Source: an uncultured delta proteobacterium (GTDB lineage Bacteria; Desulfobacterota; Desulfovibrionia; Desulfovibrionales; Desulfovibrionaceae). From it: a stretch of DNA of 64,000 bases. Location: positions 62,001-126,000 of the forward strand of contig CAIMRY010000031.1 in NCBI GenBank assembly GCA_903843965.1. The letters are read 5' to 3'. The first letter of the stretch is position 1. Every line of letters starts with the position of its first letter. Of this stretch, positions 1-64,000 are shown in pieces. A program made the position numbers and the translations under genes. The notes beneath the pieces were generated by a model that saw only the letters and a program-made list of their open reading frames with translations, had not been told where the DNA came from and ran no database searches.

Positions 1-1900
1 TGTCGAACAGCGCCTGCGCCAGGGTCTTGCACAGCTCGGTCTTGCCCACGCCCGTGGGGCCCAGGAACAAAAACGAGCCGATGGGCCGGTGCGGGTCCTT
101 CAGGCCCGCGCGCGCGCGCAGCACCGCGTCGGACACTGCCTGAACCGCTTCCTCCTGACCGATCACCCGCTCGTGCAGCTGCTCCGGCAGGCGCAGCAGC
201 TTCTCGCGCTCGCCCTCCAAGAGGCGCGTCACCGGGATGCCGGTCCAGCGCGCGATGATGCCCGCGATGTCGTCCGGGCCGACCTCCTCCTTCAAGAGGC
301 GCGGCTTCCCATCGACGCCAAGGCCGTCTGCCGGGGCGCTCGCGGCCAGCTGTTTCTCCAGGCCGTTCAGTTTGCCGTAGCGCAGCTCGGCGGCGCGGTT
401 GTAGTCCAGCGCGCGCTCGGCCTCCTCGATGTCCAGCTTGGTCTGCTCCATGTCGGCCTTGATGCGCCGCACGCCCTCAATGGCGCCCTTTTCGCGCTCC
501 CACTGGCCCAGCAGTTCGGCCTGCTTGTCCTTGAGCCCGGAGAGCTCCTCCACCAGCTTGTCCAGGCGGTCGCGGCTGGCCGTGTCGGTCTCGCGCTTCA
601 AGGCCTCGCGCTCGATTTCGAGCTGCAAGACGCGGCGGTTGGTCTCGTCCAGCTCGGTGGGCAGGCTGTCGATGTCCGTGCGGATCATGGCCGCTGCCTC
701 GTCGATGAGGTCGATGGCCTTGTCCGGCAGCTGGCGGTCGGTGATGTAGCGGCTGGACAGGGTGGCCGCCTCCACGATGGCCGAATCGGAGATGCGCACG
801 CCGTGGTGCACCTCAAAGCGCTCCTTCAGGCCGCGCAGGATGGAGATGGTGTCCTCCAGGCTCGGCTCGTCGACCATGACCGGCTGGAAGCGGCGTTCCA
901 GCGCCGGGTCCTTCTCGATGTACTTGCGGTATTCGTCGGTGGTGGTGGCGCCGATGCAGTGCAGCTCGCCGCGCGCCAGCATGGGCTTGAGCATGTTGCC
1001 CGCGTCCATGGCGCCCTCGGCCTTGCCCGCGCCCACAATGGTGTGCATCTCGTCGATGAACAGGATGATGCGGCCCTCGGACTTCTGCACGTCCTTCAAG
1101 ACGGCCTTGAGCCGCTCCTCGAACTCGCCCCGGTACTTGGCCCCGGCGATGAGCGCGCCCATGTCCAGTGCGAAGATGGTCTTGTCCTTCAGCCCCTCGG
1201 GCACGTCCTGCTTGACGATGCGCTGGGCCAGCCCTTCCGCGATGGCGGTCTTGCCCACGCCGGCCTCGCCGATGAGCACGGGGTTGTTCTTGGTGCGGCG
1301 GCTTAAGATGCGGATGACGCGCCTTATCTCGGCGTCGCGGCCGATGACCGGGTCGAGCTTGCCGGATTTCGCCTCGTCCACGAGGTCGCGGCCATATTTC
1401 TTGAGGGAGTCGTAGGTGTCCTCGGGATTGTCGGAGGTGACGCGCTGGTTGCCGCGCACCTGGGTCAGCGCGCCCAGCACCTTGTCGCTGGTCAGGCCGA
1501 ACTGGCGGTTGACGCGGCCCGGCCCGGTGGACGGGCCCTCGTCGACCAGGGCCAGGAAAATATGCTCCACGCTGACGAACTCGTCCTGCATGCGTTTGGC
1601 GGTGTCGTCCGCCCGCACGAGCACGGCGTTCACGGCCTGGGTCACGTGGATCTGGCCGGGCTGCGCGCCTGGGCCGGAGACCGAGGGCAGCTTGGCCATC
1701 TCTGCCTCCACGGCCTGGGCGTAGGTTTTGGCGTCCAGCCCGCACTTGGCGATGATCTGCGGCACCAGGCCGCCTTCCTGGGTGGCCAGGGCATGCAGCA
1801 GGTGCAGGGTGTCCACCTGCTGGTTGCCGCCTCGCACGGCCAGGTTCTGGGCCTCGGAAAGCGCGGCCTGGGATTTTTGCGTCAGTTTGCTGGGGTCCAC
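1..1900 (-). CDS. clpB: ClpB protein disaggregase, C-terminus beyond the window
   Basis: AAA+ Hsp100 unfoldase that threads aggregated proteins with DnaK and J proteins in the cytoplasm. About 633 of the usual 860 or so residues are visible. An N-terminal Clp_N repeat domain (about 1-145) is followed by the first ATPase domain with Walker A GEAGVGKT at 211-218 and Walker B LFIDEMH, then the coiled-coil middle domain. The second Walker A (GPTGVGKT) lies at bases 38-61, just before the edge. The start is GTG at 1900, chosen because GGAGGAC sits 6 bases upstream and the protein then begins MDPSKLT as in the family. It is the last visible gene of a cbpA-cbpM-clpB operon, which points to a heat-shock disaggregation unit. 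Confidence 0.95.
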
Positions 1901-1966
1901 GGCGTGTCCTCCCGGTATGGCCGCCGGGGGAAAAGCCCTGGCGGACTATGTTGGTTTGCTTGACGG

Positions 1967-2281
1967 CTACAACAAGCTGCGCAGCTCGCGGAGCTCCTGC
2001 TCCAGGCGCTCCACGCGGTCGATCAAGTCCACGATGATGCAGCCTGCAGCGTGGGAGATCTCCAGGTCGCGGCACAGGCGTTGGAGCTTCTGGATGCGGT
2101 ACACGTCGCGCGCGCGGAACAGGTACTCGTCCGCCTGGGTGCGCACGGGGTCGATCCAGCCCATGTCCAGCAGCTCGGCCACTGTGGTCGGCTCCACGCA
2201 GGTCAGCTCCACCAGCCTGGTCCAGGCGATGAACTCGGAGGGTATGGGCAGGCTTTCGGAATCATTCACTTTGAGCGTCAT
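1967..2281 (-). CDS. cbpM: CbpM-like chaperone modulator
   Basis: Small 104-residue protein of the CbpM/MerR-like helical family, which binds the J domain of CbpA and restrains it. The C-terminal half is a predicted helix/coiled coil (about 65-104, rich in Leu, Arg, Glu). The N-terminal part resembles the winged-helix start of MerR proteins (VAELLDMGWIDP). It lies 33 bases after cbpA and 66 bases before clpB on the same strand, and this linkage is the main support for the assignment. No DNA-binding role is visible from the sequence. Confidence 0.85.
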   Translation of the reverse strand: MTLKVNDSESLPIPSEFIAWTRLVELTCVEPTTVAELLDMGWIDPVRTQADEYLFRARDVYRIQKLQRLCRDLEISHAAGCIIVDLIDRVERLEQELRELRSLL

Positions 2282-2314
2282 GGCGGTCCCCGTGGTTCAG
2301 TCTGGCGGTTCGGA

Positions 2315-3322
2315 TCAGTCCCTGGGCGCGAAGCTGGAGGCCTTGGCCAACTGTTCCCAGAGGGCGCGTTCCTCGGGCGAAAGCTCCTTGGGCGTCTGGA
2401 TCATGATGCGCACCATCTGGTCGCCCCGCCTGCCCGTCGCTCCCAGGCCCTTGCCGCGCACGCGCAGCTTGGCCCCGGAGCTGATGCCCGGCGGAATCTT
2501 CATCTCCACGGCCCCGTCCAGGGTGGGCACGCGCACGGTCCCGCCCAGGGCGGCCTCCCAGGGGGCCAGCTTGAGGTCATAGATGATGTTGTCGTCCTTG
2601 ACCTTGAACTGCGGGTGGGGAGCCACCTTGATCTTGAGGTACAGGTCCCCGGCCTCGCCCCCGCCGGCTCCCGGGCTGCCCTGGCCGGACAGGCGGATTT
2701 TCTGGCCGTCCTTGACGCCGGGGGGGATGTTGACCTTAAGCGTCTTGGTCTGCAGGTGCGCTTGCCCGTCCGCTCCGTAGACCTGCTCCTGCAGGCTCAG
2801 GGACTGCGGCCCACCGGCATAGGCCTGCTCCAGGCCGATCTCGTAGCTGACCTCGGCATCCTGGCCGCGCCGCGAGCGCATCTGCTGGCCCCCGAAACCG
2901 GCATGGCCGCCAGCCCCGCCAAAGCCGCCAGCGCCGCCACGGGGTCCGCCCCGGCCCCCGCCGAACAGGGTCTCGAAGAAGTCGCTGAAGCCGCCCCCGC
3001 CAAAACCGCCGCCCATTCCGCCGCCAGGGCCGCCGCCATTGAACTGGAAGTGCATGTTCTCATAGCCCGGGGGCGGCTGGAAGTTCTGGCCCTGCTGCCA
3101 GTTTGCGCCCAGCTGGTCGTACAGCTTGCGCTTTTCCGGGTCCTTCAGCACCTCGCTGGCCTCGCCCGCCTCCTTGAACTTGGCCTCGGCCTCGGGATTG
3201 CCGGGATTCAGGTCCGGGTGGTATTTCCGGGCCAGCTTCTTGAAGGCCTTGGAGATCTCGTCCTGGGTGGCCGTGCGCGCCACCCCGAGGATTTTGTAGT
3301 AGTCCTTGTATTCAACGCTCAT
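2315..3322 (-). CDS. cbpA: CbpA-type J-domain co-chaperone (DnaJ class B)
   Basis: 335-residue Hsp40 that stimulates DnaK ATPase and delivers substrates. An N-terminal J domain carries HPD at 35-37. A long Gly/Phe-rich linker (about 85-165) and two beta-sandwich substrate-binding domains follow. The cysteine zinc-finger of true DnaJ is absent, so this is class B (CbpA/DnaJ2), which agrees with the CbpM gene immediately downstream. First gene of the cbpA-cbpM-clpB operon; a sigma70-like promoter lies about 55 bases upstream. Confidence 0.93.
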   Translation of the reverse strand: MSVEYKDYYKILGVARTATQDEISKAFKKLARKYHPDLNPGNPEAEAKFKEAGEASEVLKDPEKRKLYDQLGANWQQGQNFQPPPGYENMHFQFNGGGPGGGMGGGFGGGGFSDFFETLFGGGRGGPRGGAGGFGGAGGHAGFGGQQMRSRRGQDAEVSYEIGLEQAYAGGPQSLSLQEQVYGADGQAHLQTKTLKVNIPPGVKDGQKIRLSGQGSPGAGGGEAGDLYLKIKVAPHPQFKVKDDNIIYDLKLAPWEAALGGTVRVPTLDGAVEMKIPPGISSGAKLRVRGKGLGATGRRGDQMVRIMIQTPKELSPEERALWEQLAKASSFAPRD

Positions 3323-3376
3323 GGCGGATTGTGCTCCTTGCGTCCCGGCGGGCGCACTCTTTTCTTTCAGTCTGAC

Positions 3377-3404
3377 AAAATAATCAGTGCTTCCGGCCTG
3401 TCAA
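3377..3404 (-). promoter_or_regulatory. Promoter for cbpA-cbpM-clpB
   Basis: On the minus strand TTGACA (3404-3399) and TATTTT (3382-3377) are separated by 16 bases. The -35 is a perfect consensus match and the -10 matches 4 of 6. It sits in the only spacer upstream of the operon. No CIRCE palindrome or clear heat-shock sigma32 element was seen. Confidence 0.55.
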
Positions 3405-3487
3405 GGAAGTTTTCCACAGGCTTGGCATGACCGGGCAGTCAAGGCTCAGTTGGAGCGCCTCAGTCGAAGCGGCCTACTCGAAACGAC

Positions 3488-4213
3488 TCACTCGAAGCGG
3501 AAGTCCTGCCGGGCGCCCTTGTATTCGCAGTAGTAGCACCGTTCGGGCTTCATGAACAGGCGCACCAGCACCATGCCCGCCACAAAGCCGCCCACGTGCG
3601 CCCACCAGGCGATGCCCTGGACCGGCGCGCCCAGCTGCTCGAACAGCCCGGCGAACATCTGGGTGGCGAACCAGAACCCCAGGAACAGCCAGGCCGGAAG
3701 GCGCACGATGTAGGGGATGATGATGATCGGGATGAAGGTCAGCACCTTGCCGCGCGGATACAAAAGCACATATGCGCCCATGACCCCGGCCACGGCCCCG
3801 GAGGCCCCGATGATGGGCGCGGTGGCCGTGGTGTTGAAGAACAGGTGCAGGGCCAGGGCCGCCAGCCCGCAGAGCAGGTAGAAGCAGAGGAACCGGCCCG
3901 GCCCCATGACGTCCTCGATGTTGTCGGCGAAGATCCAGAGCATCCACATGTTCATGATCACGTGCCACCAGCCGCCGTGCAGGAACATGTACGTGAGGAA
4001 GGGCAGAACGCCCGTGGCCGGAAAGCCCACGACGGCCGCCCAGTCCGGGAACAGGTAGCGCGCGGGCACCACCCCGAACAGGTAGTACAGGCGCTCCTGG
4101 TCCGCCGGGTGCAGATGGCCCAGAAACAACTGCAGGGCCACGTTGGCCGCGATGATCAGGATGACGGCGACGGGCGTGTGCACGCGCGGAATGTCGTCCT
4201 TGAGCGGGATCAC
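3488..4213 (-). CDS. Rhomboid family intramembrane serine protease
   Basis: 241-residue integral membrane protease with about six or seven hydrophobic segments. The Ser nucleophile is S138 in GASGAV and the His is H206 in AHVGGF, in the expected order on separate helices. The family cleaves transmembrane helices; the substrate here is unknown. The C-terminal tail carries a C-x2-C pair (CYYC, 226-229), which could bind metal. The start is GTG at 4213, overlapping the stop of the upstream rluD-coaE fusion by 4 bases (GTGA) with AGGAGG-like sequence inside that gene, so translation is probably coupled. Confidence 0.9.
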   Translation of the reverse strand: MIPLKDDIPRVHTPVAVILIIAANVALQLFLGHLHPADQERLYYLFGVVPARYLFPDWAAVVGFPATGVLPFLTYMFLHGGWWHVIMNMWMLWIFADNIEDVMGPGRFLCFYLLCGLAALALHLFFNTTATAPIIGASGAVAGVMGAYVLLYPRGKVLTFIPIIIIPYIVRLPAWLFLGFWFATQMFAGLFEQLGAPVQGIAWWAHVGGFVAGMVLVRLFMKPERCYYCEYKGARQDFRFE

Positions 4214-6042
4214 GCCTCGTCCTCCTCCCAGTCCAGTTCGGCGTCCTTGGCCTTGGCTGCGGGCTCGGGCAGGTCCACCTGTTCTCCGGCCACGGCGCAG
4301 AGCAGCGCGTCCAGCCGCGCGCGGAAGCGCACGCAGCGCTCCAGGCGCAGCGCGGCCAGCGCCTCCAAGAGCTCCCCGGCGCGCCGGTCCAGGCCGTCCA
4401 GCCCGGCGTCGTTGTCCACGATGATGTCGCAGGCGGCCAGCTTGCGCTCGGCGGGCCACTGCCAGGAGTCAAAGGCCGCCAGCACCTCCGGGGCCAGGCC
4501 CCGGCTTTGGCGCATGTCGCCCTGGCGCTTGTCCTCCGGGCAGCGCAGGCCCACGAGCACGTCGGCCATGATCTCGGTCGAGGCTGTGGCCTGTCCAGAT
4601 GCCTGTCCGGTGGCCTGCCCAGAAGAAGATGAACCCTTGGCCTGGCCCGCGCCAACGCGCCAGCCCGACTCCAGGAACAGCGGAACCTCGGCCACGGCCA
4701 AAGGCTCGCTGGCGTGCTCGGCCCAGAATTCTTGCAGCGCGTGCTGCACCAGCGGGTGGATGATGTCCTCCAGCTCGCGGCGCAGGTTCGGCTTGTCCAG
4801 CAGCAGGGCCAGCAGGCGCTGGCGGTCCACGCCGCCGTGCTCGTCCAGCAGCTCCCGGCCCAGGCTGCGGGCGATGAGCGACGCGCCGTCGCCGCCGGGG
4901 GCATACAGCGCGGCCACGCAGGCGTCGGCGCTGAAGGTGGGCGGGGCGTCCGGCCTGCTCGCCAGGGCGCGCAGCAGGGCCGACTTGCCGCTGCCGGGCA
5001 TGCCGGTGATGACCACGCGCTGGCAGTCGGCCTCCAGGGCTTCGAGCAGGGCGAAGAAATCTCCGGGCGGGTCGCGGCGGATGTCCAGCACCTGGTCCGT
5101 GCGCGGGTGGCGGAAGGCCAGGCGGAAGGCGTGGAGCATCTGCCGGGTGGCCAGCGCGGCCAGCGGTCCGCCGTGGGCCAGCCAGAGGGCGTGCTGGGCC
5201 GGGCCGTAGACCGGGTCGCCCACCAGGGCGTGGCCGAGGTGCGCCAGGTGCACGCGTATCTGGTGCGTGCGGCCCGTGTGCAGGCGCACGGCCACGAGGC
5301 TGGCGCGGCCCAGGCGGTCGGTCCACAGCCTGCGCCAGCTGGTGCGCGCCTCGCGTCCGCCCTTGTCCAGCACGGCCATCTTGGTGCGGATGGACGGGTG
5401 GCGGCCGATTGCCAGGTCGATCTTGCCGGTGTTCGCGTCGCCCGCCTCCTGGTCCACGATCTCGGCCCTGGGGCGGCCATGCACGATGGCCAGGTAGGTC
5501 TTGCTCACGCTGCGCGCGGCAAAGGCCCGCGAGAGCGCCAGACGCACGCCCTCGTTCAGGGCCACGATGATCAGGCCCGTGGTGTCCTTGTCCAGCCGGT
5601 GCACGATGCCCGGCCGCTCGCCCTCCATGCCCGAGAGCACGGGCGCAAGCTCCGGGAAGTGGTGCAGCAGGCGGTTGACCAGGGTGCCGTCGGGCTGGCC
5701 GGGCGCGGGGTGGGTGGCCAGCCGGGCGGGCTTGTCGATGACCGCGAGGTCGGCGTCGCGGTAGACCACGGGCAGCGCGCCGTCCTCGGACCGGGGCGAG
5801 GCCTTGATGGAAAAGGGCGGTGGCACCAGGGCCAGGCTCTCGTCGCCCTCCAGGCGGTGGCCGGGCTTGCGGCAGGCCTTGCCGCCGATCTTGGCGAAGC
5901 CGCCCACGATCCAGTCCTTGACGCGTTCGCGGGAGATGCCTTCGACGGCCATTTCCCGCGCCCAGAACAGGTCCAGGCGCGTGCCTGCGTCGTCCGGGGC
6001 GGCGGTGCGGTCGAAGCGTTTGCTTTCAGGGGTGTCATTCAT
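4210..6042 (-). CDS. coaE: Fusion: RluD-type pseudouridine synthase + dephospho-CoA kinase
   Basis: 610-residue two-enzyme fusion. Residues about 15-75 form an S4 RNA-binding domain, then an RluA/RluD catalytic domain with HRLDKDTTG, catalytic Asp D151. From about residue 342 a CoaE domain begins with P-loop GMPGSGKS (347-354), carrying family blocks for substrate binding (DEHGGVDRQRL, EDIIHP). The first half modifies rRNA or tRNA uridines; the second phosphorylates dephospho-CoA, the last step of CoA synthesis. Such fusions are known in Desulfovibrio relatives as far as I recall. A repetitive insertion rich in GQA/SGQ interrupts the CoaE part near bases 4570-4655. ATG at 6042 chosen because the S4 domain begins shortly after. 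Confidence 0.9.
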   Translation of the reverse strand: MNDTPESKRFDRTAAPDDAGTRLDLFWAREMAVEGISRERVKDWIVGGFAKIGGKACRKPGHRLEGDESLALVPPPFSIKASPRSEDGALPVVYRDADLAVIDKPARLATHPAPGQPDGTLVNRLLHHFPELAPVLSGMEGERPGIVHRLDKDTTGLIIVALNEGVRLALSRAFAARSVSKTYLAIVHGRPRAEIVDQEAGDANTGKIDLAIGRHPSIRTKMAVLDKGGREARTSWRRLWTDRLGRASLVAVRLHTGRTHQIRVHLAHLGHALVGDPVYGPAQHALWLAHGGPLAALATRQMLHAFRLAFRHPRTDQVLDIRRDPPGDFFALLEALEADCQRVVITGMPGSGKSALLRALASRPDAPPTFSADACVAALYAPGGDGASLIARSLGRELLDEHGGVDRQRLLALLLDKPNLRRELEDIIHPLVQHALQEFWAEHASEPLAVAEVPLFLESGWRVGAGQAKGSSSSGQATGQASGQATASTEIMADVLVGLRCPEDKRQGDMRQSRGLAPEVLAAFDSWQWPAERKLAACDIIVDNDAGLDGLDRRAGELLEALAALRLERCVRFRARLDALLCAVAGEQVDLPEPAAKAKDAELDWEEDEA

Positions 6043-6126
6043 GATGCGCCACCCTACCCCGGACAGGGCAAAAGCACAAACAGGCGCGGCTTGACCCCTG
6101 TGGGAGCGCGACGTACAAGAGCGCCC

Positions 6127-6915
6127 ATGGCCCCACGCACCCTCGGACTCATCCTGACGTACAATGGCGAGCGCCTGCTGGCGCGCTGCCTGGCGAGCCT
6201 GTCCTTCTGCGACGAGATCCTGGTGGTCGACTCGCTCTCCACCGACGCCACCTGCGACATCGCCGGGGCCGCCGGGGCCACGTTGCTTACGCGCCGTTGG
6301 GAAGGGCCGGGGCCGCAGTTCCGCTTCGCCCTGGAGCACATCCGCACCATGCAGCCCCAGGTCGACTGGGTGGTCAGCCTGGACCAGGACGAGTACCTGA
6401 CCGGCGAACTGGCCACGAACATCCGCGCCGCCGTCAACGCCTCGGCAACGGAGGACGACGAACTGGCGGGCTACTGGATGCCGCGCTCGTCCTATTATTT
6501 CGACCGCTTCATGCGCCACAGCGGCTGGTACCCGGACCGTCTGCTGCGCCTGTTCCGCCCGGCGCGCATGGAGGTCCACGTGAGCGGCGCGCACTACAGC
6601 TTCCGCCCCCTTGGCGAAACCGGCAGGCTCACCGGCGACATCATCCACTACCCCTACCGCAATTTCCGCGAGCATCTGGACAAGATCAACTCCTACGCTC
6701 AGCAGGGCGCGGATGCCCTCAAGGCCAGGGGGCGGCCCGGCGGCGTGCTGGCCGGAACCGCGCACGGCCTGGCGCGCTTCGCCAAGCTGTACCTGCTCAA
6801 ACTGGGCCTGCTCGACGGCCGCGCCGGGTACATCAACGCGGTGCACGGCGCGTTTTACGCCTTCCTCAAGCATGTGCGCGCCTGCGAGGGCGAGGACTGG
6901 GGGCCGAGGCCTTGA
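6127..6915 (+). CDS. GT2 glycosyltransferase, LPS-core WaaE/KdtX type
   Basis: 262-residue family 2 glycosyltransferase. The N-terminal nucleotide-sugar fold has TYNGERLLARCL and EILVVDSLSTDAT, and an SLDQDEYL segment supplies the acidic metal-binding motif. The C-terminal HYPYRNFREHLDKIN region resembles the WaaE/KdtX subgroup that adds glucose or heptose to lipopolysaccharide core. The exact sugar is not readable. It is divergent from rluD-coaE (85-base spacer) and overlaps mnmA by four bases (TTGA). Confidence 0.82.
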   Translation: MAPRTLGLILTYNGERLLARCLASLSFCDEILVVDSLSTDATCDIAGAAGATLLTRRWEGPGPQFRFALEHIRTMQPQVDWVVSLDQDEYLTGELATNIRAAVNASATEDDELAGYWMPRSSYYFDRFMRHSGWYPDRLLRLFRPARMEVHVSGAHYSFRPLGETGRLTGDIIHYPYRNFREHLDKINSYAQQGADALKARGRPGGVLAGTAHGLARFAKLYLLKLGLLDGRAGYINAVHGAFYAFLKHVRACEGEDWGPRP

Positions 6916-8045
6916 GCCTCGCCGTTGCCGTGAGCGGCGGCGGCGACAGCCTGGCCGCGCTCGTGGTTCTGCGCGACGCCGCCCGCGCTTCTGGTGACGC
7001 CGCCGGACACGAGGTCGTGGCCCTGCACGGGCTCTTTCTGCCGCAGCAGGACGAGACCGCGAGCCAGGGCCTGGCCGCAGCCTGCGCACGGCTGGGCGTG
7101 GCCCTGCATCTGGTGGACCTGCGCGCGGAGTTCGAGGCCCTGGTGGCCGCGCCCTTTGCCGCCGAGTACCTGGCCGGGCGCACGCCCAACCCCTGCGCCC
7201 GCTGCAACGCGCACCTGAAGTTCGGCCTGCTGTTGGACCGCGCCCTGGCCCTGGGCGCTGGCGCGCTGGCCACCGGGCACTTTGCCGCCAGCGGAGCGCA
7301 CCCGGTATACGGTTGGGCGCTTTCGCGCGGGGCGGACCCGGTGAAGGACCAGAGCTATTTTCTCGCCCTGACCGCGCGGGAGCGGCTTGCGCGTGTGCTG
7401 TTCCCCCTGGCGCGCAGGCTCAAGGCCGAGGCCCGGGCGGAGCTGGACGGGCGCGGGTATATTCCGCCCCTGCCCGAGGAGAGCCAGGAGATCTGCTTTG
7501 TGCCAGGCGACGACTACCGCGCCTTTCTGGCTGGGCGCTGCGAGAATCTGCCCGGAGGCGGCCAGGCCGTGCTGCCGGACGGGACCGTGGTCGGCGCGCA
7601 CCAGGGCCTGTGGCGCAGCACCATCGGCCAGCGCCGGGGCCTGGGCATCGCCTACAGCGAGCCGCTGTATGTGCTGGGCAAGGACCTGGCCCGCAACAGG
7701 CTCGTGGTGGCCCCGCGCGCCGCGCTGCTGGTGGACGCGTTCACCGCTGCGGAGGTGAATGTGCTGGTGGACCCGCAGCTCTGGCCTGCGGAGGTGCTGG
7801 TGCAGACGCGCTACCGCGAGGCTGCCAAGCCCGCGCAGGTGGAGTTTTGCGCCAGTGCACCCGTCCATTCATCTGCCGGTTCGCTCGCCGGATCGTCCGC
7901 CAGTTCGTCCGTCAGTTCGCCCGCCCGTACGCTTGTTGTGCGCTACCGGGAGCCGCAGCTGCGGCCCGCGCCGGGGCAGGTGGCGGCGATGTACGACTCC
8001 GGCGGCGCAGTGCTGGCCGGAGCTGTGGTTGCCGGCCTGGGCTGA
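6912..8045 (+). CDS. mnmA: tRNA 2-thiouridine synthase MnmA
   Basis: 377-residue ATP-dependent tRNA thiolase that makes s2U34 in Lys, Glu and Gln tRNAs. PP-loop SGGGDS lies at the N-terminus, the first catalytic Cys in NPCARCN and the second in EICFVPGDDY, followed by the C-terminal beta-barrel. The only start upstream of the PP-loop that keeps the family length is TTG at 6912, overlapping the preceding stop; GTG at 6930 is a poorer alternative because it falls inside the first strand. A Ser/Ala-rich repetitive stretch (about 7860-7930) is inserted in the C-terminal barrel. Confidence 0.92.
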   Translation: MSLAVAVSGGGDSLAALVVLRDAARASGDAAGHEVVALHGLFLPQQDETASQGLAAACARLGVALHLVDLRAEFEALVAAPFAAEYLAGRTPNPCARCNAHLKFGLLLDRALALGAGALATGHFAASGAHPVYGWALSRGADPVKDQSYFLALTARERLARVLFPLARRLKAEARAELDGRGYIPPLPEESQEICFVPGDDYRAFLAGRCENLPGGGQAVLPDGTVVGAHQGLWRSTIGQRRGLGIAYSEPLYVLGKDLARNRLVVAPRAALLVDAFTAAEVNVLVDPQLWPAEVLVQTRYREAAKPAQVEFCASAPVHSSAGSLAGSSASSSVSSPARTLVVRYREPQLRPAPGQVAAMYDSGGAVLAGAVVAGLG

Positions 8046-8104
8046 GCGGATTGATCTGGCAGATCGGGCAGATCGGGCTGGCCGGAGAGGTCCTCGTGGA
8101 TGCC

Positions 8105-8602
8105 CTAAAGCTTGTCGTGCTCCAGCTCCCATTGCTCGCGCTTGCCCTTTTCCAGGGCGTCCAGGATGTCGCGGATGACCTCCTTGGCGGGCTCCTCCGG
8201 ATGCCTGCGCAGGCGCACGGCCTCCTCCTGCACGAACTTCTGGTGGTAGAACTTGAACGGCCAGCGGAAGGTCGACAGCAGGTCCAGCCCGGCCTCGCGC
8301 TCGCCCTTGCCAATGCGCGACAGGCCCAGGTACAACAGGCTCTCGGGTTCGCCGGGGGAGAGGGCCTGGACCCGCTCCAGGCTCTGCTCGGCCAGGGCGT
8401 AGTCCTTGAGGTCGAAGTAGGCCATGCCGAGCCGCCGGTGCAGCACCCAGTCGTCCTGCTCCTTGGCCAGGGCCGTCTTGTACCGCTCAACGGCCTGCCG
8501 CTGGTCGGCGTCGGTGAAGATGAAACTGCCGCCCGCGCTGATGGAGCAGCCTGAAAGCAGAAGCGTGGAGCAGATGCAGAAGAGCAGGGCGAGGGCGCGC
8601 AA
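8105..8602 (-). CDS. TPR-like lipoprotein
   Basis: 165-residue lipoprotein with a type II signal (LLLSGC, lipid Cys at 19). The mature part begins with a TPR-like helical region (about 40-110: YKTALAKEQDDWVLHRRLG, LGMAYFDLKDYALAEQSL). Probably anchored to the outer or inner membrane as a scaffold; no enzymatic motif. Transcribed convergently with mnmA. I recognise no specific family. Confidence 0.8.
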   Translation of the reverse strand: MRALALLFCICSTLLLSGCSISAGGSFIFTDADQRQAVERYKTALAKEQDDWVLHRRLGMAYFDLKDYALAEQSLERVQALSPGEPESLLYLGLSRIGKGEREAGLDLLSTFRWPFKFYHQKFVQEEAVRLRRHPEEPAKEVIRDILDALEKGKREQWELEHDKL

Positions 8603-8715
8603 GGGGCCTCCTTGGCTTTGAGCCGGGTTTGGGGCTGGGCTTGGGGGCCGGGTCTGGCCGGACCTGCGGCAGTATGACCCGGACGCCGGAAATATTCCAC
8701 GAAAAGATTGGGGCC

Positions 8716-10095
8716 ATGCAAAAATTTCATGTATCGACGCTTGGTTGCAAGATCAACCAGTACGAATCCGAGGCCCTGGCCGAGGCCTGGCGCGCCAGCG
8801 GCCTTCTGGAGGTTGCCGCGCCGGAGGACGCCCAGGTGCTGCTGGTGAACTCCTGCGCCGTGACCAGCCGGGCCGTGAGCGACCTGCGCGCCCTGGTGCG
8901 CCGCCTGCGCAAGGCCAATCCAGGAGCGCGCCTGGTGGTCACGGGCTGCGCAGCCCAGGTGCTGGGCGCGGAGCTGGCGGCCATGCCCGAGGTGGACGAG
9001 GTTGTGCCCCAGGACCGCAAGGCCGACCTCCTCTCGGGCCCCTTTGGCCCCTTTGGACTTTCCGGGCCCTTCGGGTCTTTCAAGGGGGTTGCGCCTGGGT
9101 CAGAGGGGGGGGCACGCCTCTTTCCGCCCTTCGCCATCGGCGCGTTCAACCGCGCCCGGGCCGTGGTCAAGGTCCAGGATGGCTGCTCTCACGGCTGCAC
9201 CTACTGCATCGTGCCGCTCACCCGCGGGCCGAGCGTTAGCCGCGAGCCCGGCCAGGTGCTGGCGGAGATGCGTCGCCTGCTCGATGCCGGGCACCGCGAG
9301 CTGGTCGTCTCCGGCGTGAATCTGCGCCAGTATGGCCGCGACCTCGCGCAGCCCGCCAATCATGGTAAACCGCTGGATTTCTGGGACCTGCTGGCCCTGG
9401 TGGAGCGCGAGCTGGCGCCCCAGTGGGCGGGCCGGGCGCGTCTGCGTCTGAGCTCCGTTGAGCCCGGCCAGCTGGACGCCAAGGCGCTGGACGTGCTGGG
9501 CGCGTCCCGGCTGGTGGCCCCGCACCTGCATCTGTCGCTGCAAAGCGGCGATGCGGAGGTCCTGCGGCGCATGGGGCGCGGGCACTACCGGCCGGAGCAG
9601 GTGCTGGAGTTCCTGGCGGGGCTGCGGCAGGCCTGGCCGCGCCTGGGTCTGGGCGCGGACCTGCTCACCGGCTTCCCCGGCGAGACCGGGGCCCAGTTCG
9701 AGAACACCTACGCCTTCTGCCGCGAGCTGCCCCTGACCTACGCCCATGTGTTCCCGTATTCGCCCCGGCCCGGCACCCCGGCGGCCCATTGGCCCGACGG
9801 CCTGCCCAAGGCCGAACTCACGGCCCGCGCGGCCCGGCTGCGCAGCCTGGCCGAGTCCCGCAAGCGCAGATTCCTCAAGACGCTGGTTACGTTGCCGCAG
9901 CTGACAGTGCTTCTGGAACGGACCCCAGGCAAGGGTCATGGCGTGTGTGAGTTCTACGCGCCGTGCCTGGTGCGCGGCGAGGGCGTCAGGCCCGGCAGCC
10001 TCGTGTCCATGCGGCCCGAGGGCGTGGAGGGCGGGCGCGTCGTGGGCGCGGTCATCGCCGAGCCAGTGCGCCCGGCGCCAGGGGTGGGCGCGTGA
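8716..10095 (+). CDS. mtaB: tRNA t6A methylthiotransferase MtaB
   Basis: 459-residue radical-SAM methylthiotransferase converting t6A37 to ms2t6A37 in tRNA. The N-terminal UPF0004 domain has the three cluster cysteines (LGCKINQYES, NSCAV, GCAAQV). The radical SAM motif CSHGCTYC (C-x3-C-x2-C) follows, and a TRAM domain ends the protein. ATG at 8716 gives the family start MQKFHVSTLGC. A 'GPFGPFG' low-complexity insertion (bases about 9040-9115) sits just before the radical SAM domain. Ends in a GTGA overlap with the DUF4416 gene. Confidence 0.93.
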   Translation: MQKFHVSTLGCKINQYESEALAEAWRASGLLEVAAPEDAQVLLVNSCAVTSRAVSDLRALVRRLRKANPGARLVVTGCAAQVLGAELAAMPEVDEVVPQDRKADLLSGPFGPFGLSGPFGSFKGVAPGSEGGARLFPPFAIGAFNRARAVVKVQDGCSHGCTYCIVPLTRGPSVSREPGQVLAEMRRLLDAGHRELVVSGVNLRQYGRDLAQPANHGKPLDFWDLLALVERELAPQWAGRARLRLSSVEPGQLDAKALDVLGASRLVAPHLHLSLQSGDAEVLRRMGRGHYRPEQVLEFLAGLRQAWPRLGLGADLLTGFPGETGAQFENTYAFCRELPLTYAHVFPYSPRPGTPAAHWPDGLPKAELTARAARLRSLAESRKRRFLKTLVTLPQLTVLLERTPGKGHGVCEFYAPCLVRGEGVRPGSLVSMRPEGVEGGRVVGAVIAEPVRPAPGVGA

Positions 10096-10778
10096 GCACC
10101 CCGCGCGAGCCCAGTCCGGGCAAGCTGGTGCTCTCTGTGCTTGCCGCCGCCGACTGGTGGGAGCTGGCCTGGCCGGACTTTCGCGTGGAGCTGGTGGAGC
10201 GCTTTGGCCCGGTGGATTACGAGACGCCGCTGCTGCCTTTCGACCACACCGCCTACTACGACGCGGAGCTTGGCGCATCCCAGTCCGGCGGCCAGTCCGG
10301 CGGCCAGTCCGGCGGATTATCCCGCCGCCTGCTGGGATTTGCCCGGCTGGTGCCCCTGGACGGGCTGGTGGCCGTGAAGCTGGCCACCAACGCCTGGGAG
10401 CGCGCCCACGCCCGGCCCAGCAACGATCAGACCGGCAACGCCAGGCGCGCCAAGGATCAGGCCGCCAACGATCCGTCAGGCGGCGCGCGCCGGGTGAACC
10501 TGGACCCCGGCCTCATCACCCTGGAACGGCTGGTGCTGGCCTCGGGCAAGAACTTCACCCACCGGGTCTACCTGGGCCAAGGCATCTGGGCCGACCTGAC
10601 GCTGATCTACAACAAGAAGACGGGCTGGGTGGTGCTGCCCTGGACCTTCCCTGACTACGCCACCGAGGACATGAAACGGCGCTTGACGGAACTGCGCGCG
10701 CTGTACAAAACAACCGTAGAGACAGCGGCTCAGGAGATGACCGGGGCCGCACCCCAAGGAGAACACGAATGCCCGTAA
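10092..10778 (+). CDS. DUF4416 family protein
   Basis: 228-residue cytoplasmic protein of the DUF4416 family, function unknown; conserved blocks include FGPVDYETPLLPFDHTAYY, NLDPGLITLERLVLASGKN and WTFPDYAT. GTG start at 10092 overlaps the mtaB stop (GTGA). Two low-complexity insertions break the conserved fold: three copies of a GGQS unit near 10270-10325 and an Asn/Ala/Arg-rich stretch near 10420-10500. The end overlaps yicC by 10 bases, with an AAGGAG ribosome site just inside. Linked to RNA-modification and nucleotide genes, but this does not reveal its role. Confidence 0.85.
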   Translation: MSTPREPSPGKLVLSVLAAADWWELAWPDFRVELVERFGPVDYETPLLPFDHTAYYDAELGASQSGGQSGGQSGGLSRRLLGFARLVPLDGLVAVKLATNAWERAHARPSNDQTGNARRAKDQAANDPSGGARRVNLDPGLITLERLVLASGKNFTHRVYLGQGIWADLTLIYNKKTGWVVLPWTFPDYATEDMKRRLTELRALYKTTVETAAQEMTGAAPQGEHECP

Positions 10779-11650
10779 GCATGACCGGCTTTGGCCGCCA
10801 TGAGACCATCACCGACGACTTCAGCCACGTCTGGGAAATCAGAAGCGTCAACAACCGCTTCCTGGACATGAAGTGGCGCATGCCCTCTGTGTTGCGCAGC
10901 CTGGAGACGCGCTTTGAGAAGATATTGCGCAAGAACGCCGCGCGCGGCCGCGTGGACGTGTCCCTGAGCGTGGAGACACGCTCGGCGGCGCTCTTGGGCG
11001 TGAGCCTGAACACGGCCCAGGCCGGGGCCATGCTCGACCAGCTGCGCGTCCTGGCCAAGGCCCAGGGGGTGGACTTCACGCCGGACATGAACCGCCTCAT
11101 CTCCGCCTCGCACCTCTGGCGCGACGACTCCGCCGAGCCCGATCCCAATCTTTCCGCCAGCCTGGAGCAGGGGCTCACGAAGGCCCTGGCCGACTGGAAC
11201 ACGTCCCGTCGCGTGGAGGGCGGGGAGCTGGCGCGCGACCTGAAGGAGCGCTTTGCCCGGCTGCGCGTGCTGGCCGCGAGCGTGGGCGAGCGCGTGCCAT
11301 TGGTGCTGAAGGACAAGCAGGCCGCCACGGCCGAGCGCCTGAACGCCTTGGTGGCCCAGGCGGGCATGACCTTCACCGAGGAGCGCCTGGCCCAGGAAGT
11401 GGCTGTGCTGGCTGATCGCCTGGACGTGAGCGAGGAGATCACCCGGCTCGCCGCGCACCTGGACCGCCTGGAAGAGGCCGTGTCTTCGGATGGCGAGGCG
11501 GGCAAGCGCCTGGACTTCCTCATCCAGGAGGCCTTCCGGGAGATCAACACCTGCGGCAACAAGGCCCAGGACGTGGAGCTGAGCCGCCTGACCGTGGAGT
11601 TCAAGGTGGAGCTGGAAAAGTGCCGCGAACAGGTCCAGAATCTGGAGTAG
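10769..11650 (+). CDS. YicC-family endoribonuclease
   Basis: 293-residue YicC/YloC-like protein. It begins [10 protein letters not shown], the family's N-terminal signature, and contains [11 protein letters not shown] and the C-terminal [13 protein letters not shown] and [11 protein letters not shown] blocks of the DUF1732 end. E. coli YicC is an RNase affecting sRNA turnover; activity here is by family only. Followed by remA and gmk, the usual YicC-RemA-Gmk order across many bacteria, which supports the call. Confidence 0.92.
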
Positions 11651-11657
11651 GTGGGCG

Positions 11658-11948
11658 ATGGACAAGAACGCGCAAAAACAGCGTCAGCGGCTGGTGAACC
11701 TGGGCTTCGGCAACTTTGTCGTGGCCTCGCGCGTGGTGGCCATCGTGGACCCGGCATCCGCGCCCATGCGCCGGTTGCGTGAAGATGCAAGGCAGGAGAA
11801 CCGGCTCATCGACGCCACCCAGGGCCGCAAGACGCGCGCCATCGTGGTCACGGACTCCAACCACGTCATCCTCTCGGCCATCCAGGCCGAGACCATCGGA
11901 CAGCGTTTCCAGGCCGAGGACGCAGGCCCCCGGCGCGAGGAGGAGTAA
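11658..11948 (+). CDS. RemA/DUF370 family protein
   Basis: 96-residue DUF370 protein. The conserved core is [15 protein letters not shown] and [24 protein letters not shown]. RemA of Bacillus is a DNA-binding activator of biofilm genes; in other phyla DUF370 nearly always lies between yicC and gmk, as here, and its role is unclear. Its stop codon TAA abuts the ATG of gmk, so the two are probably co-translated. Confidence 0.9.
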
Positions 11949-12605
11949 ATGGCCGCCACGAGCGCACGCAGCATCGACAAAACCCGTTGCCTGGGCCTGT
12001 GCCTGGTTATCTCCGCGCCATCGGGCGCTGGCAAGAGCACGCTGGTGGAGCGCCTGCGCGCGGAGTTCCCGCACTTCGCGTACTCCATCTCCTGCACGAC
12101 CAGGGCTCCGAGGGGCGAGGAGAAGGACGGCGTGGACTACCACTTCCTGACGCGCGAGGAGTTCACCGCCCGGCGCGAGGCCGGGTGCTTCGCCGAATGG
12201 GCCGAGGTCCACGGCAACCTCTACGGCACGCCCAAGGGGCCTGTGGAGGAGCACCTGGCGAGCGGGCGCGACGTGCTCTTCGACATCGACGTGCAGGGCG
12301 CGCTGCAGGTCAAGAGCGTGTTCCCGCAGGGGCTGTTCGTGTTCATCCAGCCGCCGTCCCGGCAGGAGCTGGAGCGCCGCCTGCGCGGGCGCGGCACGGA
12401 CTCCGACGAGGCCATCGCCAAGCGCCTGGGCAACGCCCTGGGCGAGCTCAGGCAGTCTGGGCAGTTCGACTACCTCATCGTCAACGACGACCTGGACACC
12501 GCCGCCGACGAGCTGCGCGCCATCTACGTGGCCGGGCGCACCCGCACAGCCAACCGGCCCGGCCTGCTGGACGCCCTGCTGGCCCAGTGGGAGAGCGCCA
12601 AGTGA
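11949..12605 (+). CDS. gmk: Guanylate kinase
   Basis: 218-residue enzyme phosphorylating GMP to GDP. P-loop SAPSGAGKST near residue 21, GMP-binding blocks SCTTRAPRGEEKDGVDYHF and EWAEVHGNLYGTP, and FDIDVQGA follow in the family order. ATG begins directly after the remA stop; a short N-terminal extension precedes the P-loop. The end overlaps pyrF by 4 bases (GTGA). Confidence 0.95.
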   Translation: MAATSARSIDKTRCLGLCLVISAPSGAGKSTLVERLRAEFPHFAYSISCTTRAPRGEEKDGVDYHFLTREEFTARREAGCFAEWAEVHGNLYGTPKGPVEEHLASGRDVLFDIDVQGALQVKSVFPQGLFVFIQPPSRQELERRLRGRGTDSDEAIAKRLGNALGELRQSGQFDYLIVNDDLDTAADELRAIYVAGRTRTANRPGLLDALLAQWESAK

Positions 12606-13432
12606 AACGGAACCTCGTGCAAAGCGTCAGCAGTTTTGTTGACGGAATTCAACGCTCAGATCGGCCTGCCGCCCAACTTGTCGTCGCGCTGGACTTCCAG
12701 ACCGGGGCCGAGGCCCTGGACATGGCCGTGAAGCTCATCGGCATCGCGCCCTGGATGAAGGTCGGCCTGGAGCTGTTCGTGGCCGAGGGGCCGGGCATCG
12801 TGCGCCAGCTCAAGGCCCTGGACTTCCAAGTGTTCGTGGACCTGAAGTTCCTGGACATCCCGAACACCGTGCGCGGGGCCGTGCGCTCGTGCGTCAAGTC
12901 CGGCGCGGACATGCTGAACATCCACGCCTGCGGCGGCGCGGACATGGCCCGCGTGGCCGTTGCCGCGCGCGACGAGGCCTTCCTCGAATATGGGGCAGAG
13001 CTGGGGCTTGCCTCAAAGCCGCTGCTTTTCGCCGTCACCGTGCTCACCAGCATGCAGGACCCGGACAACCCCATCTTGCAGGGCCGCGAGCCCGCCGAGG
13101 TTGTGCTGGAGCTGGCCAAGGCCGCGCACGCTGCGGGGCTGGACGGCGTGGTCTGCTCCGGCCAGGAGGCCGCGCGCATCAAGGCCGCCTGCGGGCCGGA
13201 CTTCCTGTGCCTCACGCCGGGCATCCGCATTCCTGATCCAGATGCCCCGGCGGACGACCAGCGCCGCATCATGACCCCGGAGGCCGCTGTGGCCGCCGGT
13301 TCGGACTTCCTGGTGGTGGGCCGTCCCATCACCCGTTCCGCCGACCCTGCCCAGAGCGCCCGCGACGTTCTCCAGCGAATGGGCCAGCGCATGGGCCGCC
13401 GCATGGACCAGGCCCCCCCGATGGGGAAGTAG
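12602..13432 (+). CDS. pyrF: Orotidine 5'-phosphate decarboxylase
   Basis: 276-residue type 1 OMP decarboxylase, the last step of UMP synthesis. LVVALDFQTG opens the barrel, and the catalytic block DLKFLDIPNTV (Asp-Lys-x4-Asp type) is present, as are LTPGIRIP and VVGRPIT for phosphate binding. GTG at 12602 overlaps the gmk stop; this leaves about 26 residues before the barrel, more than usual, so GTG at 12617 is possible. The C-terminus adds a Met/Arg/Gln-rich tail (QRMGQRMGRRMDQ) not typical of the family. Confidence 0.92.
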   Translation: MKRNLVQSVSSFVDGIQRSDRPAAQLVVALDFQTGAEALDMAVKLIGIAPWMKVGLELFVAEGPGIVRQLKALDFQVFVDLKFLDIPNTVRGAVRSCVKSGADMLNIHACGGADMARVAVAARDEAFLEYGAELGLASKPLLFAVTVLTSMQDPDNPILQGREPAEVVLELAKAAHAAGLDGVVCSGQEAARIKAACGPDFLCLTPGIRIPDPDAPADDQRRIMTPEAAVAAGSDFLVVGRPITRSADPAQSARDVLQRMGQRMGRRMDQAPPMGK

Positions 13433-13440
13433 GGCGCCGC

Positions 13441-15234
13441 ATGCCCTGCAACTGGAAACTCCTGTCCGACGCGCCCGTGCCGGACACCATCGGAACGTTG
13501 GCCGAGGAACTCGGCATCACCAGGGTCATCGCCGAGGTGCTGTGGCGGCGCGGCTACACCTCGGCCCAGGACATGGACCGCTTCCTCTCGCCCGGTCTGC
13601 GCCACCTGCTGCCGCCGGAGACCATCCCCGGCCTGACCCAGGCCGCGCAGGTGCTGGCGCGCGAACTTGCAGCCGGGGCGCAGTTCTGCGTCTGGGGCGA
13701 CTACGACGTGGACGGCATCACCTCCACCGCGCTGGTCAAAGACTTCCTGTGCAAGCGCCTGGGGCCGGAGGTCGCGCCGCTGGATGGCTCGGGCCAGGTG
13801 CGCCACTTTTTGCCCAACCGCAAGGAGCACGGCTACGGCCTGAACACGCCCAGCATCGAGCGCCTGGTTGCAGAGGGAGTTAGGCTGCTGTTGACCGTGG
13901 ACTGCGGCATCAGCTCCGTGGCCGAGGTGGCGCGCGCGAACGAGTTTGGCATGGTTGTCGTCGTCAGCGACCACCACCTGCCCCCGGACGAGCTGCCCGC
14001 AGCCGCCGCCATCTGCAACCCGCAGTTGTGCCAGGGGAAAGTCTGCGGCGGCGCGTGCACCGGCCTGTGCGACCTGGCGGGCGTGGGCGTGGCCTTCTTC
14101 CTCATGGCCGCGCTGAATCGCCTGCTGCCCGGCGAGCCCGTGGACATGCGCCAGTTCCTGGACCTGGTGGCGCTCGGCACCGTGGCCGACGTGGTGGGCC
14201 TGACCGCCCAGAACCGCATCCTGGTCAAGAACGGGCTCTTGCTCATCAAGGAGGCCGTGCGGCCCGGCATCGCCTCGCTCAAGGTCTACAGCGGGTACGA
14301 CCGGCTGGCCGAGCTGGGGGCCGGGCAGATCGGCTTCGGGCTGGCCCCGCGCATCAACGCCGCCGGGCGCATGGCTGACCCGCAGCTGGCGCTGACCATG
14401 CTGCTGGCCCCGGACATGGACACGGCAAACCCGCTGGCCAGCAAGCTCGACGGGCTGAACGCCAAGCGCCGCAGCTCGGAGCAGGAGATTTTGGAGCAGG
14501 CGCTCGCCCAGGCCGAGGAGCAGAAGCACCGCCTGGGGCTGGTGCTGGCGGGCGAGGACTGGCACGCCGGGGTCATCGGCATTGTGGCCTCACGCGTTGT
14601 CGAGCGCTGCTACAAGCCGGTGCTCATGCTCTGCCGCGAGGGCGGCGAGGATGACGAGAAGGGCGGGGTGAAGGGCGGCGCGCACTGGAAGGGCTCGGGC
14701 CGCAGCGTGGCCGAGTTCGACCTGCACGAGGGCCTAAGCGGGCTGGAGCACCTGTTCTTGGGCTTTGGCGGGCACAAGCAGGCGGCGGGGCTGTCCATGC
14801 CGCTGGAGAACCTGGAGGCCCTGCGCGAGGGGTTCCACCAGGTTGTGGCGGCGGCGCTGGGGCCGGTGCCGCTGCGGCCCTCGCTGAAGCTGGACCGGGA
14901 GCTGGGCTTTGGCGACATCACCTTCACCTTGCTCAAGGAATTGGAGATGTTGCAGCCGTTCGGCATGGGCAACCCGGAGCCGCTGTTCGTGTCGCCGCCG
15001 GTCTTGGTGAAGACCTACCGGGTGTTCGGCAAGGACCACGTGAAGCTTGGGCTGGCGGAGCAGGGGGCTGTTGACCGTCCGGGGCTGCTCTTGCCCGCCA
15101 AGGTCTGGCGCAAGGCCAGCGAGCTGACCCGCGAGGTGCAGGGCACGCTCATGCGCTTTGCCTTTACGCCGAGGATCGACCGGTTTGACGGGATTCCGAA
15201 GATTGAGTTGCAGGTGAAGGATTGGGATGGGTAG
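13441..15234 (+). CDS. recJ: Single-strand DNA exonuclease RecJ
   Basis: 597-residue 5'-3' exonuclease of the DHH superfamily, used in RecF-pathway and mismatch repair. Motifs GDYDVDG (86-92), TVDCG and SDHHLPPDELP are intact, followed by the DHHA1 domain (GFGGHKQAAGLSMP) and the OB-fold end. Between 14020 and 14090 a Cys-bearing segment (CNPQLCQGKVCGGACTGLC) is inserted after SDHH; several Desulfovibrio-type RecJ proteins may share it, but I cannot check. It starts 8 bases after pyrF and closes this plus-strand block. Confidence 0.93.
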   Translation: MPCNWKLLSDAPVPDTIGTLAEELGITRVIAEVLWRRGYTSAQDMDRFLSPGLRHLLPPETIPGLTQAAQVLARELAAGAQFCVWGDYDVDGITSTALVKDFLCKRLGPEVAPLDGSGQVRHFLPNRKEHGYGLNTPSIERLVAEGVRLLLTVDCGISSVAEVARANEFGMVVVVSDHHLPPDELPAAAAICNPQLCQGKVCGGACTGLCDLAGVGVAFFLMAALNRLLPGEPVDMRQFLDLVALGTVADVVGLTAQNRILVKNGLLLIKEAVRPGIASLKVYSGYDRLAELGAGQIGFGLAPRINAAGRMADPQLALTMLLAPDMDTANPLASKLDGLNAKRRSSEQEILEQALAQAEEQKHRLGLVLAGEDWHAGVIGIVASRVVERCYKPVLMLCREGGEDDEKGGVKGGAHWKGSGRSVAEFDLHEGLSGLEHLFLGFGGHKQAAGLSMPLENLEALREGFHQVVAAALGPVPLRPSLKLDRELGFGDITFTLLKELEMLQPFGMGNPEPLFVSPPVLVKTYRVFGKDHVKLGLAEQGAVDRPGLLLPAKVWRKASELTREVQGTLMRFAFTPRIDRFDGIPKIELQVKDWDG

Positions 15235-15243
15235 GGGGGAAGA

Positions 15244-16326
15244 ATGAAATACGTTTGCATTGCTGCATGGGAACTTGTTGGTGGATTTTTATTGGAAAAT
15301 GAGACCTGTGAAGTGGTGCTGAGTTCCCAAGAGAACGTTGAGTTCGTGCTAACAAGATCGCCAGATCAGCATCTGTACGGCATAGACGTAAACGCAGCTA
15401 TTGGGCAGCGCATGATTAATCTTATGGTTGGAATTTCTGATCCAGACTTTAATAATGCTTTGGATGGAATGATTGCTAAGATTGTAGAGGCAAGAAGAAA
15501 GAAATGTGGATCAAGTCCTGTCTTAGTGATGAAGGCTACAGGTGATATAGAGCTGCCGTCAGACGTTGTATTTAATGAATGTCCCGGATACAAACTTGCT
15601 TTTGATATTATAGACAAGCAATTCGTTTTGGGATCGCACAAGAAAAGTGCTGATTCTATGAAGCTTGCGCTATCTTTGCATAATGATGATATCGCAGGGT
15701 ATGTAAATTTGTCTAGTGGGACATATCTAGTGGACGAGAATGGTGTAAACATATATAGTATGAATTTTGATTGTAAAGCTGAAGGTGTTGTCGCACGCAC
15801 CCTAACTGATTTAAGCATTGGCGAAATATCGAATTTGTACAGTAATGTTTTATCGTCTTACGTTACGGGTAGCATACAGCATTTATATGCGCAACTGCTT
15901 GATCGTCAGGCGGATAACTTGCGCAAATATATAGCTGGATTTGCTGCACTAGAAATTTTAATTGAGAAATCTTTCAAAATATATTGCAACAATTTTTATC
16001 AAAGCTTTACTGTTGGTGATCAGCATCTGAAACAACGATTCCTTGGTCGCATTCAAAAAACACTGAACGGGAAATACAGCATCATCGACAAGTTCGTTGC
16101 TGTTTCGGATATCCTATTTGCAAATTTATGTGAGGCTGTTGCTAGTCGTGAATGCGATCTATTTGAAAAGCTTAAAAGTGTACGTGACAATATTGCTCAC
16201 GGGAAAGATTATTCTGAGGCCGATCTTCCTGTAAACGATTTGACTTCACTATTGCGTAAATACTTGCGTGCTGTTGTTTCGTTAGATCCTCAATGTTTTA
16301 ATGATGTTCAATCATCGAAATATTGA
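15244..16326 (+). CDS. AT-rich foreign gene, HEPN-domain protein (candidate defence RNase)
   Basis: 360-residue protein of unknown function. The N-terminal half (about 1-190) is mixed strand/coil; the C-terminal half (about 205-345) is helical and ends in RDNIAH (R314-x4-H319), the R-x4-6-H motif of HEPN RNases, after a KYIAGFAALEILIEKSF helix. This arrangement resembles ApeA-like defence proteins. The base composition is much richer in A+T than both neighbours and codon use differs (many TTT, ATA, AAT), so recent transfer is likely. It begins 9 bases after the recJ stop, using GGGGGAAGA as its ribosome site. No membrane segments. The defence role is inference from motif, composition and isolation. 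Confidence 0.78.
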   Translation: MKYVCIAAWELVGGFLLENETCEVVLSSQENVEFVLTRSPDQHLYGIDVNAAIGQRMINLMVGISDPDFNNALDGMIAKIVEARRKKCGSSPVLVMKATGDIELPSDVVFNECPGYKLAFDIIDKQFVLGSHKKSADSMKLALSLHNDDIAGYVNLSSGTYLVDENGVNIYSMNFDCKAEGVVARTLTDLSIGEISNLYSNVLSSYVTGSIQHLYAQLLDRQADNLRKYIAGFAALEILIEKSFKIYCNNFYQSFTVGDQHLKQRFLGRIQKTLNGKYSIIDKFVAVSDILFANLCEAVASRECDLFEKLKSVRDNIAHGKDYSEADLPVNDLTSLLRKYLRAVVSLDPQCFNDVQSSKY

Positions 16327-16495
16327 ATGTAGCCATACTAAAACACTTACTGACCTCGAAGCTTCCGCTCCGGGGCCTTCTCTGTACGCCATCCCCCCAC
16401 CTTTGCACCCCCCCGCCAAATATGCTACACTCCCCACAGGGTCGCCAACTCCTCCCACTCCCGCGCGCGCGGCAGCGCGCCACCCAAAAATCCCC
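16327..16495. other. Spacer between the foreign gene and the sahR promoter
   Basis: Mixed composition: the first 40 bases continue the AT-rich island, then C-rich spacer without an ORF that looks coding. No terminator with a clear T-run was found after the foreign gene, and no direct repeat marking an integration site was recognised. Confidence 0.5.
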
Positions 16496-16524
16496 TTGAC
16501 GCCCACCCCCGCTCCCGCTAGAAA
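16496..16524 (+). promoter_or_regulatory. Promoter of sahR-ahcY
   Basis: TTGACG (16496-16501) and TAGAAA (16519-16524) are 17 bases apart. The expected transcription start is near 16531, the first base of the adjoining palindrome, so a bound repressor there would block initiation. Confidence 0.6.
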
Positions 16525-16530
16525 CACTGC

Positions 16531-16546
16531 ATCAAGATATACTGAT
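16531..16546. promoter_or_regulatory. Probable SahR operator
   Basis: Sixteen-base palindrome ATCAAGATATACTGAT; 12 of 16 positions are symmetric (ATCA-N2-ATAT-N2-TGAT). It lies at about +1 to +16 of the predicted promoter and 16 bases before the regulator's ATG, the place of an autoregulatory operator. Confidence 0.6.
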
Positions 16547-16562
16547 ATAAACATGGAGCCCA

Positions 16563-17492
16563 ATGACCGACCTCCTGCACATCCACAAGGCCCTGGCTGA
16601 CGAGACGCGCCTGCGCCTCGCCGGCATCCTGCGCCGCCACGAGCTCAACGTGGGCGAGCTGGTGGCCGTCATGGGCATGAGCCAGCCGCGCATCTCCCGG
16701 CACCTCAAGATCATGGTCGAGGCCGGGCTGGTGGAATGCCGCCGCGAGGGCCTGTGGGCCTTCTATTGTGCTGCGGGGTCCGGGCCGGGCTGCGAGGTGC
16801 TCGAAACCTCGGCCGGGTTCATGAACACCCCGGAATTCGCCGCCGACGCACACCGCGCCGACGCCGCCGTGCGCGAACGCGTGCAGGCCACGCGCCAATT
16901 CTTCGACGCCGTGGCCGGGCACTGGCGCGACCTCTCCCGCGAGGTGTTGGGCGACCTGGACCTTGCGGGCGCCATCGCCAGCCGCGTGCCCGAGGGCGCA
17001 GCCGTGGCCGACCTGGGCTGCGGCCCCGGCGAACTGCTGGAGCGCCTGAGCCAGCGCGCCTGCCTGGTCATCGGCGTGGACAATTCGCAGCGCATGCTGG
17101 AGCTTGCGGGCCAGAGGCTGAACGGCAAAGCTTCCCAGGACGGCCATGCGGGCGTGAGCCTGCGCCTGGGCGACCTGACGCACCTGCCCCTGCGCGAGGG
17201 CGAGGCCCAGGCCTGCGTGTTCTCCATGGTGCTGCACCACCTGCCGGACCCCGTGGCCGCGCTTGCCGAGGCCCGGCGCGTGCTGTGCCCAGGCGGGCGG
17301 CTGATCATCGCCGACTTTGACCGCCACGAGAACGAGGCCATGCGCGTGCTCTACGGCGACGCGCGCCTGGGCCTGGACCGCCAGCAGCTGCGCACATGGC
17401 TGGAGGAAGCCGGGTTCCAGCCCGGCCAGACGGAACTGTATCCTGTCAACCAGGGGCTTGTGGTGCTCCTCGCCGAGGCGGCCCGGCCTTGA
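16563..17492 (+). CDS. sahR: SahR-type ArsR regulator with methyltransferase domain
   Basis: 309-residue regulator. Residues 1-95 form an ArsR winged helix (ALADETRLRLAGIL, MSQPRISRHLKIM). From about 105 a class I SAM-methyltransferase-like domain follows with VADLGCGPGELLERL, which binds S-adenosyl compounds. This two-domain form next to ahcY is that of SahR, described in Proteobacteria including Desulfovibrionales as an S-adenosylhomocysteine-responsive repressor of the methionine cycle. ATG at 16563 is used. Likely autoregulated through the palindrome at 16531. Confidence 0.87.
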   Translation: MTDLLHIHKALADETRLRLAGILRRHELNVGELVAVMGMSQPRISRHLKIMVEAGLVECRREGLWAFYCAAGSGPGCEVLETSAGFMNTPEFAADAHRADAAVRERVQATRQFFDAVAGHWRDLSREVLGDLDLAGAIASRVPEGAAVADLGCGPGELLERLSQRACLVIGVDNSQRMLELAGQRLNGKASQDGHAGVSLRLGDLTHLPLREGEAQACVFSMVLHHLPDPVAALAEARRVLCPGGRLIIADFDRHENEAMRVLYGDARLGLDRQQLRTWLEEAGFQPGQTELYPVNQGLVVLLAEAARP

Positions 17493-17506
17493 CGGTGGTC
17501 CTACAA

Positions 17507-17560
17507 CGGCCTGACAGCGGCCCTGATGACGGCCTGATATTGGCCTGACGACAGCCTGGC
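17507..17560. repeat. Imperfect GGCCTGA repeats before ahcY
   Basis: About four to five degenerate copies of a roughly 12-base word containing GGCCTGA or GCCCTGA occur in the 123-base sahR-ahcY spacer. No riboswitch fold for SAH was recognised around them. Confidence 0.55.
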
Positions 17561-17615
17561 CCCGGCCCTTGCCCTGGTTCAACATTTTTCGCAAACACAC
17601 CTGGAGGAAAGCACG

Positions 17616-19034
17616 ATGATGGAACTTGACCCGAAAATGGACTACCGCGTTGCAGATCTGTCCCTGGCCGACTGGGGCCGCAAGGAGCTGCAGCTCTCCG
17701 AGAACGAGATGCCCGGCCTCATGGCCCTGCGCACCAAGCATGGCAAGAAGAAGCCGCTGAAGGGCATGAAGATCATGGGCAGCCTGCACATGACCATCCA
17801 GACGGCCATGCTCATCGAGACCCTGTCTGCTTTGGGTGCGGACCTGCGCTGGGCCTCGTGCAACATCTTCAGCACCCAGGACCACGCCGCCGCAGCCATC
17901 GCCAAGGCGGGCACGGCCAAGGTCTTCGCCTGGAAGGGCGAGAGCCTGGAAGACTACTGGTGGTGCACCGAGCAGGCCCTCACCTGGCCCGACGGCTCCG
18001 GCCCGGACCTCATCGTGGACGACGGCGGCGACGCCACGCTCATGATCCACCAGGGCGTGAAGTGCGAGAAAGACCCCGCGCTGCTCAAGAAGAAGGTGGA
18101 CAACAAGGAATTCCAGATCATCATGGACCGCCTGGCCCACGGCCACAAGGCCGATCCCAAGAAGTGGACGAAGATCGCGGCCAAGGTGCGCGGGGTGAGC
18201 GAGGAGACCACCACCGGCGTGCACCGTCTGTACGACATGCAGAAGAAGGGCGAGCTGCTCTTCCCGGCCATCAACGTCAACGACTCCGTGACCAAGAGCA
18301 AGTTCGACAACCTGTACGGCTGCCGCGAGTCCCTGGCCGACGGCATCAAGCGCGCCACGGACATCATGATCGCGGGCAAGGTCTGCGTGGTGGTGGGCTA
18401 CGGCGACGTGGGCAAGGGCTGCGCCCAGTCCATGCGCGGTTTCGGCGCGCGCGTGCTGATCACCGAGATCGACCCCATCTGCGCGCTCCAGGCGGCCATG
18501 GAGGGCTACGAGGTCCTGCCCATGGACAAGGCCTGCGAGCTGGGCGACATCTTCATCACCGCCACGGGCAACCTCCATGTGGTGGGCGCCAAGCACATGG
18601 TCAAGATGAAGGATGAGGCCATCCTCTGCAACATCGGCCACTTCGACTCCGAGATCGAGATGAGCTTCCTGGAGACCAACCCCGGGTGCAAGAAGCTTGA
18701 GATCAAGCCTCAGGTGGACAAGTGGACCCTGCCCGGCGGCAAGTCCCTCATTGTCCTGGCCGAGGGCCGCCTGGTGAACCTGGGCTGCGCCACAGGCCAC
18801 CCCAGCTTTGTCATGAGCAACTCCTTCACCAACCAGGTGCTGGCACAGCTGGATCTGGCCGCCAACACGTACGAGCCCAAGGTCATGATCCTGCCCAAGA
18901 AGCTCGACGAGGAGGTCGCCCGCCTGCACCTGGAGCGCCTGGGCGTGCAGCTGGACATCCTGACCAAGCAGCAGGCCGACTACCTGGGCGTGGCCCAGGA
19001 CGGCCCCTACAAGTCGGACCACTACCGCTACTAG
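17616..19034 (+). CDS. ahcY: S-adenosylhomocysteine hydrolase
   Basis: 472-residue NAD-dependent enzyme splitting S-adenosylhomocysteine into adenosine and homocysteine, removing the inhibitor of methyl transfer. Motifs: [31 protein letters not shown], the NAD-binding [18 protein letters not shown], and the C-terminal KSDHYRY that caps the neighbouring active site. Length is normal. CTGGAGGAAAG precedes the ATG. The second gene of the sahR operon and the regulator's natural target. Confidence 0.97.
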
Positions 19035-19049
19035 AGAGCAGGGTTTTTC

Positions 19050-19381
19050 CCGGGGGGCCTGAGGCCCCCCGGACCCCCCATTGCGCCGAAAGGGCTGTTT
19101 CAGGTTCCTCCTGAAACAGCCCTTTCGGCTTGTGCGGAGCAAGAAATTCGTGGGAAGTGGCCGGGCGGGTCAGAGGGGGCCAAGGGGGCCGTGGTGCGGC
19201 GTGAAACATGGACGCGGCACCCGTGAAGCCCCTCTCGAAACGGGCCAACCGCGTGCGGGTTTTTGAGCGTCATCGCTCAAAAACCCGCACGCATTGCCAG
19301 GACCGGGCCAAGCCGACGCGTCTGCCCAGGCAACCTCGGCCCAAACCCTACGGGGGTTCCAAGGGGCCTCTGGCCCCTTGG
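19050..19381. repeat. Cluster of four strong hairpins between convergent genes
   Basis: Four perfect inverted repeats fill the 364-base gap between ahcY and the lysR-type gene: arms 19050-19059/19063-19072 (10 bp, 3-base loop), 19086-19104/19110-19128 (19 bp, loop TTCCT), 19251-19269/19274-19292 (19 bp, loop TCAT) and 19359-19368/19372-19381 (10 bp, loop TCT). None has a proper T-run directly after it. They probably stop or pace converging transcription from both sides, but their number and length are unusual. Confidence 0.8.
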
Positions 19382-19398
19382 CCGCCGGAGGCTATTGC

Positions 19399-20310
19399 TC
19401 ACGCTAGCTCTCGGCGCGCCGCCTGTTTCAGGGCCTTGCCCACACGCGCCAAAAGCCTGGAGGGGATGTTCCAGCAGTGCCAGTGCAGCGGCACCGGCAT
19501 GGGCTCGGGCCAGAGGTCCACCAGCGCGCCCGAGGCCAGATGGACGCCCGCCTGGAGGTGCGGGATGAGCCCGTACCCTGCGCCGCCCAGCACGAAGTCC
19601 ACGAAGGGCTCGGAGTTGGGCACGTGGTGACGCGGCGCGCAGTCCGGGCTGGCGCCCAGGTTTTGGTTCAGAAACTGGTCGTGGACGTTGTCGTCGCGGT
19701 TGAAGACCACGGCAGGCGCGCTCCAGGCCGCCTTGAGCGTGAGGCCCTCCGGGAGCCAGCGCGCGGCGAAGTCCGGCGCGCAGGCGCAGTGGTAGCGCAT
19801 GACCCCCAGGAACTCCGCCCGGCAGCCCTGCGCCGGGGACTTGCGCGTGCTCACGCAGCCCGCCACCTCGCCTCCGCGCAAGAGCTCCAGGGTGCGTTCC
19901 TGGTCGTCCACGCGCAGGTCCAGCGCCACCCGCTCGGCCACCAGCAGCGGGAGCACGGCCTTGCTGAACCAGGTGGCCAGGGTGTCGGCATTGACGGCCA
20001 GGGCCAGGGTCTGCCAGGGTGCGCCCGCCGCGTTGGAGGCTCCTGCCGGGGCGAACTGCCGGGCCAGATCCGCCGTCAGCTCCGCCTCCAGCAGGCCCAC
20101 GCGCCGCGCATGCCTGAGCAGCGCCCGACCCGGCCCCGTGGGACGCGGGGGTTGGGTGCGCGTGAGCACGGGCTGGCCCACGGCCTCCTCCATCTGCCGT
20201 ATGCGCTGCGACACCGCCGATTGCGTGAGGTTGAGCCGCCGCGCCGCGCGCTCGAACCCGCCCTCGTCCGCCACTGCCGCCAACGTCTTCAGGAGTTTCG
20301 TTTCGATCAT
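19399..20310 (-). CDS. ArgP/LysG-type LysR regulator
   Basis: 303-residue LysR-family regulator: N-terminal helix-turn-helix (AAVADEGGFERAARRLNLTQSAVSQRIRQME) and periplasmic-binding-like effector domain. It belongs to the ArgP/IciA/LysG branch by its end-to-end layout (e.g. NADTLATWF, CVSTRKSPAQGCRAEFLGVMRYHC), which controls ArgO/LysE exporters in response to Arg and Lys. It is divergent from an ArgO-type exporter with a T-N11-A palindrome between them. Confidence 0.88.
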   Translation of the reverse strand: MIETKLLKTLAAVADEGGFERAARRLNLTQSAVSQRIRQMEEAVGQPVLTRTQPPRPTGPGRALLRHARRVGLLEAELTADLARQFAPAGASNAAGAPWQTLALAVNADTLATWFSKAVLPLLVAERVALDLRVDDQERTLELLRGGEVAGCVSTRKSPAQGCRAEFLGVMRYHCACAPDFAARWLPEGLTLKAAWSAPAVVFNRDDNVHDQFLNQNLGASPDCAPRHHVPNSEPFVDFVLGGAGYGLIPHLQAGVHLASGALVDLWPEPMPVPLHWHCWNIPSRLLARVGKALKQAARRELA

Positions 20311-20318
20311 GGAAAGAC

Positions 20319-20333
20319 ATTAGCAGAACTAAT
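20319..20333. promoter_or_regulatory. LysR-type operator in the argP-argO spacer
   Basis: ATTAGCAGAACTAAT: perfect 5-base arms with a 5-base centre, satisfying the T-N11-A rule for LysR binding. It lies 9 bases from the regulator's start codon and 74 bases before the exporter, suiting joint control. Confidence 0.6.
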
Positions 20334-20406
20334 GAACATTGAAAAGAATGAATTGTACTTTTCACGTGTCGGCGGCTAGCTCTGAGGCCAAGAAGCGGAG
20401 GGAGAC

Positions 20407-21081
20407 ATGACGGACATGCAGATGAGCTGGCCGCAGTTGGCGCAGGGGTTTGGACTGGGTTTCGGGCTCATCGTGGCCATCGGCGCGCAGAACGTGTTCG
20501 TGCTGACCCAGGGCGCGCGCGGGCACCGGCCCTGGCTGGTGGCCGGGGTCTGCACCCTGTGCGACGCCCTGCTCATCGCCGCCGGGGTGGGCGGGGTCGG
20601 CCTGGCTGCGGCCAGGGCCCCGCTGGCGGCCAGCCTGCTGGCCTGCGCCGGGGTGCTGTTTCTTGCGGTCTACGGCCTGCGGGCCTTGCACAGCGCCCTG
20701 CGCGGTGCATCGCCGGGGCTCGTGGCCGGGGCGGAGCCCGCGCCCCTCGGGGCCATCCTGCTCACGGCCCTGGGGGTGAGCCTGCTCAACCCCCATGCCC
20801 TGCTGGACACGGTGGTGCTCCTCGGCGGGCTGTCCAGCCAGCTGGACGGTCCGGGACGGTTGAGCTTCGGGCTGGGCGCGGTTTTGGCCTCGGCCTGCTG
20901 GTTTTTTTCGCTGAGCCTGGGCGGGCGGCTTTTGGCCCCGGTGCTGCGCAGACCGGCGGCCTGGCGCGTGCTTGATGTCCTGGTCTGCCTGACCATGTGG
21001 ACCCTGGCCGCCGGGATCGGCCGGGAGGTGCTCAGCGGGCCTGGCCAGGCGCTCTTGTCCGGCTCCGGCCCGGGCCTGTGA
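20407..21081 (+). CDS. ArgO/LysE-type amino-acid exporter
   Basis: 224-residue inner-membrane exporter with six hydrophobic segments. It has the LysE/ArgO hallmarks GLIVAIGAQNVFVLTQGARG near the N-terminus and SLLNPHALLDTVVLLGG in the middle. Substrates of the family are arginine, lysine and toxic analogues such as canavanine. Paired divergently with its likely regulator. The end is 5 bases from the convergent GGDEF gene. Confidence 0.9.
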   Translation: MTDMQMSWPQLAQGFGLGFGLIVAIGAQNVFVLTQGARGHRPWLVAGVCTLCDALLIAAGVGGVGLAAARAPLAASLLACAGVLFLAVYGLRALHSALRGASPGLVAGAEPAPLGAILLTALGVSLLNPHALLDTVVLLGGLSSQLDGPGRLSFGLGAVLASACWFFSLSLGGRLLAPVLRRPAAWRVLDVLVCLTMWTLAAGIGREVLSGPGQALLSGSGPGL

Positions 21082-21086
21082 GCTGT

Positions 21087-21989
21087 CTATGAACAGTCCA
21101 GCGTGGTGCGGTTGCGGCCCGCGCACTTGGAGAGGTGCATCATGGCCCCGGCCCTGACCATCAGCGATTCCAGCGTGTCGGTGGGCACGGCCATGCTGCC
21201 CCCCACGGACACCGTCACCCGGAGCAGGCCGTCCGGGGTGGGCAGGGCGCTGGCCTCCACCAGTTTGCGCATGCGCTCGGCGATGTTGCGAAACGTGTCC
21301 GGGTCCACGCCGGGCACCAGGGCCACGAATTCCTCGCCGTCCCAGCGGCTGAGCCTGTCCACCCCGCGCAGGGCGCTGGTGAGGGTTCTGGCCACCATGA
21401 CGAGGGCCCGGTCGCCGGTTTCGCGGTCATAGGAGAGGTTCACGGCCTCGAAGCCGTCGATGTCCGCGAACAGCAGGCCAAAGGGCACCTTGAAGTGGCG
21501 CAGGCACTTGAGCTTGTGTTCAAAGTCCAGGGTGGCGGCGCGCCTGTTGCCCAGCCCGGTGAGCGGGTCGGCCAGGCTCATCTGCTTGAGGGCGCGCAAC
21601 TCCTCCAGCCTGTCGCGCTGGGCCGAGTTGTCGGCGAAGATCTCCACGGCCCCGATGATGCTCCCGGATTTGTCGCGCATGGGCGCAATGCGGATGCACA
21701 CCGACACCCGGTGTCCGTCCTTGTGGTGCAGGAACACCTCGGCCTCCCGGGTCTGGCCGTCGGCCAAGGTGCTGGCCAGGGGGCAGCCGCAGACGCAGAG
21801 CTGCGCGCCTTCCTCGTCCACGTGCATGAGCAGGTTGTCGGCGCAGCGGCGGCCCAGAACCTCCCCGGCGCTGAAGCCGGAGATGCGCTCCGCCCCGTGG
21901 TTCCAGTAGGTGATGGTCCGTGTGCTGTCGACGAAGTAGACCCCGTCGTAGAGGTTGTCGAGGAGGCTTTTGTAGAAGTCTTGCTGCAT
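21087..21989 (-). CDS. PAS-GGDEF diguanylate cyclase
   Basis: 300-residue cytoplasmic protein. A PAS sensor domain (about 5-120) contains a cysteine cluster (CVCGC, 65-69) and TITYWNHGAERISGF. A GGDEF domain follows, with the signature reading DGEEF at 217-221, so the first Gly is Asp. An RxxD inhibitory site stands five residues before it (R208-D211). The family makes cyclic-di-GMP; the altered first position occurs in some active enzymes, so activity is likely but not certain. No partner gene adjacent. Confidence 0.9.
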   Translation of the reverse strand: MQQDFYKSLLDNLYDGVYFVDSTRTITYWNHGAERISGFSAGEVLGRRCADNLLMHVDEEGAQLCVCGCPLASTLADGQTREAEVFLHHKDGHRVSVCIRIAPMRDKSGSIIGAVEIFADNSAQRDRLEELRALKQMSLADPLTGLGNRRAATLDFEHKLKCLRHFKVPFGLLFADIDGFEAVNLSYDRETGDRALVMVARTLTSALRGVDRLSRWDGEEFVALVPGVDPDTFRNIAERMRKLVEASALPTPDGLLRVTVSVGGSMAVPTDTLESLMVRAGAMMHLSKCAGRNRTTLDCS

Positions 21990-22141
21990 GTGTTCCTCGC
22001 TACTGCGTTGTTGCTGTGGGCAGCTATCCGGGGCCTGGTTGCCTGGCTGCGTGCGCAGGAAGCGCCGGGGGGACGCTAAAGCAAGGCCGTTTTACATATT
22101 ATCCCACAATGGAGTGTTTGCGCAAGGGGCGCGCAAAATCA

Positions 22142-22180
22142 AACGGGGCGTCCCGGCATTGCCCAGGACGCCCCGTTGGC
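22142..22180 (-). terminator. Rho-independent terminator of the zinc-ribbon gene
   Basis: Perfect 12-bp arms (22142-22153 and 22166-22177) with a 12-base loop. Read on the minus strand it is followed by TTTGATTTT. It lies 27 bases beyond the stop of the minus-strand gene ending at 22204. Confidence 0.75.
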
Positions 22181-22203
22181 GGTGTGAGGAAGAAGGCTTC
22201 AGC

Positions 22204-22467
22204 CTAGAAACAGACGGCGACCAGGTTGAAGGAGGTGTAGTTGTTGTCCGGGTTCTCGGCGTAGCGGCAGCCCATGCGCGAGGCGTCGCGCTTGTTGATG
22301 ATGTCCGCTTCCGAGCCTTTGTAGTATTCGCAGTCGTTGTTGTAGCACACGACGATGACGCCCCAGCCGGTTTCGGGCGGGGCCAGCCAGGCCTCCATGG
22401 GCTTGTTGCAGTGCGGGCAGACGCGGTCTTCCAGTTCGGTGACGATGCCGGCATATTCATGGATCAC
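22204..22467 (-). CDS. Small zinc-ribbon protein
   Basis: 87-residue protein, function unknown. Two cysteine pairs are visible: CPHC (17-20) and C41-x4-C46 (CYNNDC), a likely zinc ribbon of the Ogr/Delta or similar type. The rest has no membrane segment. It reads well with GGAGCAA upstream and ends in its own terminator, so it is likely a real single-gene unit. Confidence 0.75.
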   Translation of the reverse strand: MIHEYAGIVTELEDRVCPHCNKPMEAWLAPPETGWGVIVVCYNNDCEYYKGSEADIINKRDASRMGCRYAENPDNNYTSFNLVAVCF

Positions 22468-22545
22468 GGTGGATTGCTCCTTGTTGGTGCTTGGGTGGAC
22501 AGACTCTGCAAAGGTAAGGCCTTGGCGCGCGGCGTCAAGGGGGCG

Positions 22546-23244
22546 TCAGAAGCTGGTCTTGCGCGGAGTTCCGTCCCAGGGCTCTTCGATTTCCGCCGCC
22601 TGCTCCCGGACATGCTCGTCCAGGGTGTCTTCCTCCAGAATGTCATCGTCCAGAATGTCCTGCTCAAGCGGGTCCTCGTCGGAAGGTCCGGACTCCGCCT
22701 CCAGGGCCGCGCCGCCCTGGCCGGACTGCCGGAGCTCGCGTAGCAGGCGGAACAGCGCGCGGCTGGAGCGCGGGGGCTTGTTCTTTTCCGCCTCGGCGCG
22801 GGCGTTGCGCGCCAGTTGGCGGATTCTGCTGCGCACCTCGACCTGTTCGGCCTCCGGGGCCAGGGACACGAGGCCCTCCAGACCGGACTCGTCACCGGCG
22901 AGAAGCGCCGCGCGCCACGCCTCCACGGCATGGAACTCCCGCGCCTGGCTGCGGTTGCCGGACTCCATGTCCTCAACGGCCAGGGCCAGGGGGTCGGCGT
23001 CGGTATCGCGCATCAGCGCGCCGATGAACTGGAGCTGGCGGCGTTTGGCCTCGTGTTTGGCCAGGGCCTTGAACTCCATGATCGCCTCCAGCAGGCGCGG
23101 AGGCAGGTCGAGCTTGGCCAGGGCCGATTCGGGCAGCTCGGCCAGCTTGCCGCCAAGCACCTGCAGGGCGGCGCTGTCGCGCTTTTTCTGGGAGCGGCTG
23201 GGCGGCCGGGGATCGGTATGGTCGTAGGGCTTGGGCTTGCGCAT
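22546..23244 (-). CDS. darP: DarP/YjgA ribosome-assembly factor
   Basis: 232-residue member of the DUF615/YjgA family, whose E. coli member helps late 50S assembly. Core blocks are RSQKKRDSAALQVLGGKLAEL, RRQLQFIGALMRD and EKNKPPRSSRALFRLLRELRQ. The family is usually about 180 residues; here an acidic C-terminal tail of about 50 residues follows (SDEDPLEQDILDDDILEE), which may be disordered. ATG at 23244 with GGAGACC upstream. Confidence 0.88.
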   Translation of the reverse strand: MRKPKPYDHTDPRPPSRSQKKRDSAALQVLGGKLAELPESALAKLDLPPRLLEAIMEFKALAKHEAKRRQLQFIGALMRDTDADPLALAVEDMESGNRSQAREFHAVEAWRAALLAGDESGLEGLVSLAPEAEQVEVRSRIRQLARNARAEAEKNKPPRSSRALFRLLRELRQSGQGGAALEAESGPSDEDPLEQDILDDDILEEDTLDEHVREQAAEIEEPWDGTPRKTSF

Positions 23245-23271
23245 GGTCTCCTCTGGTCGATTGATAGGGGG

Positions 23272-23324
23272 CGCGTAAACTGGCGGCGTAAACTGGCCGG
23301 GCGGACTGGCCGGGCGGACTGGCC
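23272..23324. repeat. Short tandem GGACTGGCC-type repeats
   Basis: A spacer upstream of darP with repeated words: GCGTAAACTGGC twice, then GCGGACTGGCCGG in near-identical copies. No gene; part of a wider pattern of CTGGCC-containing repeats in this genome. Confidence 0.65.
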
Positions 23325-23440
23325 GTGTTCTCGGCGCGCACGGCGGCCATTGTCCCTGGTTTGTGTGCATCTGGCAAGAGCGGAAACAAGGGGCCGGGAG
23401 CGTGTGCCCCCGGCCTGTTTTGCGAATGGTTAATGCGGGC

Positions 23441-26400
23441 TTACGCCACCCAGTCGTCGTCCGCCTCCACTGGAGCAAAGCCCCGGCGGATGGTGTTCTC
23501 GGAGACCAGGCGCGGGTCCATGAACTGCAGCAGGTAGTCCGGACCGCCGCTCTTGGAGCCCACGCCGGACATGTTGAACCCGCCGAAGGCGTGGCGCTCG
23601 ACCATGGCGCCGGTGCTGCCCTTGTTCAGGTACAGGTTGCCCACGCGGAACTCGCGCCGGGCCTTGTCCAGATGTTTCGGGCTGCGGGAATACACCGCGC
23701 CGGTGAGGGCGAAGCGCGTGGAGTTCGCGATGTCCAGGGCCTCGTCAAAGGTCCCCGCGCGCATGACCGCCAGCACCGGCCCGAAGACCTCCTCCTGGGC
23801 GATGCGCATGCCTTTGGTGACGCCCTCGACGATGGTCAGCGGGGCGTAGCACGCACCCTGCGGTTCAGAGGGGAAGTCCGTGCGCCGCACCAGCACCTTG
23901 CCCTCGGAACAGGCCAGGTCCGCATATTTCATGCAGTTGGCCTGGGCGGCCTTGTCCACCACCGGGCCCATGTAGTTGGCCGGGTCCTCGGACGGGCCGA
24001 TCTTGATGCAGCTGGCGGCCTCGGCCAGGCGGCGGGTGAAGCGCTCGTAAATGGGGTCGAGCACGATGACGCGCGAGCAGGCCGAACACTTCTGCCCCTG
24101 GAAGCCGAAGGCCGAGTACAGGACGCCCAGCACGGCCTCGTCCAGGTCGGCGTCGTCGTCGATGATGATGGCGTTCTTGCCGCCCATCTCGGCGATGACC
24201 TTCTTGCACTGGATCTGGCCGGGCTGCACGTGAGCGGCTTTTTCCTGAATGCGCAGGCCCACCTCCATAGACCCGGTGAAGGCGATGACCGAAACGTCCG
24301 GGTGCTCCACCAGGGCGTCGCCCATGACCGAGCCCTTGCCCGGCAGGAAGTTGAACACGCCGTCGGGCAGCCCGGCCTCCTTGAAGATGCGCGCCAGGCC
24401 ATGGCCGATGACCGAGGACAGGCCCGAGGGCTTGTAGACCACCGCGTTGCCGCAGACGATGGCTGCGGCGGCCATGCCCGCGCTGATGGCCAGGGGGAAG
24501 TTCCACGGCCCGATGACCGCAGTGACGCCCTTGCCCTGGTAAAAGTACTGGTTCACCTCGCCCGGGGCGTTGCCCATGCGCCGGGGCGCGCCCAGGCGCA
24601 GCATCTCGCGGCCGTAGTACTCCAGGAAGTCGATGGCCTCGGCCACGTCGGCGTGGGCCTGGTCCCACTGCTTGCCCACCTCCAGCACCTGCAGGGCCGA
24701 GAGGGCGTCGATGTCGCGGCGCATGCCGTCCGCAGCCTTGAAGAGCACCTTGGCACGCTCCGCCGGGGCCACGTCGCGCCAAGACAGGAAGGCTTTTTTG
24801 GCCACGGCCACGGCTTCCTGGGTTTCTTTTAGGCCAGCCTGGCAGACCCGGCCCACGATCTCGGCCGGGTTGGCCGGGTTGTAGGAGTCCAGGATCTTGC
24901 CGGTGCGCACCTCCTTGCCGCCGATGATGAGCGGGTAGGTTGCGCCGAAGTTTGCGCGCACCTTGGCCAAGGCCTGGCGCATGCCTGCCCGGGCCGCCGG
25001 GATGGTGAAGTCCACGGCCGGGAAGTTGGCGAAGGCCGGCAGGCCGCCAAGGCTGGCCGTGGCCTGGGCCGCCGGGGTCACGGCATTGCGGACCGCGAGT
25101 TCGCGCTGGACGGTCAGTTCCGGGTTCTCCAGCAGGCGCGCCAGCTCCGCGCCCTCGGCAAAGCTCTGGCGCAGGAAGCTTTCGTTGGCGGTGTTCTCCA
25201 GCAACCGGCGCACCAGGTAGGCCATGCCCGGGATGAGGTCGCCGTAGGGACAGTACAGGCGCACGCGGCGGGCCACGTTGCGCAGGCCCTTGCGCACGGG
25301 CTCGGCCATGCCGTAGAGCACCTGGAACTCGTAGCGTTCCGCAGGCACGCTCAGGGCGGCGGCCATCTCCTGCACGGCGGAGATGGTGCGGATGTTGTGC
25401 GAGGCGCAGGCGAAGTGGCAGATGTCGTGGTTGGACAGGATGGTCCGGGCGTTGCGCTCATAGGCCATGTCGGTCTCGGCTTTGATGGTGTACACCGGCA
25501 CTTCCCAGCCGTTTTGCTTGGCCAGCACGGTCTCGGAGTCCCAGTACGCGCCCTTGACCAGGCGGATGGAGATGGGCAGGTTTTCGTGCCGCGCCCAGGA
25601 GATCAGCCCGGCCACGTCGGCGTCGGTGGACTTGAGATAGCACTGGAACACGATGCCCAGGTGCTGGTAGTCGCGGTGCTCCGGGGCGCTGCGCAGGCGC
25701 TTGAAGAGCTCGATGGTGATCTCCTTGTACTTCAGCTGCTCCATGTCGATGCACATGAAGCCGCCCATCTCCTTGACCTTGCTGTAGATGGGCTCCACGC
25801 GGCGGTAGATGCCCTCGACAGAGCCTGCGACATCCACGGCCTTGGCCTGGGAGAAGAAGGCTGAGGGCTTCACGGCCACGTTGACCTTGGGCGCGTGGCC
25901 CCAGTCGGAATCTCCGCCCGTTCCTTTCTCGACATCAAGGCCCTCCCATTTCTTGACCTCGGCCTGGATGGCTTCGAGCACCTCCAGGTAGCCCGCCTGG
26001 TAGGCGTCGGATTCGCGCTCGTTCACCGTGGCCTCGCCAAGCAGGTCGATGACGAAGGCGAAGCCGTCATTGCGCAATTGGCGGATGCCCTTGACCGCCT
26101 CGGAGGCCTTTTCGCCGATGATGAACTGGCGGGCCATGGACTCGATGTTCGCGCGGATGGCCTTGTTCAGCACCATGGCCACCAGGCCGCCGCCCAGGCC
26201 GGTCTTGCCCGCGCCCCACTTGAGCACGTCCGGGATGTTGGCGTCCTTGTCGCCGAAGTATTCCTCGATGTGCCGGGACAGGGACTCGGAGGTGGTGAGG
26301 TAGGGCAGCACGTCGACAAAGCGGAACATCTGGACCTTGAAGTCCTCGTTCTTCATGGCCCAGTCCATGACCTTGCCCGTCCACCAGCCCTTGTTGAAGA

Positions 26401-26488
26401 TCGACGGGGCCTCCCCTGCGATGCTCTGGAAGAATTCCTTGCCCCGCAGGACGATCTTCTCGTCCAGGGCCTTGATCTCGATGCTCAT
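23441..26488 (-). CDS. putA: Bifunctional proline dehydrogenase / glutamate-semialdehyde dehydrogenase
   Basis: 1015-residue enzyme oxidising proline to glutamate in two coupled steps. Residues about 100-450 are the FAD proline dehydrogenase barrel ([25 protein letters not shown]). From about 510 an aldehyde dehydrogenase domain has the catalytic Cys in QKCSACS and the general-base Glu in [12 protein letters not shown]. No ribbon-helix-helix repressor domain precedes them, so this PutA is not its own regulator; that role falls to the Lrp-type gene whose stop overlaps it by 4 bases (ATGA). Likely feeds electrons to the quinone pool at the membrane. Confidence 0.96.
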
Positions 26489-26982
26489 TCTTCGGCTCCT
26501 TGGGTGTTTTCCGTGGCCGCGTCCTGGGTCGTGATGTCAAGCGGCAGCACGCGCGTTTCCTTGAGGGTGGTCAGGACCACGGTGGTGCGCGTGTCGCGCA
26601 CGCCGGGAATGGCCCCGAACTGTTGCAGGATGTGCTGCAGGTGCTCCGTGTCGCGGGCGCGCACCTTGGCCAGGTACGAGTCCTGTCCGGCGGTGTAGTG
26701 CATTTCGAGCACGCCGGGCACCTTGGCCAGGGCCTTGCCCGTGTCCATGGCCCCCACGCTCTCCTCCACGCGCACAAAGGTGAAGGCCGTCAGGGTGAAG
26801 CCCACGTCCTTGGGCCGCAGCACGGCCTCAAAGCCCTTGATGATGCCCTTGCGCTCCAGCTTGCGCATGCGCTCCAACACGGCCGAGGGGGCCATACCCA
26901 CCTGGCGGGCGATCTCGGCGTTGGAGGTCCGGCCATTATCCTGAACTATCGTCAATATTTTGATATCGATCTTGTCAATCAT
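26485..26982 (-). CDS. Lrp/AsnC-family regulator of putA
   Basis: 165-residue Lrp-type regulator: N-terminal winged helix (KILTIVQDNGRTSNAEIARQV) and C-terminal RAM domain, with YTAGQDSYLAKVRARD matching the usual G-x-x-D ligand loop. It sits immediately upstream of putA in one transcript and most likely activates it in response to proline. The start ATG at 26982 has GGAGGACAG before it. Confidence 0.9.
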   Translation of the reverse strand: MIDKIDIKILTIVQDNGRTSNAEIARQVGMAPSAVLERMRKLERKGIIKGFEAVLRPKDVGFTLTAFTFVRVEESVGAMDTGKALAKVPGVLEMHYTAGQDSYLAKVRARDTEHLQHILQQFGAIPGVRDTRTTVVLTTLKETRVLPLDITTQDAATENTQGAEE

Positions 26983-27004
26983 TCTGTCCTCCGTCGTTCA
27001 GCCG

Positions 27005-27033
27005 AATAAAGTTCGTTTCGTAGGAAATGTCAA
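27005..27033 (-). promoter_or_regulatory. Promoter of lrp-putA
   Basis: Minus strand TTGACA (27033-27028) and TTTATT (27010-27005) with a 17-base spacer. The -35 is perfect. It is 23 bases before the regulator's start, so little leader is expected. Confidence 0.6.
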
Positions 27034-27110
27034 GGGGTGGGGTGCAGGGTGGCCTTGCGCAATTCCGTGTATTTGCTATGTGCAGGATACGTTCAATGCT
27101 GGAGAGCCCC

Positions 27111-28994
27111 ATGCACCGATTCATCCGCTGTGCGTTGTTGACATGCCTGCTTCTGATCCTGGCTGCGCCTTCGCAGGCCGCCCTGCCGCAGCAAAGACGG
27201 GTGGCGCTGGTCATCGGCAACGGGGCCTACAAGGCCGCGCCGCTCAAGAATCCCGTCAACGACGCCACGGACATGGCTGCGGCCCTGAAGCTGCTCGGCT
27301 TTGAAGTGACCCTGCTGACCGACGCCGACCAGCAGCAGATGGACCGGGCCGTGCGCGAGTTCGGGCTGAAGCTGCGCCAGGGCGGGTCCGGGCTGTTCTA
27401 CTACGCCGGGCACGGCATCCAGGTGGCCGGGGAGAACTATCTGGTGCCCGTGGGCGCCAACATCCAGACTGAGAGCGACGTGCGCTTCACCTGCCTGCCC
27501 GCCGGAATGGTGCTGGGCAAGATGGAGGACGCGCGCAACGACTTGAACATCATCATCCTGGACGCCTGCCGCAACAATCCCTTCTCCCGGGGCTTCCGCA
27601 GCGCGGAGCAGGGCCTGGCCAAGATGGACGCGCCCACGGGCTCGCTCATTTCCTACGCCACCGCCCCCGGCTCCGTGGCCTCTGACGGCGCGGGCAGAAA
27701 CGGCCTGTTCACCCAGCACCTGCTGCGCAACATGGCCACCCCTGGCCTGCCCATCACCGAGGTCTTCATGCGCGTGCGCCAGAGCGTGGTGACGGAGACC
27801 AAGCGCAAGCAGGTGCCGTGGGAGGCCTCCAGCCTCATCGGCCAGTTTTATTTTTCCGGCTCCGCAGCGGACCAGCCGTCACCGCCCGTTGCCGCGCCCG
27901 TTGCCGCGCCCGTTGCCGCGCCAGTCACTGCGCCTGTCGCCGCCGCCCCGCTTCCGTCCCGGCCCCTCGACCTCAAGGCCGAGAAGAAGCGCATGGTCGA
28001 GGAGGCCGCGCAGCTCCGGCGCGAGCAGCAGGAGCTGGCGCAGCTGCAGGCCTTGCAGGCCGAGCAGGACCGCCTGGAGACGGAGCGCCAGAAGCTTGCC
28101 CAGGCCAAGCTGCTGGCCCTGGCCCCGCGCCCCAAGCAGAGCCCGCCCGCGGCACTGGCCGCAACGCCCCAGCCGGGCGCCTATGACGCGCAGTTTGCCG
28201 CCCTGGCCCGCGCCGGGCTGCCGGACGCCCGGAACTTTTTCGAGCAGGCCGTGCAGGCCCGCCCGAACGACGCCGAGGCCCGCGCCGGGCTGGCCATCGC
28301 GCAGGTTGTCTCCGGGAGCGAATCCGACACCAGGTACCAGCTCCAGCGCCTGAACGAGTCCGGCCTGCAGACCGCAGGCGTGCGCCTGGCCAAGGGTCTG
28401 CTGCTGGGGCTGGAGGGGAACGCGGACGCGAATTACCACTTCAACCGGGCTCTGGAGGAGCAGGCGGACAAGGCGCTGGCGCTGCTTTGCCAGAGCACTG
28501 CCGCAGCCAGGCAGGGCGAGTACCAGAAGGGGCGGCAGCTTTTGGCCCAGTATAACGCGCTCGTGCCCGAGGCCGAACGCGCCGAGATCGTGGCGACCCT
28601 GGCCAAGAGCCTGGATGTGGAGAGCGCCCTGGTGGGCAGGTTCACCCTGGACCAAGGCCCCAAGAGCATGACCACCTGGGACCTGGTCCTGGACATCTCC
28701 CGTCAGAATGATTCGACGTTGGTGGGCACCGGCACCCTCACCATGGGCAAGGTGCGCGCCTTTGACTTCAAGTTCGCCCAGCGCAAGCTCACCGTCCTAC
28801 TGGAGGGGGATGTGTTCCTCATCCCGATCTTCTACTGGCGGCTGACCCTGGACCTCTCCAAGGGGCTCGACTCCATGCCTGTGCTGAGCGTGGAGGCGTC
28901 CTCCTCCAAGGAAGGGGGCTGGAGCCCCGCCGGGCCAGCCGATTTCGACCCGCCGCCGCGCGCGCTGGTGCGCAGCGGGGCCGCCTCCAAGTGA
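27111..28994 (+). CDS. Secreted caspase-like (C14) protein
   Basis: 627-residue exported protein. A signal peptide (1-24, ending SQAA) is followed by a caspase/peptidase C14 domain (about 30-245) with His H101 in YYAGHG and Cys C153 in LDACRNN, the complete dyad. A linker with repeated APVAAPVAAPV (bases 27888-27955) and a Gln/Glu-rich coiled coil (about 290-345) lead to TPR-like repeats and a C-terminal beta-rich domain. The family cleaves after basic residues in cyanobacterial and alphaproteobacterial examples; substrate here unknown. ATG at 27111 chosen for the signal peptide and GGAGAG upstream. It is the only plus-strand gene between putA-lrp and the Mla operon. Confidence 0.88.
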   Translation: MHRFIRCALLTCLLLILAAPSQAALPQQRRVALVIGNGAYKAAPLKNPVNDATDMAAALKLLGFEVTLLTDADQQQMDRAVREFGLKLRQGGSGLFYYAGHGIQVAGENYLVPVGANIQTESDVRFTCLPAGMVLGKMEDARNDLNIIILDACRNNPFSRGFRSAEQGLAKMDAPTGSLISYATAPGSVASDGAGRNGLFTQHLLRNMATPGLPITEVFMRVRQSVVTETKRKQVPWEASSLIGQFYFSGSAADQPSPPVAAPVAAPVAAPVTAPVAAAPLPSRPLDLKAEKKRMVEEAAQLRREQQELAQLQALQAEQDRLETERQKLAQAKLLALAPRPKQSPPAALAATPQPGAYDAQFAALARAGLPDARNFFEQAVQARPNDAEARAGLAIAQVVSGSESDTRYQLQRLNESGLQTAGVRLAKGLLLGLEGNADANYHFNRALEEQADKALALLCQSTAAARQGEYQKGRQLLAQYNALVPEAERAEIVATLAKSLDVESALVGRFTLDQGPKSMTTWDLVLDISRQNDSTLVGTGTLTMGKVRAFDFKFAQRKLTVLLEGDVFLIPIFYWRLTLDLSKGLDSMPVLSVEASSSKEGGWSPAGPADFDPPPRALVRSGAASK

Positions 28995-29045
28995 GCCGCA
29001 GCCCCCTTTGCCTTTCCCGCCTGTTTGCGTTAGCCAGAATGCAGA

Positions 29046-30212
29046 ATGCTGCACGCCTCCAAAATTGATGCCCTGCCAAAGGGCTTGGCCGTCAGCGATG
29101 CCCCTGGCCAGCTGACCCTCGCCTTTTCCGGCGACCTGAACAGCGCCACCGTGGCCCGGCTTTGGGGCCCGGCCCTGGACCGCGTGCGCGGCGGCGCGCG
29201 CACGGGCTCGGCAATCCAGAAGGGCAGCGTCCTGTGCCTGAAGCTCGCCCAGGCGGGCTACATCGACGGAGCCGGGCTGGCGCTGCTGGTCAAGCTGCGC
29301 GCCGAGGCCGAGGCCCGTGGCGCATCGGTGGAGCTGCTGGGGCTTTCGGCAAGCCACACGCACCTGCTCGATCTGGCCGGGGACGCCGAGCGCGAGGCCG
29401 TCCAGAAGCCCCAGGAGCGCCGGGGCCTCAAGGGCCTGGTCGGGGTCGGCGTGGGCAATGTCCTGGCTGGCATGGCCGAGGTCGTGTCCTTTGTCGGCGA
29501 GTGCTCGCTGGTGGTCTGGGAATCGGTCCGCCACCCGGAGCGCGTGCGCTGGAAGGACGTGTTTCTGGCGGCCATGGCCGTGGGTGTGGAGTCCATGCCC
29601 ATCATCCTGCTCGTGGGCTTCCTCATGGGGCTCATCATGAGCTTCCAGTCGGTGATCACCCTGCAGCGCTTCGGCGGCGAGATATACGTGCCGAACATGC
29701 TCGGCCTGGTCATGTTCCGCGAGATGGGCCCGCTGGTCACGGCCATCCTGCTGGCCGCGCGTTCGGGCTCGGCCTTTGCGGCGGAGATAGGCACCATGTG
29801 CGTCAACGAGGAGCTGGACGCCATGACCACCATGGGCATCAGCCCGGTGCGCTTTCTGGTGGGGCCGCGCATCCTGGCCTCGCTCAGCATGGTGCCGTTC
29901 ATGACCCTGTTCTTCAATTTCGCCAGCCTCGTCGGAGGGGCTATGGTCATGGTCTCCATCGGCTTTCCGCTGGTGACCTTCACCTCGCGCGTGTTCGCCA
30001 ACGTCACCGACAACGATCTCATCGCGAGCCTGGTCAAGATCCTCGTGTTCAGCCTGCTGGTGGCCGGGGTGAGCTGCCTGCGTGGCCTGCGCACCGGCGG
30101 CGGAGCCAGCGCCGTGGGCCGCAGCACCACCAGCGCCGTGGTCAGCGGGCTGATCCTCATCACCGTGGCCGACGGGCTCTTCGCGGTGCTGTTCTATTAC
30201 CTGAAGATTTGA
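29046..30212 (+). CDS. mlaE: MlaE-type permease with N-terminal STAS domain
   Basis: 388-residue inner-membrane permease of an MCE/Mla lipid transporter. Residues about 15-115 form a STAS domain (AYIDGAGLALLVKLRAEAEA), the fold that E. coli supplies as the separate protein MlaB. The rest is MlaE with about five hydrophobic segments and the family block EMGPLVTAILLAARSGSAFAAEIGTM. The fusion explains why no mlaB gene is found here. First gene of mlaE-mlaF-mlaD-lipoprotein. Confidence 0.92.
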   Translation: MLHASKIDALPKGLAVSDAPGQLTLAFSGDLNSATVARLWGPALDRVRGGARTGSAIQKGSVLCLKLAQAGYIDGAGLALLVKLRAEAEARGASVELLGLSASHTHLLDLAGDAEREAVQKPQERRGLKGLVGVGVGNVLAGMAEVVSFVGECSLVVWESVRHPERVRWKDVFLAAMAVGVESMPIILLVGFLMGLIMSFQSVITLQRFGGEIYVPNMLGLVMFREMGPLVTAILLAARSGSAFAAEIGTMCVNEELDAMTTMGISPVRFLVGPRILASLSMVPFMTLFFNFASLVGGAMVMVSIGFPLVTFTSRVFANVTDNDLIASLVKILVFSLLVAGVSCLRGLRTGGGASAVGRSTTSAVVSGLILITVADGLFAVLFYYLKI

Positions 30213-30237
30213 TAGGGCCTGTGGGGTGGATACGCAC

Positions 30238-31050
30238 ATGAACAACGACGGGACCATCATCCGCGTGCGCGACCTCTCGTGCGCCTACGGCGCCGAGACC
30301 GTCCTGAAGGACGTCTCCTTTGACGTGCGCCGGGGCGAGGTCTTTGTGGTCATCGGCCGCTCCGGCTGCGGCAAGAGCACGCTGCTCAAGCACATGATCG
30401 GCCTGCTTGCGCCCACAGGCGGCAGCATCGTCCTGAACGGCCGCGACATCGTCACCGCCAGGGGCCCGGAACGCATTGAGATATTGAAGAGCATCGGCGT
30501 CATGTACCAGGGCGGCGCGCTGTTCGGGTCCATGAGCGTTCTGCGCAACGTGGGCCTGCCCCTGGAGGAGTACACCGACCTGCCGCAGGAGGCGGTGGAC
30601 GCCATCGCCCGGGTCAAGCTGTCCCTGGTCGGGCTGGAGCGCTTCGGCCACTTCATGCCCACGGAGCTTTCCGGCGGCATGGTCAAGCGCGCGGCCATCG
30701 CCCGGGCCATGTCGCTGGACCCGCCGATCCTGTTCCTGGACGAGCCCTCCGCGGGCTTAGACCCCGTGACCTCCGCCGGGTTGGACAGCCTGGTGCGCAG
30801 CCTGGCCGAAACCCTCGGCATCACCTTTGTCATCGTCTCCCACGAGGTGCCGAGCATCCTGAACATCGCCGACAGGGTCATCCTCATGGACGACGGGGTC
30901 AAAGGCATCGCGGCCGAGGGCGACCCGCGCGAGCTGAACGCCACGAGCACCCACCCCGAGGTGCGCCGCTTCTTTGACCGCGAGGCCGCGCCACGCGGCG
31001 CGCACCTGCCCATTGCCCTGCAAAATATCCAGGAGGAAGCCCGGCCATGA
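30238..31050 (+). CDS. mlaF: MlaF-type ATPase
   Basis: 270-residue ABC ATPase powering the Mla transporter. Walker A GRSGCGKST, Q-loop MYQGGALFGSM, signature LSGGM and Walker B ILFLDEPSAGLDP are all present. I used ATG at 30238; GTG at 30226 in the same frame is possible, with GGGG either side. Ends in ATGA overlap with mlaD. Confidence 0.94.
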   Translation: MNNDGTIIRVRDLSCAYGAETVLKDVSFDVRRGEVFVVIGRSGCGKSTLLKHMIGLLAPTGGSIVLNGRDIVTARGPERIEILKSIGVMYQGGALFGSMSVLRNVGLPLEEYTDLPQEAVDAIARVKLSLVGLERFGHFMPTELSGGMVKRAAIARAMSLDPPILFLDEPSAGLDPVTSAGLDSLVRSLAETLGITFVIVSHEVPSILNIADRVILMDDGVKGIAAEGDPRELNATSTHPEVRRFFDREAAPRGAHLPIALQNIQEEARP

Positions 31051-32195
31051 TCCGAGGCAGCGACCATCTCAAACTTGGCCTGTTCGTCATCGGCGGGGCG
31101 TTTTTGCTCCTGGTGGTGCTGTTCGCTCTAGGCGCGGGCCGTTTTTTCAAGAAGACCTACATCATCGAGACGTACATCAACGAGTCCGTGAACGGGCTGG
31201 AGCAGGGCTCGGCGGTGAAGTACCGGGGCGTGCGCGTGGGCAGCGTCTCGGAGATCGGGTTCGTGGCCGCCAAATATGGCCGCAAGGCCGAAGGCCACCG
31301 CTACGTGTACGTGGAATGCACCCTGGACAAGGATCTGTTCGGTGGACTGGGCAACAAGCCCGCCGAGAAGCAGGCCGCAGACGAGGTGGAGCGCGGGCTG
31401 CGCGCCCGGCCCATCTCCCAGGGCCTCACCGGCCAGCTCTACCTGGGGCTGGACTACGTGGACTCGCAGCGCAACCCGGCCCTGCCCATCAACTGGGAGC
31501 CAGGCCACATCTACATTCCCGCTGCGCCCAGCACCCTGTCCCGCGTGGAGCAGGCCGTGCTCGGCATCAGCAACACCCTGGGCGGACTGGATGCGGCGGA
31601 CCTGCCCGCCGCCGTGAAGAGCTTCCGCCGCCTGGCGGACAGCGCCAGCACGGTGCTCGAAGGCACCGACGCCCGCGAGGTGGGCGCGCGCCTTTCCGCC
31701 ACCCTGGAGCAGACGCGCAAGCTGCTGGCGCGCATCAATGCATTGATGGAGAACCCGGCGGTGGACACCATCCTGCCCGAAACGGCCCGGACCCTGACTG
31801 GGGCGCGCAAGCTCATCGAGGGCTCCGGCGGCGATGCCGCGGCCCTGCTGCGCGAGGCGCGGGAGACCACCGCCAGCCTCAAGGCCTCGGCCAAGGTCCT
31901 GGAGTCCTTCCTGACCAGCCCGGCGACCAAAAAGCAGTTGGCCGAGATGCCCGCAGCCATGCAGCAGGCCCGGGAGACCGTGGGCGAACTCAAAAGCGCC
32001 GCCACGCGCCTGAACGCTGTGTTGGGCCGCGTGGAAAGCCTCACGGCCTCGCAGCAGGCCAACGTGGAATCCGTGCTGGACAACGCGCGCCAGCTCATTG
32101 AGAACCTGCGCGAACTCACCGGCGAGGCCAAGCGCTATCCCTCCGGGGTGCTCTTCGGGCCTCCGCCAAGCAAATCGCCCCTGGGTGGGCAGTAG
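31047..32195 (+). CDS. mlaD: MlaD-type MCE protein
   Basis: 382-residue periplasmic protein anchored by one N-terminal membrane helix (about 8-30, LGLFVIGGAFLLLVVLFALGA). An MCE domain follows (YINESVNGLEQGSAVKYRGVRVG). A long helical C-terminal part (about 170-370) probably forms a needle or tunnel to carry lipids across the periplasm. Start overlaps mlaF (ATGA). Confidence 0.92.
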   Translation: MIRGSDHLKLGLFVIGGAFLLLVVLFALGAGRFFKKTYIIETYINESVNGLEQGSAVKYRGVRVGSVSEIGFVAAKYGRKAEGHRYVYVECTLDKDLFGGLGNKPAEKQAADEVERGLRARPISQGLTGQLYLGLDYVDSQRNPALPINWEPGHIYIPAAPSTLSRVEQAVLGISNTLGGLDAADLPAAVKSFRRLADSASTVLEGTDAREVGARLSATLEQTRKLLARINALMENPAVDTILPETARTLTGARKLIEGSGGDAAALLREARETTASLKASAKVLESFLTSPATKKQLAEMPAAMQQARETVGELKSAATRLNAVLGRVESLTASQQANVESVLDNARQLIENLRELTGEAKRYPSGVLFGPPPSKSPLGGQ

Positions 32196-32203
32196 AGGAC
32201 ACC

Positions 32204-32830
32204 ATGCTGCACGGAAAAGGCTGGAACATCCTGGCGTTGCTGTGTGCGCTGCTGCTTCTGGGCGGCTGCGTCAAGCTGGAGCAGAAGCCCCTGGACAAGC
32301 GCTTCTACGCCCTGGAGGTGGAGCGCCCTGGCGTGGCCCTGACCACCTTCGCCTCCCCGGCCACGCTTCTGGTGCGCCGCCTGCAGATCGCGCCGCGCGT
32401 GGCGGGCCGGGAGCTGGTCTACCGCACCGGGGACTCGGCCTGGACAGCGGATTTCTACAACCTGTTCTTCGTCATCCCGGCGGACATGCTGACCCAGGAC
32501 CTGCGCACCTGGCTGCGCGACGCGGCCCTGTTCGCCAACGTGGTGGACCCGTCGAGCCTGGTCCTGCCGGACTACATCCTGGAGGGCAACGTCAGCGGCC
32601 TGCACGGCGACTTCGCGGTCAAGCCCGCCCAGGCCGTGGCCGACATGCAGTTCCTGCTGCTCAAGAACACCGCAGGCGAGCGCAGCGTGGTCCTGACCCG
32701 CAGCATCCGCAAGACCGTGCCCCTGGCCGCCAACACTCCGGCAAAGCTGGTGCGCGCCCTGCGCCAGGCCGTGACCGAAGTCAACATCGAGCTTGAGGCC
32801 GCCCTGCGCGGGGCGCTGGCGCGCAAGTAG
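32204..32830 (+). CDS. ABC-type transport auxiliary lipoprotein (PqiC/MlaC-like role)
   Basis: 208-residue lipoprotein with type II signal LLLLGGC (lipid Cys near 22). The mature domain matches the ABC_trans_aux family (FYALEVERPG, LLVRRLQIAPRVAGRELVYR), found at the end of MCE operons and linked to the outer membrane. It likely replaces MlaC/MlaA functions as the outer-membrane acceptor. Last gene of the Mla operon, 9 bases after mlaD. Confidence 0.88.
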   Translation: MLHGKGWNILALLCALLLLGGCVKLEQKPLDKRFYALEVERPGVALTTFASPATLLVRRLQIAPRVAGRELVYRTGDSAWTADFYNLFFVIPADMLTQDLRTWLRDAALFANVVDPSSLVLPDYILEGNVSGLHGDFAVKPAQAVADMQFLLLKNTAGERSVVLTRSIRKTVPLAANTPAKLVRALRQAVTEVNIELEAALRGALARK

Positions 32831-32860
32831 TCCACGCGCAAGTAACCCACGCCGACCGCC

Positions 32861-33043
32861 TCAGCCCCCGAGCTGCCCCAGGCCGAGCCCGGCCAGCAGC
32901 GCCAGGCAGGCCCAGAACAGGGTCTTGACCGCGCCCGCCAAGCCGGAGGCCGAGGGGAAGCGCTGTTGCGCCCCGTCCGAATGGTCTTCGGGACTGAAAA
33001 TGTACTGCGCAACCCGCCAGCATTCCGATAAAAACGGCGCCAT
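32861..33043 (-). CDS. Small single-helix membrane protein
   Basis: 60-residue protein, no family recognised. The C-terminal third is one hydrophobic helix (VKTLFWACLALLAGLGLG). AGGAGG is well placed before the ATG, and it begins 33 bases after the LysE-type gene on the same strand, so it may be the second gene of that unit. Small size leaves real doubt. Confidence 0.5.
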   Translation of the reverse strand: MAPFLSECWRVAQYIFSPEDHSDGAQQRFPSASGLAGAVKTLFWACLALLAGLGLGQLGG

Positions 33044-33076
33044 GGGCCGACCTCCTCGCGTGTTCGTGCCCCGGCC

Positions 33077-33790
33077 TCAGAACAGCCCGCCCTGGAGCGC
33101 ATCCCTGGCCATGGGGGCCATGCTGGCCACCAGCCCCAGGGCCATGGCCCAGTTGAAGGCCCTGAGCCTGCGGCGGTCCGTGAGAAACCCGCGCAGCGAC
33201 GAGCCCGTCACGGCCCACAAGGCCACGCAGGGCATCCCGGCGAAAAAGAAGACGCCGGTGACGATGAGCGCGCCTGCCACGGGCCTGTCGTGCGGGGCAT
33301 AGGTGCTGACCGCCGTGATGCACATCATCACGGCCTTGGGGTTCACCCACTGGAAGGCCGAGGCCTCCAGAAAGGTCATGGGGCGACTCTTGGCCGGGGG
33401 CGCTTTCGGCCTTGCGGCCAATGCAGCCGGACCGGGCGCGTGGGCCGAAGTTTCGGCCTGACCCTCAGTCTGGCCCTCGGCCTGGCCCGCGTCCTTAGAC
33501 GCTGGCGGGGCGGCGTTGGCGATGCGCCAGGCGAGGTACAGCAGGTAGGCCAGCCCAAGGGCGCGCAGGGTGGGGTAGAGCCCTGGCGCGGCCTTGAACA
33601 CGTAGCCCACGCCCAGGCCCAGGGCCAGCTGCATGAAGGTGAAGCCCAGGGTCACGCCCAGGATGTGCGGCAGGGTGCGCCGCAGGCCGAAGTTTACGCC
33701 CGAGGCCAAGAGCAGGGCGTTGTTCGGGCCGGGCGTGATGCTCGTCACAAAGGCGAACAGGCACAGGGACAGCAGGGTCTCCGGCGTCAT
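33077..33790 (-). CDS. LysE-family exporter
   Basis: 237-residue LysE/RhtB-type inner-membrane exporter, six hydrophobic segments, with the N-terminal TSITPGPNNALLLASGVNFG signature and FQWVNPKAVMM in the second half. The loop between carries an in-frame insertion repeating GQAEGQTEGQAET (about 33430-33500). ATG at 33790 has GGAGG upstream. It faces a MocR-type regulator across 212 bases, a common arrangement for an amine or amino-acid exporter and its controller. Confidence 0.85.
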   Translation of the reverse strand: MTPETLLSLCLFAFVTSITPGPNNALLLASGVNFGLRRTLPHILGVTLGFTFMQLALGLGVGYVFKAAPGLYPTLRALGLAYLLYLAWRIANAAPPASKDAGQAEGQTEGQAETSAHAPGPAALAARPKAPPAKSRPMTFLEASAFQWVNPKAVMMCITAVSTYAPHDRPVAGALIVTGVFFFAGMPCVALWAVTGSSLRGFLTDRRRLRAFNWAMALGLVASMAPMARDALQGGLF

Positions 33791-33965
33791 GGCCGGGCCT
33801 CCGCGCTTTCGGCGTGTGGGTTTCCGGGTCTGTTCATGCTCCCTCCTGCGTCTTGGAATATTTGATCCAGATAGATACAATGTGAGATTGTCACCATCTC
33901 TTGCGCTGTCGCGATCAAGCAGCGGCAACAGTTTTGGAGCAGCCAGCTGTGCTCCAGGATATATG

Positions 33966-33994
33966 TTGACAGAAGCCTATGGTCAATGTATTTA
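33966..33994 (+). promoter_or_regulatory. Promoter of the mocR gene
   Basis: TTGACA (33966-33971) and TATTTA (33989-33994), 17 bases apart. The -10 is weak. The inferred start of transcription falls in the palindrome just after it, so the message would be nearly leaderless if translation begins at 34003. Confidence 0.45.
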
Positions 33995-34010
33995 TTGTCA
34001 CTATGACAAT
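33994..34010. promoter_or_regulatory. Perfect ATTGTCA palindrome over the mocR start
   Basis: ATTGTCA-CTA-TGACAAT is a perfect 7-base inverted repeat with a 3-base centre. It overlaps the predicted promoter and contains the ATG at 34003. A further ATTGTCA half-site lies at 33887-33893 on the LysE side, and a TTGAC/GTCAA pair at 33966-33986. These are good operators for the divergent pair. Confidence 0.65.
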
Positions 34011-35385
34011 ATGGACACCACGCTTGGCAGGGGACAGGCCCATGTATCTGGGTCTCGCGGACGCCATCATGGCCGACGTGGAGCGCGGCGCGCTCAAGTC
34101 CGGCGACCGGCTGCCCACGCACCGCGACCTGGCCGAGGCCCTGGGCGTGACCGTGGGCACCGTGACGCGCGGCTATGCCGAGGCCGCCCGGCGAGGGCTG
34201 GTGCGCGGCGAGGTGGGGCGGGGAACCGTGGTGGCCCTGGGCCAGGACGGGGCCGCGCCCTGGTGGGGCAGGGACGACGCTGACCCGGAGCGCATCGACC
34301 TGGGGCTTGTCACGGGCATGTACGGCCTGGACCCGGACCTGGCCGCCGGTCTGCGGGAGCTGGCCGGGCGCGGCGACGTGCAGGAGCTGCTGCGCTACCA
34401 GCCCTCGCGCGGGATGGCCCGGCACCGCGAAGCCGGGGCCGAATGGCTGAAGCACTACGGCCTGTCCGTGGACCCGGAGCGGGTGCTGGTCACCAGCGGC
34501 GGCCAGCACGCCCTGGTGGTGCTGTTTTCCGTGCTCTTTCGCCCCGGCGACCGCGTGGCCGCGGCCAGCCTGAACTATCCCGGCCTGATGACCGCCGCGT
34601 CCCTGGCGGGCCTCAAGCTGGTGCCCCTGGACTGCGACGGTGAAGGGGTCCGGCCCGAGTCCCTGGCCGAGGCCTGCGCCCGAGAGAGCGTGCGCGGCCT
34701 GTACCTCATGCCCGGCGTGCACAACCCCACCACCGCAGGCGCAAGCCCGCAGCGGCTGGCGCGCCTGGCGGACATCGCCCGGCAGCGCGGGCTTCTGGTG
34801 GTGGAGGACGAGGCCTATGCCCTCACTGCCGATGAGTCGGGCCACACCCTGGCGCGCCTTGCGCCGGAGCGCACGTATTTCGTGGCCAGCGTGTCCAAGG
34901 CCATCGCCGGGGGGCTGCGCGTGGCCTTTGTGGCCAGCCCGCAGGAGCATGTGGAGCGCCTGGCCCTGGGCATCACCGGCACCACCTGGCTGGCCGCGCC
35001 GCTGTGCGTGGAGCTGGCCAGCATGTGGATCAACGACGGCACCGCCGACCGGGTGCTGGCCCTCAAGCGGGCCGAGGCCGGGCGGCGCAGCGATCTGGCC
35101 CGGGAGATCCTGGCCGGGCAGCGCGTCCATTCGCGGAAGAACGGCTACTTCATCTGGCTGGAGCTGCCGGAGCCCTGGCGCGGGGCCGACTTTGAGCGCG
35201 CAGCCCTGGAGCGCGGGGTGGTGGTGGTGGCCGGGGAGTCCTTCGCCCTGGGGCAGACCGCCGCGCCCATGGCCGTGCGCGTGTCCCTCAGCGCCGCGCG
35301 CAGCCGCGAGGAGCTGAAGCGCGGCCTCTTGATCCTGCTGGAGTTGCTGGGCCAGCAGCCCAGGCCGGGCCGGGCCATTGTCTAG
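34003..35385 (+). CDS. MocR-type regulator (GntR + aminotransferase)
   Basis: 460-residue protein. A GntR winged helix (about 10-75, RLPTHRDLAEALGVTVGTVTRGYAEA) is joined to a fold-type I aminotransferase domain with PLP Lys in ASVSKAIAGGLR. MocR proteins use PLP or its imine as effector and control transport or B6 genes. Start ATG at 34003 keeps the conserved WTP before the helix-turn-helix; ATG at 33979 and 34042 (GGGGACAGG upstream) are alternatives. Probably controls the divergent LysE-type exporter and itself. Confidence 0.88.
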   Translation: MTIWTPRLAGDRPMYLGLADAIMADVERGALKSGDRLPTHRDLAEALGVTVGTVTRGYAEAARRGLVRGEVGRGTVVALGQDGAAPWWGRDDADPERIDLGLVTGMYGLDPDLAAGLRELAGRGDVQELLRYQPSRGMARHREAGAEWLKHYGLSVDPERVLVTSGGQHALVVLFSVLFRPGDRVAAASLNYPGLMTAASLAGLKLVPLDCDGEGVRPESLAEACARESVRGLYLMPGVHNPTTAGASPQRLARLADIARQRGLLVVEDEAYALTADESGHTLARLAPERTYFVASVSKAIAGGLRVAFVASPQEHVERLALGITGTTWLAAPLCVELASMWINDGTADRVLALKRAEAGRRSDLAREILAGQRVHSRKNGYFIWLELPEPWRGADFERAALERGVVVVAGESFALGQTAAPMAVRVSLSAARSREELKRGLLILLELLGQQPRPGRAIV

Positions 35386-35388
35386 GCG

Positions 35389-36081
35389 TCAGGTCAGGCG
35401 TTCGGCGGCCAGACGCAGCGAGGGCAGCTGGGCGAAGCGCGTGCCCTGGCAGCGCTCGACCAGGGCCGGGCACTGGTCCAGGGCGGTGATGGAGGCGTAG
35501 GGCGGCAGCACGCGGACCTTGCGCTCGTAGAACAGGATGAGCGTCTCCAGCCTGCGGAACAAGCCTGGGCGGTCGCGGTCCACCTGGTCGAAGGACTCGG
35601 TCATCCAGCCTTCGGTGTGGAAGCCCAGGGCGTAGATGTTTTCCGGCTCCCCCGTGGCCGATGGCGCCGGGCCGATGCACGCGCCCTTCCAGCCCAGGCC
35701 GTCCAGGGCCGATTGCACGGCAAAGGCGGGCAGGTCCGGCGCGGCGTTGTCCAGCAGCAGGGCGCGCTCGCAGTGGAGCGAGAACACGAGGCGGAAGGCG
35801 TTGCGCTGCTGCACCGCGCGGTTGCGGCCCAGGGCAATGGCGACCTTGAATTTTCCCTTGCCGAGCAGGGCCTTGGCCTGTTCCTTCATGTGGTCCTTGT
35901 CCTGGCCGGGGTCTTGGCCGGGGTCAAGAAACAGGTAGGTCTCGGCGTCCACGTCGGCCAGGGTGCGCAGGGTGTCTTTCAGCAGGGCCAGGGCCAGGGG
36001 ATCGGGCTGGCCGCTGGCCAGGGCCTCCGGCGTCAGCACAGGCAGGGGATGGTTGGCGAAGAGCAGGACGGCGGATTTCAT
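35389..36081 (-). CDS. Hypothetical protein, distantly like DUF2064 transferases
   Basis: 230-residue soluble protein. The layout (AVLLFANHPLPVLTPEALA at the start, then DPLALALLKDTLRTL, a GP-containing substrate segment near CIGPAPSATGEPENIYALGFH) faintly recalls DUF2064/CofC-like nucleotidyltransferases, but the metal-binding D residues are not clear, so this is tentative. A short DPGQDPGQDKD repeat interrupts the fold. It begins 170 bases from a divergent oxidoreductase. Confidence 0.65.
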   Translation of the reverse strand: MKSAVLLFANHPLPVLTPEALASGQPDPLALALLKDTLRTLADVDAETYLFLDPGQDPGQDKDHMKEQAKALLGKGKFKVAIALGRNRAVQQRNAFRLVFSLHCERALLLDNAAPDLPAFAVQSALDGLGWKGACIGPAPSATGEPENIYALGFHTEGWMTESFDQVDRDRPGLFRRLETLILFYERKVRVLPPYASITALDQCPALVERCQGTRFAQLPSLRLAAERLT

Positions 36082-36251
36082 TGCGGTCTCCTGTGGTGGG
36101 CGAATATTCCCGGCGCGGCGGCCCGCAGACAGTAAACACCGGGGCCCGGCCTGGCAACCCCGCAGGGTGATGTTTCCGCAGGGCTTGAAGCCAGGCGGCG
36201 AAATGCGTAAATGAACGTGGCCGACAAGAGCAACACACAATCGGAGGGGCG

Positions 36252-36719
36252 ATGCGCAAGGATGTGACGGATGATCAGGCGGTGGTGGCGGAGATTATGA
36301 ACCGGGCGGAGTTTGTGACCCTGGCCCTGGCCGATGCCGAGGGGCCGTACTCCGTGCCCGTGAACGCCGCCCTGGAGGACGGGGTGCTGTACCTGCACAC
36401 GTCCAAGAAGGGCCGCAAGGCCGAGGCCCTGCGCCAGGCCGCAGCCACGGGCGGGCGCGTGGCCTTTTCCGCCGCCGTGGACCTGGAGAAGAAGACCGGC
36501 GAGCTGGCCTGCCAGTGGGGCTACACCTTCCGCAGCGTGCTGGGTTCCGGCCTGGTGCGCGTGGTCGAGCAGCGCGGCGACAAGGTGGCGGCCCTGAACA
36601 CCCTCATGCGCAAGCACGCCGGGCGCGATGACTTTCCGTACGACGACGGCATCCTGGACAAGACCCTGGTCGTGGCCATTGACGTGGACCGGGCCACGGC
36701 CCGGCTCAAGCTGAGCTAG
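36252..36719 (+). CDS. Pyridoxamine-5'-phosphate oxidase-like flavoprotein
   Basis: 155-residue FMN split-barrel protein. Blocks AEFVTLALADAEGPYSVPVNAAL and LYLHTSKKGRKAEAL fit the NimA/PPOX branch that binds FMN or heme. The family includes nitroimidazole reductases, but the substrate is unknown. GGAGGGGCG is just upstream. Followed at 12 bases by an SGNH protein. Confidence 0.85.
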   Translation: MRKDVTDDQAVVAEIMNRAEFVTLALADAEGPYSVPVNAALEDGVLYLHTSKKGRKAEALRQAAATGGRVAFSAAVDLEKKTGELACQWGYTFRSVLGSGLVRVVEQRGDKVAALNTLMRKHAGRDDFPYDDGILDKTLVVAIDVDRATARLKLS

Positions 36720-36730
36720 GCAGACCGCGC

Positions 36731-37339
36731 ATGAAGACCCCCATGGTCGTCTGTTTCCTTGGCGATTCAACGGTGCAGGGCACCGGCGACACCCTGGCCC
36801 TGGGCTGGGTGGGGCGGCTGGCCCAGGCCAGCTTCGCCCTGGACCCGGCCCGCGCCAGCACCATGACCCTGTGCAACCTGGGCCTTCGCGGGGATTCCTC
36901 CCTGCGGGTGGCCGCACGCTGGCAGGAGGAGACCGCCCGCCGCCAGCGTCCGGGCGAGGGTCTGGTCCTTGTGTTCAGCTTTGGCGCGGCGGACAGGCCC
37001 CAGCAGGTGCCGTTTTCCGACGCCGTGGCCGCCGCCAGGGACATGCTGCGCGAGGCTGCGGCAATCACCGGGCCGGGCCGGACGCTCTTTGCTGCCCCGC
37101 CGCCGTCCAGCAATCCCGAGTGGGCCGCCAGGAACCGCGAGCTGGGGCAGCTGCTGCTCGGCGTCTGCGCCGAGCTCGGCGTGCCCGGCTTCGACCTGTT
37201 CACGCCGCTGGCCGCATCAAGGCCGTACATGGCCGCCCTGGCCAAGGGCGACACCATCCACCCGGACGCAGAGGGCTATGCCGAGATGGCCGGGTTGCTG
37301 GCCGTCTGGCCGCCAATGGCGGAGCTGCTCGGGCTCTGA
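36731..37339 (+). CDS. SGNH/GDSL hydrolase-like protein
   Basis: 202-residue cytoplasmic protein of the SGNH fold. Block I is CFLGDSTVQG (Ser near 13) and block V is DTIHPDAEGY (Asp, His). Block III, normally G-x-N-D, reads FGAADR, so the oxyanion-hole Asn is missing. It may have low esterase activity or none. Ends 147 bases before glgB; the spacer holds only a G-rich stretch. Confidence 0.8.
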   Translation: MKTPMVVCFLGDSTVQGTGDTLALGWVGRLAQASFALDPARASTMTLCNLGLRGDSSLRVAARWQEETARRQRPGEGLVLVFSFGAADRPQQVPFSDAVAAARDMLREAAAITGPGRTLFAAPPPSSNPEWAARNRELGQLLLGVCAELGVPGFDLFTPLAASRPYMAALAKGDTIHPDAEGYAEMAGLLAVWPPMAELLGL

Positions 37340-37486
37340 GGCTGCCGGGCCGGGGCAGGCTGCCGATCGGGGGTGGGGCGGGGCCGGGGGCGTTGTCTCC
37401 GGCGCGCAACTAGGGTAGGGAAAACATAGGGCGGGTTCCGCGCCGCCCGGTCCTCTACGATCTGAGCCCAACCCGGAGCCGCCAGC

Positions 37487-39379
37487 ATGAGCCAACACGC
37501 CACCCAGCCGCTGTTCATCGAGCCCTTTGACCTCTACCTCTTCGGCAAGGGCGAGCACTGGGACCTGTACCGCATCCTGGGGGCGCACCCGCACGAGCAG
37601 GAGGGCGCGGCGGGCTACCGCTTCGCCGTCTGGGCGCCCAACGCGCGCAAGGTCAGCCTTGTCGGTCCGTTCAACGACTGGTGGGGCAAGGGCCATCCGC
37701 TGTATCCGGTCGGGTCCTCGGGCATTTGGGCCGGATTTTTGCCCGGCCTGGCCAAGGGCGAGCTGTACAAGTTCGCGATCAAGGACGGCCGCAACAACAC
37801 CACCTTCAAGACCGATCCCTTCGCCCTGTTCGCCGAGCTGCGCCCCGGCAACGCCGCGCGGACCTGGAGCCTGGACGGCTTCGAGTGGACCGACGCCGAC
37901 TGGCTGGCCGACCGCAAAAGCCATGACCCGCCGCTCAATCGCCCGCAGTCGGTGTACGAGGTCCACGCCGGCTCCTGGCGCATGCGCGACGGAAATTTCC
38001 TGTCCTACCAGCAGTTGGCTGACGAACTCATCGGCTACGTGAAGTCGCTGGGGTTCACGCACATCGAGTTCATGCCCCTGGCCGAGCACCCCCTGGATGA
38101 GTCCTGGGGCTACCAGACCAGCCACTATTTCGCTCCGACTTCACGATTTGGAGAACCGGACGGCCTGCGCGCCTTTGTCGACCGCTGCCACGCGGAGGGC
38201 GTCGGCGTCATCCTGGACTGGGTGCCGGGCCACTTCCCCAAGGACGACTGGTGCCTGGGCCGCTTTGACGGCACGGCCCTGTTCGAGCACGAGGACCCGC
38301 GCAGGGGCGAGCACCCGGACTGGGGCACCTACATCTTCAACTATGGCCGCCACGAGGTGAAGAACTTCCTGTTGGCCAACGCGCTCTACTGGTTCAAGGA
38401 ATTCCACATCGACGGCATCCGCATCGACGCCGTGGCCTCCATGCTCTACCTGGACTACTCGCGCGAGGCCGGGGAGTGGATTCCCAATGAGTTCGGCGGG
38501 CGCGAGAACCTGGCCGCCATCGAGCTTTTGAAGGAGCTGAACACCGTGGTCCATGCCCACTATCCCGGCGCGCTGATGATCGCCGAGGAGTCCACGGCCT
38601 GGCCCGGCGTTTCGCGCCCCACCTACACCGGCGGCCTGGGCTTCACCTTCAAGTGGAACATGGGCTGGATGAACGACACCCTGGCCTATTTCGCCAATGA
38701 TCCCGTTCACCGCGCCTACCACCACAACTCCCTGACCTTCTCCATGCTCTATGCCTTCACCGAGAACTTCGTGCTGCCCATCTCCCATGACGAGGTCGTG
38801 CACGGCAAGGGCGCGCTTTTGTCCAAGATGCCCGGCGACATGTGGCAGCAGTTTGCCAACCTGCGCCTGCTTTTGTCCTACCAGTGGGCGCACCCCGGCA
38901 AGAAGCTGTTGTTCATGGGCTGCGAGTTCGGCCAGTGGAACGAGTGGAACTGCAAGCGCGAGCTCGACTGGATCCTGCACGACTTCGCCTCGCACACGGG
39001 CGTGGCGCGCCTGGTGGGCGACCTGAACCGCATCCTGCGCGAGACCCCGGCCATGTTCGAGGCCGACACCAGCTGGAAGGGCTTTGAGTGGATGAGCGTG
39101 AATGACTGGAGCAACTCCGTGCTGGCCTTTGCCCGGCTGGCGCCGGACCGCGCCCCGGTGCTCTGGGTCTTCAACTTCACGCCCGTGGTGCGCCACGGCT
39201 ACAGCGTGCGCTGTCCCGGCAACGGCCACTGGCGCGAGGTCTACAACTCCGACGCCGCCATCTACGGCGGCTCCAACGTGGGCAATCCCGGCGGCGCGGA
39301 GGCCTGGGACAGGGGCGGGGCCACGCGCCTGACCCTGACCCTGCCGCCGCTCTCGGCCATGGCCTTCATGCCGGGCTAG
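37487..39379 (+). CDS. glgB: 1,4-alpha-glucan branching enzyme
   Basis: 630-residue GH13 enzyme that forms alpha-1,6 branches in glycogen. An N-terminal CBM48 (about 15-115, EPFDLYLFGKGEHWDLYRILGAHPH) precedes the barrel with DGIRIDAVASMLY (nucleophile Asp) and MIAEESTAWPGVS (acid Glu), HDEVVHGKG, and a C-terminal beta domain. Length is usual for the family. Its TAG stop is part of the CTAG that borders the element at 39376-39540. No other glg genes are in the window. Confidence 0.95.
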   Translation: MSQHATQPLFIEPFDLYLFGKGEHWDLYRILGAHPHEQEGAAGYRFAVWAPNARKVSLVGPFNDWWGKGHPLYPVGSSGIWAGFLPGLAKGELYKFAIKDGRNNTTFKTDPFALFAELRPGNAARTWSLDGFEWTDADWLADRKSHDPPLNRPQSVYEVHAGSWRMRDGNFLSYQQLADELIGYVKSLGFTHIEFMPLAEHPLDESWGYQTSHYFAPTSRFGEPDGLRAFVDRCHAEGVGVILDWVPGHFPKDDWCLGRFDGTALFEHEDPRRGEHPDWGTYIFNYGRHEVKNFLLANALYWFKEFHIDGIRIDAVASMLYLDYSREAGEWIPNEFGGRENLAAIELLKELNTVVHAHYPGALMIAEESTAWPGVSRPTYTGGLGFTFKWNMGWMNDTLAYFANDPVHRAYHHNSLTFSMLYAFTENFVLPISHDEVVHGKGALLSKMPGDMWQQFANLRLLLSYQWAHPGKKLLFMGCEFGQWNEWNCKRELDWILHDFASHTGVARLVGDLNRILRETPAMFEADTSWKGFEWMSVNDWSNSVLAFARLAPDRAPVLWVFNFTPVVRHGYSVRCPGNGHWREVYNSDAAIYGGSNVGNPGGAEAWDRGGATRLTLTLPPLSAMAFMPG

Positions 39380-39540
39380 GGCCTGTTTCTCAAAGCGTCT
39401 TTTGCCCCCTGGACGTTTGCCTGTGTACAGGCGTGAGCCGATTTTGGTCCAGGGCTGTACCGCATGAGTGCTCTCCCTGGCCCCAAATAGACTCTCTCCT
39501 CGCCAGGGAACAAAATCCATATTTTGGAAACAGGCCCTAG
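39376..39540. mobile_element. Candidate miniature element (MITE-like) with CTAG ends
   Basis: Perfect 14-base inverted repeats at 39376-39389 and 39527-39540 (CTAG + GGCCTGTTTC) enclose 137 bases without a gene. If CTAG is a 4-base target duplication, the element is 39380-39536 with 10-base terminal repeats. CTAG fits the YTAR target of the IS5 group. The left CTAG supplies the glgB stop; the right one is followed directly by the GGGGGAC ribosome site of pdxA. Confidence 0.55.
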
Positions 39541-39548
39541 GGGGACAT

Positions 39549-40610
39549 TTGAAGCTGCAAGCACAAACTCCCGCCATCGCCCTGGCCGTGACCCTGGGCG
39601 ACCCCTGCGGGCTGGGCCCGGAGCTGGTGGTGCGCGCCCTGGCCGACGCCCCGCAGCGCTACCAGGAGCGCGGGGAGCGCCTGCTGATCATCGGGCCGCT
39701 CTCGACCCTGGTGCGCGCCCTGGAAGGCCGCCCGCGTTTCTTCGAGGTGCTGGACGATGCGGCTCCGGTGGCCGAACAGCTGGCCGCGCGTCCGCCAGGC
39801 GCGTACTTCATCGAGCCCAAGGGGCTGTCCGAGCTGGACTATCCTCCCGGCGAAGCAGCCACCGCCGGTGGGCTGGCCGCCGGGCGCAGCCTGGAGCTGG
39901 CCGTGCGGCTGGCGAAAGCAGGCGTCATCCAGGGGCTTGTCACCTGCCCGCTGAACAAGGCCTGTTTGCAGCAGGCCGGGTTCGCCTTCCCCGGCCACAC
40001 GGAATTTCTGGCCGAGGGGCTGGGCGTGGGCCGCGACAATGTGACCATGCATTTGTGCGGGCCCATGCCCCCCGCTGCCGCACCAGGAGAGCCGGACCGG
40101 CTGGTGCTGCGCGTCAGTCTGGTGACCACGCACCCGCCCCTGGCCGAGGTGCCCCGGCTGGTCACGCGCGCGGGCATCCTGCGGGCGCTCACGCACACGG
40201 CGGACTTTGTGGCGCGTTTGGGCCTGAGCGGGCCCATCGGCGTGTGCGGGCTGAACCCGCATGCGGGCGAGAGCGGGCGCATCGGCCGCGAGGACGAGGA
40301 GATCGTCGGCCCGGCCGTGCGCGAGGCCAAGGCTGCGGGGCTGAACGTCGAGGGCCCGATCCCGGCGGACACGTTGTTTCATTTCGCCGCGCGCGGGCGC
40401 TACCCTGCGGTGCTGGCCATGTACCACGACCAGGGCCTCGGCCCGCTGAAGCTGTTGCACTTTGGCGAGGCGGTCAACGTGACGCTGGGCCTGCCCATCG
40501 TGCGCACCTCGCCGGACCACGGCACGGGCTACGACCTGGTGGGCACGGGCAAGGCCAGGCTCACCAGCTTCGTGGCGGCGCTGGACCTGGCGCGGCGGCT
40601 GGTGAAGTAG
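39549..40610 (+). CDS. pdxA: 4-hydroxythreonine-4-phosphate dehydrogenase
   Basis: 353-residue enzyme of pyridoxal 5'-phosphate synthesis, NAD- and metal-dependent. VTLGDPCGLGPE opens the fold, FPGHTEFLAE and the C-terminal MYHDQGLGPLKLLHFGEAVNVTLGLP and SPDHGTGYDLVG carry the metal and substrate residues. TTG at 39549 gives the family start with GGGGGAC upstream; the same frame stays open into the preceding element but those codons are not expected to be used. The B6 pathway theme recurs in the nearby MocR and PPOX genes, perhaps by chance. Confidence 0.9.
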   Translation: MKLQAQTPAIALAVTLGDPCGLGPELVVRALADAPQRYQERGERLLIIGPLSTLVRALEGRPRFFEVLDDAAPVAEQLAARPPGAYFIEPKGLSELDYPPGEAATAGGLAAGRSLELAVRLAKAGVIQGLVTCPLNKACLQQAGFAFPGHTEFLAEGLGVGRDNVTMHLCGPMPPAAAPGEPDRLVLRVSLVTTHPPLAEVPRLVTRAGILRALTHTADFVARLGLSGPIGVCGLNPHAGESGRIGREDEEIVGPAVREAKAAGLNVEGPIPADTLFHFAARGRYPAVLAMYHDQGLGPLKLLHFGEAVNVTLGLPIVRTSPDHGTGYDLVGTGKARLTSFVAALDLARRLVK

Positions 40611-40639
40611 GAATTTCATCAGCCGTTGGAGGCACGCCC

Positions 40640-40933
40640 ATGCGCAAGATGCTGACCCTGTCCTTTGCCGCGCTGCTTATCTTCTGCGACCCGGTGACGA
40701 TCCACGCCGAGGGGACTCTGCACCCGCGCGATTCCGCAGGCCCACGAAAAATCCACGTCAGCGACTGCCGCCCTGGCCGCGACCCCGTCGACCTCGACTG
40801 CTGCGGCGACAAATTGGCCAACTGCCGCCTCCAGTGCAAGGACGACTACGCCGAGAACGGCGACATGCTGTATCTGCGGTACTGCGAGCGGGAGTGCGAG
40901 GAGGAGCTGCGGGCGTGCAAAGAGGGGCGGTAG
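40640..40933 (+). CDS. Small secreted cysteine-rich protein
   Basis: 97-residue protein with a signal peptide (about 1-23, ending IHAEG) and eight cysteines in the mature part (including DCC, NC, QC, YC-ERE-C), suited to disulfides or metal binding. No family recognised. TTGGAGG is placed properly. It follows pdxA by 29 bases and may share its transcript. Confidence 0.7.
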   Translation: MRKMLTLSFAALLIFCDPVTIHAEGTLHPRDSAGPRKIHVSDCRPGRDPVDLDCCGDKLANCRLQCKDDYAENGDMLYLRYCERECEEELRACKEGR

Positions 40934-40965
40934 GGTGAGGACACTGCAATGGATTGGAGTGAATA

Positions 40966-41262
40966 ATGGTTAGCCGCAGGCAGGAATTCAAGGCGCTGGG
41001 CAAGTGGATGTGCCAGCTTCGACCCATCGGGAAGGCGTACACGTTCAAGGTGGTCGCTGGGAAGGGAAAGGAAATAGAAATTGTTGTCAGCGGCCTGGAC
41101 AACGGCTGCGCGTCGGTCGGCCTTGGGCCTGTGCCGCTGGTGTACAGCGAGAAGCATCTCTTCAAGCTGATCTCGATGTTTGATGAAAAGAAGGTGACGC
41201 TGGATGCGGTGATTCAATTGCGCAAGGCTGTTCAGGCGCAGGCGGAGAGTACCAAGAGGTAG
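40966..41262 (+). CDS. Small hypothetical protein
   Basis: 98-residue soluble protein, basic N-terminus (MVSRRQEFKALGKW), unknown family. Base composition is less GC-rich than the housekeeping genes and it adjoins the AT-rich gene at 41350, so it may belong to the same acquired stretch. No motif or membrane segment. Confidence 0.6.
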   Translation: MVSRRQEFKALGKWMCQLRPIGKAYTFKVVAGKGKEIEIVVSGLDNGCASVGLGPVPLVYSEKHLFKLISMFDEKKVTLDAVIQLRKAVQAQAESTKR

Positions 41263-41349
41263 CATCGGCTCACGAGTTTTGTGTGGGGCTGGATTTGGCG
41301 AGAAGGCTGGTGGATGGCGCCAGAGAGCAAATGGATGAGGGGGGAACAG

Positions 41350-41916
41350 ATGGACCGAATCCAAACAGTGCGCGAAGAAATTTACGACTATTTCCACACG
41401 CAGAGTTCGAAGATTACGAGGGGATTAGGTGAAAGACGTTTTGCAGCGTACTATACGTGCATGCATTTAATTAAAGACGCTTCTGAAAGTCTTGGCGTAC
41501 ATCGCAAGAGTGGGTTTTCTAAAGATCCATTCGTCGCATATATTGAATTCTGGGGAATCATGCAGGCGATTATTGTTTTACAAGATGTGATATTTGAGCT
41601 GTATTGGGTTGTTACAGGAGGAAAACTAGAGGCAAATCACTACCCTGCGAGGGCAGAGTTGAGAGAATTGCGTAACCTCTGTGCTGGTCACCCTGCAAGG
41701 CGTGAACATAAGCTCCCGCTCGCCATGGCTTTCATGGCACGCGGATTTGGTCGTTACGATCAGATTTCCTATGAGAAATGGGAAGAAGGTGTAGGCACAA
41801 CTTTCCCTAAGGTAAATTTAGGGGATTTTATTGATAAATATATAGTTGAAGCTTGCGAACAACTCGCAAACATCTTTGCGGAGATGAAGTCGCGGTGGCC
41901 TAGTCCAAAGAAATAG
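41350..41916 (+). CDS. AT-rich HEPN-like protein (candidate acquired RNase)
   Basis: 188-residue helical protein of unknown function. R108-N-L-C-A-G-H114 fits the R-x4-6-H motif of HEPN RNases and is followed by P-A-R. ATG at 41350 has GAGGGGGGAA before it; an in-frame ATG farther upstream would add an atypical Trp-rich start. The gene is rich in A+T against a GC-rich background, so transfer is likely. Defence or toxin roles are possible but rest on the motif alone; no antitoxin-like partner is evident apart from the small gene upstream. Confidence 0.68.
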   Translation: MDRIQTVREEIYDYFHTQSSKITRGLGERRFAAYYTCMHLIKDASESLGVHRKSGFSKDPFVAYIEFWGIMQAIIVLQDVIFELYWVVTGGKLEANHYPARAELRELRNLCAGHPARREHKLPLAMAFMARGFGRYDQISYEKWEEGVGTTFPKVNLGDFIDKYIVEACEQLANIFAEMKSRWPSPKK

Positions 41917-41930
41917 TAGTATTTTGCCTT

Positions 41931-42797
41931 TCACCCCCGCAACACCCCCATCAAATACTGCCCATAATCATTCTTCAGCATGCAGCAGGCCAGCTTCTCC
42001 AACTGCCCCGCGTCGATGTACCCCATGCGGAAGGCGATCTCCTCCACGCAGGCGATGCGCAGGCTCTGGTTCTCCTGCACCATCTGCACAAAGTTGGCCG
42101 CGCGCAACAGCGACTCGTGCGTGCCCATGTCCAGCCAGGCCCAGCCGCGCCCGGTCAATTCCACGCGAAGGTCGCCGCGCTTCAGGTAGGCGTTGTTCAC
42201 GTCCGTGATTTCCAGTTCGCCGCGCGGCGAGGGCGAAAGCCCGCGCGCAATCTCCACCACGTCGTTGTCGTAGAAATACAGCCCGGTCACGGCGTAGCGC
42301 GACTTGGGCGTGCTCGGCTTCTCCTCGATGCTCAAGACCTTCTGGTCCGCGTCGAACTCGACCACGCCGAAGCGCTCCGGGTCCTTCACCGGGTAGGCGA
42401 AGATGGTGCCGCCCTTGGTGAGTTTTGCGCACTTGCGCAAAATGCCGGACAGGCCCTGGGCGTGGAAGATGTTGTCGCCCAGCACCAGGCACACGCTGTC
42501 GTTCCCGATGAAGTCGGCCCCCAGGATGAAGGCCTGGGCCAGGCCGTCCGGGCTGGGCTGGGCCACGTAGGAGAACTTCAGGCCCAGGCTCGACCCGTCG
42601 CCCAGCATGTCCTGAAAGCGCGGCAGGTCGCTCGGGGTGGAGATGACCAGGATCTCGCGGATGCCCGCCAGCATGAGCGTGGACAGCGGGTAGTAGATCA
42701 TGGGCTTGTCGAACACGGGCAAAAGCTGCTTGCTGATGACTCTCGTGAGCGGATGCAGCCGCGTGCCTGATCCGCCCGCCAGAATGATGCCCTTCAT
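41931..42797 (-). CDS. rfbA: Glucose-1-phosphate thymidylyltransferase
   Basis: 288-residue enzyme making dTDP-glucose, the first step toward dTDP-rhamnose. [11 protein letters not shown] at 8-18, [15 protein letters not shown] and the C-terminal helical end are all typical. It stands alone here: no rfbB, C or D beside it, so those lie elsewhere. Convergent with the AT-rich HEPN-like gene. Confidence 0.94.
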
Positions 42798-43000
42798 GTG
42801 GCCTCTCCCTTCAGTTTTAAACGGCTGGCGCGGTTTACAACGCGGGCCGGGGTTGCTACTGTTTGCGCTTGATATCCTGATTCCTGCGGCCCTGGCAACC
42901 GCCCTGGCCGCCCAGACCGCGCCTGGCCCGCGATGTCCCGTCCGATTTCGTTTGCGATTTCGTCCGCGATGTTGCCCACGGCCAGCGCAGGGAGCCCCCC
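42798..43000. repeat. Spacer with short repeated words
   Basis: Divergent spacer between rfbA and the DUF1614 gene. Around 42929-42976 the words GCGATGTCCCGTCC, CGATTTCGTTTGCGATTTCGTCC and GCGATGTTGCC are degenerate copies of a roughly 11-12 base unit. The 42890-42930 part is GGCC-rich. No gene seen. Confidence 0.5.
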
Positions 43001-43867
43001 ATGTTCATCTTCCGGTCCGGCCCGCCGCTGTTCCTGCTGTTTCTGGTGATCCTGGCGCTGTTCGGGCTGCTGGTGTTCCTGCCCATGAGCATCATCGCCA
43101 CGGCCCTGGGCAAGCTGGGGCTCACGGGTGTGCAAGGCATGGTGGTCTTTTTGGCCACGGTGTTTGGCAGCAGCGTGAACCTGCCGCTCTACCGGGGCAC
43201 GCGTCTTGTGCGGGGTTTTGCAGCCCCGGCCAGCCGCCTGTTCCGCATGCAGCGCGCCCGGCCCGGCCAGAATCCCTTTGGCCAGAATGGTTTTGGCCAG
43301 GGCAATTGGGGGCAGGGCAATTCCGGCCAATTGAACAACAGCCCGCTGAACAGCAATCAGCGGAATATGGGCCAGGGCAATTTCGGCCAGATGCCCTTTG
43401 GCCAGGCCCAGGGCGACGAGCAGGTGCTCAGCGAGCAGGTGGTGGCGGTGAACGTGGGCGGCTGCATCGTGCCCTGCCTGCTCTCGGCCTGGTTTCTCTG
43501 GCAGCTGCACATGACGGGCATGCTGGGCGGCTGGCTGGCCCTGTGCGTGCTGATTTCGGCCCTGGCCTGCTACCTGCTGGCCCGGCCCACTCCGGGCATC
43601 GGCATTGCCGTGCCGGTGCTCTTGCCGCCCGCCGTGGCCGCGCTCACGGCCATCCTGCTGGCCCCGAATCTGCCCGGGCACGAGTCTGTCGCGCCGCGCG
43701 CGGCCTACATGGCCGGAACGCTGGGCACCCTCATCGGCGCGGACCTGATGCACCTGGCCAACCGCCGCACCTGGGCCCTGCTCGATGCGCCGCTCCTGTC
43801 CATCGGCGGGGCTGGAACCTTCGACGGCATCTTTCTTGCTGGAATCATAGCCGTTCTGCTGGCGTAG
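43001..43867 (+). CDS. DUF1614 membrane protein with Gly/Asn/Gln-rich loop
   Basis: 288-residue inner-membrane protein. Two hydrophobic helices at the N-terminus, then a disordered loop (about 85-140, bases 43258-43425) of GQN/FGQ/GQG repeats, then about five more helices with the DUF1614 blocks [15 protein letters not shown] and [11 protein letters not shown] and [22 protein letters not shown]. Family function is unknown; the loop is expanded compared with the conserved ends. Confidence 0.85.
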
Positions 43868-43883
43868 GAAAAAAGGTGCACAC

Positions 43884-44675
43884 ATGAGCGAGCTCACCCT
43901 GCTGTTTTCAAAAAACACCGGCCAGATCCCTGGCCAGCGCTTCCTGTTGTTCGTGGGCCAGACCCTGCAGCCTGGCGTGCCCTGCGCCCAGACGGCCGGA
44001 CCCCTGGCCCTGCGGCCTGGGCATGTGCTGCGCGGCGAGCAGGAGGAGCACCGGGTGCTGGGGCGGCTGTGGTGGCCGGGCCAGGCCCAGATGCCCGACG
44101 CGGCCTGCTGGCTCCTGGAGACCCTGGTCCCTGCGCCCTCCGGCGTGGAGGACGAGCGCAGGCTCCTGGCCTCGCGCAGCGGGTTCGCCGTGGCCTGGAT
44201 CACCCTTTCGGACAAGGGCGCGGCCGGGCAGCGCGTGGACGCCTCCGGCCCGCTGGTGGAGGAGCTGGTGCGCGCGGCCATGCCGGTGTCTTTGGCGCGC
44301 GGGTTCGTGCTGCCGGACGAGGAGCGCGGCATCCGCGGCCTGTTGACGCAGCTGGCCCTGCACGACGGCTTTGACCTCATCTGCACCACGGGCGGCACGG
44401 GCGTGGCCCCGCGCGACGTGACCCCGGAGGCCACCCTGGCCGTCATCGAAAAGCGCCTGCCGGGCTTTGAGCGGGCCATGACCATGACCAGCCTGGCCAA
44501 GACCCCGCATGGCGCTGTTTCGCGCGCGGTGTGCGGCACGCTCGGCAACGCCGTCATCGTGAACCTGCCGGGCAGCCCCAAGGCCGTGCGCGAGTGCCTG
44601 GGCGCGCTCATTCCGGCCCTGGCCCACACCATCGAGAAGCTCCAGGGCGACCCCTCGGATTGCGCGGCAGTGTAG
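43884..44675 (+). CDS. MoaB/MogA-type molybdopterin adenylyltransferase
   Basis: 263-residue protein. The C-terminal part (about 95-255) is the MoaB/MogA fold that binds molybdopterin: WITLSDKGAAG, CTTGGTGVAPRDVTPEAT and NLPGSPKAVRECL. It adenylates molybdopterin for metal insertion. The first 90 residues are an extra domain (starting MSELTLLFSKN) that I do not recognise. Molybdo- and tungsto-enzymes are expected in this group. Confidence 0.88.
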   Translation: MSELTLLFSKNTGQIPGQRFLLFVGQTLQPGVPCAQTAGPLALRPGHVLRGEQEEHRVLGRLWWPGQAQMPDAACWLLETLVPAPSGVEDERRLLASRSGFAVAWITLSDKGAAGQRVDASGPLVEELVRAAMPVSLARGFVLPDEERGIRGLLTQLALHDGFDLICTTGGTGVAPRDVTPEATLAVIEKRLPGFERAMTMTSLAKTPHGAVSRAVCGTLGNAVIVNLPGSPKAVRECLGALIPALAHTIEKLQGDPSDCAAV

Positions 44676-44791
44676 CTGCTTGCATCTTGCGGTTTGCGGG
44701 GCCCTGGTATAAACAGTTGTTTGAAAGCGGTCGATACAGCAACAGGCGCCACTTCGCCTGTCACTCGCATACTGTCATGAGGATACTGAAC

Positions 44792-46231
44792 ATGTGCACC
44801 AAAGCCCTTCGACATGCCGTGGCGCTCAGCTTGGCGCTGTGCCTTGCCGGTCCGGCCCTGGCCCAGGAACAGGCCCCGGCCCCGGTCGGGACTCCGGCCC
44901 TGGTCGAGACTCCGGCCCCGGCCCCGGCCAAAACCGTGGCTCCGGCTCCCGTTGCGCCCACAGCCCTGCCCGTGCCCTCCACGCTGGATCTCAAGCAGAG
45001 CGTGGAGCGCGGCCTGGCGGCCAACCCGACCATTGTCGGGGCCCGCGCCCAGCTTCTGGGTTCGGACTACATGGTCAACTCCTCCATGGCCGACTTCTTT
45101 CCCACGGCCAAGGGCACCTACGGCTTTTCCCGCTATGGCGAGAAGCCCAAGACCACCACCGGGGCCGTCGCAGGCGACCAGACCACCTGGACCGGCAACC
45201 TGAACATCCACCAGCCGATCTTCGTGGGCTTCAAGCTGTTGAACACGCACCAGAAGGCGGTGTTGACCAAGGAGCAGAACGACGCCAACCTGACCCAGGC
45301 CGAGCTGTCGCTCATCAGCGCCATCCAGACCAATTTCCTGGCCCACCTGAAGGCCAGGATGGACGTGAAAAGCGCCCAGGACTCGGTGGAGCGCCTCCAG
45401 TCGCAGCTCAAGGTCACCCAGGCCTTCTTCGACGTGGGCCTGAAGCCCAAGCTCGACGTGCTCCAGGCCGAGGTGGACCTGGCCACGGCGGAGCAGAATC
45501 TGCTCATAGCCAAGAATTCCCACGACACAACCCGGGCCAAGCTCAACTCGCTGTTGAACCTGCCCCTGGAGGCCCCGATCGACTACGCCGGCGAGCTGGT
45601 GTACGCGCCCTTCGGCCTGGACCTGAACGAGTGCCTGAGCAGGGCCTACAAGAACCGCCCGGACATCCTGATGGGCATCAAGAGCGTGCACATCGCCGAG
45701 AAGGACGCGGGCATAACCGCCAGCGACTTCTACCCGCAGGTTACGGCCGACATGGACTTCTACAGGAAGGGCGACGGCCCGGGGCTTTCCGGCAGCCCGA
45801 ACATGTCCGACACGAGCAAGTCCTTCTGGACCATCGGGGCCAACGCCTCCTGGACCTTCTTCCAGTGGGGCAGCACCTTCTACAAGTACAAGAGCGCGGA
45901 TGAGACCGTGAACAAGGTCCGCGCGGCGCTGGAGAACACCCGCCTTGGCGCGGGCTACGAGGTCAAGCAGGGCCTGCTTTCACAGCGCGCCGCAGCAGAC
46001 CGCATCGGCGTGGCCAAGAAGAGCGTGGAGGCCGCCCGCGAGGCCTACCGCATGGCGCTCGCACGCTATCAGGCCCAGGTCGGCACCAATACCGACGTGC
46101 TGATCGCCCAGTCCACTCTCAGCACCAGCGAGGCCCAGCTTTCCCAGGCGCTCTCGGATTACCAGACGGCCATTTCAAACCTGTACGTGTCCATGGGCGA
46201 AAAGAATCTCGAACTCTCCACCCTTAAATAA
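44792..46231 (+). CDS. TolC-family outer-membrane channel
   Basis: 479-residue outer-membrane efflux protein. A signal peptide (1-25, ALAQ) is followed by a Pro/Ala-rich linker repeating APAPVGTPALVETPAPAPA, then two OEP repeats of long coiled coils typical of TolC (e.g. DLKQSVERGLAANPTIVGARAQ, FDVGLKPKLDVLQAEVDLATAEQNLLIAK). ATG at 44792 is preferred for GAGGA upstream; ATG at 44777 is in frame. No pump or adaptor gene adjoins. The next gene is a selenoprotein starting 10 bases on. Confidence 0.92.
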   Translation: MCTKALRHAVALSLALCLAGPALAQEQAPAPVGTPALVETPAPAPAKTVAPAPVAPTALPVPSTLDLKQSVERGLAANPTIVGARAQLLGSDYMVNSSMADFFPTAKGTYGFSRYGEKPKTTTGAVAGDQTTWTGNLNIHQPIFVGFKLLNTHQKAVLTKEQNDANLTQAELSLISAIQTNFLAHLKARMDVKSAQDSVERLQSQLKVTQAFFDVGLKPKLDVLQAEVDLATAEQNLLIAKNSHDTTRAKLNSLLNLPLEAPIDYAGELVYAPFGLDLNECLSRAYKNRPDILMGIKSVHIAEKDAGITASDFYPQVTADMDFYRKGDGPGLSGSPNMSDTSKSFWTIGANASWTFFQWGSTFYKYKSADETVNKVRAALENTRLGAGYEVKQGLLSQRAAADRIGVAKKSVEAAREAYRMALARYQAQVGTNTDVLIAQSTLSTSEAQLSQALSDYQTAISNLYVSMGEKNLELSTLK

Positions 46232-46240
46232 GGGGGGGGA

Positions 46241-46462
46241 GTGGGTTTTCTGTCTTCCTACCGCAGGCGGCCGGAGCCGCAGGCCCTGGAGGGCCTGCGC
46301 TGCCCGGCCTGCGGCGGGGGCCTGACCGTCAACCGGGCCTGACGCGAGGTGAGCCTGCGCTGCAAGGTCTGCGGCGCCACGCATCCCATCCGCGACTTCT
46401 CCGGGCAGCTGGATGAGGATTTTGAGGAGGAGGTGGCCTTTGTGCCCCTGGACCGCCTGTGA
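46241..46462 (+). CDS. Selenoprotein: small dual-CXXC zinc-ribbon protein with in-frame TGA (Sec)
   Basis: 73-residue protein when the TGA at 46340-46342 is read as selenocysteine (residue 34). CPAC (21-24) and CKVC (41-44) are two CXXC pairs of a zinc ribbon, with Sec between them (NRA-U-REVSLRC); the acidic end is DEDFEEEVAF. The frame is open on both sides of the TGA and both halves are needed for the four cysteines. A SECIS-like hairpin lies at 46357-46377. I recall an NCBI family called dual CXXC motif small (seleno)protein that this appears to match. GTG at 46241 is the first start after the tolC stop. Otherwise it would be a pseudogene with a nonsense codon. Confidence 0.72.
46357..46377 (+). 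promoter_or_regulatory. Bacterial SECIS element
   Basis: Hairpin GCGCTGCA-AGGTC-TGCGGCGC: 8-bp stem (one G-U pair) and 5-base loop with GGT. The apex GCAAGGTCTGC is almost that of E. coli fdhF (GCAGGTCTGC). The loop G is 24 bases past the TGA, inside the accepted range for SelB recruitment. Confidence 0.7.
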
Positions 46463-47444
46463 GTTCCGCCGACGCCCTGGGCTAGGCTCTTCGGTTTTCC
46501 CGTCCGGACCGGGGCGGAAGGCGTCTTTTGGGGCGCGGTCCTTCGGGGCTGCGCTCTTCCTCTTTTTGTTTGCGGTCCTGGCGCCCGCGCTGGCCCAGGC
46601 CCAGAACGAGTGGACGCCCCTGGTGCGGCGGCTTGCGGCGGACGGTTTCGACCACAGCCGTCTGGACGCCTTGTTCGCCCGGCCAGAGGTGCGCTTCGAC
46701 CCCCAGGTCATGGCGCGCAAGATGAACGCACTGCTTGACGTGAAGCTCGCCCAGGGCCAGCCCAAGGCCGAGGCCCCGGAGATCTACCTAAGCTACCTGA
46801 ACCCCTTTCTGATCATGCAGGCCAGAAGCTTCTTGGCCGACCAGCAAGCCGCCTTGCGCGAGGCGCGCCTGCGCTACGAGGTGCCCGGGGAGATCCTGGT
46901 GGCCCTGCTGCTTGTGGAGACCAAGCTGGGCCGCAACGTGGGCACCAAGGGCGCGCTGACGACCCTGGCCAGCATGGCCCTGGCCGGGGACTTCGCCCTG
47001 GTGGCCCCGCTCATCGAGCGCCGCGACATCTCGCCCAAGCTGGCCCTGTGGCTGCGCTGGCGCACGGCACAGAAGTCCGCCTGGGCCTACAAGGAGCTCA
47101 AGGCCCTGTTGGTCTACGCCAAGGCCGCAGGCTTTGATCCTGCGAGCATTCCCAGCTCGGTTTACGGGGCCATCGGCCTCTGCCAGTTCATGCCCACAAA
47201 CGCCGTGCGCTACGGCGTGGACCTGGACGGCGACGGACGGGTGGACCTGTTCAGCGCTGCGGACGCGCTCCTCAGCACCGCCCGGTTCCTCAAGGCCAAT
47301 GGCTGGAGGGCGGACCTCCCGCGCGAGGGGCAGCTGGCCGTGCTCTACCGCTACAACCATTCCCACGCCTACACGCGCACCATCATGGCCGTGGCCGACC
47401 GTCTGCGCGGCACGGACAGCGGCTCTTCCACCGGCGCAGATTGA
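46440..47444 (+). CDS. MltB-type lytic murein transglycosylase
   Basis: 334-residue periplasmic enzyme that cleaves peptidoglycan to 1,6-anhydro ends. A hydrophobic signal stretch (about 35-55, FLFLFAVLAPALAQ) is followed by an MltB/SLT2 domain with VETKLGRNVGTKG (catalytic Glu), IGLCQFMPTNAVRYGVDLDGDG and FLKANGWRADLPR. The start is uncertain: TTG at 46440 has GAGGAGGAGG upstream; ATG at 46413 is in frame. Either overlaps the selenoprotein's end, so translation is probably coupled. Confidence 0.85.
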   Translation: MCPWTACEFRRRPGLGSSVFPSGPGRKASFGARSFGAALFLFLFAVLAPALAQAQNEWTPLVRRLAADGFDHSRLDALFARPEVRFDPQVMARKMNALLDVKLAQGQPKAEAPEIYLSYLNPFLIMQARSFLADQQAALREARLRYEVPGEILVALLLVETKLGRNVGTKGALTTLASMALAGDFALVAPLIERRDISPKLALWLRWRTAQKSAWAYKELKALLVYAKAAGFDPASIPSSVYGAIGLCQFMPTNAVRYGVDLDGDGRVDLFSAADALLSTARFLKANGWRADLPREGQLAVLYRYNHSHAYTRTIMAVADRLRGTDSGSSTGAD

Positions 47445-47474
47445 GCCGTGGCCCGTGTGACGGGCCGCCCAATT

Positions 47475-47562
47475 CCGAATCCTGAGAAGAAGGCATCCGC
47501 ATTCTGAGAAGAAGGCATCCGCATTCTGAGAAGAGGGCATCCGCATTCTGAGAAGAGGGCAT
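47475..47562. repeat. Four tandem copies of a 22-bp unit
   Basis: Copies at 47475-47496, 47497-47518, 47519-47540 and 47541-47562. The consensus is CCGCATTCTGAGAAG followed by AAGGCAT or AGGGCAT. Intergenic, after the lytic transglycosylase; 22 is not a multiple of 3. No spacers, so not CRISPR. A likely variable-number repeat. Confidence 0.9.
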
Positions 47563-47758
47563 CCGCAGCGGTTGTCCGCACGTCCCGGACGTTGGCGGCG
47601 CACAGGCCGGAAGGCGACGGAAATAAAGCCGCTTCTCGCCAGCCTGTGTTCGCGGTGGAGCGCCTTTGCCCCTCGGCGTGGCGGCCCAGCGCCATTGCCG
47701 GAAGCGCACGGAGCAGGCAGCGCCGTAATGGACGCGCTGGGAGTTGGCGGACGTGCCG
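47563..47758. other. Intergenic spacer, no feature seen
   Basis: About 200 bases between the repeat and the convergent GT4 gene. No ORF with plausible composition, no tRNA, and no hairpin with a T-run was found. Confidence 0.5.
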
Positions 47759-48865
47759 CTAGTCCAGGAAGCCCTCGTACAGGGTCAGGGTGCGCTGCAA
47801 AAAGTCGTGTCCCGAGAGCTGCGAGAGGGTGAGGTCCTGTGCGCGCAAAAGCCCCTTGCAATAGTCCGGCTCGTCCAGGGCCTTGGCCAAGAGCCGGGCC
47901 ATGGCGTCCACGTCGCCGGGGTCGAACAGGGCCTCCGGGGGCAGCAGGTCGGGCATGACGCCCACGTTGGAGGACAAAAGCGGGCGCTCTGCGGCCATGA
48001 TCTCCAGGGCTGCCCGGGCGATGGTCTCGGACCACAGGGAAGCCACGATGCCGAGGTCGGCGGCGGAAAGGCAGGCGGGAACATCCCCGCGCTGGCCGGT
48101 GATGCGCACGAAACGCTCCAGCTTGAGCTCGCGGACCCAGCCCTCGACCTCGTCCTGGCCGGTGGCGCTGCCAAAGCCCAGAAGCATGAGCCGCAGCTTG
48201 CGGTAGCCCTGCTTGTGGATCAGTTCGGCCACGGCCTGCAGCGTTTCGCGCTGGCCCTTGACCTGGTCGAAGCGGCCCACCAGGGCCAGCACGGTCTCGC
48301 GTTCGCCGTAACCGAACTCGGCGCGCACCCGCGCCCGTCCCGCAGGGTCGAAGCGGAAGCGCTGGCGGTCCACGCCGCCGTGGATGAGCCAGACCTTGTT
48401 TTCCGGGGTGCGCATGGTCTTGAGGAAATGCCTGGCCATGCGCGAGTTGGTCACCACCACGGCGTCGGCCACGTGGGCGTGCAGCCAGCGGTTCAAGGCG
48501 TCGGCCCTGGGCGGGCGCTGGTCGCCGCGGGTGCGCACCAGGCTGTAGTGGAAGCCCAGGGCCTTGAGCAGACCCCAGAGGAAGAAGCCTTCGCCCCGGT
48601 GGCAGTTGACTACCTGGGGCTTTTCCGCGCGCAGCAGGAGCACCAGCCGGACCAGAGTGACGGCCAGGCGCAGCGGATTGGCGCTGTTCAGATTCATGGG
48701 CCGGGCGTCCAGGCCCCATTCCAGAGCCTTGGCGTGGCTGTCGGTGCCGGCCTGGGTCAGGACCACCACGGTGTGGCCCGCGTCCTTGAGCAGGCGGCTT
48801 AGATACAGCCCGTACCAGGCTGTGGCGTTGAACCAGCGGACATTGACGACCTGGAAGACGACCAT
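47759..48865 (-). CDS. GT4 glycosyltransferase
   Basis: 368-residue GT-B glycosyltransferase of family 4. The N-terminal half binds the acceptor (WYGLYLSRLLKDAGHTVVVL); the C-terminal half has GRFDQVKGQRETLQAV and ARAALEIMAAERPLLSSNVGVMPDLL for the nucleotide sugar. Probably acts on LPS or exopolysaccharide at the inner membrane; the sugar is not readable. AAGGG precedes the ATG. Downstream of moaE on the same strand. Confidence 0.87.
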   Translation of the reverse strand: MVVFQVVNVRWFNATAWYGLYLSRLLKDAGHTVVVLTQAGTDSHAKALEWGLDARPMNLNSANPLRLAVTLVRLVLLLRAEKPQVVNCHRGEGFFLWGLLKALGFHYSLVRTRGDQRPPRADALNRWLHAHVADAVVVTNSRMARHFLKTMRTPENKVWLIHGGVDRQRFRFDPAGRARVRAEFGYGERETVLALVGRFDQVKGQRETLQAVAELIHKQGYRKLRLMLLGFGSATGQDEVEGWVRELKLERFVRITGQRGDVPACLSAADLGIVASLWSETIARAALEIMAAERPLLSSNVGVMPDLLPPEALFDPGDVDAMARLLAKALDEPDYCKGLLRAQDLTLSQLSGHDFLQRTLTLYEGFLD

Positions 48866-48935
48866 GGAGACCCTTTATGCGCGAGCCCCGGACCGGGGCG
48901 CTTGTCCGGGCGCAAACGCCCGCAGACTGGCCGTG

Positions 48936-49298
48936 CTAGGCAAAGACTTCCCGCTTGCTCACGGCCTCGCTTTTGATGCGGTCGAGCAGGTCGGAGAGCG
49001 CGGACTTGACGTTTTCCCTGATGTCTCCGGCCACGATGATGAACAGGACATCGTCGCCCGGATGCTTCAGGCCGCCCTCGGCGTGGGCGATGGCACGAAA
49101 AATGCCAGGGCGTTTCTGGAACTCCTCGCACAGGGCCTCTATCTTGGCGTGGTCCGGGGTGATCTCCACCGCGCTGACGTTTCTGTGGTCCGCGCGCGAC
49201 CAGCCGCGCACCACGCCGTTGTGGATGAGGATCATGCCCACGTTCTCGGAAAATCCCGGTGTTTTCTTGAGTTCTGCGATGGTCTGGCTTATGTCCAT
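48936..49298 (-). CDS. MoaE-like molybdopterin synthase subunit
   Basis: 120-residue protein resembling the MoaE catalytic subunit of molybdopterin synthase, as in Desulfovibrio annotations. Blocks: GMILIHNGVVRGWSR, RAIAHAEGGLKHPGDDVLFIIVAG, and IKSEAVSKREVF at the C-terminus, where MoaE has its catalytic Lys. ATG at 49298 with CGGAGGAC upstream. Divergent (36 bases) from the 922-residue membrane protein. Confidence 0.75.
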   Translation of the reverse strand: MDISQTIAELKKTPGFSENVGMILIHNGVVRGWSRADHRNVSAVEITPDHAKIEALCEEFQKRPGIFRAIAHAEGGLKHPGDDVLFIIVAGDIRENVKSALSDLLDRIKSEAVSKREVFA

Positions 49299-49334
49299 GA
49301 ATGTCCTCCGAATAAAATTGCCCGTGGAGCGTAA

Positions 49335-52103
49335 ATGTATACCCTTTCGACGCTGTTGGAAAGACTGCCGAACGTCTCCCAGGCGCGGCTCATCAGCTCC
49401 GGCTACGGGCTGTGGATGGTCTGGTCCGGGTCGGCCAACAACGCTGTCAGCCACACCCTGCGCGACCACGGCATGGTCCAGGTGGTGGAGGACCCCTGCC
49501 AGAGCTTCTGGATCTCCTTCACGCCGGATGTCTTCCGCGCCCTGGCCAAGCTGCAGATCTGGTCCAAGCTGAACCCACTGCCGCTGTTCTGCCAGGTGGT
49601 GCCCATCACCGCCCTTGTCGGCTACGACCTGACCCTCTCGGTATCCGTCTCGCGCGACATAACCCAGCAGCAGGCCGGCGTGGCCGAGGACCTGGAAACG
49701 CTGGTGCATCCCAAGTTCATCGAGTCCGTGAAGAACGTGCAGGGCCTGTCCCTGGGCACCATGATCACCATGCAGGGGCTGTCCGGGGGCGGCTGGATGC
49801 CCATGGTGGCCGACCAGGGGCTGGACTATGAATCACCCTTGAACTGGTATGGCGTCATCCGTCCACTGGGGAGGCTGGGCGAGCGCGAGTCCATCGCGGG
49901 TTGGCGCGCCTTTTTTGCAGAGGTTCAGGGCATGTTCCAGCGCCTGGGCATCACCTATCTGGCGGACGACGCCCTGGGCTTCGTCATCTTCCCGCTGGAG
50001 AACTACCGCCAACTGCGCATGTTCTGCGTGGAGATCTCAACGCTGCTCAACGAGCTCAAGGCCACCCAGCGCGCATACTGGCCCTGCGTCTTCGCCATCA
50101 TGGAGCAGAAGGGCATGGGCTTCTCCATGGACCTGCCCAACCGCTTCAGCCTGGACTGGAACCGGCTGACGCCGGACTTCCTGCACATGCGCTACCGCGA
50201 CGCCTTCAGCCTGCTGGACTCCTTCAAGATCCACGAGATCAGCTACGGCGGCGACCAGGAGAACCTGGATTCCTGGTGCAATGTGAGCTTCCGGGGCGAG
50301 GACGCCCAGGCCGCCCAGGCCTCCATCGAGGTCCCCCTGCCGCGCCGCTGGCTGGCCGGCACGAGCCCGGAATGCTTCTACTGCGGGCTGAAGAACCACG
50401 CCCCGGCCCTTTGCCCCAGCAGGGCGCTGCCGTCCTTCCGCGCCGATGTCTGGCGGGAGATGGGCCACGTGAACCTGGAGGACATGGGCACGGTCTTCAA
50501 GGGCCTGGACGAGCCCACGGACACCCCGCGCTTTCTGCAGCAGGCGGGCGGCCTCATCAAGTCGGGCGACAGCACCGAGTCCGTCCTGCTGCGCTGCATG
50601 TTCTCCACCGTCACCCCCTGCCAGCTGGGCCTGCTGCCCATCCTTCCGCGCATCAAGAACCGGGAGTGGCCGGTGGAGCAGGAGCAGCTCTTTCCAGAGG
50701 AACCCTGGCCCATCAGCGACGCCTACAAAACCCTGATGACCGGGGACCAGGACAAGGCCAAGGAGGCCGTGCGCGTGGTCAGCGCGAAGCAGGGCCGCAG
50801 CTTCGAGGCCGCCTGCCTGGAGGGCTTCATCGCCCTGGAGTCGGGCGATGCGCACATCGCCCAGTTCTATTGGCAGGAGGCCGGCCGCATCGGCACCACC
50901 AATGTTCAGCAGGGCTACGTGCTGTTCCTCCAGGCGCGCCTGCACGAGGTGGCCGGAGAGTACAAGGACGCCCTGGGGCTGTACCGGCAGGTGCGCACCG
51001 GCTCGCCGCGCTGGCTGGAGCCCGCCTACCGCGAGGGCGTGTGCATGGTCAAAATGGGCTTCACCGGGCAGTCGCTGGAGATTTTTGGCGAGCTGGTCAT
51101 GCGCGAGCCGCAGCTGTTCAACCGCATCCTGCTGGACACCGAGATCGACCGCGGGCGCGTGCACCTGCTTTCCGGCCTGCGCGACAGCTGGCGCGACGCC
51201 CAGGCCAAGGCCGAGGAGGTGGGCAAGCGCGTGGAGGTCCTGCTCAAGGAGCTGCCGCAGTGGTTCGACGAGGACCACGAGTTCCGCAAGTCCGGCCTGG
51301 AGCACTTGGAGCGCATGAACGCCCTGGCCGGAACCGAGAACTTCGTGGCCTTCCGCGAGGTGGTGCGCGGCATGGACGGGTTCTTCCAGGAGATGCAGAA
51401 GCAGATCGACGAGGAGATCAAGCGCATCCGGGACCGCGTGATGCTCTATGCCGACCGCCTGCGCGAGGTGCAGTATGAGGCGGGCTGGTTCCCCTTCCCC
51501 AAGCTCCTGCGCGACTTCAACCGCGACTTCAACTATTGCGTCAAGCGCATCAACTGGGTCATGACCCAGCCCTTGCGCATGGCCGGAAACTTCCGCACCG
51601 CCCGCCGGAACCTGCCGGAGCTGGAGGAGCGCCTGCAAGGCCTGTCCAAGCGCCTTGTTTCGTTGCGCATCGTTCGCGACAGCACGCTTTTCGCCATGCT
51701 TCTGGGCAAGAACTTCATCTGGATGGAGGTGGTGGGCATGGCCTTGGCCCTGTTGACCATCCCGGTGCTGCTTTTCTATTCCGCCAAGGTCGCCAGCAAC
51801 TGGCTGGTGGACGCCATCCTGTCCCAAAAATGGGCCTTTCAGAAGGGGCTCATCTTTCTGGTGACGGTGTTCTCCCTGGGCCTGGCCTCGCTGCGCAGCG
51901 TCATGACCTTTGAGAAGAAGAAGAAGGAGCTCTTCGAGGCCGACGCCCTGCGCCGCGCGGCCAGCAAGAAGGCCGCCCCCAAGGGCCAGGCCAGGGCCAA
52001 GCAGCCCCCACCGGCCAAGGCTGCGGCCAATCCAGCGGCCAATCCAGCGGCCAAGCCGACGGGCAAGCCAGCGGTCAAGACCGTCGGCAAGATCAAGAAG
52101 TAG
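49335..52103 (+). CDS. 922-residue membrane protein with TPR-like repeats and a CCHC zinc knuckle
   Basis: No named family recognised. Residues 1-340 are globular without a known motif. C347-x2-C350-x4-H355-x4-C360 (CFYCGLKNHAPALC) is a perfect CCHC knuckle, a fold that binds single-stranded nucleic acid or proteins. TPR-like helices span about 455-640 (AHIAQFYWQEAGRIGTTNV, EYKDALGLYRQV). Two or three hydrophobic segments (about 800-860) anchor it, then a Lys/Ala/Pro-rich tail with ANPAANPAAKP repeats. Conserved-looking and GC-typical, so native. It may link a membrane to an RNA or protein assembly; that is speculation. Confidence 0.85.
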   Translation: MYTLSTLLERLPNVSQARLISSGYGLWMVWSGSANNAVSHTLRDHGMVQVVEDPCQSFWISFTPDVFRALAKLQIWSKLNPLPLFCQVVPITALVGYDLTLSVSVSRDITQQQAGVAEDLETLVHPKFIESVKNVQGLSLGTMITMQGLSGGGWMPMVADQGLDYESPLNWYGVIRPLGRLGERESIAGWRAFFAEVQGMFQRLGITYLADDALGFVIFPLENYRQLRMFCVEISTLLNELKATQRAYWPCVFAIMEQKGMGFSMDLPNRFSLDWNRLTPDFLHMRYRDAFSLLDSFKIHEISYGGDQENLDSWCNVSFRGEDAQAAQASIEVPLPRRWLAGTSPECFYCGLKNHAPALCPSRALPSFRADVWREMGHVNLEDMGTVFKGLDEPTDTPRFLQQAGGLIKSGDSTESVLLRCMFSTVTPCQLGLLPILPRIKNREWPVEQEQLFPEEPWPISDAYKTLMTGDQDKAKEAVRVVSAKQGRSFEAACLEGFIALESGDAHIAQFYWQEAGRIGTTNVQQGYVLFLQARLHEVAGEYKDALGLYRQVRTGSPRWLEPAYREGVCMVKMGFTGQSLEIFGELVMREPQLFNRILLDTEIDRGRVHLLSGLRDSWRDAQAKAEEVGKRVEVLLKELPQWFDEDHEFRKSGLEHLERMNALAGTENFVAFREVVRGMDGFFQEMQKQIDEEIKRIRDRVMLYADRLREVQYEAGWFPFPKLLRDFNRDFNYCVKRINWVMTQPLRMAGNFRTARRNLPELEERLQGLSKRLVSLRIVRDSTLFAMLLGKNFIWMEVVGMALALLTIPVLLFYSAKVASNWLVDAILSQKWAFQKGLIFLVTVFSLGLASLRSVMTFEKKKKELFEADALRRAASKKAAPKGQARAKQPPPAKAAANPAANPAAKPTGKPAVKTVGKIKK

Positions 52104-52151
52104 CTCCGCCGCCGCATTCTCAAACCAGCCCGCACGGGCAGGAGTCACGCC

Positions 52152-52913
52152 ATGCATACCCTGGTGCTCATCCGGCATGGACAGAGCGTGTGGAACCTGG
52201 AGAACCGGTTCACCGGCTGGACCGATGTGGACCTCTCGGACCAGGGCGTGGGCGAGGCCGAGGAGGGCGGCCGGCAGCTCAAGGACGCCGGGTTCGTGTT
52301 CGACGCCTGCCACACCTCGTACCTGCGCCGGGCCATCCGCACCCTGTGGATCGTGCTCGACCGCATGGACCTCATGTGGCTGCCCGTGGAGACCACCTGG
52401 CGGCTCAACGAGCGCCACTACGGCGCCTTGCAGGGCCTGAACAAGGCCGAGACCGCGCGCAAGTACAGCGAGGAGCAGGTCTTCCAGTGGCGGCGCAGCT
52501 TCGACGTGCCGCCCCCGGCCCTGGACACCTCCGACGAGCGCTTCCCCGGCCACGACCCGCGCTACGCCGCTCTTTCCGATGCCGAACTGCCGCGCGCGGA
52601 GAGCCTCAAGCTGACCATCGACCGGGTCATGCCTTACTGGCACAACGTTCTGGACCCGCAGATCCGCGCGGGCAGGCGGCTGCTGGTGGCGGCCCACGGC
52701 AACTCCCTGCGCGGGCTGGTGAAGTTTCTCGACGGCATGAGCGACGAAGAGGTCACGGGCCTGAACATCCCCACGGGCGTGCCCCTGGTCTACCGCCTGG
52801 ACGACAACCTGAAGTCCCTGGGCCGCGAGTACCTGGGCGACCCCGAGGCCATCGCCGCCGCAGCCAAGGCCGTGGCCGACCAGGCCAAGGGCCCTTCGGG
52901 GTCCAAGGGGTAG
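52152..52913 (+). CDS. gpmA: 2,3-bisphosphoglycerate-dependent phosphoglycerate mutase
   Basis: 253-residue glycolytic enzyme. [18 protein letters not shown] holds the phospho-His (H9); [22 protein letters not shown] and [12 protein letters not shown] complete the active site. CAGGAGTCACGC precedes the ATG. The mutY GTG start comes 3 bases after its stop. Confidence 0.95.
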
Positions 52914-52916
52914 CCC

Positions 52917-54074
52917 GTGGCGAAAGCTTCCAAGCAGGCTCCGGCGCCCCTGGCCGGGGCCTTTGACATTGCGGGCTTCCGCGCGGGCCTGCTGGACTGG
53001 TTCGCGGCCAGCGCCCGGGACTTGCCTTGGCGCAAGACCTTTGCCCCGTACCAGGTCTGGCTCTCGGAGATCATGCTCCAGCAGACGCAGATGGACCGGG
53101 CCGTGGGCTATTTCGAGCGCTTCCTGGCGCGCTTCCCGGACATCGCAAGCTTGGCCCTGGCCCACGAGGACGAGGTGCTCAAGCTCTGGGAGGGCCTGGG
53201 CTACTATTCCCGCGCCAAAAACCTGATGCGCGCGGCGCGGCTGATCCTGCGCGAGCACGGCGGCGAGTTTCCCGCGACCTTCGAGGCCGTGCGCGCGCTG
53301 CCCGGCGTCGGGCCATACACAGCCGGGGCGATCATGAGCGTGGCCTTTGACGAGCCGCGCCCGGCCGTGGACGCCAACGTGGAGCGCGTGCTGGCCCGGA
53401 TGCTGGACATCGACCGCCCGACACGCGAGGCGGACGTGAAGCGCCGCATCCTGGCCGCAGCCTGGGAGCTGGTGCCGCCGCAGGGGGGCCGGGCCTTCAA
53501 CCAGGGGCTCATGGAGCTGGGCGCGCTGGTCTGCGCGCCGCGCAAGCCCGACTGCCCGCGCTGCCCCGTGTCCGCCCACTGCCTGGCGCTGGCCCGGGGC
53601 ACTGTGGCCTTGCGCCCGGCGCCCACGGCCAGGCCGGAGACCATCCGCGTGGACATGGCCTGCGGGGTGCTGGCCAGCGGCGGGCGCGTGTTCATCCAGA
53701 AGCGCAGGCCCGACGACGTCTGGCCCGGCCTGTGGGAGTTCCCCGGCGGGGTCCTGGAGCCGGGCGAAACCCCGGAGCAGGCCATGGTCCGCGAGTTCCG
53801 CGAGGAGACCGGGCTTCTCGTGCGCCCGGCGGGCAAGATCGCGGTGGTCCGCTCCAGCTACACCCGCTACCGCATCACCCTGCACGGCTATTTCTGCCAG
53901 GCCGAGCCCGGCCAGGACCCGCAGCATGGGCACAGCCTGCACGAGGCCGTGGAGGCCCGCCTTGTGCGGCCCCAGGAACTGCGCGCCTTCGCCTTCCCCT
54001 CGGGCCACGCCCGGCTGGTTGTCCGGCTGCTGGCGGATGTCCGCCTCGAAGGCTTTCTCGCCGCCCTTGATTGA
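52917..54074 (+). CDS. mutY: MutY adenine glycosylase fused to an intact Nudix domain
   Basis: 385-residue repair enzyme removing A mispaired with 8-oxo[10 protein letters not shown] holds the catalytic Glu, [12 protein letters not shown] the helix-hairpin-helix and DANVERV the catalytic Asp. The [4Fe-4S] ligands [17 protein letters not shown] follow as C-x6-C-x2-C-x5-C. The C-terminal domain carries a perfect Nudix box (G-x5-E-x7-REFREETGL), usually degenerate in MutY, so it may hydrolyse 8-oxo-dGTP as MutT does. GTG start. Confidence 0.93.
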
Positions 54075-54111
54075 CGCTGTATCCTACCGACATCAAAGAG
54101 ATATTTTCGAC

Positions 54112-54128
54112 GGGCACGGATTGTGCTT
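54112..54128 (+). promoter_or_regulatory. Possible sigma54 promoter
   Basis: GGGCACGGATTGTGCTT has GG (54113-54114) and GC (54125-54126) exactly ten bases apart, the sigma54 rule. GGCACG matches the -24 box; the -12 box deviates by one base. It lies 55 bases before the lysozyme-like gene. Flagellar and nitrogen genes use sigma54 in this group. Confidence 0.35.
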
Positions 54129-54182
54129 TATCGGTCTCGAAGACCGTGCCGTGGTCAAATTTCCGACGGCGGAGGGAGCACC

Positions 54183-55232
54183 ATGTCCAGCGATTCGAAC
54201 AGCATTGCGGAAGCCATCCGCGCCCTGAAGGAGACCCAGTCCGGCCAGGCCGGCCAGGCCAGCCAGGCCATCAACCCGCGCGGCGTTTCCGCTCGCGGGG
54301 GCAAGGCCTTCGACCCCCAGGCCCTGGACCCCAAGACCCTGGCCTTCCAGGCCCAGATGCAGATGGCCCAGCAGGCCATGAGCCTGGGCAACCAGCAGGC
54401 CGACGGCCAGGACAGCGACTCCATGTCCATGTCCTACGACATGAACATCATCAACGACAGCATGATGCTGGACGCGCTGAGCACCATCTCCCGGCTCACG
54501 GGAAAGCAGATGCCCGGACAGCTGGCCGCGGCCGCCATGCCGCTGGACCAGGCCCTGACGCGCAATGCCGAGGTCCAGCAGGGCCTGGGCTCCCTGGCCG
54601 CGCTGTTCGAGTCCGGCGACAAGGGCGCGGCGGCCATCGGCTTTGACCGCACTGGCGGCACCAGCTACGGCACCTTCCAGCTTTCCTCCCGCGCGGGCAC
54701 CATGAACCGCTTCCTGAATTACCTGTCCGAGCGTGAGCCCGCCTTGGCCGAGCGGCTGCGCAGCGCCGGACCGGCCAACACCGGCTCAACCAAGGGCGGC
54801 ATGCCTGCCGAGTGGACCAAGATCGCCGCCGAGAACCCGGAACGCTTCGAGCGCCTGCAGACCGAGTTCATCAAGAAGGACCACTACCAGCCCGCGCGGG
54901 AGAAGATCCGCGAGATGACCGGGGTGGACATTGAGGCCAGCAAGCCCGCCCTGCGCGAGGCCCTGTTCAGCACTGCGGTGCAGCACGGGGCCAGCGGCGC
55001 GGCGCGCATCTTCAACGAGGCCATCGACAAATTTTTGAACAGACCGGAGGCCGTCCAGGCCGGGACCAAAAGCTTTGAGCAGGCCCTGGTGAGCGAGGTC
55101 TACAACAAGCGCCAGCACCAGTTCGGCGGCTCCACCGAGGCCGTGCGCCAAAGCGTGCAAGGGCGGCTCAGGCAGGAGAAGGACATGGTCCTGGCCATGC
55201 TGGAGAAAAAGGGCATGAACAGGATCGTGTGA
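54183..55232 (+). CDS. Lysozyme-like protein (GH46/phage-tail muramidase type)
   Basis: 349-residue protein. The first 130 residues are Gln/Ala/Met-rich and probably disordered (QSGQAGQASQA repeats). From about 135 a domain like that of phage tail lysozymes and VgrG-linked hydrolases follows: FESGDKGAAAIGFDRTGGTSYGTFQLSS, whose Glu would be the acid, then AVQHGASGAARIFNEA. It probably cuts peptidoglycan. GGAGGGAGC precedes the ATG, and an intrinsic terminator follows. No signal peptide, so export needs a special route (flagellar or phage-like). Confidence 0.75.
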   Translation: MSSDSNSIAEAIRALKETQSGQAGQASQAINPRGVSARGGKAFDPQALDPKTLAFQAQMQMAQQAMSLGNQQADGQDSDSMSMSYDMNIINDSMMLDALSTISRLTGKQMPGQLAAAAMPLDQALTRNAEVQQGLGSLAALFESGDKGAAAIGFDRTGGTSYGTFQLSSRAGTMNRFLNYLSEREPALAERLRSAGPANTGSTKGGMPAEWTKIAAENPERFERLQTEFIKKDHYQPAREKIREMTGVDIEASKPALREALFSTAVQHGASGAARIFNEAIDKFLNRPEAVQAGTKSFEQALVSEVYNKRQHQFGGSTEAVRQSVQGRLRQEKDMVLAMLEKKGMNRIV

Positions 55233-55265
55233 TCTGGGGAGACCGCAGATCCTGACGTGATGGAA

Positions 55266-55294
55266 GGCGCGCTCCGGCGCGTCTTTTCTATTGT
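55266..55294 (+). terminator. Rho-independent terminator of the lysozyme-like gene
   Basis: Seven-bp GC stem (55266-55272 / 55277-55283, one G-U) with loop TCCG, followed by TTTTCTATTGTT. It lies 33 bases after the stop codon. Confidence 0.75.
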
Positions 55295-55317
55295 TCTGAG
55301 CTCCGGCACGCCTTTTC

Positions 55318-56142
55318 TTATGCTCCGGGCTCCGCTTCGTTCCCGGGGGCCAGAACAGACTCGCGCGGGGTTGCGCCAAACTCCCGGCGGAAGGCCGCGA
55401 TGAAGGCCGAGGTGGAGGCGTAGCCGCTGTCCAGGGCCACGGCGGTGACGCTGTTCCCGGCCTCCAGGCCGGTGAGGGACTTGAGCAGCCGCAGCCGCCG
55501 CCGCCAGGCGCGGAAGGTCAGCCCGGTCTGGCCCAGGAACAGCCGCGTCATGGTCCGGGCCGAAAGGCCAGCCCCGGCGGCCAGCTCCACCAGGGTCCGC
55601 TGGTCGTCCGGCTGCTGCTCCAAGGCCGCGCAGAGCCGCGTCAGGCGTTCGTCCACGGGCAGCGGCAGGGAGAAGGGCGCCTCCCGCAGCATCGCCAGCT
55701 GGTCCAGCAGCACCGCCACGAGCCGTCCGGGCGCGCCCGTTTCGTCATACTCCACGGGCAGCCGGGTCACGGCGCGGATGAGCTCCCGCACCAGGGGCGT
55801 GACGCCCAGCACCCGGCATTCCAACGGCCCTCCGGTCACGGCCCCCGTTGCGGAGGGCGCGGCCCCGGCAACGGCGTCTGGCGCGATGTACAGGCTGCGC
55901 ATCTGGGTGCGTTCGGTGCTGACCACCGAATGCTCCAGGCCGGGCGGCACCCAGATGGCCCGTTGCGGTGGGGCCAGGTAGCTGCCCAGGCGCGTGCGCA
56001 CGCCGAGCACCCCCCGCGTGGCGTAGGAAAGCTGCACCCAGGGGTGTCGGTGCATGCGCACCCAGGTGGGCGCGGCCAGGGTTTCCACCCGGGCGAACAC
56101 GGGCCGGGGCAAGCTGGTCAGGTCGGGCAGGATGCGTTCCAT
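55318..56142 (-). CDS. AraC-family regulator
   Basis: 274-residue regulator. An N-terminal cupin-like sensor (about 15-110, MHRHPWVQLSYATRGVL, IWVPPGLEHSVV) precedes a double helix-turn-helix at the C-terminus (about 165-265, LVELAAGAGLSARTMTRLFLGQTGLTF, VALDSGYASTSAFIAAFRREFG). Divergent from the TauE exporter gene with 133 bases between; it probably controls that gene. Ligand unknown. Confidence 0.9.
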   Translation of the reverse strand: MERILPDLTSLPRPVFARVETLAAPTWVRMHRHPWVQLSYATRGVLGVRTRLGSYLAPPQRAIWVPPGLEHSVVSTERTQMRSLYIAPDAVAGAAPSATGAVTGGPLECRVLGVTPLVRELIRAVTRLPVEYDETGAPGRLVAVLLDQLAMLREAPFSLPLPVDERLTRLCAALEQQPDDQRTLVELAAGAGLSARTMTRLFLGQTGLTFRAWRRRLRLLKSLTGLEAGNSVTAVALDSGYASTSAFIAAFRREFGATPRESVLAPGNEAEPGA

Positions 56143-56275
56143 AGGCCTTGTCCGTTTGGCGACATGTTTTGTCGTTTCAGCGATAGCGAACCATAGCCGG
56201 AACAGCGTAGCAAGGCCAGCAGGAAGTGCGGGGTGCTGCCCCGCCGCAACAATCCAGGCCCAGGGGGCACAGACG

Positions 56276-57037
56276 ATGGACATTGTGCAGCTGCTGACAG
56301 TGGGGCTGGCCGCCATCGCCGGGGGCGCGGTGAATGCGCTGGCGGGCGGCGGAACGCTGATCACCTTTCCGGTGCTCACGGCGGTGGGGGTGCCCATCGT
56401 GGCCGCGAACATCACCAACACCGTGGCCCTATGCCCCGGTTATCTCGGCGCCACCTTTGCCCAGCTCAAGGACCTGCGGGGCCAGGGGCTGCGCCTGTGG
56501 CTTCTGCTGCCTGTCGGCGTCCTGGGGGGCATCGGCGGCGGGGTGCTGCTCCTGCACACGGATGATAAAATCTTTCGTGCGGTCGTGCCGTATCTGATCA
56601 TGATGGCCGTGGTCATCATGGCCATGCAGGACAGGATCCGCGCCTGGCTGCTGCGCCGGGCCGGAAAGGCCGAGGGCGTTTCGCTGCACGACGCCTGGGT
56701 GCTCCTGCCGATCATCCCGGCGGCCGTGTACGGCGGATTTTTTGGCGCGGGCGTCAGCATCATCGTCATCGCGGTGCTCGGCCTGGTCCTGCACGACAGC
56801 ATCGTGCGCTTAAACGCCCTGAAGCAGGCCGTGTCCTTCGCCATCAACACCGCGGCGGCAATCTTCTTCCTGTTTTCCGGCAAGGTGGTCTGGTCCGCCG
56901 CGCTGGTCATGGCCGTTGGAGCCCTGGCGGGAGGCGTGCTGGGGGGCAGGCTGGCCGGGCGGATCAAGCCGCACATGCTGCGGCGCATCGTCATCGTCAT
57001 CGGCACTGTGGTCGCCCTGATCTACTTCATCAAGTGA
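56276..57037 (+). CDS. TauE/SafE-family exporter
   Basis: 253-residue inner-membrane protein with about seven or eight hydrophobic segments. AGGAVNALAGGGTLITFPVL and the second repeat YGGFFGAGVSIIVIAVLG mark the TauE/SafE family, which exports sulfite or sulfur-containing acids. That fits a sulfur-metabolising host, but the substrate is not shown. ATG at 56276. Confidence 0.88.
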   Translation: MDIVQLLTVGLAAIAGGAVNALAGGGTLITFPVLTAVGVPIVAANITNTVALCPGYLGATFAQLKDLRGQGLRLWLLLPVGVLGGIGGGVLLLHTDDKIFRAVVPYLIMMAVVIMAMQDRIRAWLLRRAGKAEGVSLHDAWVLLPIIPAAVYGGFFGAGVSIIVIAVLGLVLHDSIVRLNALKQAVSFAINTAAAIFFLFSGKVVWSAALVMAVGALAGGVLGGRLAGRIKPHMLRRIVIVIGTVVALIYFIK

Positions 57038-57348
57038 GCCCCAGGCGCGGGCGCACCGGGCCATGCCGCGCAGCGGGCAGCGCCCGTGGCGTGTGGAGTC
57101 CGTGACGTGCGGAGTCCGTGGCGGGAAGCGCCTGCGGCCAGAAGCATCTGTTGCGCTTGCCTGCTCTGGCCCGGTGAGCCAGCCGGTGAGCTTCCCGATC
57201 TCCGGCGCGCACCGGCGTGAATTGGCGCGAACCGGCGCGAACCGGCGCGACGGGGTGTGAGCGGAGGAGCGGTTGGGGCAGCGCTAACAAAAGATAGTGT
57301 GTTTCCGGATGGTTGGGCGCGGCGCGGACTGTTCGGCGCTGCGCCCTG
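57038..57348. repeat. Repeat-rich spacer
   Basis: No gene seen. GTGGAGTCCGTGACGTGCGGAGTCCGTG (two degenerate copies) lies near 57093-57120, and four copies of a 10-base ACCGGCGCGA-like unit at 57211-57250. A likely slippage product. No T-run terminator was recognised for either neighbour. Confidence 0.65.
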
Positions 57349-59049
57349 CTATTTCCGGCTGCGGGTGGGCGCGGGCCGTGGCGGCTGGGGCGAGGCAATG
57401 GGCAGCACGGCCAGGCGTGTTTCCAGGCTGGGGTCCAGGGCCACGCGCAGGGTGCGCTCCACGTGGTCCACGGCCACGCTGCCTATGGCCGTGCCCTTGA
57501 CCTTGCGCACGTCGCGCACAAGGGCGCAGAGCACGTCGGCCTTGGCGTCGTCCTTGCGGTAGCTTTTCAGCGCGCAGAGCACGGCGGCCTCGGTGAGGCT
57601 CGCCTCGGGCACCTGCTGGTCCGGGAAGTCGCGCTTGAGGATGAGGTGCGCGCTGGGGCCGCCCGCCACATGGAACCAGAGGTCGAAGGGTCCTGCGGCC
57701 TTGGAGAGCAGGTCGTGGTTGGCCTGGCTGCTCTTGCCGCGCAGCAGCAGAAAGCCGTCCGAGGTGCGGAAGAGCGCCACGGCAAGCCCCTGGTAGCGTT
57801 TGGGCAAAACCACCGGGGCCGTGGGCGCGGGCCTGTCGGCGGGCTTGTCCGTGGGCTTGTCCGCTGCGTTCCCGGTCCGGGCCGGGAGCATCTCCGGGCC
57901 AGCGCCCACGGCGAGCTCGGCGCGCCTGCGCTGCACATGGGCCAGCCCGCGTCGTCCCTTGGCCGCCTGGCGGAACAGGTGGGCCATGTTCTCCGCCGGG
58001 GTCAGGCGCGGGTCCAGCGGCACCAGGGTGGGCCCGTGCTCCGGGTGCTCCAGCAGCATGCTTGGCTGCTGCGGCGTGGCCTTCAGGCCGGAGAGGGCGA
58101 TCTGCAAGGCCTCCGCCGCCGTTGCCAGGGCCGCGAGCCTGTTGTGCCGGGCCTCGTCCTGGTCCAGCAGGGCCTGCTGACGCGAAAGGCGCTTGCGCGC
58201 CTGCACGGCCTGGTCCACGGTTTCGCGGTCCTCTGCCCGGGCGATGTGCGGAAACAGCGTGCGCTGGCCAAAGGCCGTGGCCGCCTGGCTGGCGCTGGCG
58301 AAGCGCTCCGCGCCGGGGATGCCTTCGCCGCCGGCCAGGGGCTCCCACGACAAGGGCAGGGGGGTCAAGGACAGGCGGGCCAGGGTCGGGGAGGCCGGTG
58401 TCGGCGAGGTCTCGGCCTCCGGCCTGACAAAAGCGGGCGGCAGGTAAAAGGTGCTGGCCGCGCCGCTTTGCAGGCGCGCAAGCAGTTGCTCGGCCTGGGT
58501 CGGGTCGATTGCCGCCAGTTGGGCCAGGTGCCTGCGCTGGGGCGGGGTGATTTGCGGATGCGCGCGCCAGACCTCGGGTTCGTGTCCGCTCTGGTCCAGA
58601 ATGCGCTCCAGCGGCGGCCAGATGGGCTCGGGCGGGGCCGGGAAGTCCTCGGCCAGGGCCAGCCCGTCGCGCAGGTCGCCGGATGGCCCGCCGCGCAGGT
58701 CGAACACCAGCCACTGCCCGGCAGCGGGAATGTCGCGCGGGGACAGGGCCAGGGCCAGGCGCAGGTTCGGCCAGTCCGCGCGGGCGGAAAGCACGCGCCG
58801 CCCGGTGAGGCGCTTGCGCAGCCACATGACGAGTCCTGGCGGCTGGGGCGGGTTGACGGGGCGGTCCGGGCTCAAAAAAAGCAGGCCCGCTGTTTTGGCG
58901 GGCCTGAAGATCAGGTGCGAGGTGCTGCCCTGGCCGTGCAGGGTGAAGACGAGTACCCCGTCTGCCGGGCCGTGGATTTTTTCAAAGCGCTGGCCGGTGA
59001 GGCTTGCGGCCAGCTCGCCTGCCAGGAAGCGGAAGAAGTTGGCTTCCAC
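57349..59049 (-). CDS. NFACT-family protein (RqcH/Rqc2-like)
   Basis: 566-residue protein. The NFACT-N domain (about 1-200) is followed by a coiled coil (about 290-380) and an NFACT-R domain with LLRGKSSQANHDLLSKAAGPFDLWFHVAGGPSAHLIL. RqcH adds alanine tails to stalled nascent chains with help of a DR pair in NFACT-N. In the matching place this protein reads NLR after ADWP, so the Asp appears lost. A DKPTDKPADRP repeat lies before NFACT-R. ATG at 59049 gives the family start MEANFFRFLA. Confidence 0.85.
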   Translation of the reverse strand: MEANFFRFLAGELAASLTGQRFEKIHGPADGVLVFTLHGQGSTSHLIFRPAKTAGLLFLSPDRPVNPPQPPGLVMWLRKRLTGRRVLSARADWPNLRLALALSPRDIPAAGQWLVFDLRGGPSGDLRDGLALAEDFPAPPEPIWPPLERILDQSGHEPEVWRAHPQITPPQRRHLAQLAAIDPTQAEQLLARLQSGAASTFYLPPAFVRPEAETSPTPASPTLARLSLTPLPLSWEPLAGGEGIPGAERFASASQAATAFGQRTLFPHIARAEDRETVDQAVQARKRLSRQQALLDQDEARHNRLAALATAAEALQIALSGLKATPQQPSMLLEHPEHGPTLVPLDPRLTPAENMAHLFRQAAKGRRGLAHVQRRRAELAVGAGPEMLPARTGNAADKPTDKPADRPAPTAPVVLPKRYQGLAVALFRTSDGFLLLRGKSSQANHDLLSKAAGPFDLWFHVAGGPSAHLILKRDFPDQQVPEASLTEAAVLCALKSYRKDDAKADVLCALVRDVRKVKGTAIGSVAVDHVERTLRVALDPSLETRLAVLPIASPQPPRPAPTRSRK

Positions 59050-59118
59050 CTGGGCCTCCCTGGGCTGGACGGTTTGCTTGACGGTTGGCGGGGCGGTTGG
59101 CTGAGCAGGGCCTGGGGG

Positions 59119-59481
59119 CTAGTCGCCCCGGACCATCTCGTCTTCTTCCTGTTTGCTTTTGCAGTTGATGCACAGGGTGGTCATGGGCCGGGCCTTGAGC
59201 CGGGCGATGCCGATCTCGTCGCCGCACTCGACGCACAGGCCGAACTCGCCGTCCTCGATGCGCTGGATGGCCTGGGTGATCTTCTTGATGAGTTTGCGCT
59301 CGCGGTCGCGCAGGCGCAGGGTGAAGGCCCGGTCAGACTCCGCCGTGGCCCTGTCCGCAGGGTCGGCGTACACTTCAACGGTCTCGGTCATGTCATCGAT
59401 GGTGGCCTGGCCCTTCTGGAGAATCTCCTCGAGCATGGCGTTGAGCATGTCCCGGAAAAACTGGATATCTTTGGCTTCCAT
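59119..59481 (-). CDS. dksA: DksA/TraR-family transcription factor
   Basis: 120-residue RNA polymerase secondary-channel protein acting with ppGpp. The coiled-coil tip D40-x2-D43-x-A45 (DPADRA) is intact, and zinc Cys C83, C86, C104, C107 are all present. Typical DksA is about 150 residues; this shorter form is usual for Desulfovibrio-type copies as far as I recall. The NFACT gene starts 70 bases after its end. Confidence 0.92.
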   Translation of the reverse strand: MEAKDIQFFRDMLNAMLEEILQKGQATIDDMTETVEVYADPADRATAESDRAFTLRLRDRERKLIKKITQAIQRIEDGEFGLCVECGDEIGIARLKARPMTTLCINCKSKQEEDEMVRGD

Positions 59482-59727
59482 GCAAATCTCCTCACTGGCG
59501 GGAGCGGGTGGACCAGCAGGCGGGTCTACTCCGCTCCGAGTTCAATGCGAATGCGCCTGATAAACCAAAAGCAGCGGACTTGTAAAGGGCCTGAAAATCC
59601 GCGCTATCAATCGGTTTGCGGCGTCGCCGTTTTGGCCGTGCCGGGTCTTTGGGCCGGGGCGCGGCAGGGAATTACTCCCGGAGTGGACACTCTTGTCCTG
59701 CTATTTCAAAAACACGGCCAGCGAGGC

Positions 59728-59756
59728 TTGACACTTCAAGGGGGCAAAGGTAAAAG
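59728..59756 (+). promoter_or_regulatory. Promoter of the tRNA cluster
   Basis: TTGACA (59728-59733) and TAAAAG (59751-59756) with a 17-base spacer; the start of transcription falls about 8 bases before the first tRNA. Confidence 0.65.
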
Positions 59757-59770
59757 GCTTCCCCTGTTGG

Positions 59771-59845
<75 letters not shown>

Positions 59846-59854
59846 ACGAAACGA

Positions 59855-59929
<75 letters not shown>

Positions 59930-59934
59930 GACGA

Positions 59935-60009
<75 letters not shown>

Positions 60010-60021
60010 TGCTCTTTTTCG

Positions 60022-60050
60022 GGGACCGGCTTCGTGCCGGTCCCTGTTTC
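60022..60050 (+). terminator. Hairpin after tRNA-Gly copy 2
   Basis: Nine-bp GC stem (60022-60030 / 60036-60044) with loop TTCGT, followed by TGTTTC. A weak T-run, so partial termination is likely. Confidence 0.5.
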
Positions 60051-60102
60051 ACCCCCCCCCGGCGGGCTTTACAGTCGATTGCCGCCGGGCGCTCCACAAC
60101 GA

Positions 60103-60177
<75 letters not shown>

Positions 60178-60185
60178 GAATGATC

Positions 60186-60216
60186 AAAGGCCGACCCTTG
60201 CGGGTTGGCCTTTTTC
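60186..60216 (+). terminator. Terminator of the tRNA cluster
   Basis: Arms AAAGGCCGACCC and GGGTTGGCCTTT with loop TTGC, then TTTTT. Stem includes one mismatch or G-U. A typical rho-independent end 9 bases after the last tRNA. Confidence 0.8.
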
Positions 60217-60510
60217 GTTGCTGCTCGCTGCGTTTGCGCGCGTGTCGTGCGTCGCGTCCTTGAAAACTCTGCCCGCCCGCATCGCCCGCTGGCTTTGCCT
60301 CTTTGCGCGACGCCAGATCGGGCCGCCCTGCGTGTTGACCGGGCCAATCCTGACCCGGCAGCCTGGCTCGACAGCCTGGCTCGACAGTCTGCCCCGGAAG
60401 CCTGACTCGGCGGGCCGCACGTCATCCGGTCGGCAAGGCCGGGCGCTCCCTTCGGCTGTGCGCGGGGGCAGCGGCGTCGGTGCGGCTGCGAACCATTTAC
60501 GGACGCGCCG
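60217..60510. other. Intergenic region with short repeats
   Basis: About 290 bases without a convincing gene between the tRNA terminator and the convergent ligase. Around 60350-60410 the words GGCAGCCTGGCTCGACA, GCCTGGCTCGACA and GTCTGCCCCGG repeat in degenerate form. Short ORFs here lack ribosome sites. Confidence 0.55.
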
Positions 60511-61746
60511 CTAGAAGCTGCGCTCGTCAACCAGCCTCCTGGCGTCCTGGGCGAGTCCGTCGGCCGGGAGGACCTGGACCTCGGGTTTGAGTTTCAACAG
60601 GGCCTGGAAGGCCGCCTGGAAGGCTCCAGCGTCGATGCCGCCGGACAGGGCCAGGCGCACCGCAATGCGGTCCTTGCCGCCGGGGTTGCTGATGACGATC
60701 TGCCAGGCCGCGATCTGCGGGAACTGGGCCGCCACCTGCGCGGCCTGGGCCGGGTAGATGAACTGGCCCTTGACCTTGGCCGTGTCGTCGGCGCGGCCCT
60801 TGATGCCGTCGAGCCTGAGCGAGGTCCGGCCGCAGGGGCAGGGGGCCTCGATGAGGCTCGACAGGTCGCCGGTGGCGAAGCGCAGCAGTGGATACTCGCG
60901 GGTGAAGGGCGTCACCACCACCTCGCCGGTTTCGCCCAGGGGCAGCGGCTGGCCGGTGGCGGGGTCGCAGATCTCGACATAGGCCCGCGAGGACAGATGC
61001 ATGCCCCGGGGCTGCTCGCACTCGTAGGCGATGCAGCCGACATCGGCGGTGCCGTAGCCCTGGCGCACGGTGCAGCCGAACAGCTCCTCCACCTCCAGGC
61101 GCAGGGCTTCCGGCAGGCGCTCCGCAGCCACAAAGGCCGTGCGGATGGACAGGTCCGTGCGCAGGTCCAGGCCGAGGCTGCGGGCCTTTTCGCCGATGAC
61201 CTTGAGGTAGCTGGCCATGCCGACAAAGCCGGTGACCGGCAGCCTGCGCATGAGCTCCACCTGGACCTCGGTGTTGCCGGGGCCTGCCGGGATCACCGCG
61301 CAGCCGATGGCCCGCAGGGGTTCCTCAAGCATCAGCCCGGCCGGGGTCAGGTGGTAGCTGAAGGTCATCTGCACCAGGTCGCCGGAGCGGAAACCTGCGG
61401 CGAAGAAGCCCTCGGCCCAGCCCCAGTAGTCGGCCTGCGCGCCTTCGGGGTCGAAGATGGGGCCAGGGGACTGGTAGATGCGCCGCAGCTTGCCGGGTTT
61501 GCAGGTCAAGAGCCAGTCCAGGCCGCGCTCGGCCTGCAGGCTGATGAGCTCCTTCTTGCGCAGGGGCGGCAGCGCGGAAAAGGCCGTGAGCGAGTCCAGG
61601 TCGCGCAGGGTCAGTCCGGCGCGGTCCAGGCGTGTGCGGAACTCCCCGGAGCCCTTGGCGGCCTTCTTCAGCAGCGTACGGATGGCCTGCCACTGCCGGG
61701 CCTGGCGTTCTTCGGGGCTGTGGGTCTCCAGGTCGTGGTACAACAT
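60511..61746 (-). CDS. PaaK-like AMP-forming aryl-CoA ligase
   Basis: 411-residue member of the phenylacetate-CoA ligase branch of adenylate-forming enzymes. YQSPGPIFDPEGAQADYWGWAEGFFAAGF, RQGYGTADVGCIAYEC and GETGEVVVTP give the ATP/AMP fold; CPCGRTSLRLDGIKGRADD leads to the C-terminal lid. It probably activates a short aromatic or branched acid. It ends a Liv-type ABC transporter cluster, suggesting that its substrate is what the transporter brings in. Confidence 0.85.
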   Translation of the reverse strand: MLYHDLETHSPEERQARQWQAIRTLLKKAAKGSGEFRTRLDRAGLTLRDLDSLTAFSALPPLRKKELISLQAERGLDWLLTCKPGKLRRIYQSPGPIFDPEGAQADYWGWAEGFFAAGFRSGDLVQMTFSYHLTPAGLMLEEPLRAIGCAVIPAGPGNTEVQVELMRRLPVTGFVGMASYLKVIGEKARSLGLDLRTDLSIRTAFVAAERLPEALRLEVEELFGCTVRQGYGTADVGCIAYECEQPRGMHLSSRAYVEICDPATGQPLPLGETGEVVVTPFTREYPLLRFATGDLSSLIEAPCPCGRTSLRLDGIKGRADDTAKVKGQFIYPAQAAQVAAQFPQIAAWQIVISNPGGKDRIAVRLALSGGIDAGAFQAAFQALLKLKPEVQVLPADGLAQDARRLVDERSF

Positions 61747-61797
61747 CGGGTCAACCTCCCTGGCCTGGCTTGCTGCGTGGGTACTCCTGAACGACGC

Positions 61798-62616
61798 TCA
61801 ACCAAGCCAGCGCTTGCGGCGGCGGTAGTGCTTGACATCGCGGTAGCTCTTCTTGTGCCCGGCGTGGCCCATGCCCAGATAGAACTCCTGCACGTCCGGG
61901 TTGTCCAGCAGGCTCTTGGCCTCGCCTTCCATGACGATGCGCCCGTTCTCCATGATGTAGCCGCGACCGCTTACCGACAGGGCGGCGCGGGCGTTCTGCT
62001 CCACCAAAAGCACGGTCACGCCCTCGTTCCTGTTGATGCGCGTGACGATCTCGAAGATCTCTTCGACCAGCAGCGGGGCCAGGCCCAGGCTCGGCTCGTC
62101 GAGCAAAAGCAGGCGCGGCCTGGCCATGACGGCCCGGCCAATGGCCAGCATCTGCTGCTCCCCGCCGGACATGTACCCGGCCAGCTGCTTCTTGCGCTCG
62201 GCCAGACGCGGGAAATAGGTATAGACTTTCTCGATGCTTTCTTCAAACTCGCTGCGGGGCCTGGTGTGCGCCCCGCAGCGCAGGTTCTCCTCCACGGTGA
62301 TGTCCACGAAGATGCGTCGTCCTTCCATGACCTGGAAGATGCCCCGGCGCACGATCTGCTCGGGCGCGATGCCCTGGATGGGCGCGCCGTCGTAGACCAC
62401 GCTCCCGGCCGTGACCTCTCCGTCCTCGCTTAAAAGCAGGCCGGAGATCGCCTTGAGGGTGGTGGACTTGCCCGCGCCGTTGGCGCCGAGCAGGGCCGTG
62501 ATCTCGCCCTCGCGCACGGCCAGGGAGAGTCCCTTCAGCACCAGGACCACGTCGTTGTACACGACCTCCAGGTTCTCCACCCGGAGCACGTCTCGTGGAA
62601 TCGCCGCGTCGCTCAT
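61798..62616 (-). CDS. livF: Liv-type ABC transporter ATPase (LivF)
   Basis: 272-residue ATPase. Walker A GANGAGKST, signature SGGEQQ and Walker B LLLLDEPSLGLAP are present. Unlike ordinary LivF it continues after the fold with a basic tail (HKKSYRDVKHYRRRKRW). ATG at 62616; only 4 bases separate it from the binding-protein stop. The partner LivG is not visible and presumably lies beyond the right edge. Confidence 0.9.
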   Translation of the reverse strand: MSDAAIPRDVLRVENLEVVYNDVVLVLKGLSLAVREGEITALLGANGAGKSTTLKAISGLLLSEDGEVTAGSVVYDGAPIQGIAPEQIVRRGIFQVMEGRRIFVDITVEENLRCGAHTRPRSEFEESIEKVYTYFPRLAERKKQLAGYMSGGEQQMLAIGRAVMARPRLLLLDEPSLGLAPLLVEEIFEIVTRINRNEGVTVLLVEQNARAALSVSGRGYIMENGRIVMEGEAKSLLDNPDVQEFYLGMGHAGHKKSYRDVKHYRRRKRWLG

Positions 62617-62620
62617 AATC

Positions 62621-63823
62621 CTACTTGCCGAGCCACTCGGCCTTGCGGTCCAAGGTCTCCTGGGCCACAAAGGTCAGCTTGCCGCCGTTGATCTTGTACA
62701 GGAACACGGACATGCCGGGCCGGTGGTCCGTGGGCAGGAAGCTGATCTTGGGCGCCAGGCCCATGGGGTCGAAGTCCTTCATGCCTTCCATGGCGGCCTT
62801 GATGGACGCGCCGGTGACCGGGCCCTTGGCCGCAGCCAGGCGGATGCCTTCGCCCATGGCCAGCATGGACACGAAGCCGCGCACAAAGTGGGTCATCTGC
62901 GGCTGGTTCTTGGTGATCTCCAGGATGGTCTTCATGCCCGGCACGTCCTGGCCATAGATGGCTGCGGCCTGGAGGCTGTACGCGCCCTCGGCGGCGTCTC
63001 CGGCCATCTTGATCAGGTTCTCGTCCGAGCCCCAGATGTTGGTGAAGAAGGTGGCCTTGAGCCCGATCTTCTTGGCGTCCTTCAGGATCACGGCCGTGGA
63101 CGGGGTGGTGCCGCCGCACCAGATGTAGTCGGGATTCTTGGCTTTCAGGGGCAGAAGCTGGGTGGTGGCGTCGATGGCCTTCAAGTCCACGTTGGCCTCG
63201 CCCACGAGCTCAAAGCCGAGCTCGGCGGCGTAGTCCTTGGCCGCCTGGATGGGCGAAATGCCGTAGGGGTGGTCGGGGTACAGCAGAGCCAGCCTGGGCT
63301 TGCGGGCCTCCTTCCAGTTGTCCTTGAAGTACTTCAGCGCCGCGCGCACCTGGGTGGAGTAGTCGGCGGAGGTGAAGAAGTTGTAGGGCGCGGTCTTGGG
63401 ATCGGTCAAATGCGCAGAGTAGGAGGCCGAGAAGTAGGTGATCTCGTCCTTGGCCGTGGTGCGCATCAGCGCCTCGGTGACATTGGTGCCGAAGCCCTGG
63501 ATGGCCACCACCTTGTCCTGGGCGAACTTCTTGTAGATGGTCAGGCCCTGCTGCACGTTGTAGGCGTCGTCCTGCAGGTCGAAGTTGATCTTCATGCCCG
63601 CGATGCCGCCCTGGGCGTTCAGGTAGGCCGCACCGGCCTTCACGCCTTCGGCGTAGGGCACGCCCACGGAGGAGGTGGGGCCGGAGAGGTCGATGATGCC
63701 GCCGATCTTGATCTCCTTGGCCGCAGCCGTCTTGTCGTCCTTTTTCTCGCCGCCGCAGGCGGCCAGACCCAGCACCGCCAGCATGGCCACGGCCATGGCC
63801 GCAAGTCCGATCATCCTTTTCAT
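62621..63823 (-). CDS. livK: Liv-type substrate-binding lipoprotein
   Basis: 400-residue periplasmic binding protein with type II signal (LGLAACGG, lipid Cys near 23). IIDLSGPTSSVGVPYAEGVKAGAAYLNAQGGIAGMKI is the type I fold's start, with VQQGLTIYKKFAQDKVVAIQG next. The family binds branched-chain or aromatic acids. Its link to a PaaK-like ligase downstream hints at an aryl or branched acid. Confidence 0.9.
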   Translation of the reverse strand: MKRMIGLAAMAVAMLAVLGLAACGGEKKDDKTAAAKEIKIGGIIDLSGPTSSVGVPYAEGVKAGAAYLNAQGGIAGMKINFDLQDDAYNVQQGLTIYKKFAQDKVVAIQGFGTNVTEALMRTTAKDEITYFSASYSAHLTDPKTAPYNFFTSADYSTQVRAALKYFKDNWKEARKPRLALLYPDHPYGISPIQAAKDYAAELGFELVGEANVDLKAIDATTQLLPLKAKNPDYIWCGGTTPSTAVILKDAKKIGLKATFFTNIWGSDENLIKMAGDAAEGAYSLQAAAIYGQDVPGMKTILEITKNQPQMTHFVRGFVSMLAMGEGIRLAAAKGPVTGASIKAAMEGMKDFDPMGLAPKISFLPTDHRPGMSVFLYKINGGKLTFVAQETLDRKAEWLGK

Positions 63824-63905
63824 GCGCTCCCCCCTTGAGAGTTCTCGGTTGAACCAACGCCCACACGGTCTGCCCTGGCCCGCCCGGACCAGGACATGGC
63901 GCCGC

Positions 63906-64000
63906 CTAGTGGGCGAAAGGATACAGCTTCCAGTAGGCCTTGATGAGCCTCCAGCGGTTGGCCAGGCCCTCGGGCTCGAAGATCAGAAACAGCATGAGCA
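63906..64000 (-). CDS. livM: Liv-type permease (LivM), C-terminal end only
   Basis: The visible 31 codons read LMLFLIFEPEGLANRWRLIKAYWKLYPFAH, typical of the C-terminus of LivM permeases. Most of the gene lies beyond the right edge. 82 bases separate its stop from the livK start. Confidence 0.75.
   Translation of the reverse strand, partial: LMLFLIFEPEGLANRWRLIKAYWKLYPFAH

Follow-up and report, generated by a model that had tools for sequence, protein, structure and literature searches.

The closest described relatives of the gene analysed here are small prokaryotic proteins with selenocysteine (Sec, U) or cysteine between two CXXC pairs. The available text of a 2026 review (PMC13188914), which is where we found the accession NF041197 in the literature, lists it as 'Dual CXXC motif small protein (hypothetical protein OS_HP3)', a prokaryotic selenoprotein with the motif RxU, and gives the same accession to a second entry, 'hypothetical protein DW', whose motif is GxU. 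The deep-Sep article, in its accessible part, reports DW from two Desulfosarcina genomes and says that its new families have Cys homologues (PMC12013277). Selenoprotein members with the pattern U/CxxU are also listed, in the accessible part of PMC9312934, for the FmdB family.

We analysed a 64,000-nucleotide stretch of DNA (the window) from an uncultured delta proteobacterium of the Desulfovibrionaceae, in which positions 46241 (GTG) to 46462 of the forward strand, with one in-frame TGA taken as Sec, form a single open reading frame of 73 residues that ends at a second TGA (46460-46462). The translation, VGFLSSYRRRPEPQALEGLRCPACGGGLTVNRAUREVSLRCKVCGATHPIRDFSGQLDEDFEEEVAFVPLDRL, places U34 (TGA at 46340-46342, + strand) between CPAC (residues 21-24, 46301-46312, +) and CKVC (residues 41-44, 46361-46372, +), in agreement with an earlier note, made from the sequence alone, that had joined the two halves across this TGA. 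With Cys written for Sec, the protein matches NF041197 (CxxC_Se_CxxC) over its full length (profile 1-53 of 53) at 75.8 bits against a cut-off of 40, and a six-frame search that keeps the TGA still scores the gene at 65.8 bits; no match exceeded the Pfam cut-offs. It has the traits of the family, namely two CXXC pairs, Sec or Cys between them at a fixed column and RxU (here RAU), and we found no feature that sets it apart from OS_HP3. We thus consider it very probably a genuine selenoprotein of the known family NF041197, a judgement that draws on sequence comparison. The earlier note had called the selenoprotein undetected, which does not hold, as a curated model and, in its available text, the 2026 review already cover the family; only this genome's member is new, the selenoprotein family being already in databases and reviews. 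A search for literature on the window's genus together with selenocysteine found none.

Within the genus, 13 of 15 genomes have a match, 12 of them (the window included) with the TGA, and in a wider sample of the class 253 of 297 genomes match, 250 above the cut-off. Full rows were searched again in 80 of these 297 genomes, chosen mostly for their weaker scores, and gave 77 rows above the cut-off, with one internal TGA in 57 and none in 20, and 11 further rows below it, all with a TGA. For comparison we assembled 133 main-family genes: 62 Sec genes (47 of the 57 TGA rows, two from the 297-genome search, 12 from the genus and one main-group row below the cut-off) and 71 genes without the TGA (the 30 top-scoring ones of the 297-genome search, one from the genus genome G011, 20 from the 80-genome search and 20 picked from the 297-genome search). 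At the column of residue 34 these genes carry TGA (62), TGC (57) or TGT (14), and no other codon. The genes at loci L026-L068 were located with a pattern that demands Cys or a stop at this column; it hit exactly once at each locus, so none was lost for carrying another residue, and the other 40 Cys genes were read at a fixed offset. The check that the earlier note had proposed, for Cys or TGA in homologues, thus came out in its favour, with no unrelated sense codon at residue 34.

Both Cys of the second CXXC are kept in all 62 Sec and all 71 Cys genes, and those of the first in 53 of 62 and 71 of 71, respectively. Eight of the nine departures replace the first pair with C-x-H (L100, L105, L106, L108, L111, L115, L116 and L117). 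Rows with and without the TGA coexist in single genera (g1, g7 and g13), so a switch between Sec and Cys probably took place several times. The genus member that lacks the TGA, in G011 (L056), has TGT at the column, and its genome retains tRNA-Sec.

The window's genome encodes the means to decode the codon. All four components that the earlier note had asked for are there, with selA, selB, selD and tRNA-Sec (selC, 82.9 bits) above their cut-offs; selA and selB lie on the contig of the window, separated by roughly 1.7 kb. Its selD (L023 1501-2427; G000:C9:74481-75407) has one in-frame TGA of its own, which we take to resemble that of Sec-containing SelD. A search for tRNA-Sec in the 80 class genomes, with E values up to 1e-10 and strict filters, found it in 48 of the 50 other genomes with a TGA gene (the two that gave no hit are 81% and 84% complete), in 24 of 26 genomes with a Cys gene and in the other four. 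As many genomes use Cys yet retain tRNA-Sec, Sec is not indispensable. A second TGA-bearing match in the window's own genome (L002, E = 0.159) has no CXXC pair on the matched strand and was taken as chance. Pooled over 11 pairings (not independent) of the window with relatives in its genus, the uncorrected pN/pS is 0.58 for the 20 codons before the TGA and 0.32 for the codons after it, these later codons being under purifying selection.

A bacterial SECIS hairpin occupies 46357-46377 (+), with a stem of 46357-46364 and 46370-46377 around a loop at 46365-46369, and takes in the codons for the second CXXC. The earlier note had a hairpin at this place, although it put the spacing at 15 bases and the hairpin begins 14 bases past the TGA; its likening of the apex to that of E. 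coli fdhF stands, as GCAAGGTCTGC resembles GCAGGTCTGC, the likeness lying in the apex GC(A)AGGTCTGC. The fdhF stretch used here has a match in 5368 of 5426 E. coli genomes, and the two listed matches are 100% identical and lie in annotated fdhF. The two elements differ in that GGTCT begins 23 nt past the TGA in the window and 18 nt past it in this fdhF stretch, and in that the window's hairpin also encodes a CXXC. Folding energy is unremarkable for GC-rich DNA (z of -1.74, -0.20 and +0.45 over 29, 46 and 67 nt), and an Rfam search of the gene stretch returned ten matches at E values up to 10, all under their gathering scores and none a bacterial SECIS. Taken on its folding energy, the hairpin says little, and the comparison with relatives carries the case.

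For this comparison the 62 Sec genes were aligned without gaps and set against 500 shuffles. Of the 496 cells of the stem, 89.5% are paired, a proportion that falls to at most 53.4% when the partner is slid by one to three columns. Both sides changed in 44 cells against 15.9 in shuffled alignments, and the covariation score is 0.348 against 0.228, and none of the 500 shuffles reaches either value or the paired proportion; two of the five structure measures do not exceed the shuffles, namely the number of pairs with a double change (reached by 453 of 500) and that of further pair types (313 of 500). Relatedness of the sequences inflates the other measures, and part of the covariation tracks base composition, the U-A pairs of columns 19/37 occurring in loci with 29-52% GC. 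At the same columns 31 Cys genes stay at shuffle level (60.8% paired against 60.2%), and the remaining 40 Cys genes are paired at 62.5%. A structure-conserved hairpin shortly after the UGA is thus found where the codon is UGA, with covariation in the Sec genes and none in the Cys genes. Changes in the stem shift amino acids jointly, the residues being mostly L-R-C..C-G in GC-rich members and L-Y-C..C-N in several AT-richer ones. Since the hairpin also codes for the CXXC, RNA and protein constraints can be separated: Pro follows the first Cys of this pair in none of the 62 Sec genes and in 38 of the 71 Cys genes (and in one of ten genes of the sister group below).

Ten loci (L074-L083, match from local position 2501) carry GxU instead of RxU and fall below the NF041197 cut-off of 40, with 31.9-39.5 bits for the five proteins scanned with Cys for Sec. 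A profile of this group, with a first pass that scored at most 23 candidates per genome, matches 24 of the 297 class genomes at E values up to 1e-6 and has no match in the window's genome. All 24 rows have one TGA; ten of them were read, and the two weakest, in long open frames, may be chance matches. No neighbours are shared within the group beyond pairs of loci. These proteins have the same two CXXC pairs as the window's protein, with Sec between them, but GxU where the window's protein has RxU; GxU is also the motif of DW, which the available text of the review places under NF041197. On motif and accession rather than sequence comparison, the group is probably the published DW, and so probably known too.

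A fold can be proposed for the protein at low confidence. A structure model built from five close sequences has a mean pLDDT of 62.3 (69 to 80 over residues 21-50) and a pTM of 0.43; in it, strands span residues 27-33 and 36-41, and the turn that joins them holds residue 34. Searches of the PDB by sequence and by fold gave no strong match, and none by fold at E of 0.001 or lower; the weak ones are zinc ribbons such as those in small subunits of RNA polymerases, among them the Pol III RPC10 ribbon by Foldseek (E = 0.06, 41% over 32 columns), and matches to zinc domains of topoisomerase I, PriA and ATCase (Z up to 4.4) may reflect a common arrangement only. Sequence likeness is similarly weak to the zinc ribbons of Trm112 and HypA, whose cut-offs are not reached, and to that of FmdB over the CXXC frame (TIGR02605, 16.9 bits, under a cut-off of 31.3); the Sec of FmdB sits within CxxC, whereas that of the window's protein lies between two pairs. 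Taken together, the weak model and weak matches suggest a zinc ribbon whose Sec lies at the turn of a hairpin. If this fold is right, the four Cys and a zinc would lie at one end and Sec at the other, so that Sec would be a lone selenol and would form no joint centre with the CXXC pairs. The C-x-H of eight Sec genes is easier to reconcile with a metal site than with a redox pair; with the one other departure, it also means that the four-Cys zinc site is not universal. The strong redox centre of Sec and two CXXC pairs that the earlier note had envisaged remains conjectural; the four Cys look like zinc ligands, at low confidence, and Sec sits at the predicted turn.

The neighbours are those that the earlier note had named. 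Upstream lies an outer-membrane efflux (TolC-type) gene (44531-46231, +; PF02321 on 44621-46231), given here as the longest open reading frame, with a true start that is probably later, and the GTG of the selenoprotein gene follows its stop by nine bases; a G-rich stretch 5' of this GTG could be a ribosome-binding site. Downstream is a lytic transglycosylase gene (SLT_2, PF13406; 46413-47444, +), whose longest frame overlaps the small gene. The only ATG, GTG or TTG starts listed in this frame ahead of its signal-like stretch are 50, 41 and 23 nt upstream of the small gene's end, and the next one is 103 nt past it, so the overlap is likely, as the note had it. Beyond the transglycosylase gene, and before a glycosyltransferase gene, is a 22-bp tandem repeat of 4.3 copies (47474-47567). 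Rfam at gathering scores reports only four tRNAs over the whole window, three tRNA-Gly(gcc) and one tRNA-Cys(gca) clustered at 59771-60177.

Three other readings of the locus have to be weighed, the first being that the TGA is an ordinary stop, in a pseudogene or through a sequencing error in a Cys gene. A standard frame search does end at this TGA and the energy of the hairpin is unexceptional; against this, the same TGA is shared by 12 of 13 matches in the genus and is also present in further genera, the codons past it are under purifying selection, and the hairpin covaries in genes with the TGA but not in those with Cys. On the genus-wide TGA and the selection past it we reject a pseudogene or sequencing error, which leaves the ordinary stop a very small probability, and the TGA at 46340 is almost certainly decoded as Sec. 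The Sec/Cys exchange, the Sec-specific covariation, the sel machinery and the conservation past the TGA together bear out the selenoprotein that the earlier note had proposed. Such a selenoprotein could still use its Sec mainly as a structural element or metal ligand rather than as a redox catalyst, in line with the hits to the zinc ribbons of HypA, Trm112 and RNA polymerase subunits and with the C-x-H of eight members, which still looks metal-binding. These matches are, however, all weak or under their cut-offs, the residue exchanged for Sec is Cys in 71 of 71 genes and Sec is usually retained for its reactivity, and we hold this role to be possible though rather unlikely.

The neighbours, which the earlier note had placed in envelope work, lend themselves to a third proposal, in which the protein is an envelope-linked factor that acts with the adjoining transglycosylase and TolC-type protein. 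Both genes accompany it in the 13 genus genomes, the window's included, and among 49 Sec loci outside the genus (four that repeat genus genomes being left out of the neighbour counts) a TolC-type gene is found upstream at 13 and a transglycosylase gene nearby at 18, in one case on the other strand and in another about 0.8 kb away. The pair is kept in only part of the class: both are present at two of the 30 top-scoring Cys loci (flanks of 1.5-3 kb), the neighbours in other clades are a poly(A) polymerase, FtsZ, an HI0933-like flavoprotein and a UvrC-like protein, and no partner was common to all sampled class loci, one representative of each neighbour cluster being scanned. The N-terminus, MGFLSSYRRRPEP, moreover has, as judged by eye, no hydrophobic signal stretch. 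Only some members of the class, and of the family, have this arrangement, and an envelope role appears improbable.

As to the selenoprotein itself, the coding frame, the Sec/Cys exchange, the hairpin covariation and the presence of the machinery are carried by comparison across genomes. The hairpin at 46357-46377 would recruit SelB with Sec-tRNA, and the ribosome would insert Sec at UGA 46340. The two CXXC pairs would then bind one zinc in a zinc-ribbon fold, with the lone Sec (Cys in relatives), preceded two residues earlier by Arg (RxU), at the turn away from the zinc. There it may react as a lone selenol with a thiol, a peroxide or a disulfide, or bind a metal or partner; we put the chances of a redox nucleophile at about even. 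In the genus and some of its neighbours, where the genes for the TolC-type protein, the selenoprotein and the transglycosylase follow one another and the last two overlap or adjoin, it is conceivable, as a long shot, that translation is coupled and that selenium supply tunes this cell-wall enzyme through the UGA codon. If so, a UGA left undecoded at low selenium would halt ribosomes roughly 70-100 nt short of the transglycosylase start, and less of this enzyme would be made.

Whichever role applies, a small protein widespread in the class (253 of 297 genomes) uses Sec in some genomes and Cys in others, within a single genus too (12 TGA, one Cys), with tRNA-Sec mostly retained. The hairpin that doubles as code for a CXXC makes the constraints on RNA and protein separable, and the function of the protein could be probed in its Sec and Cys forms.
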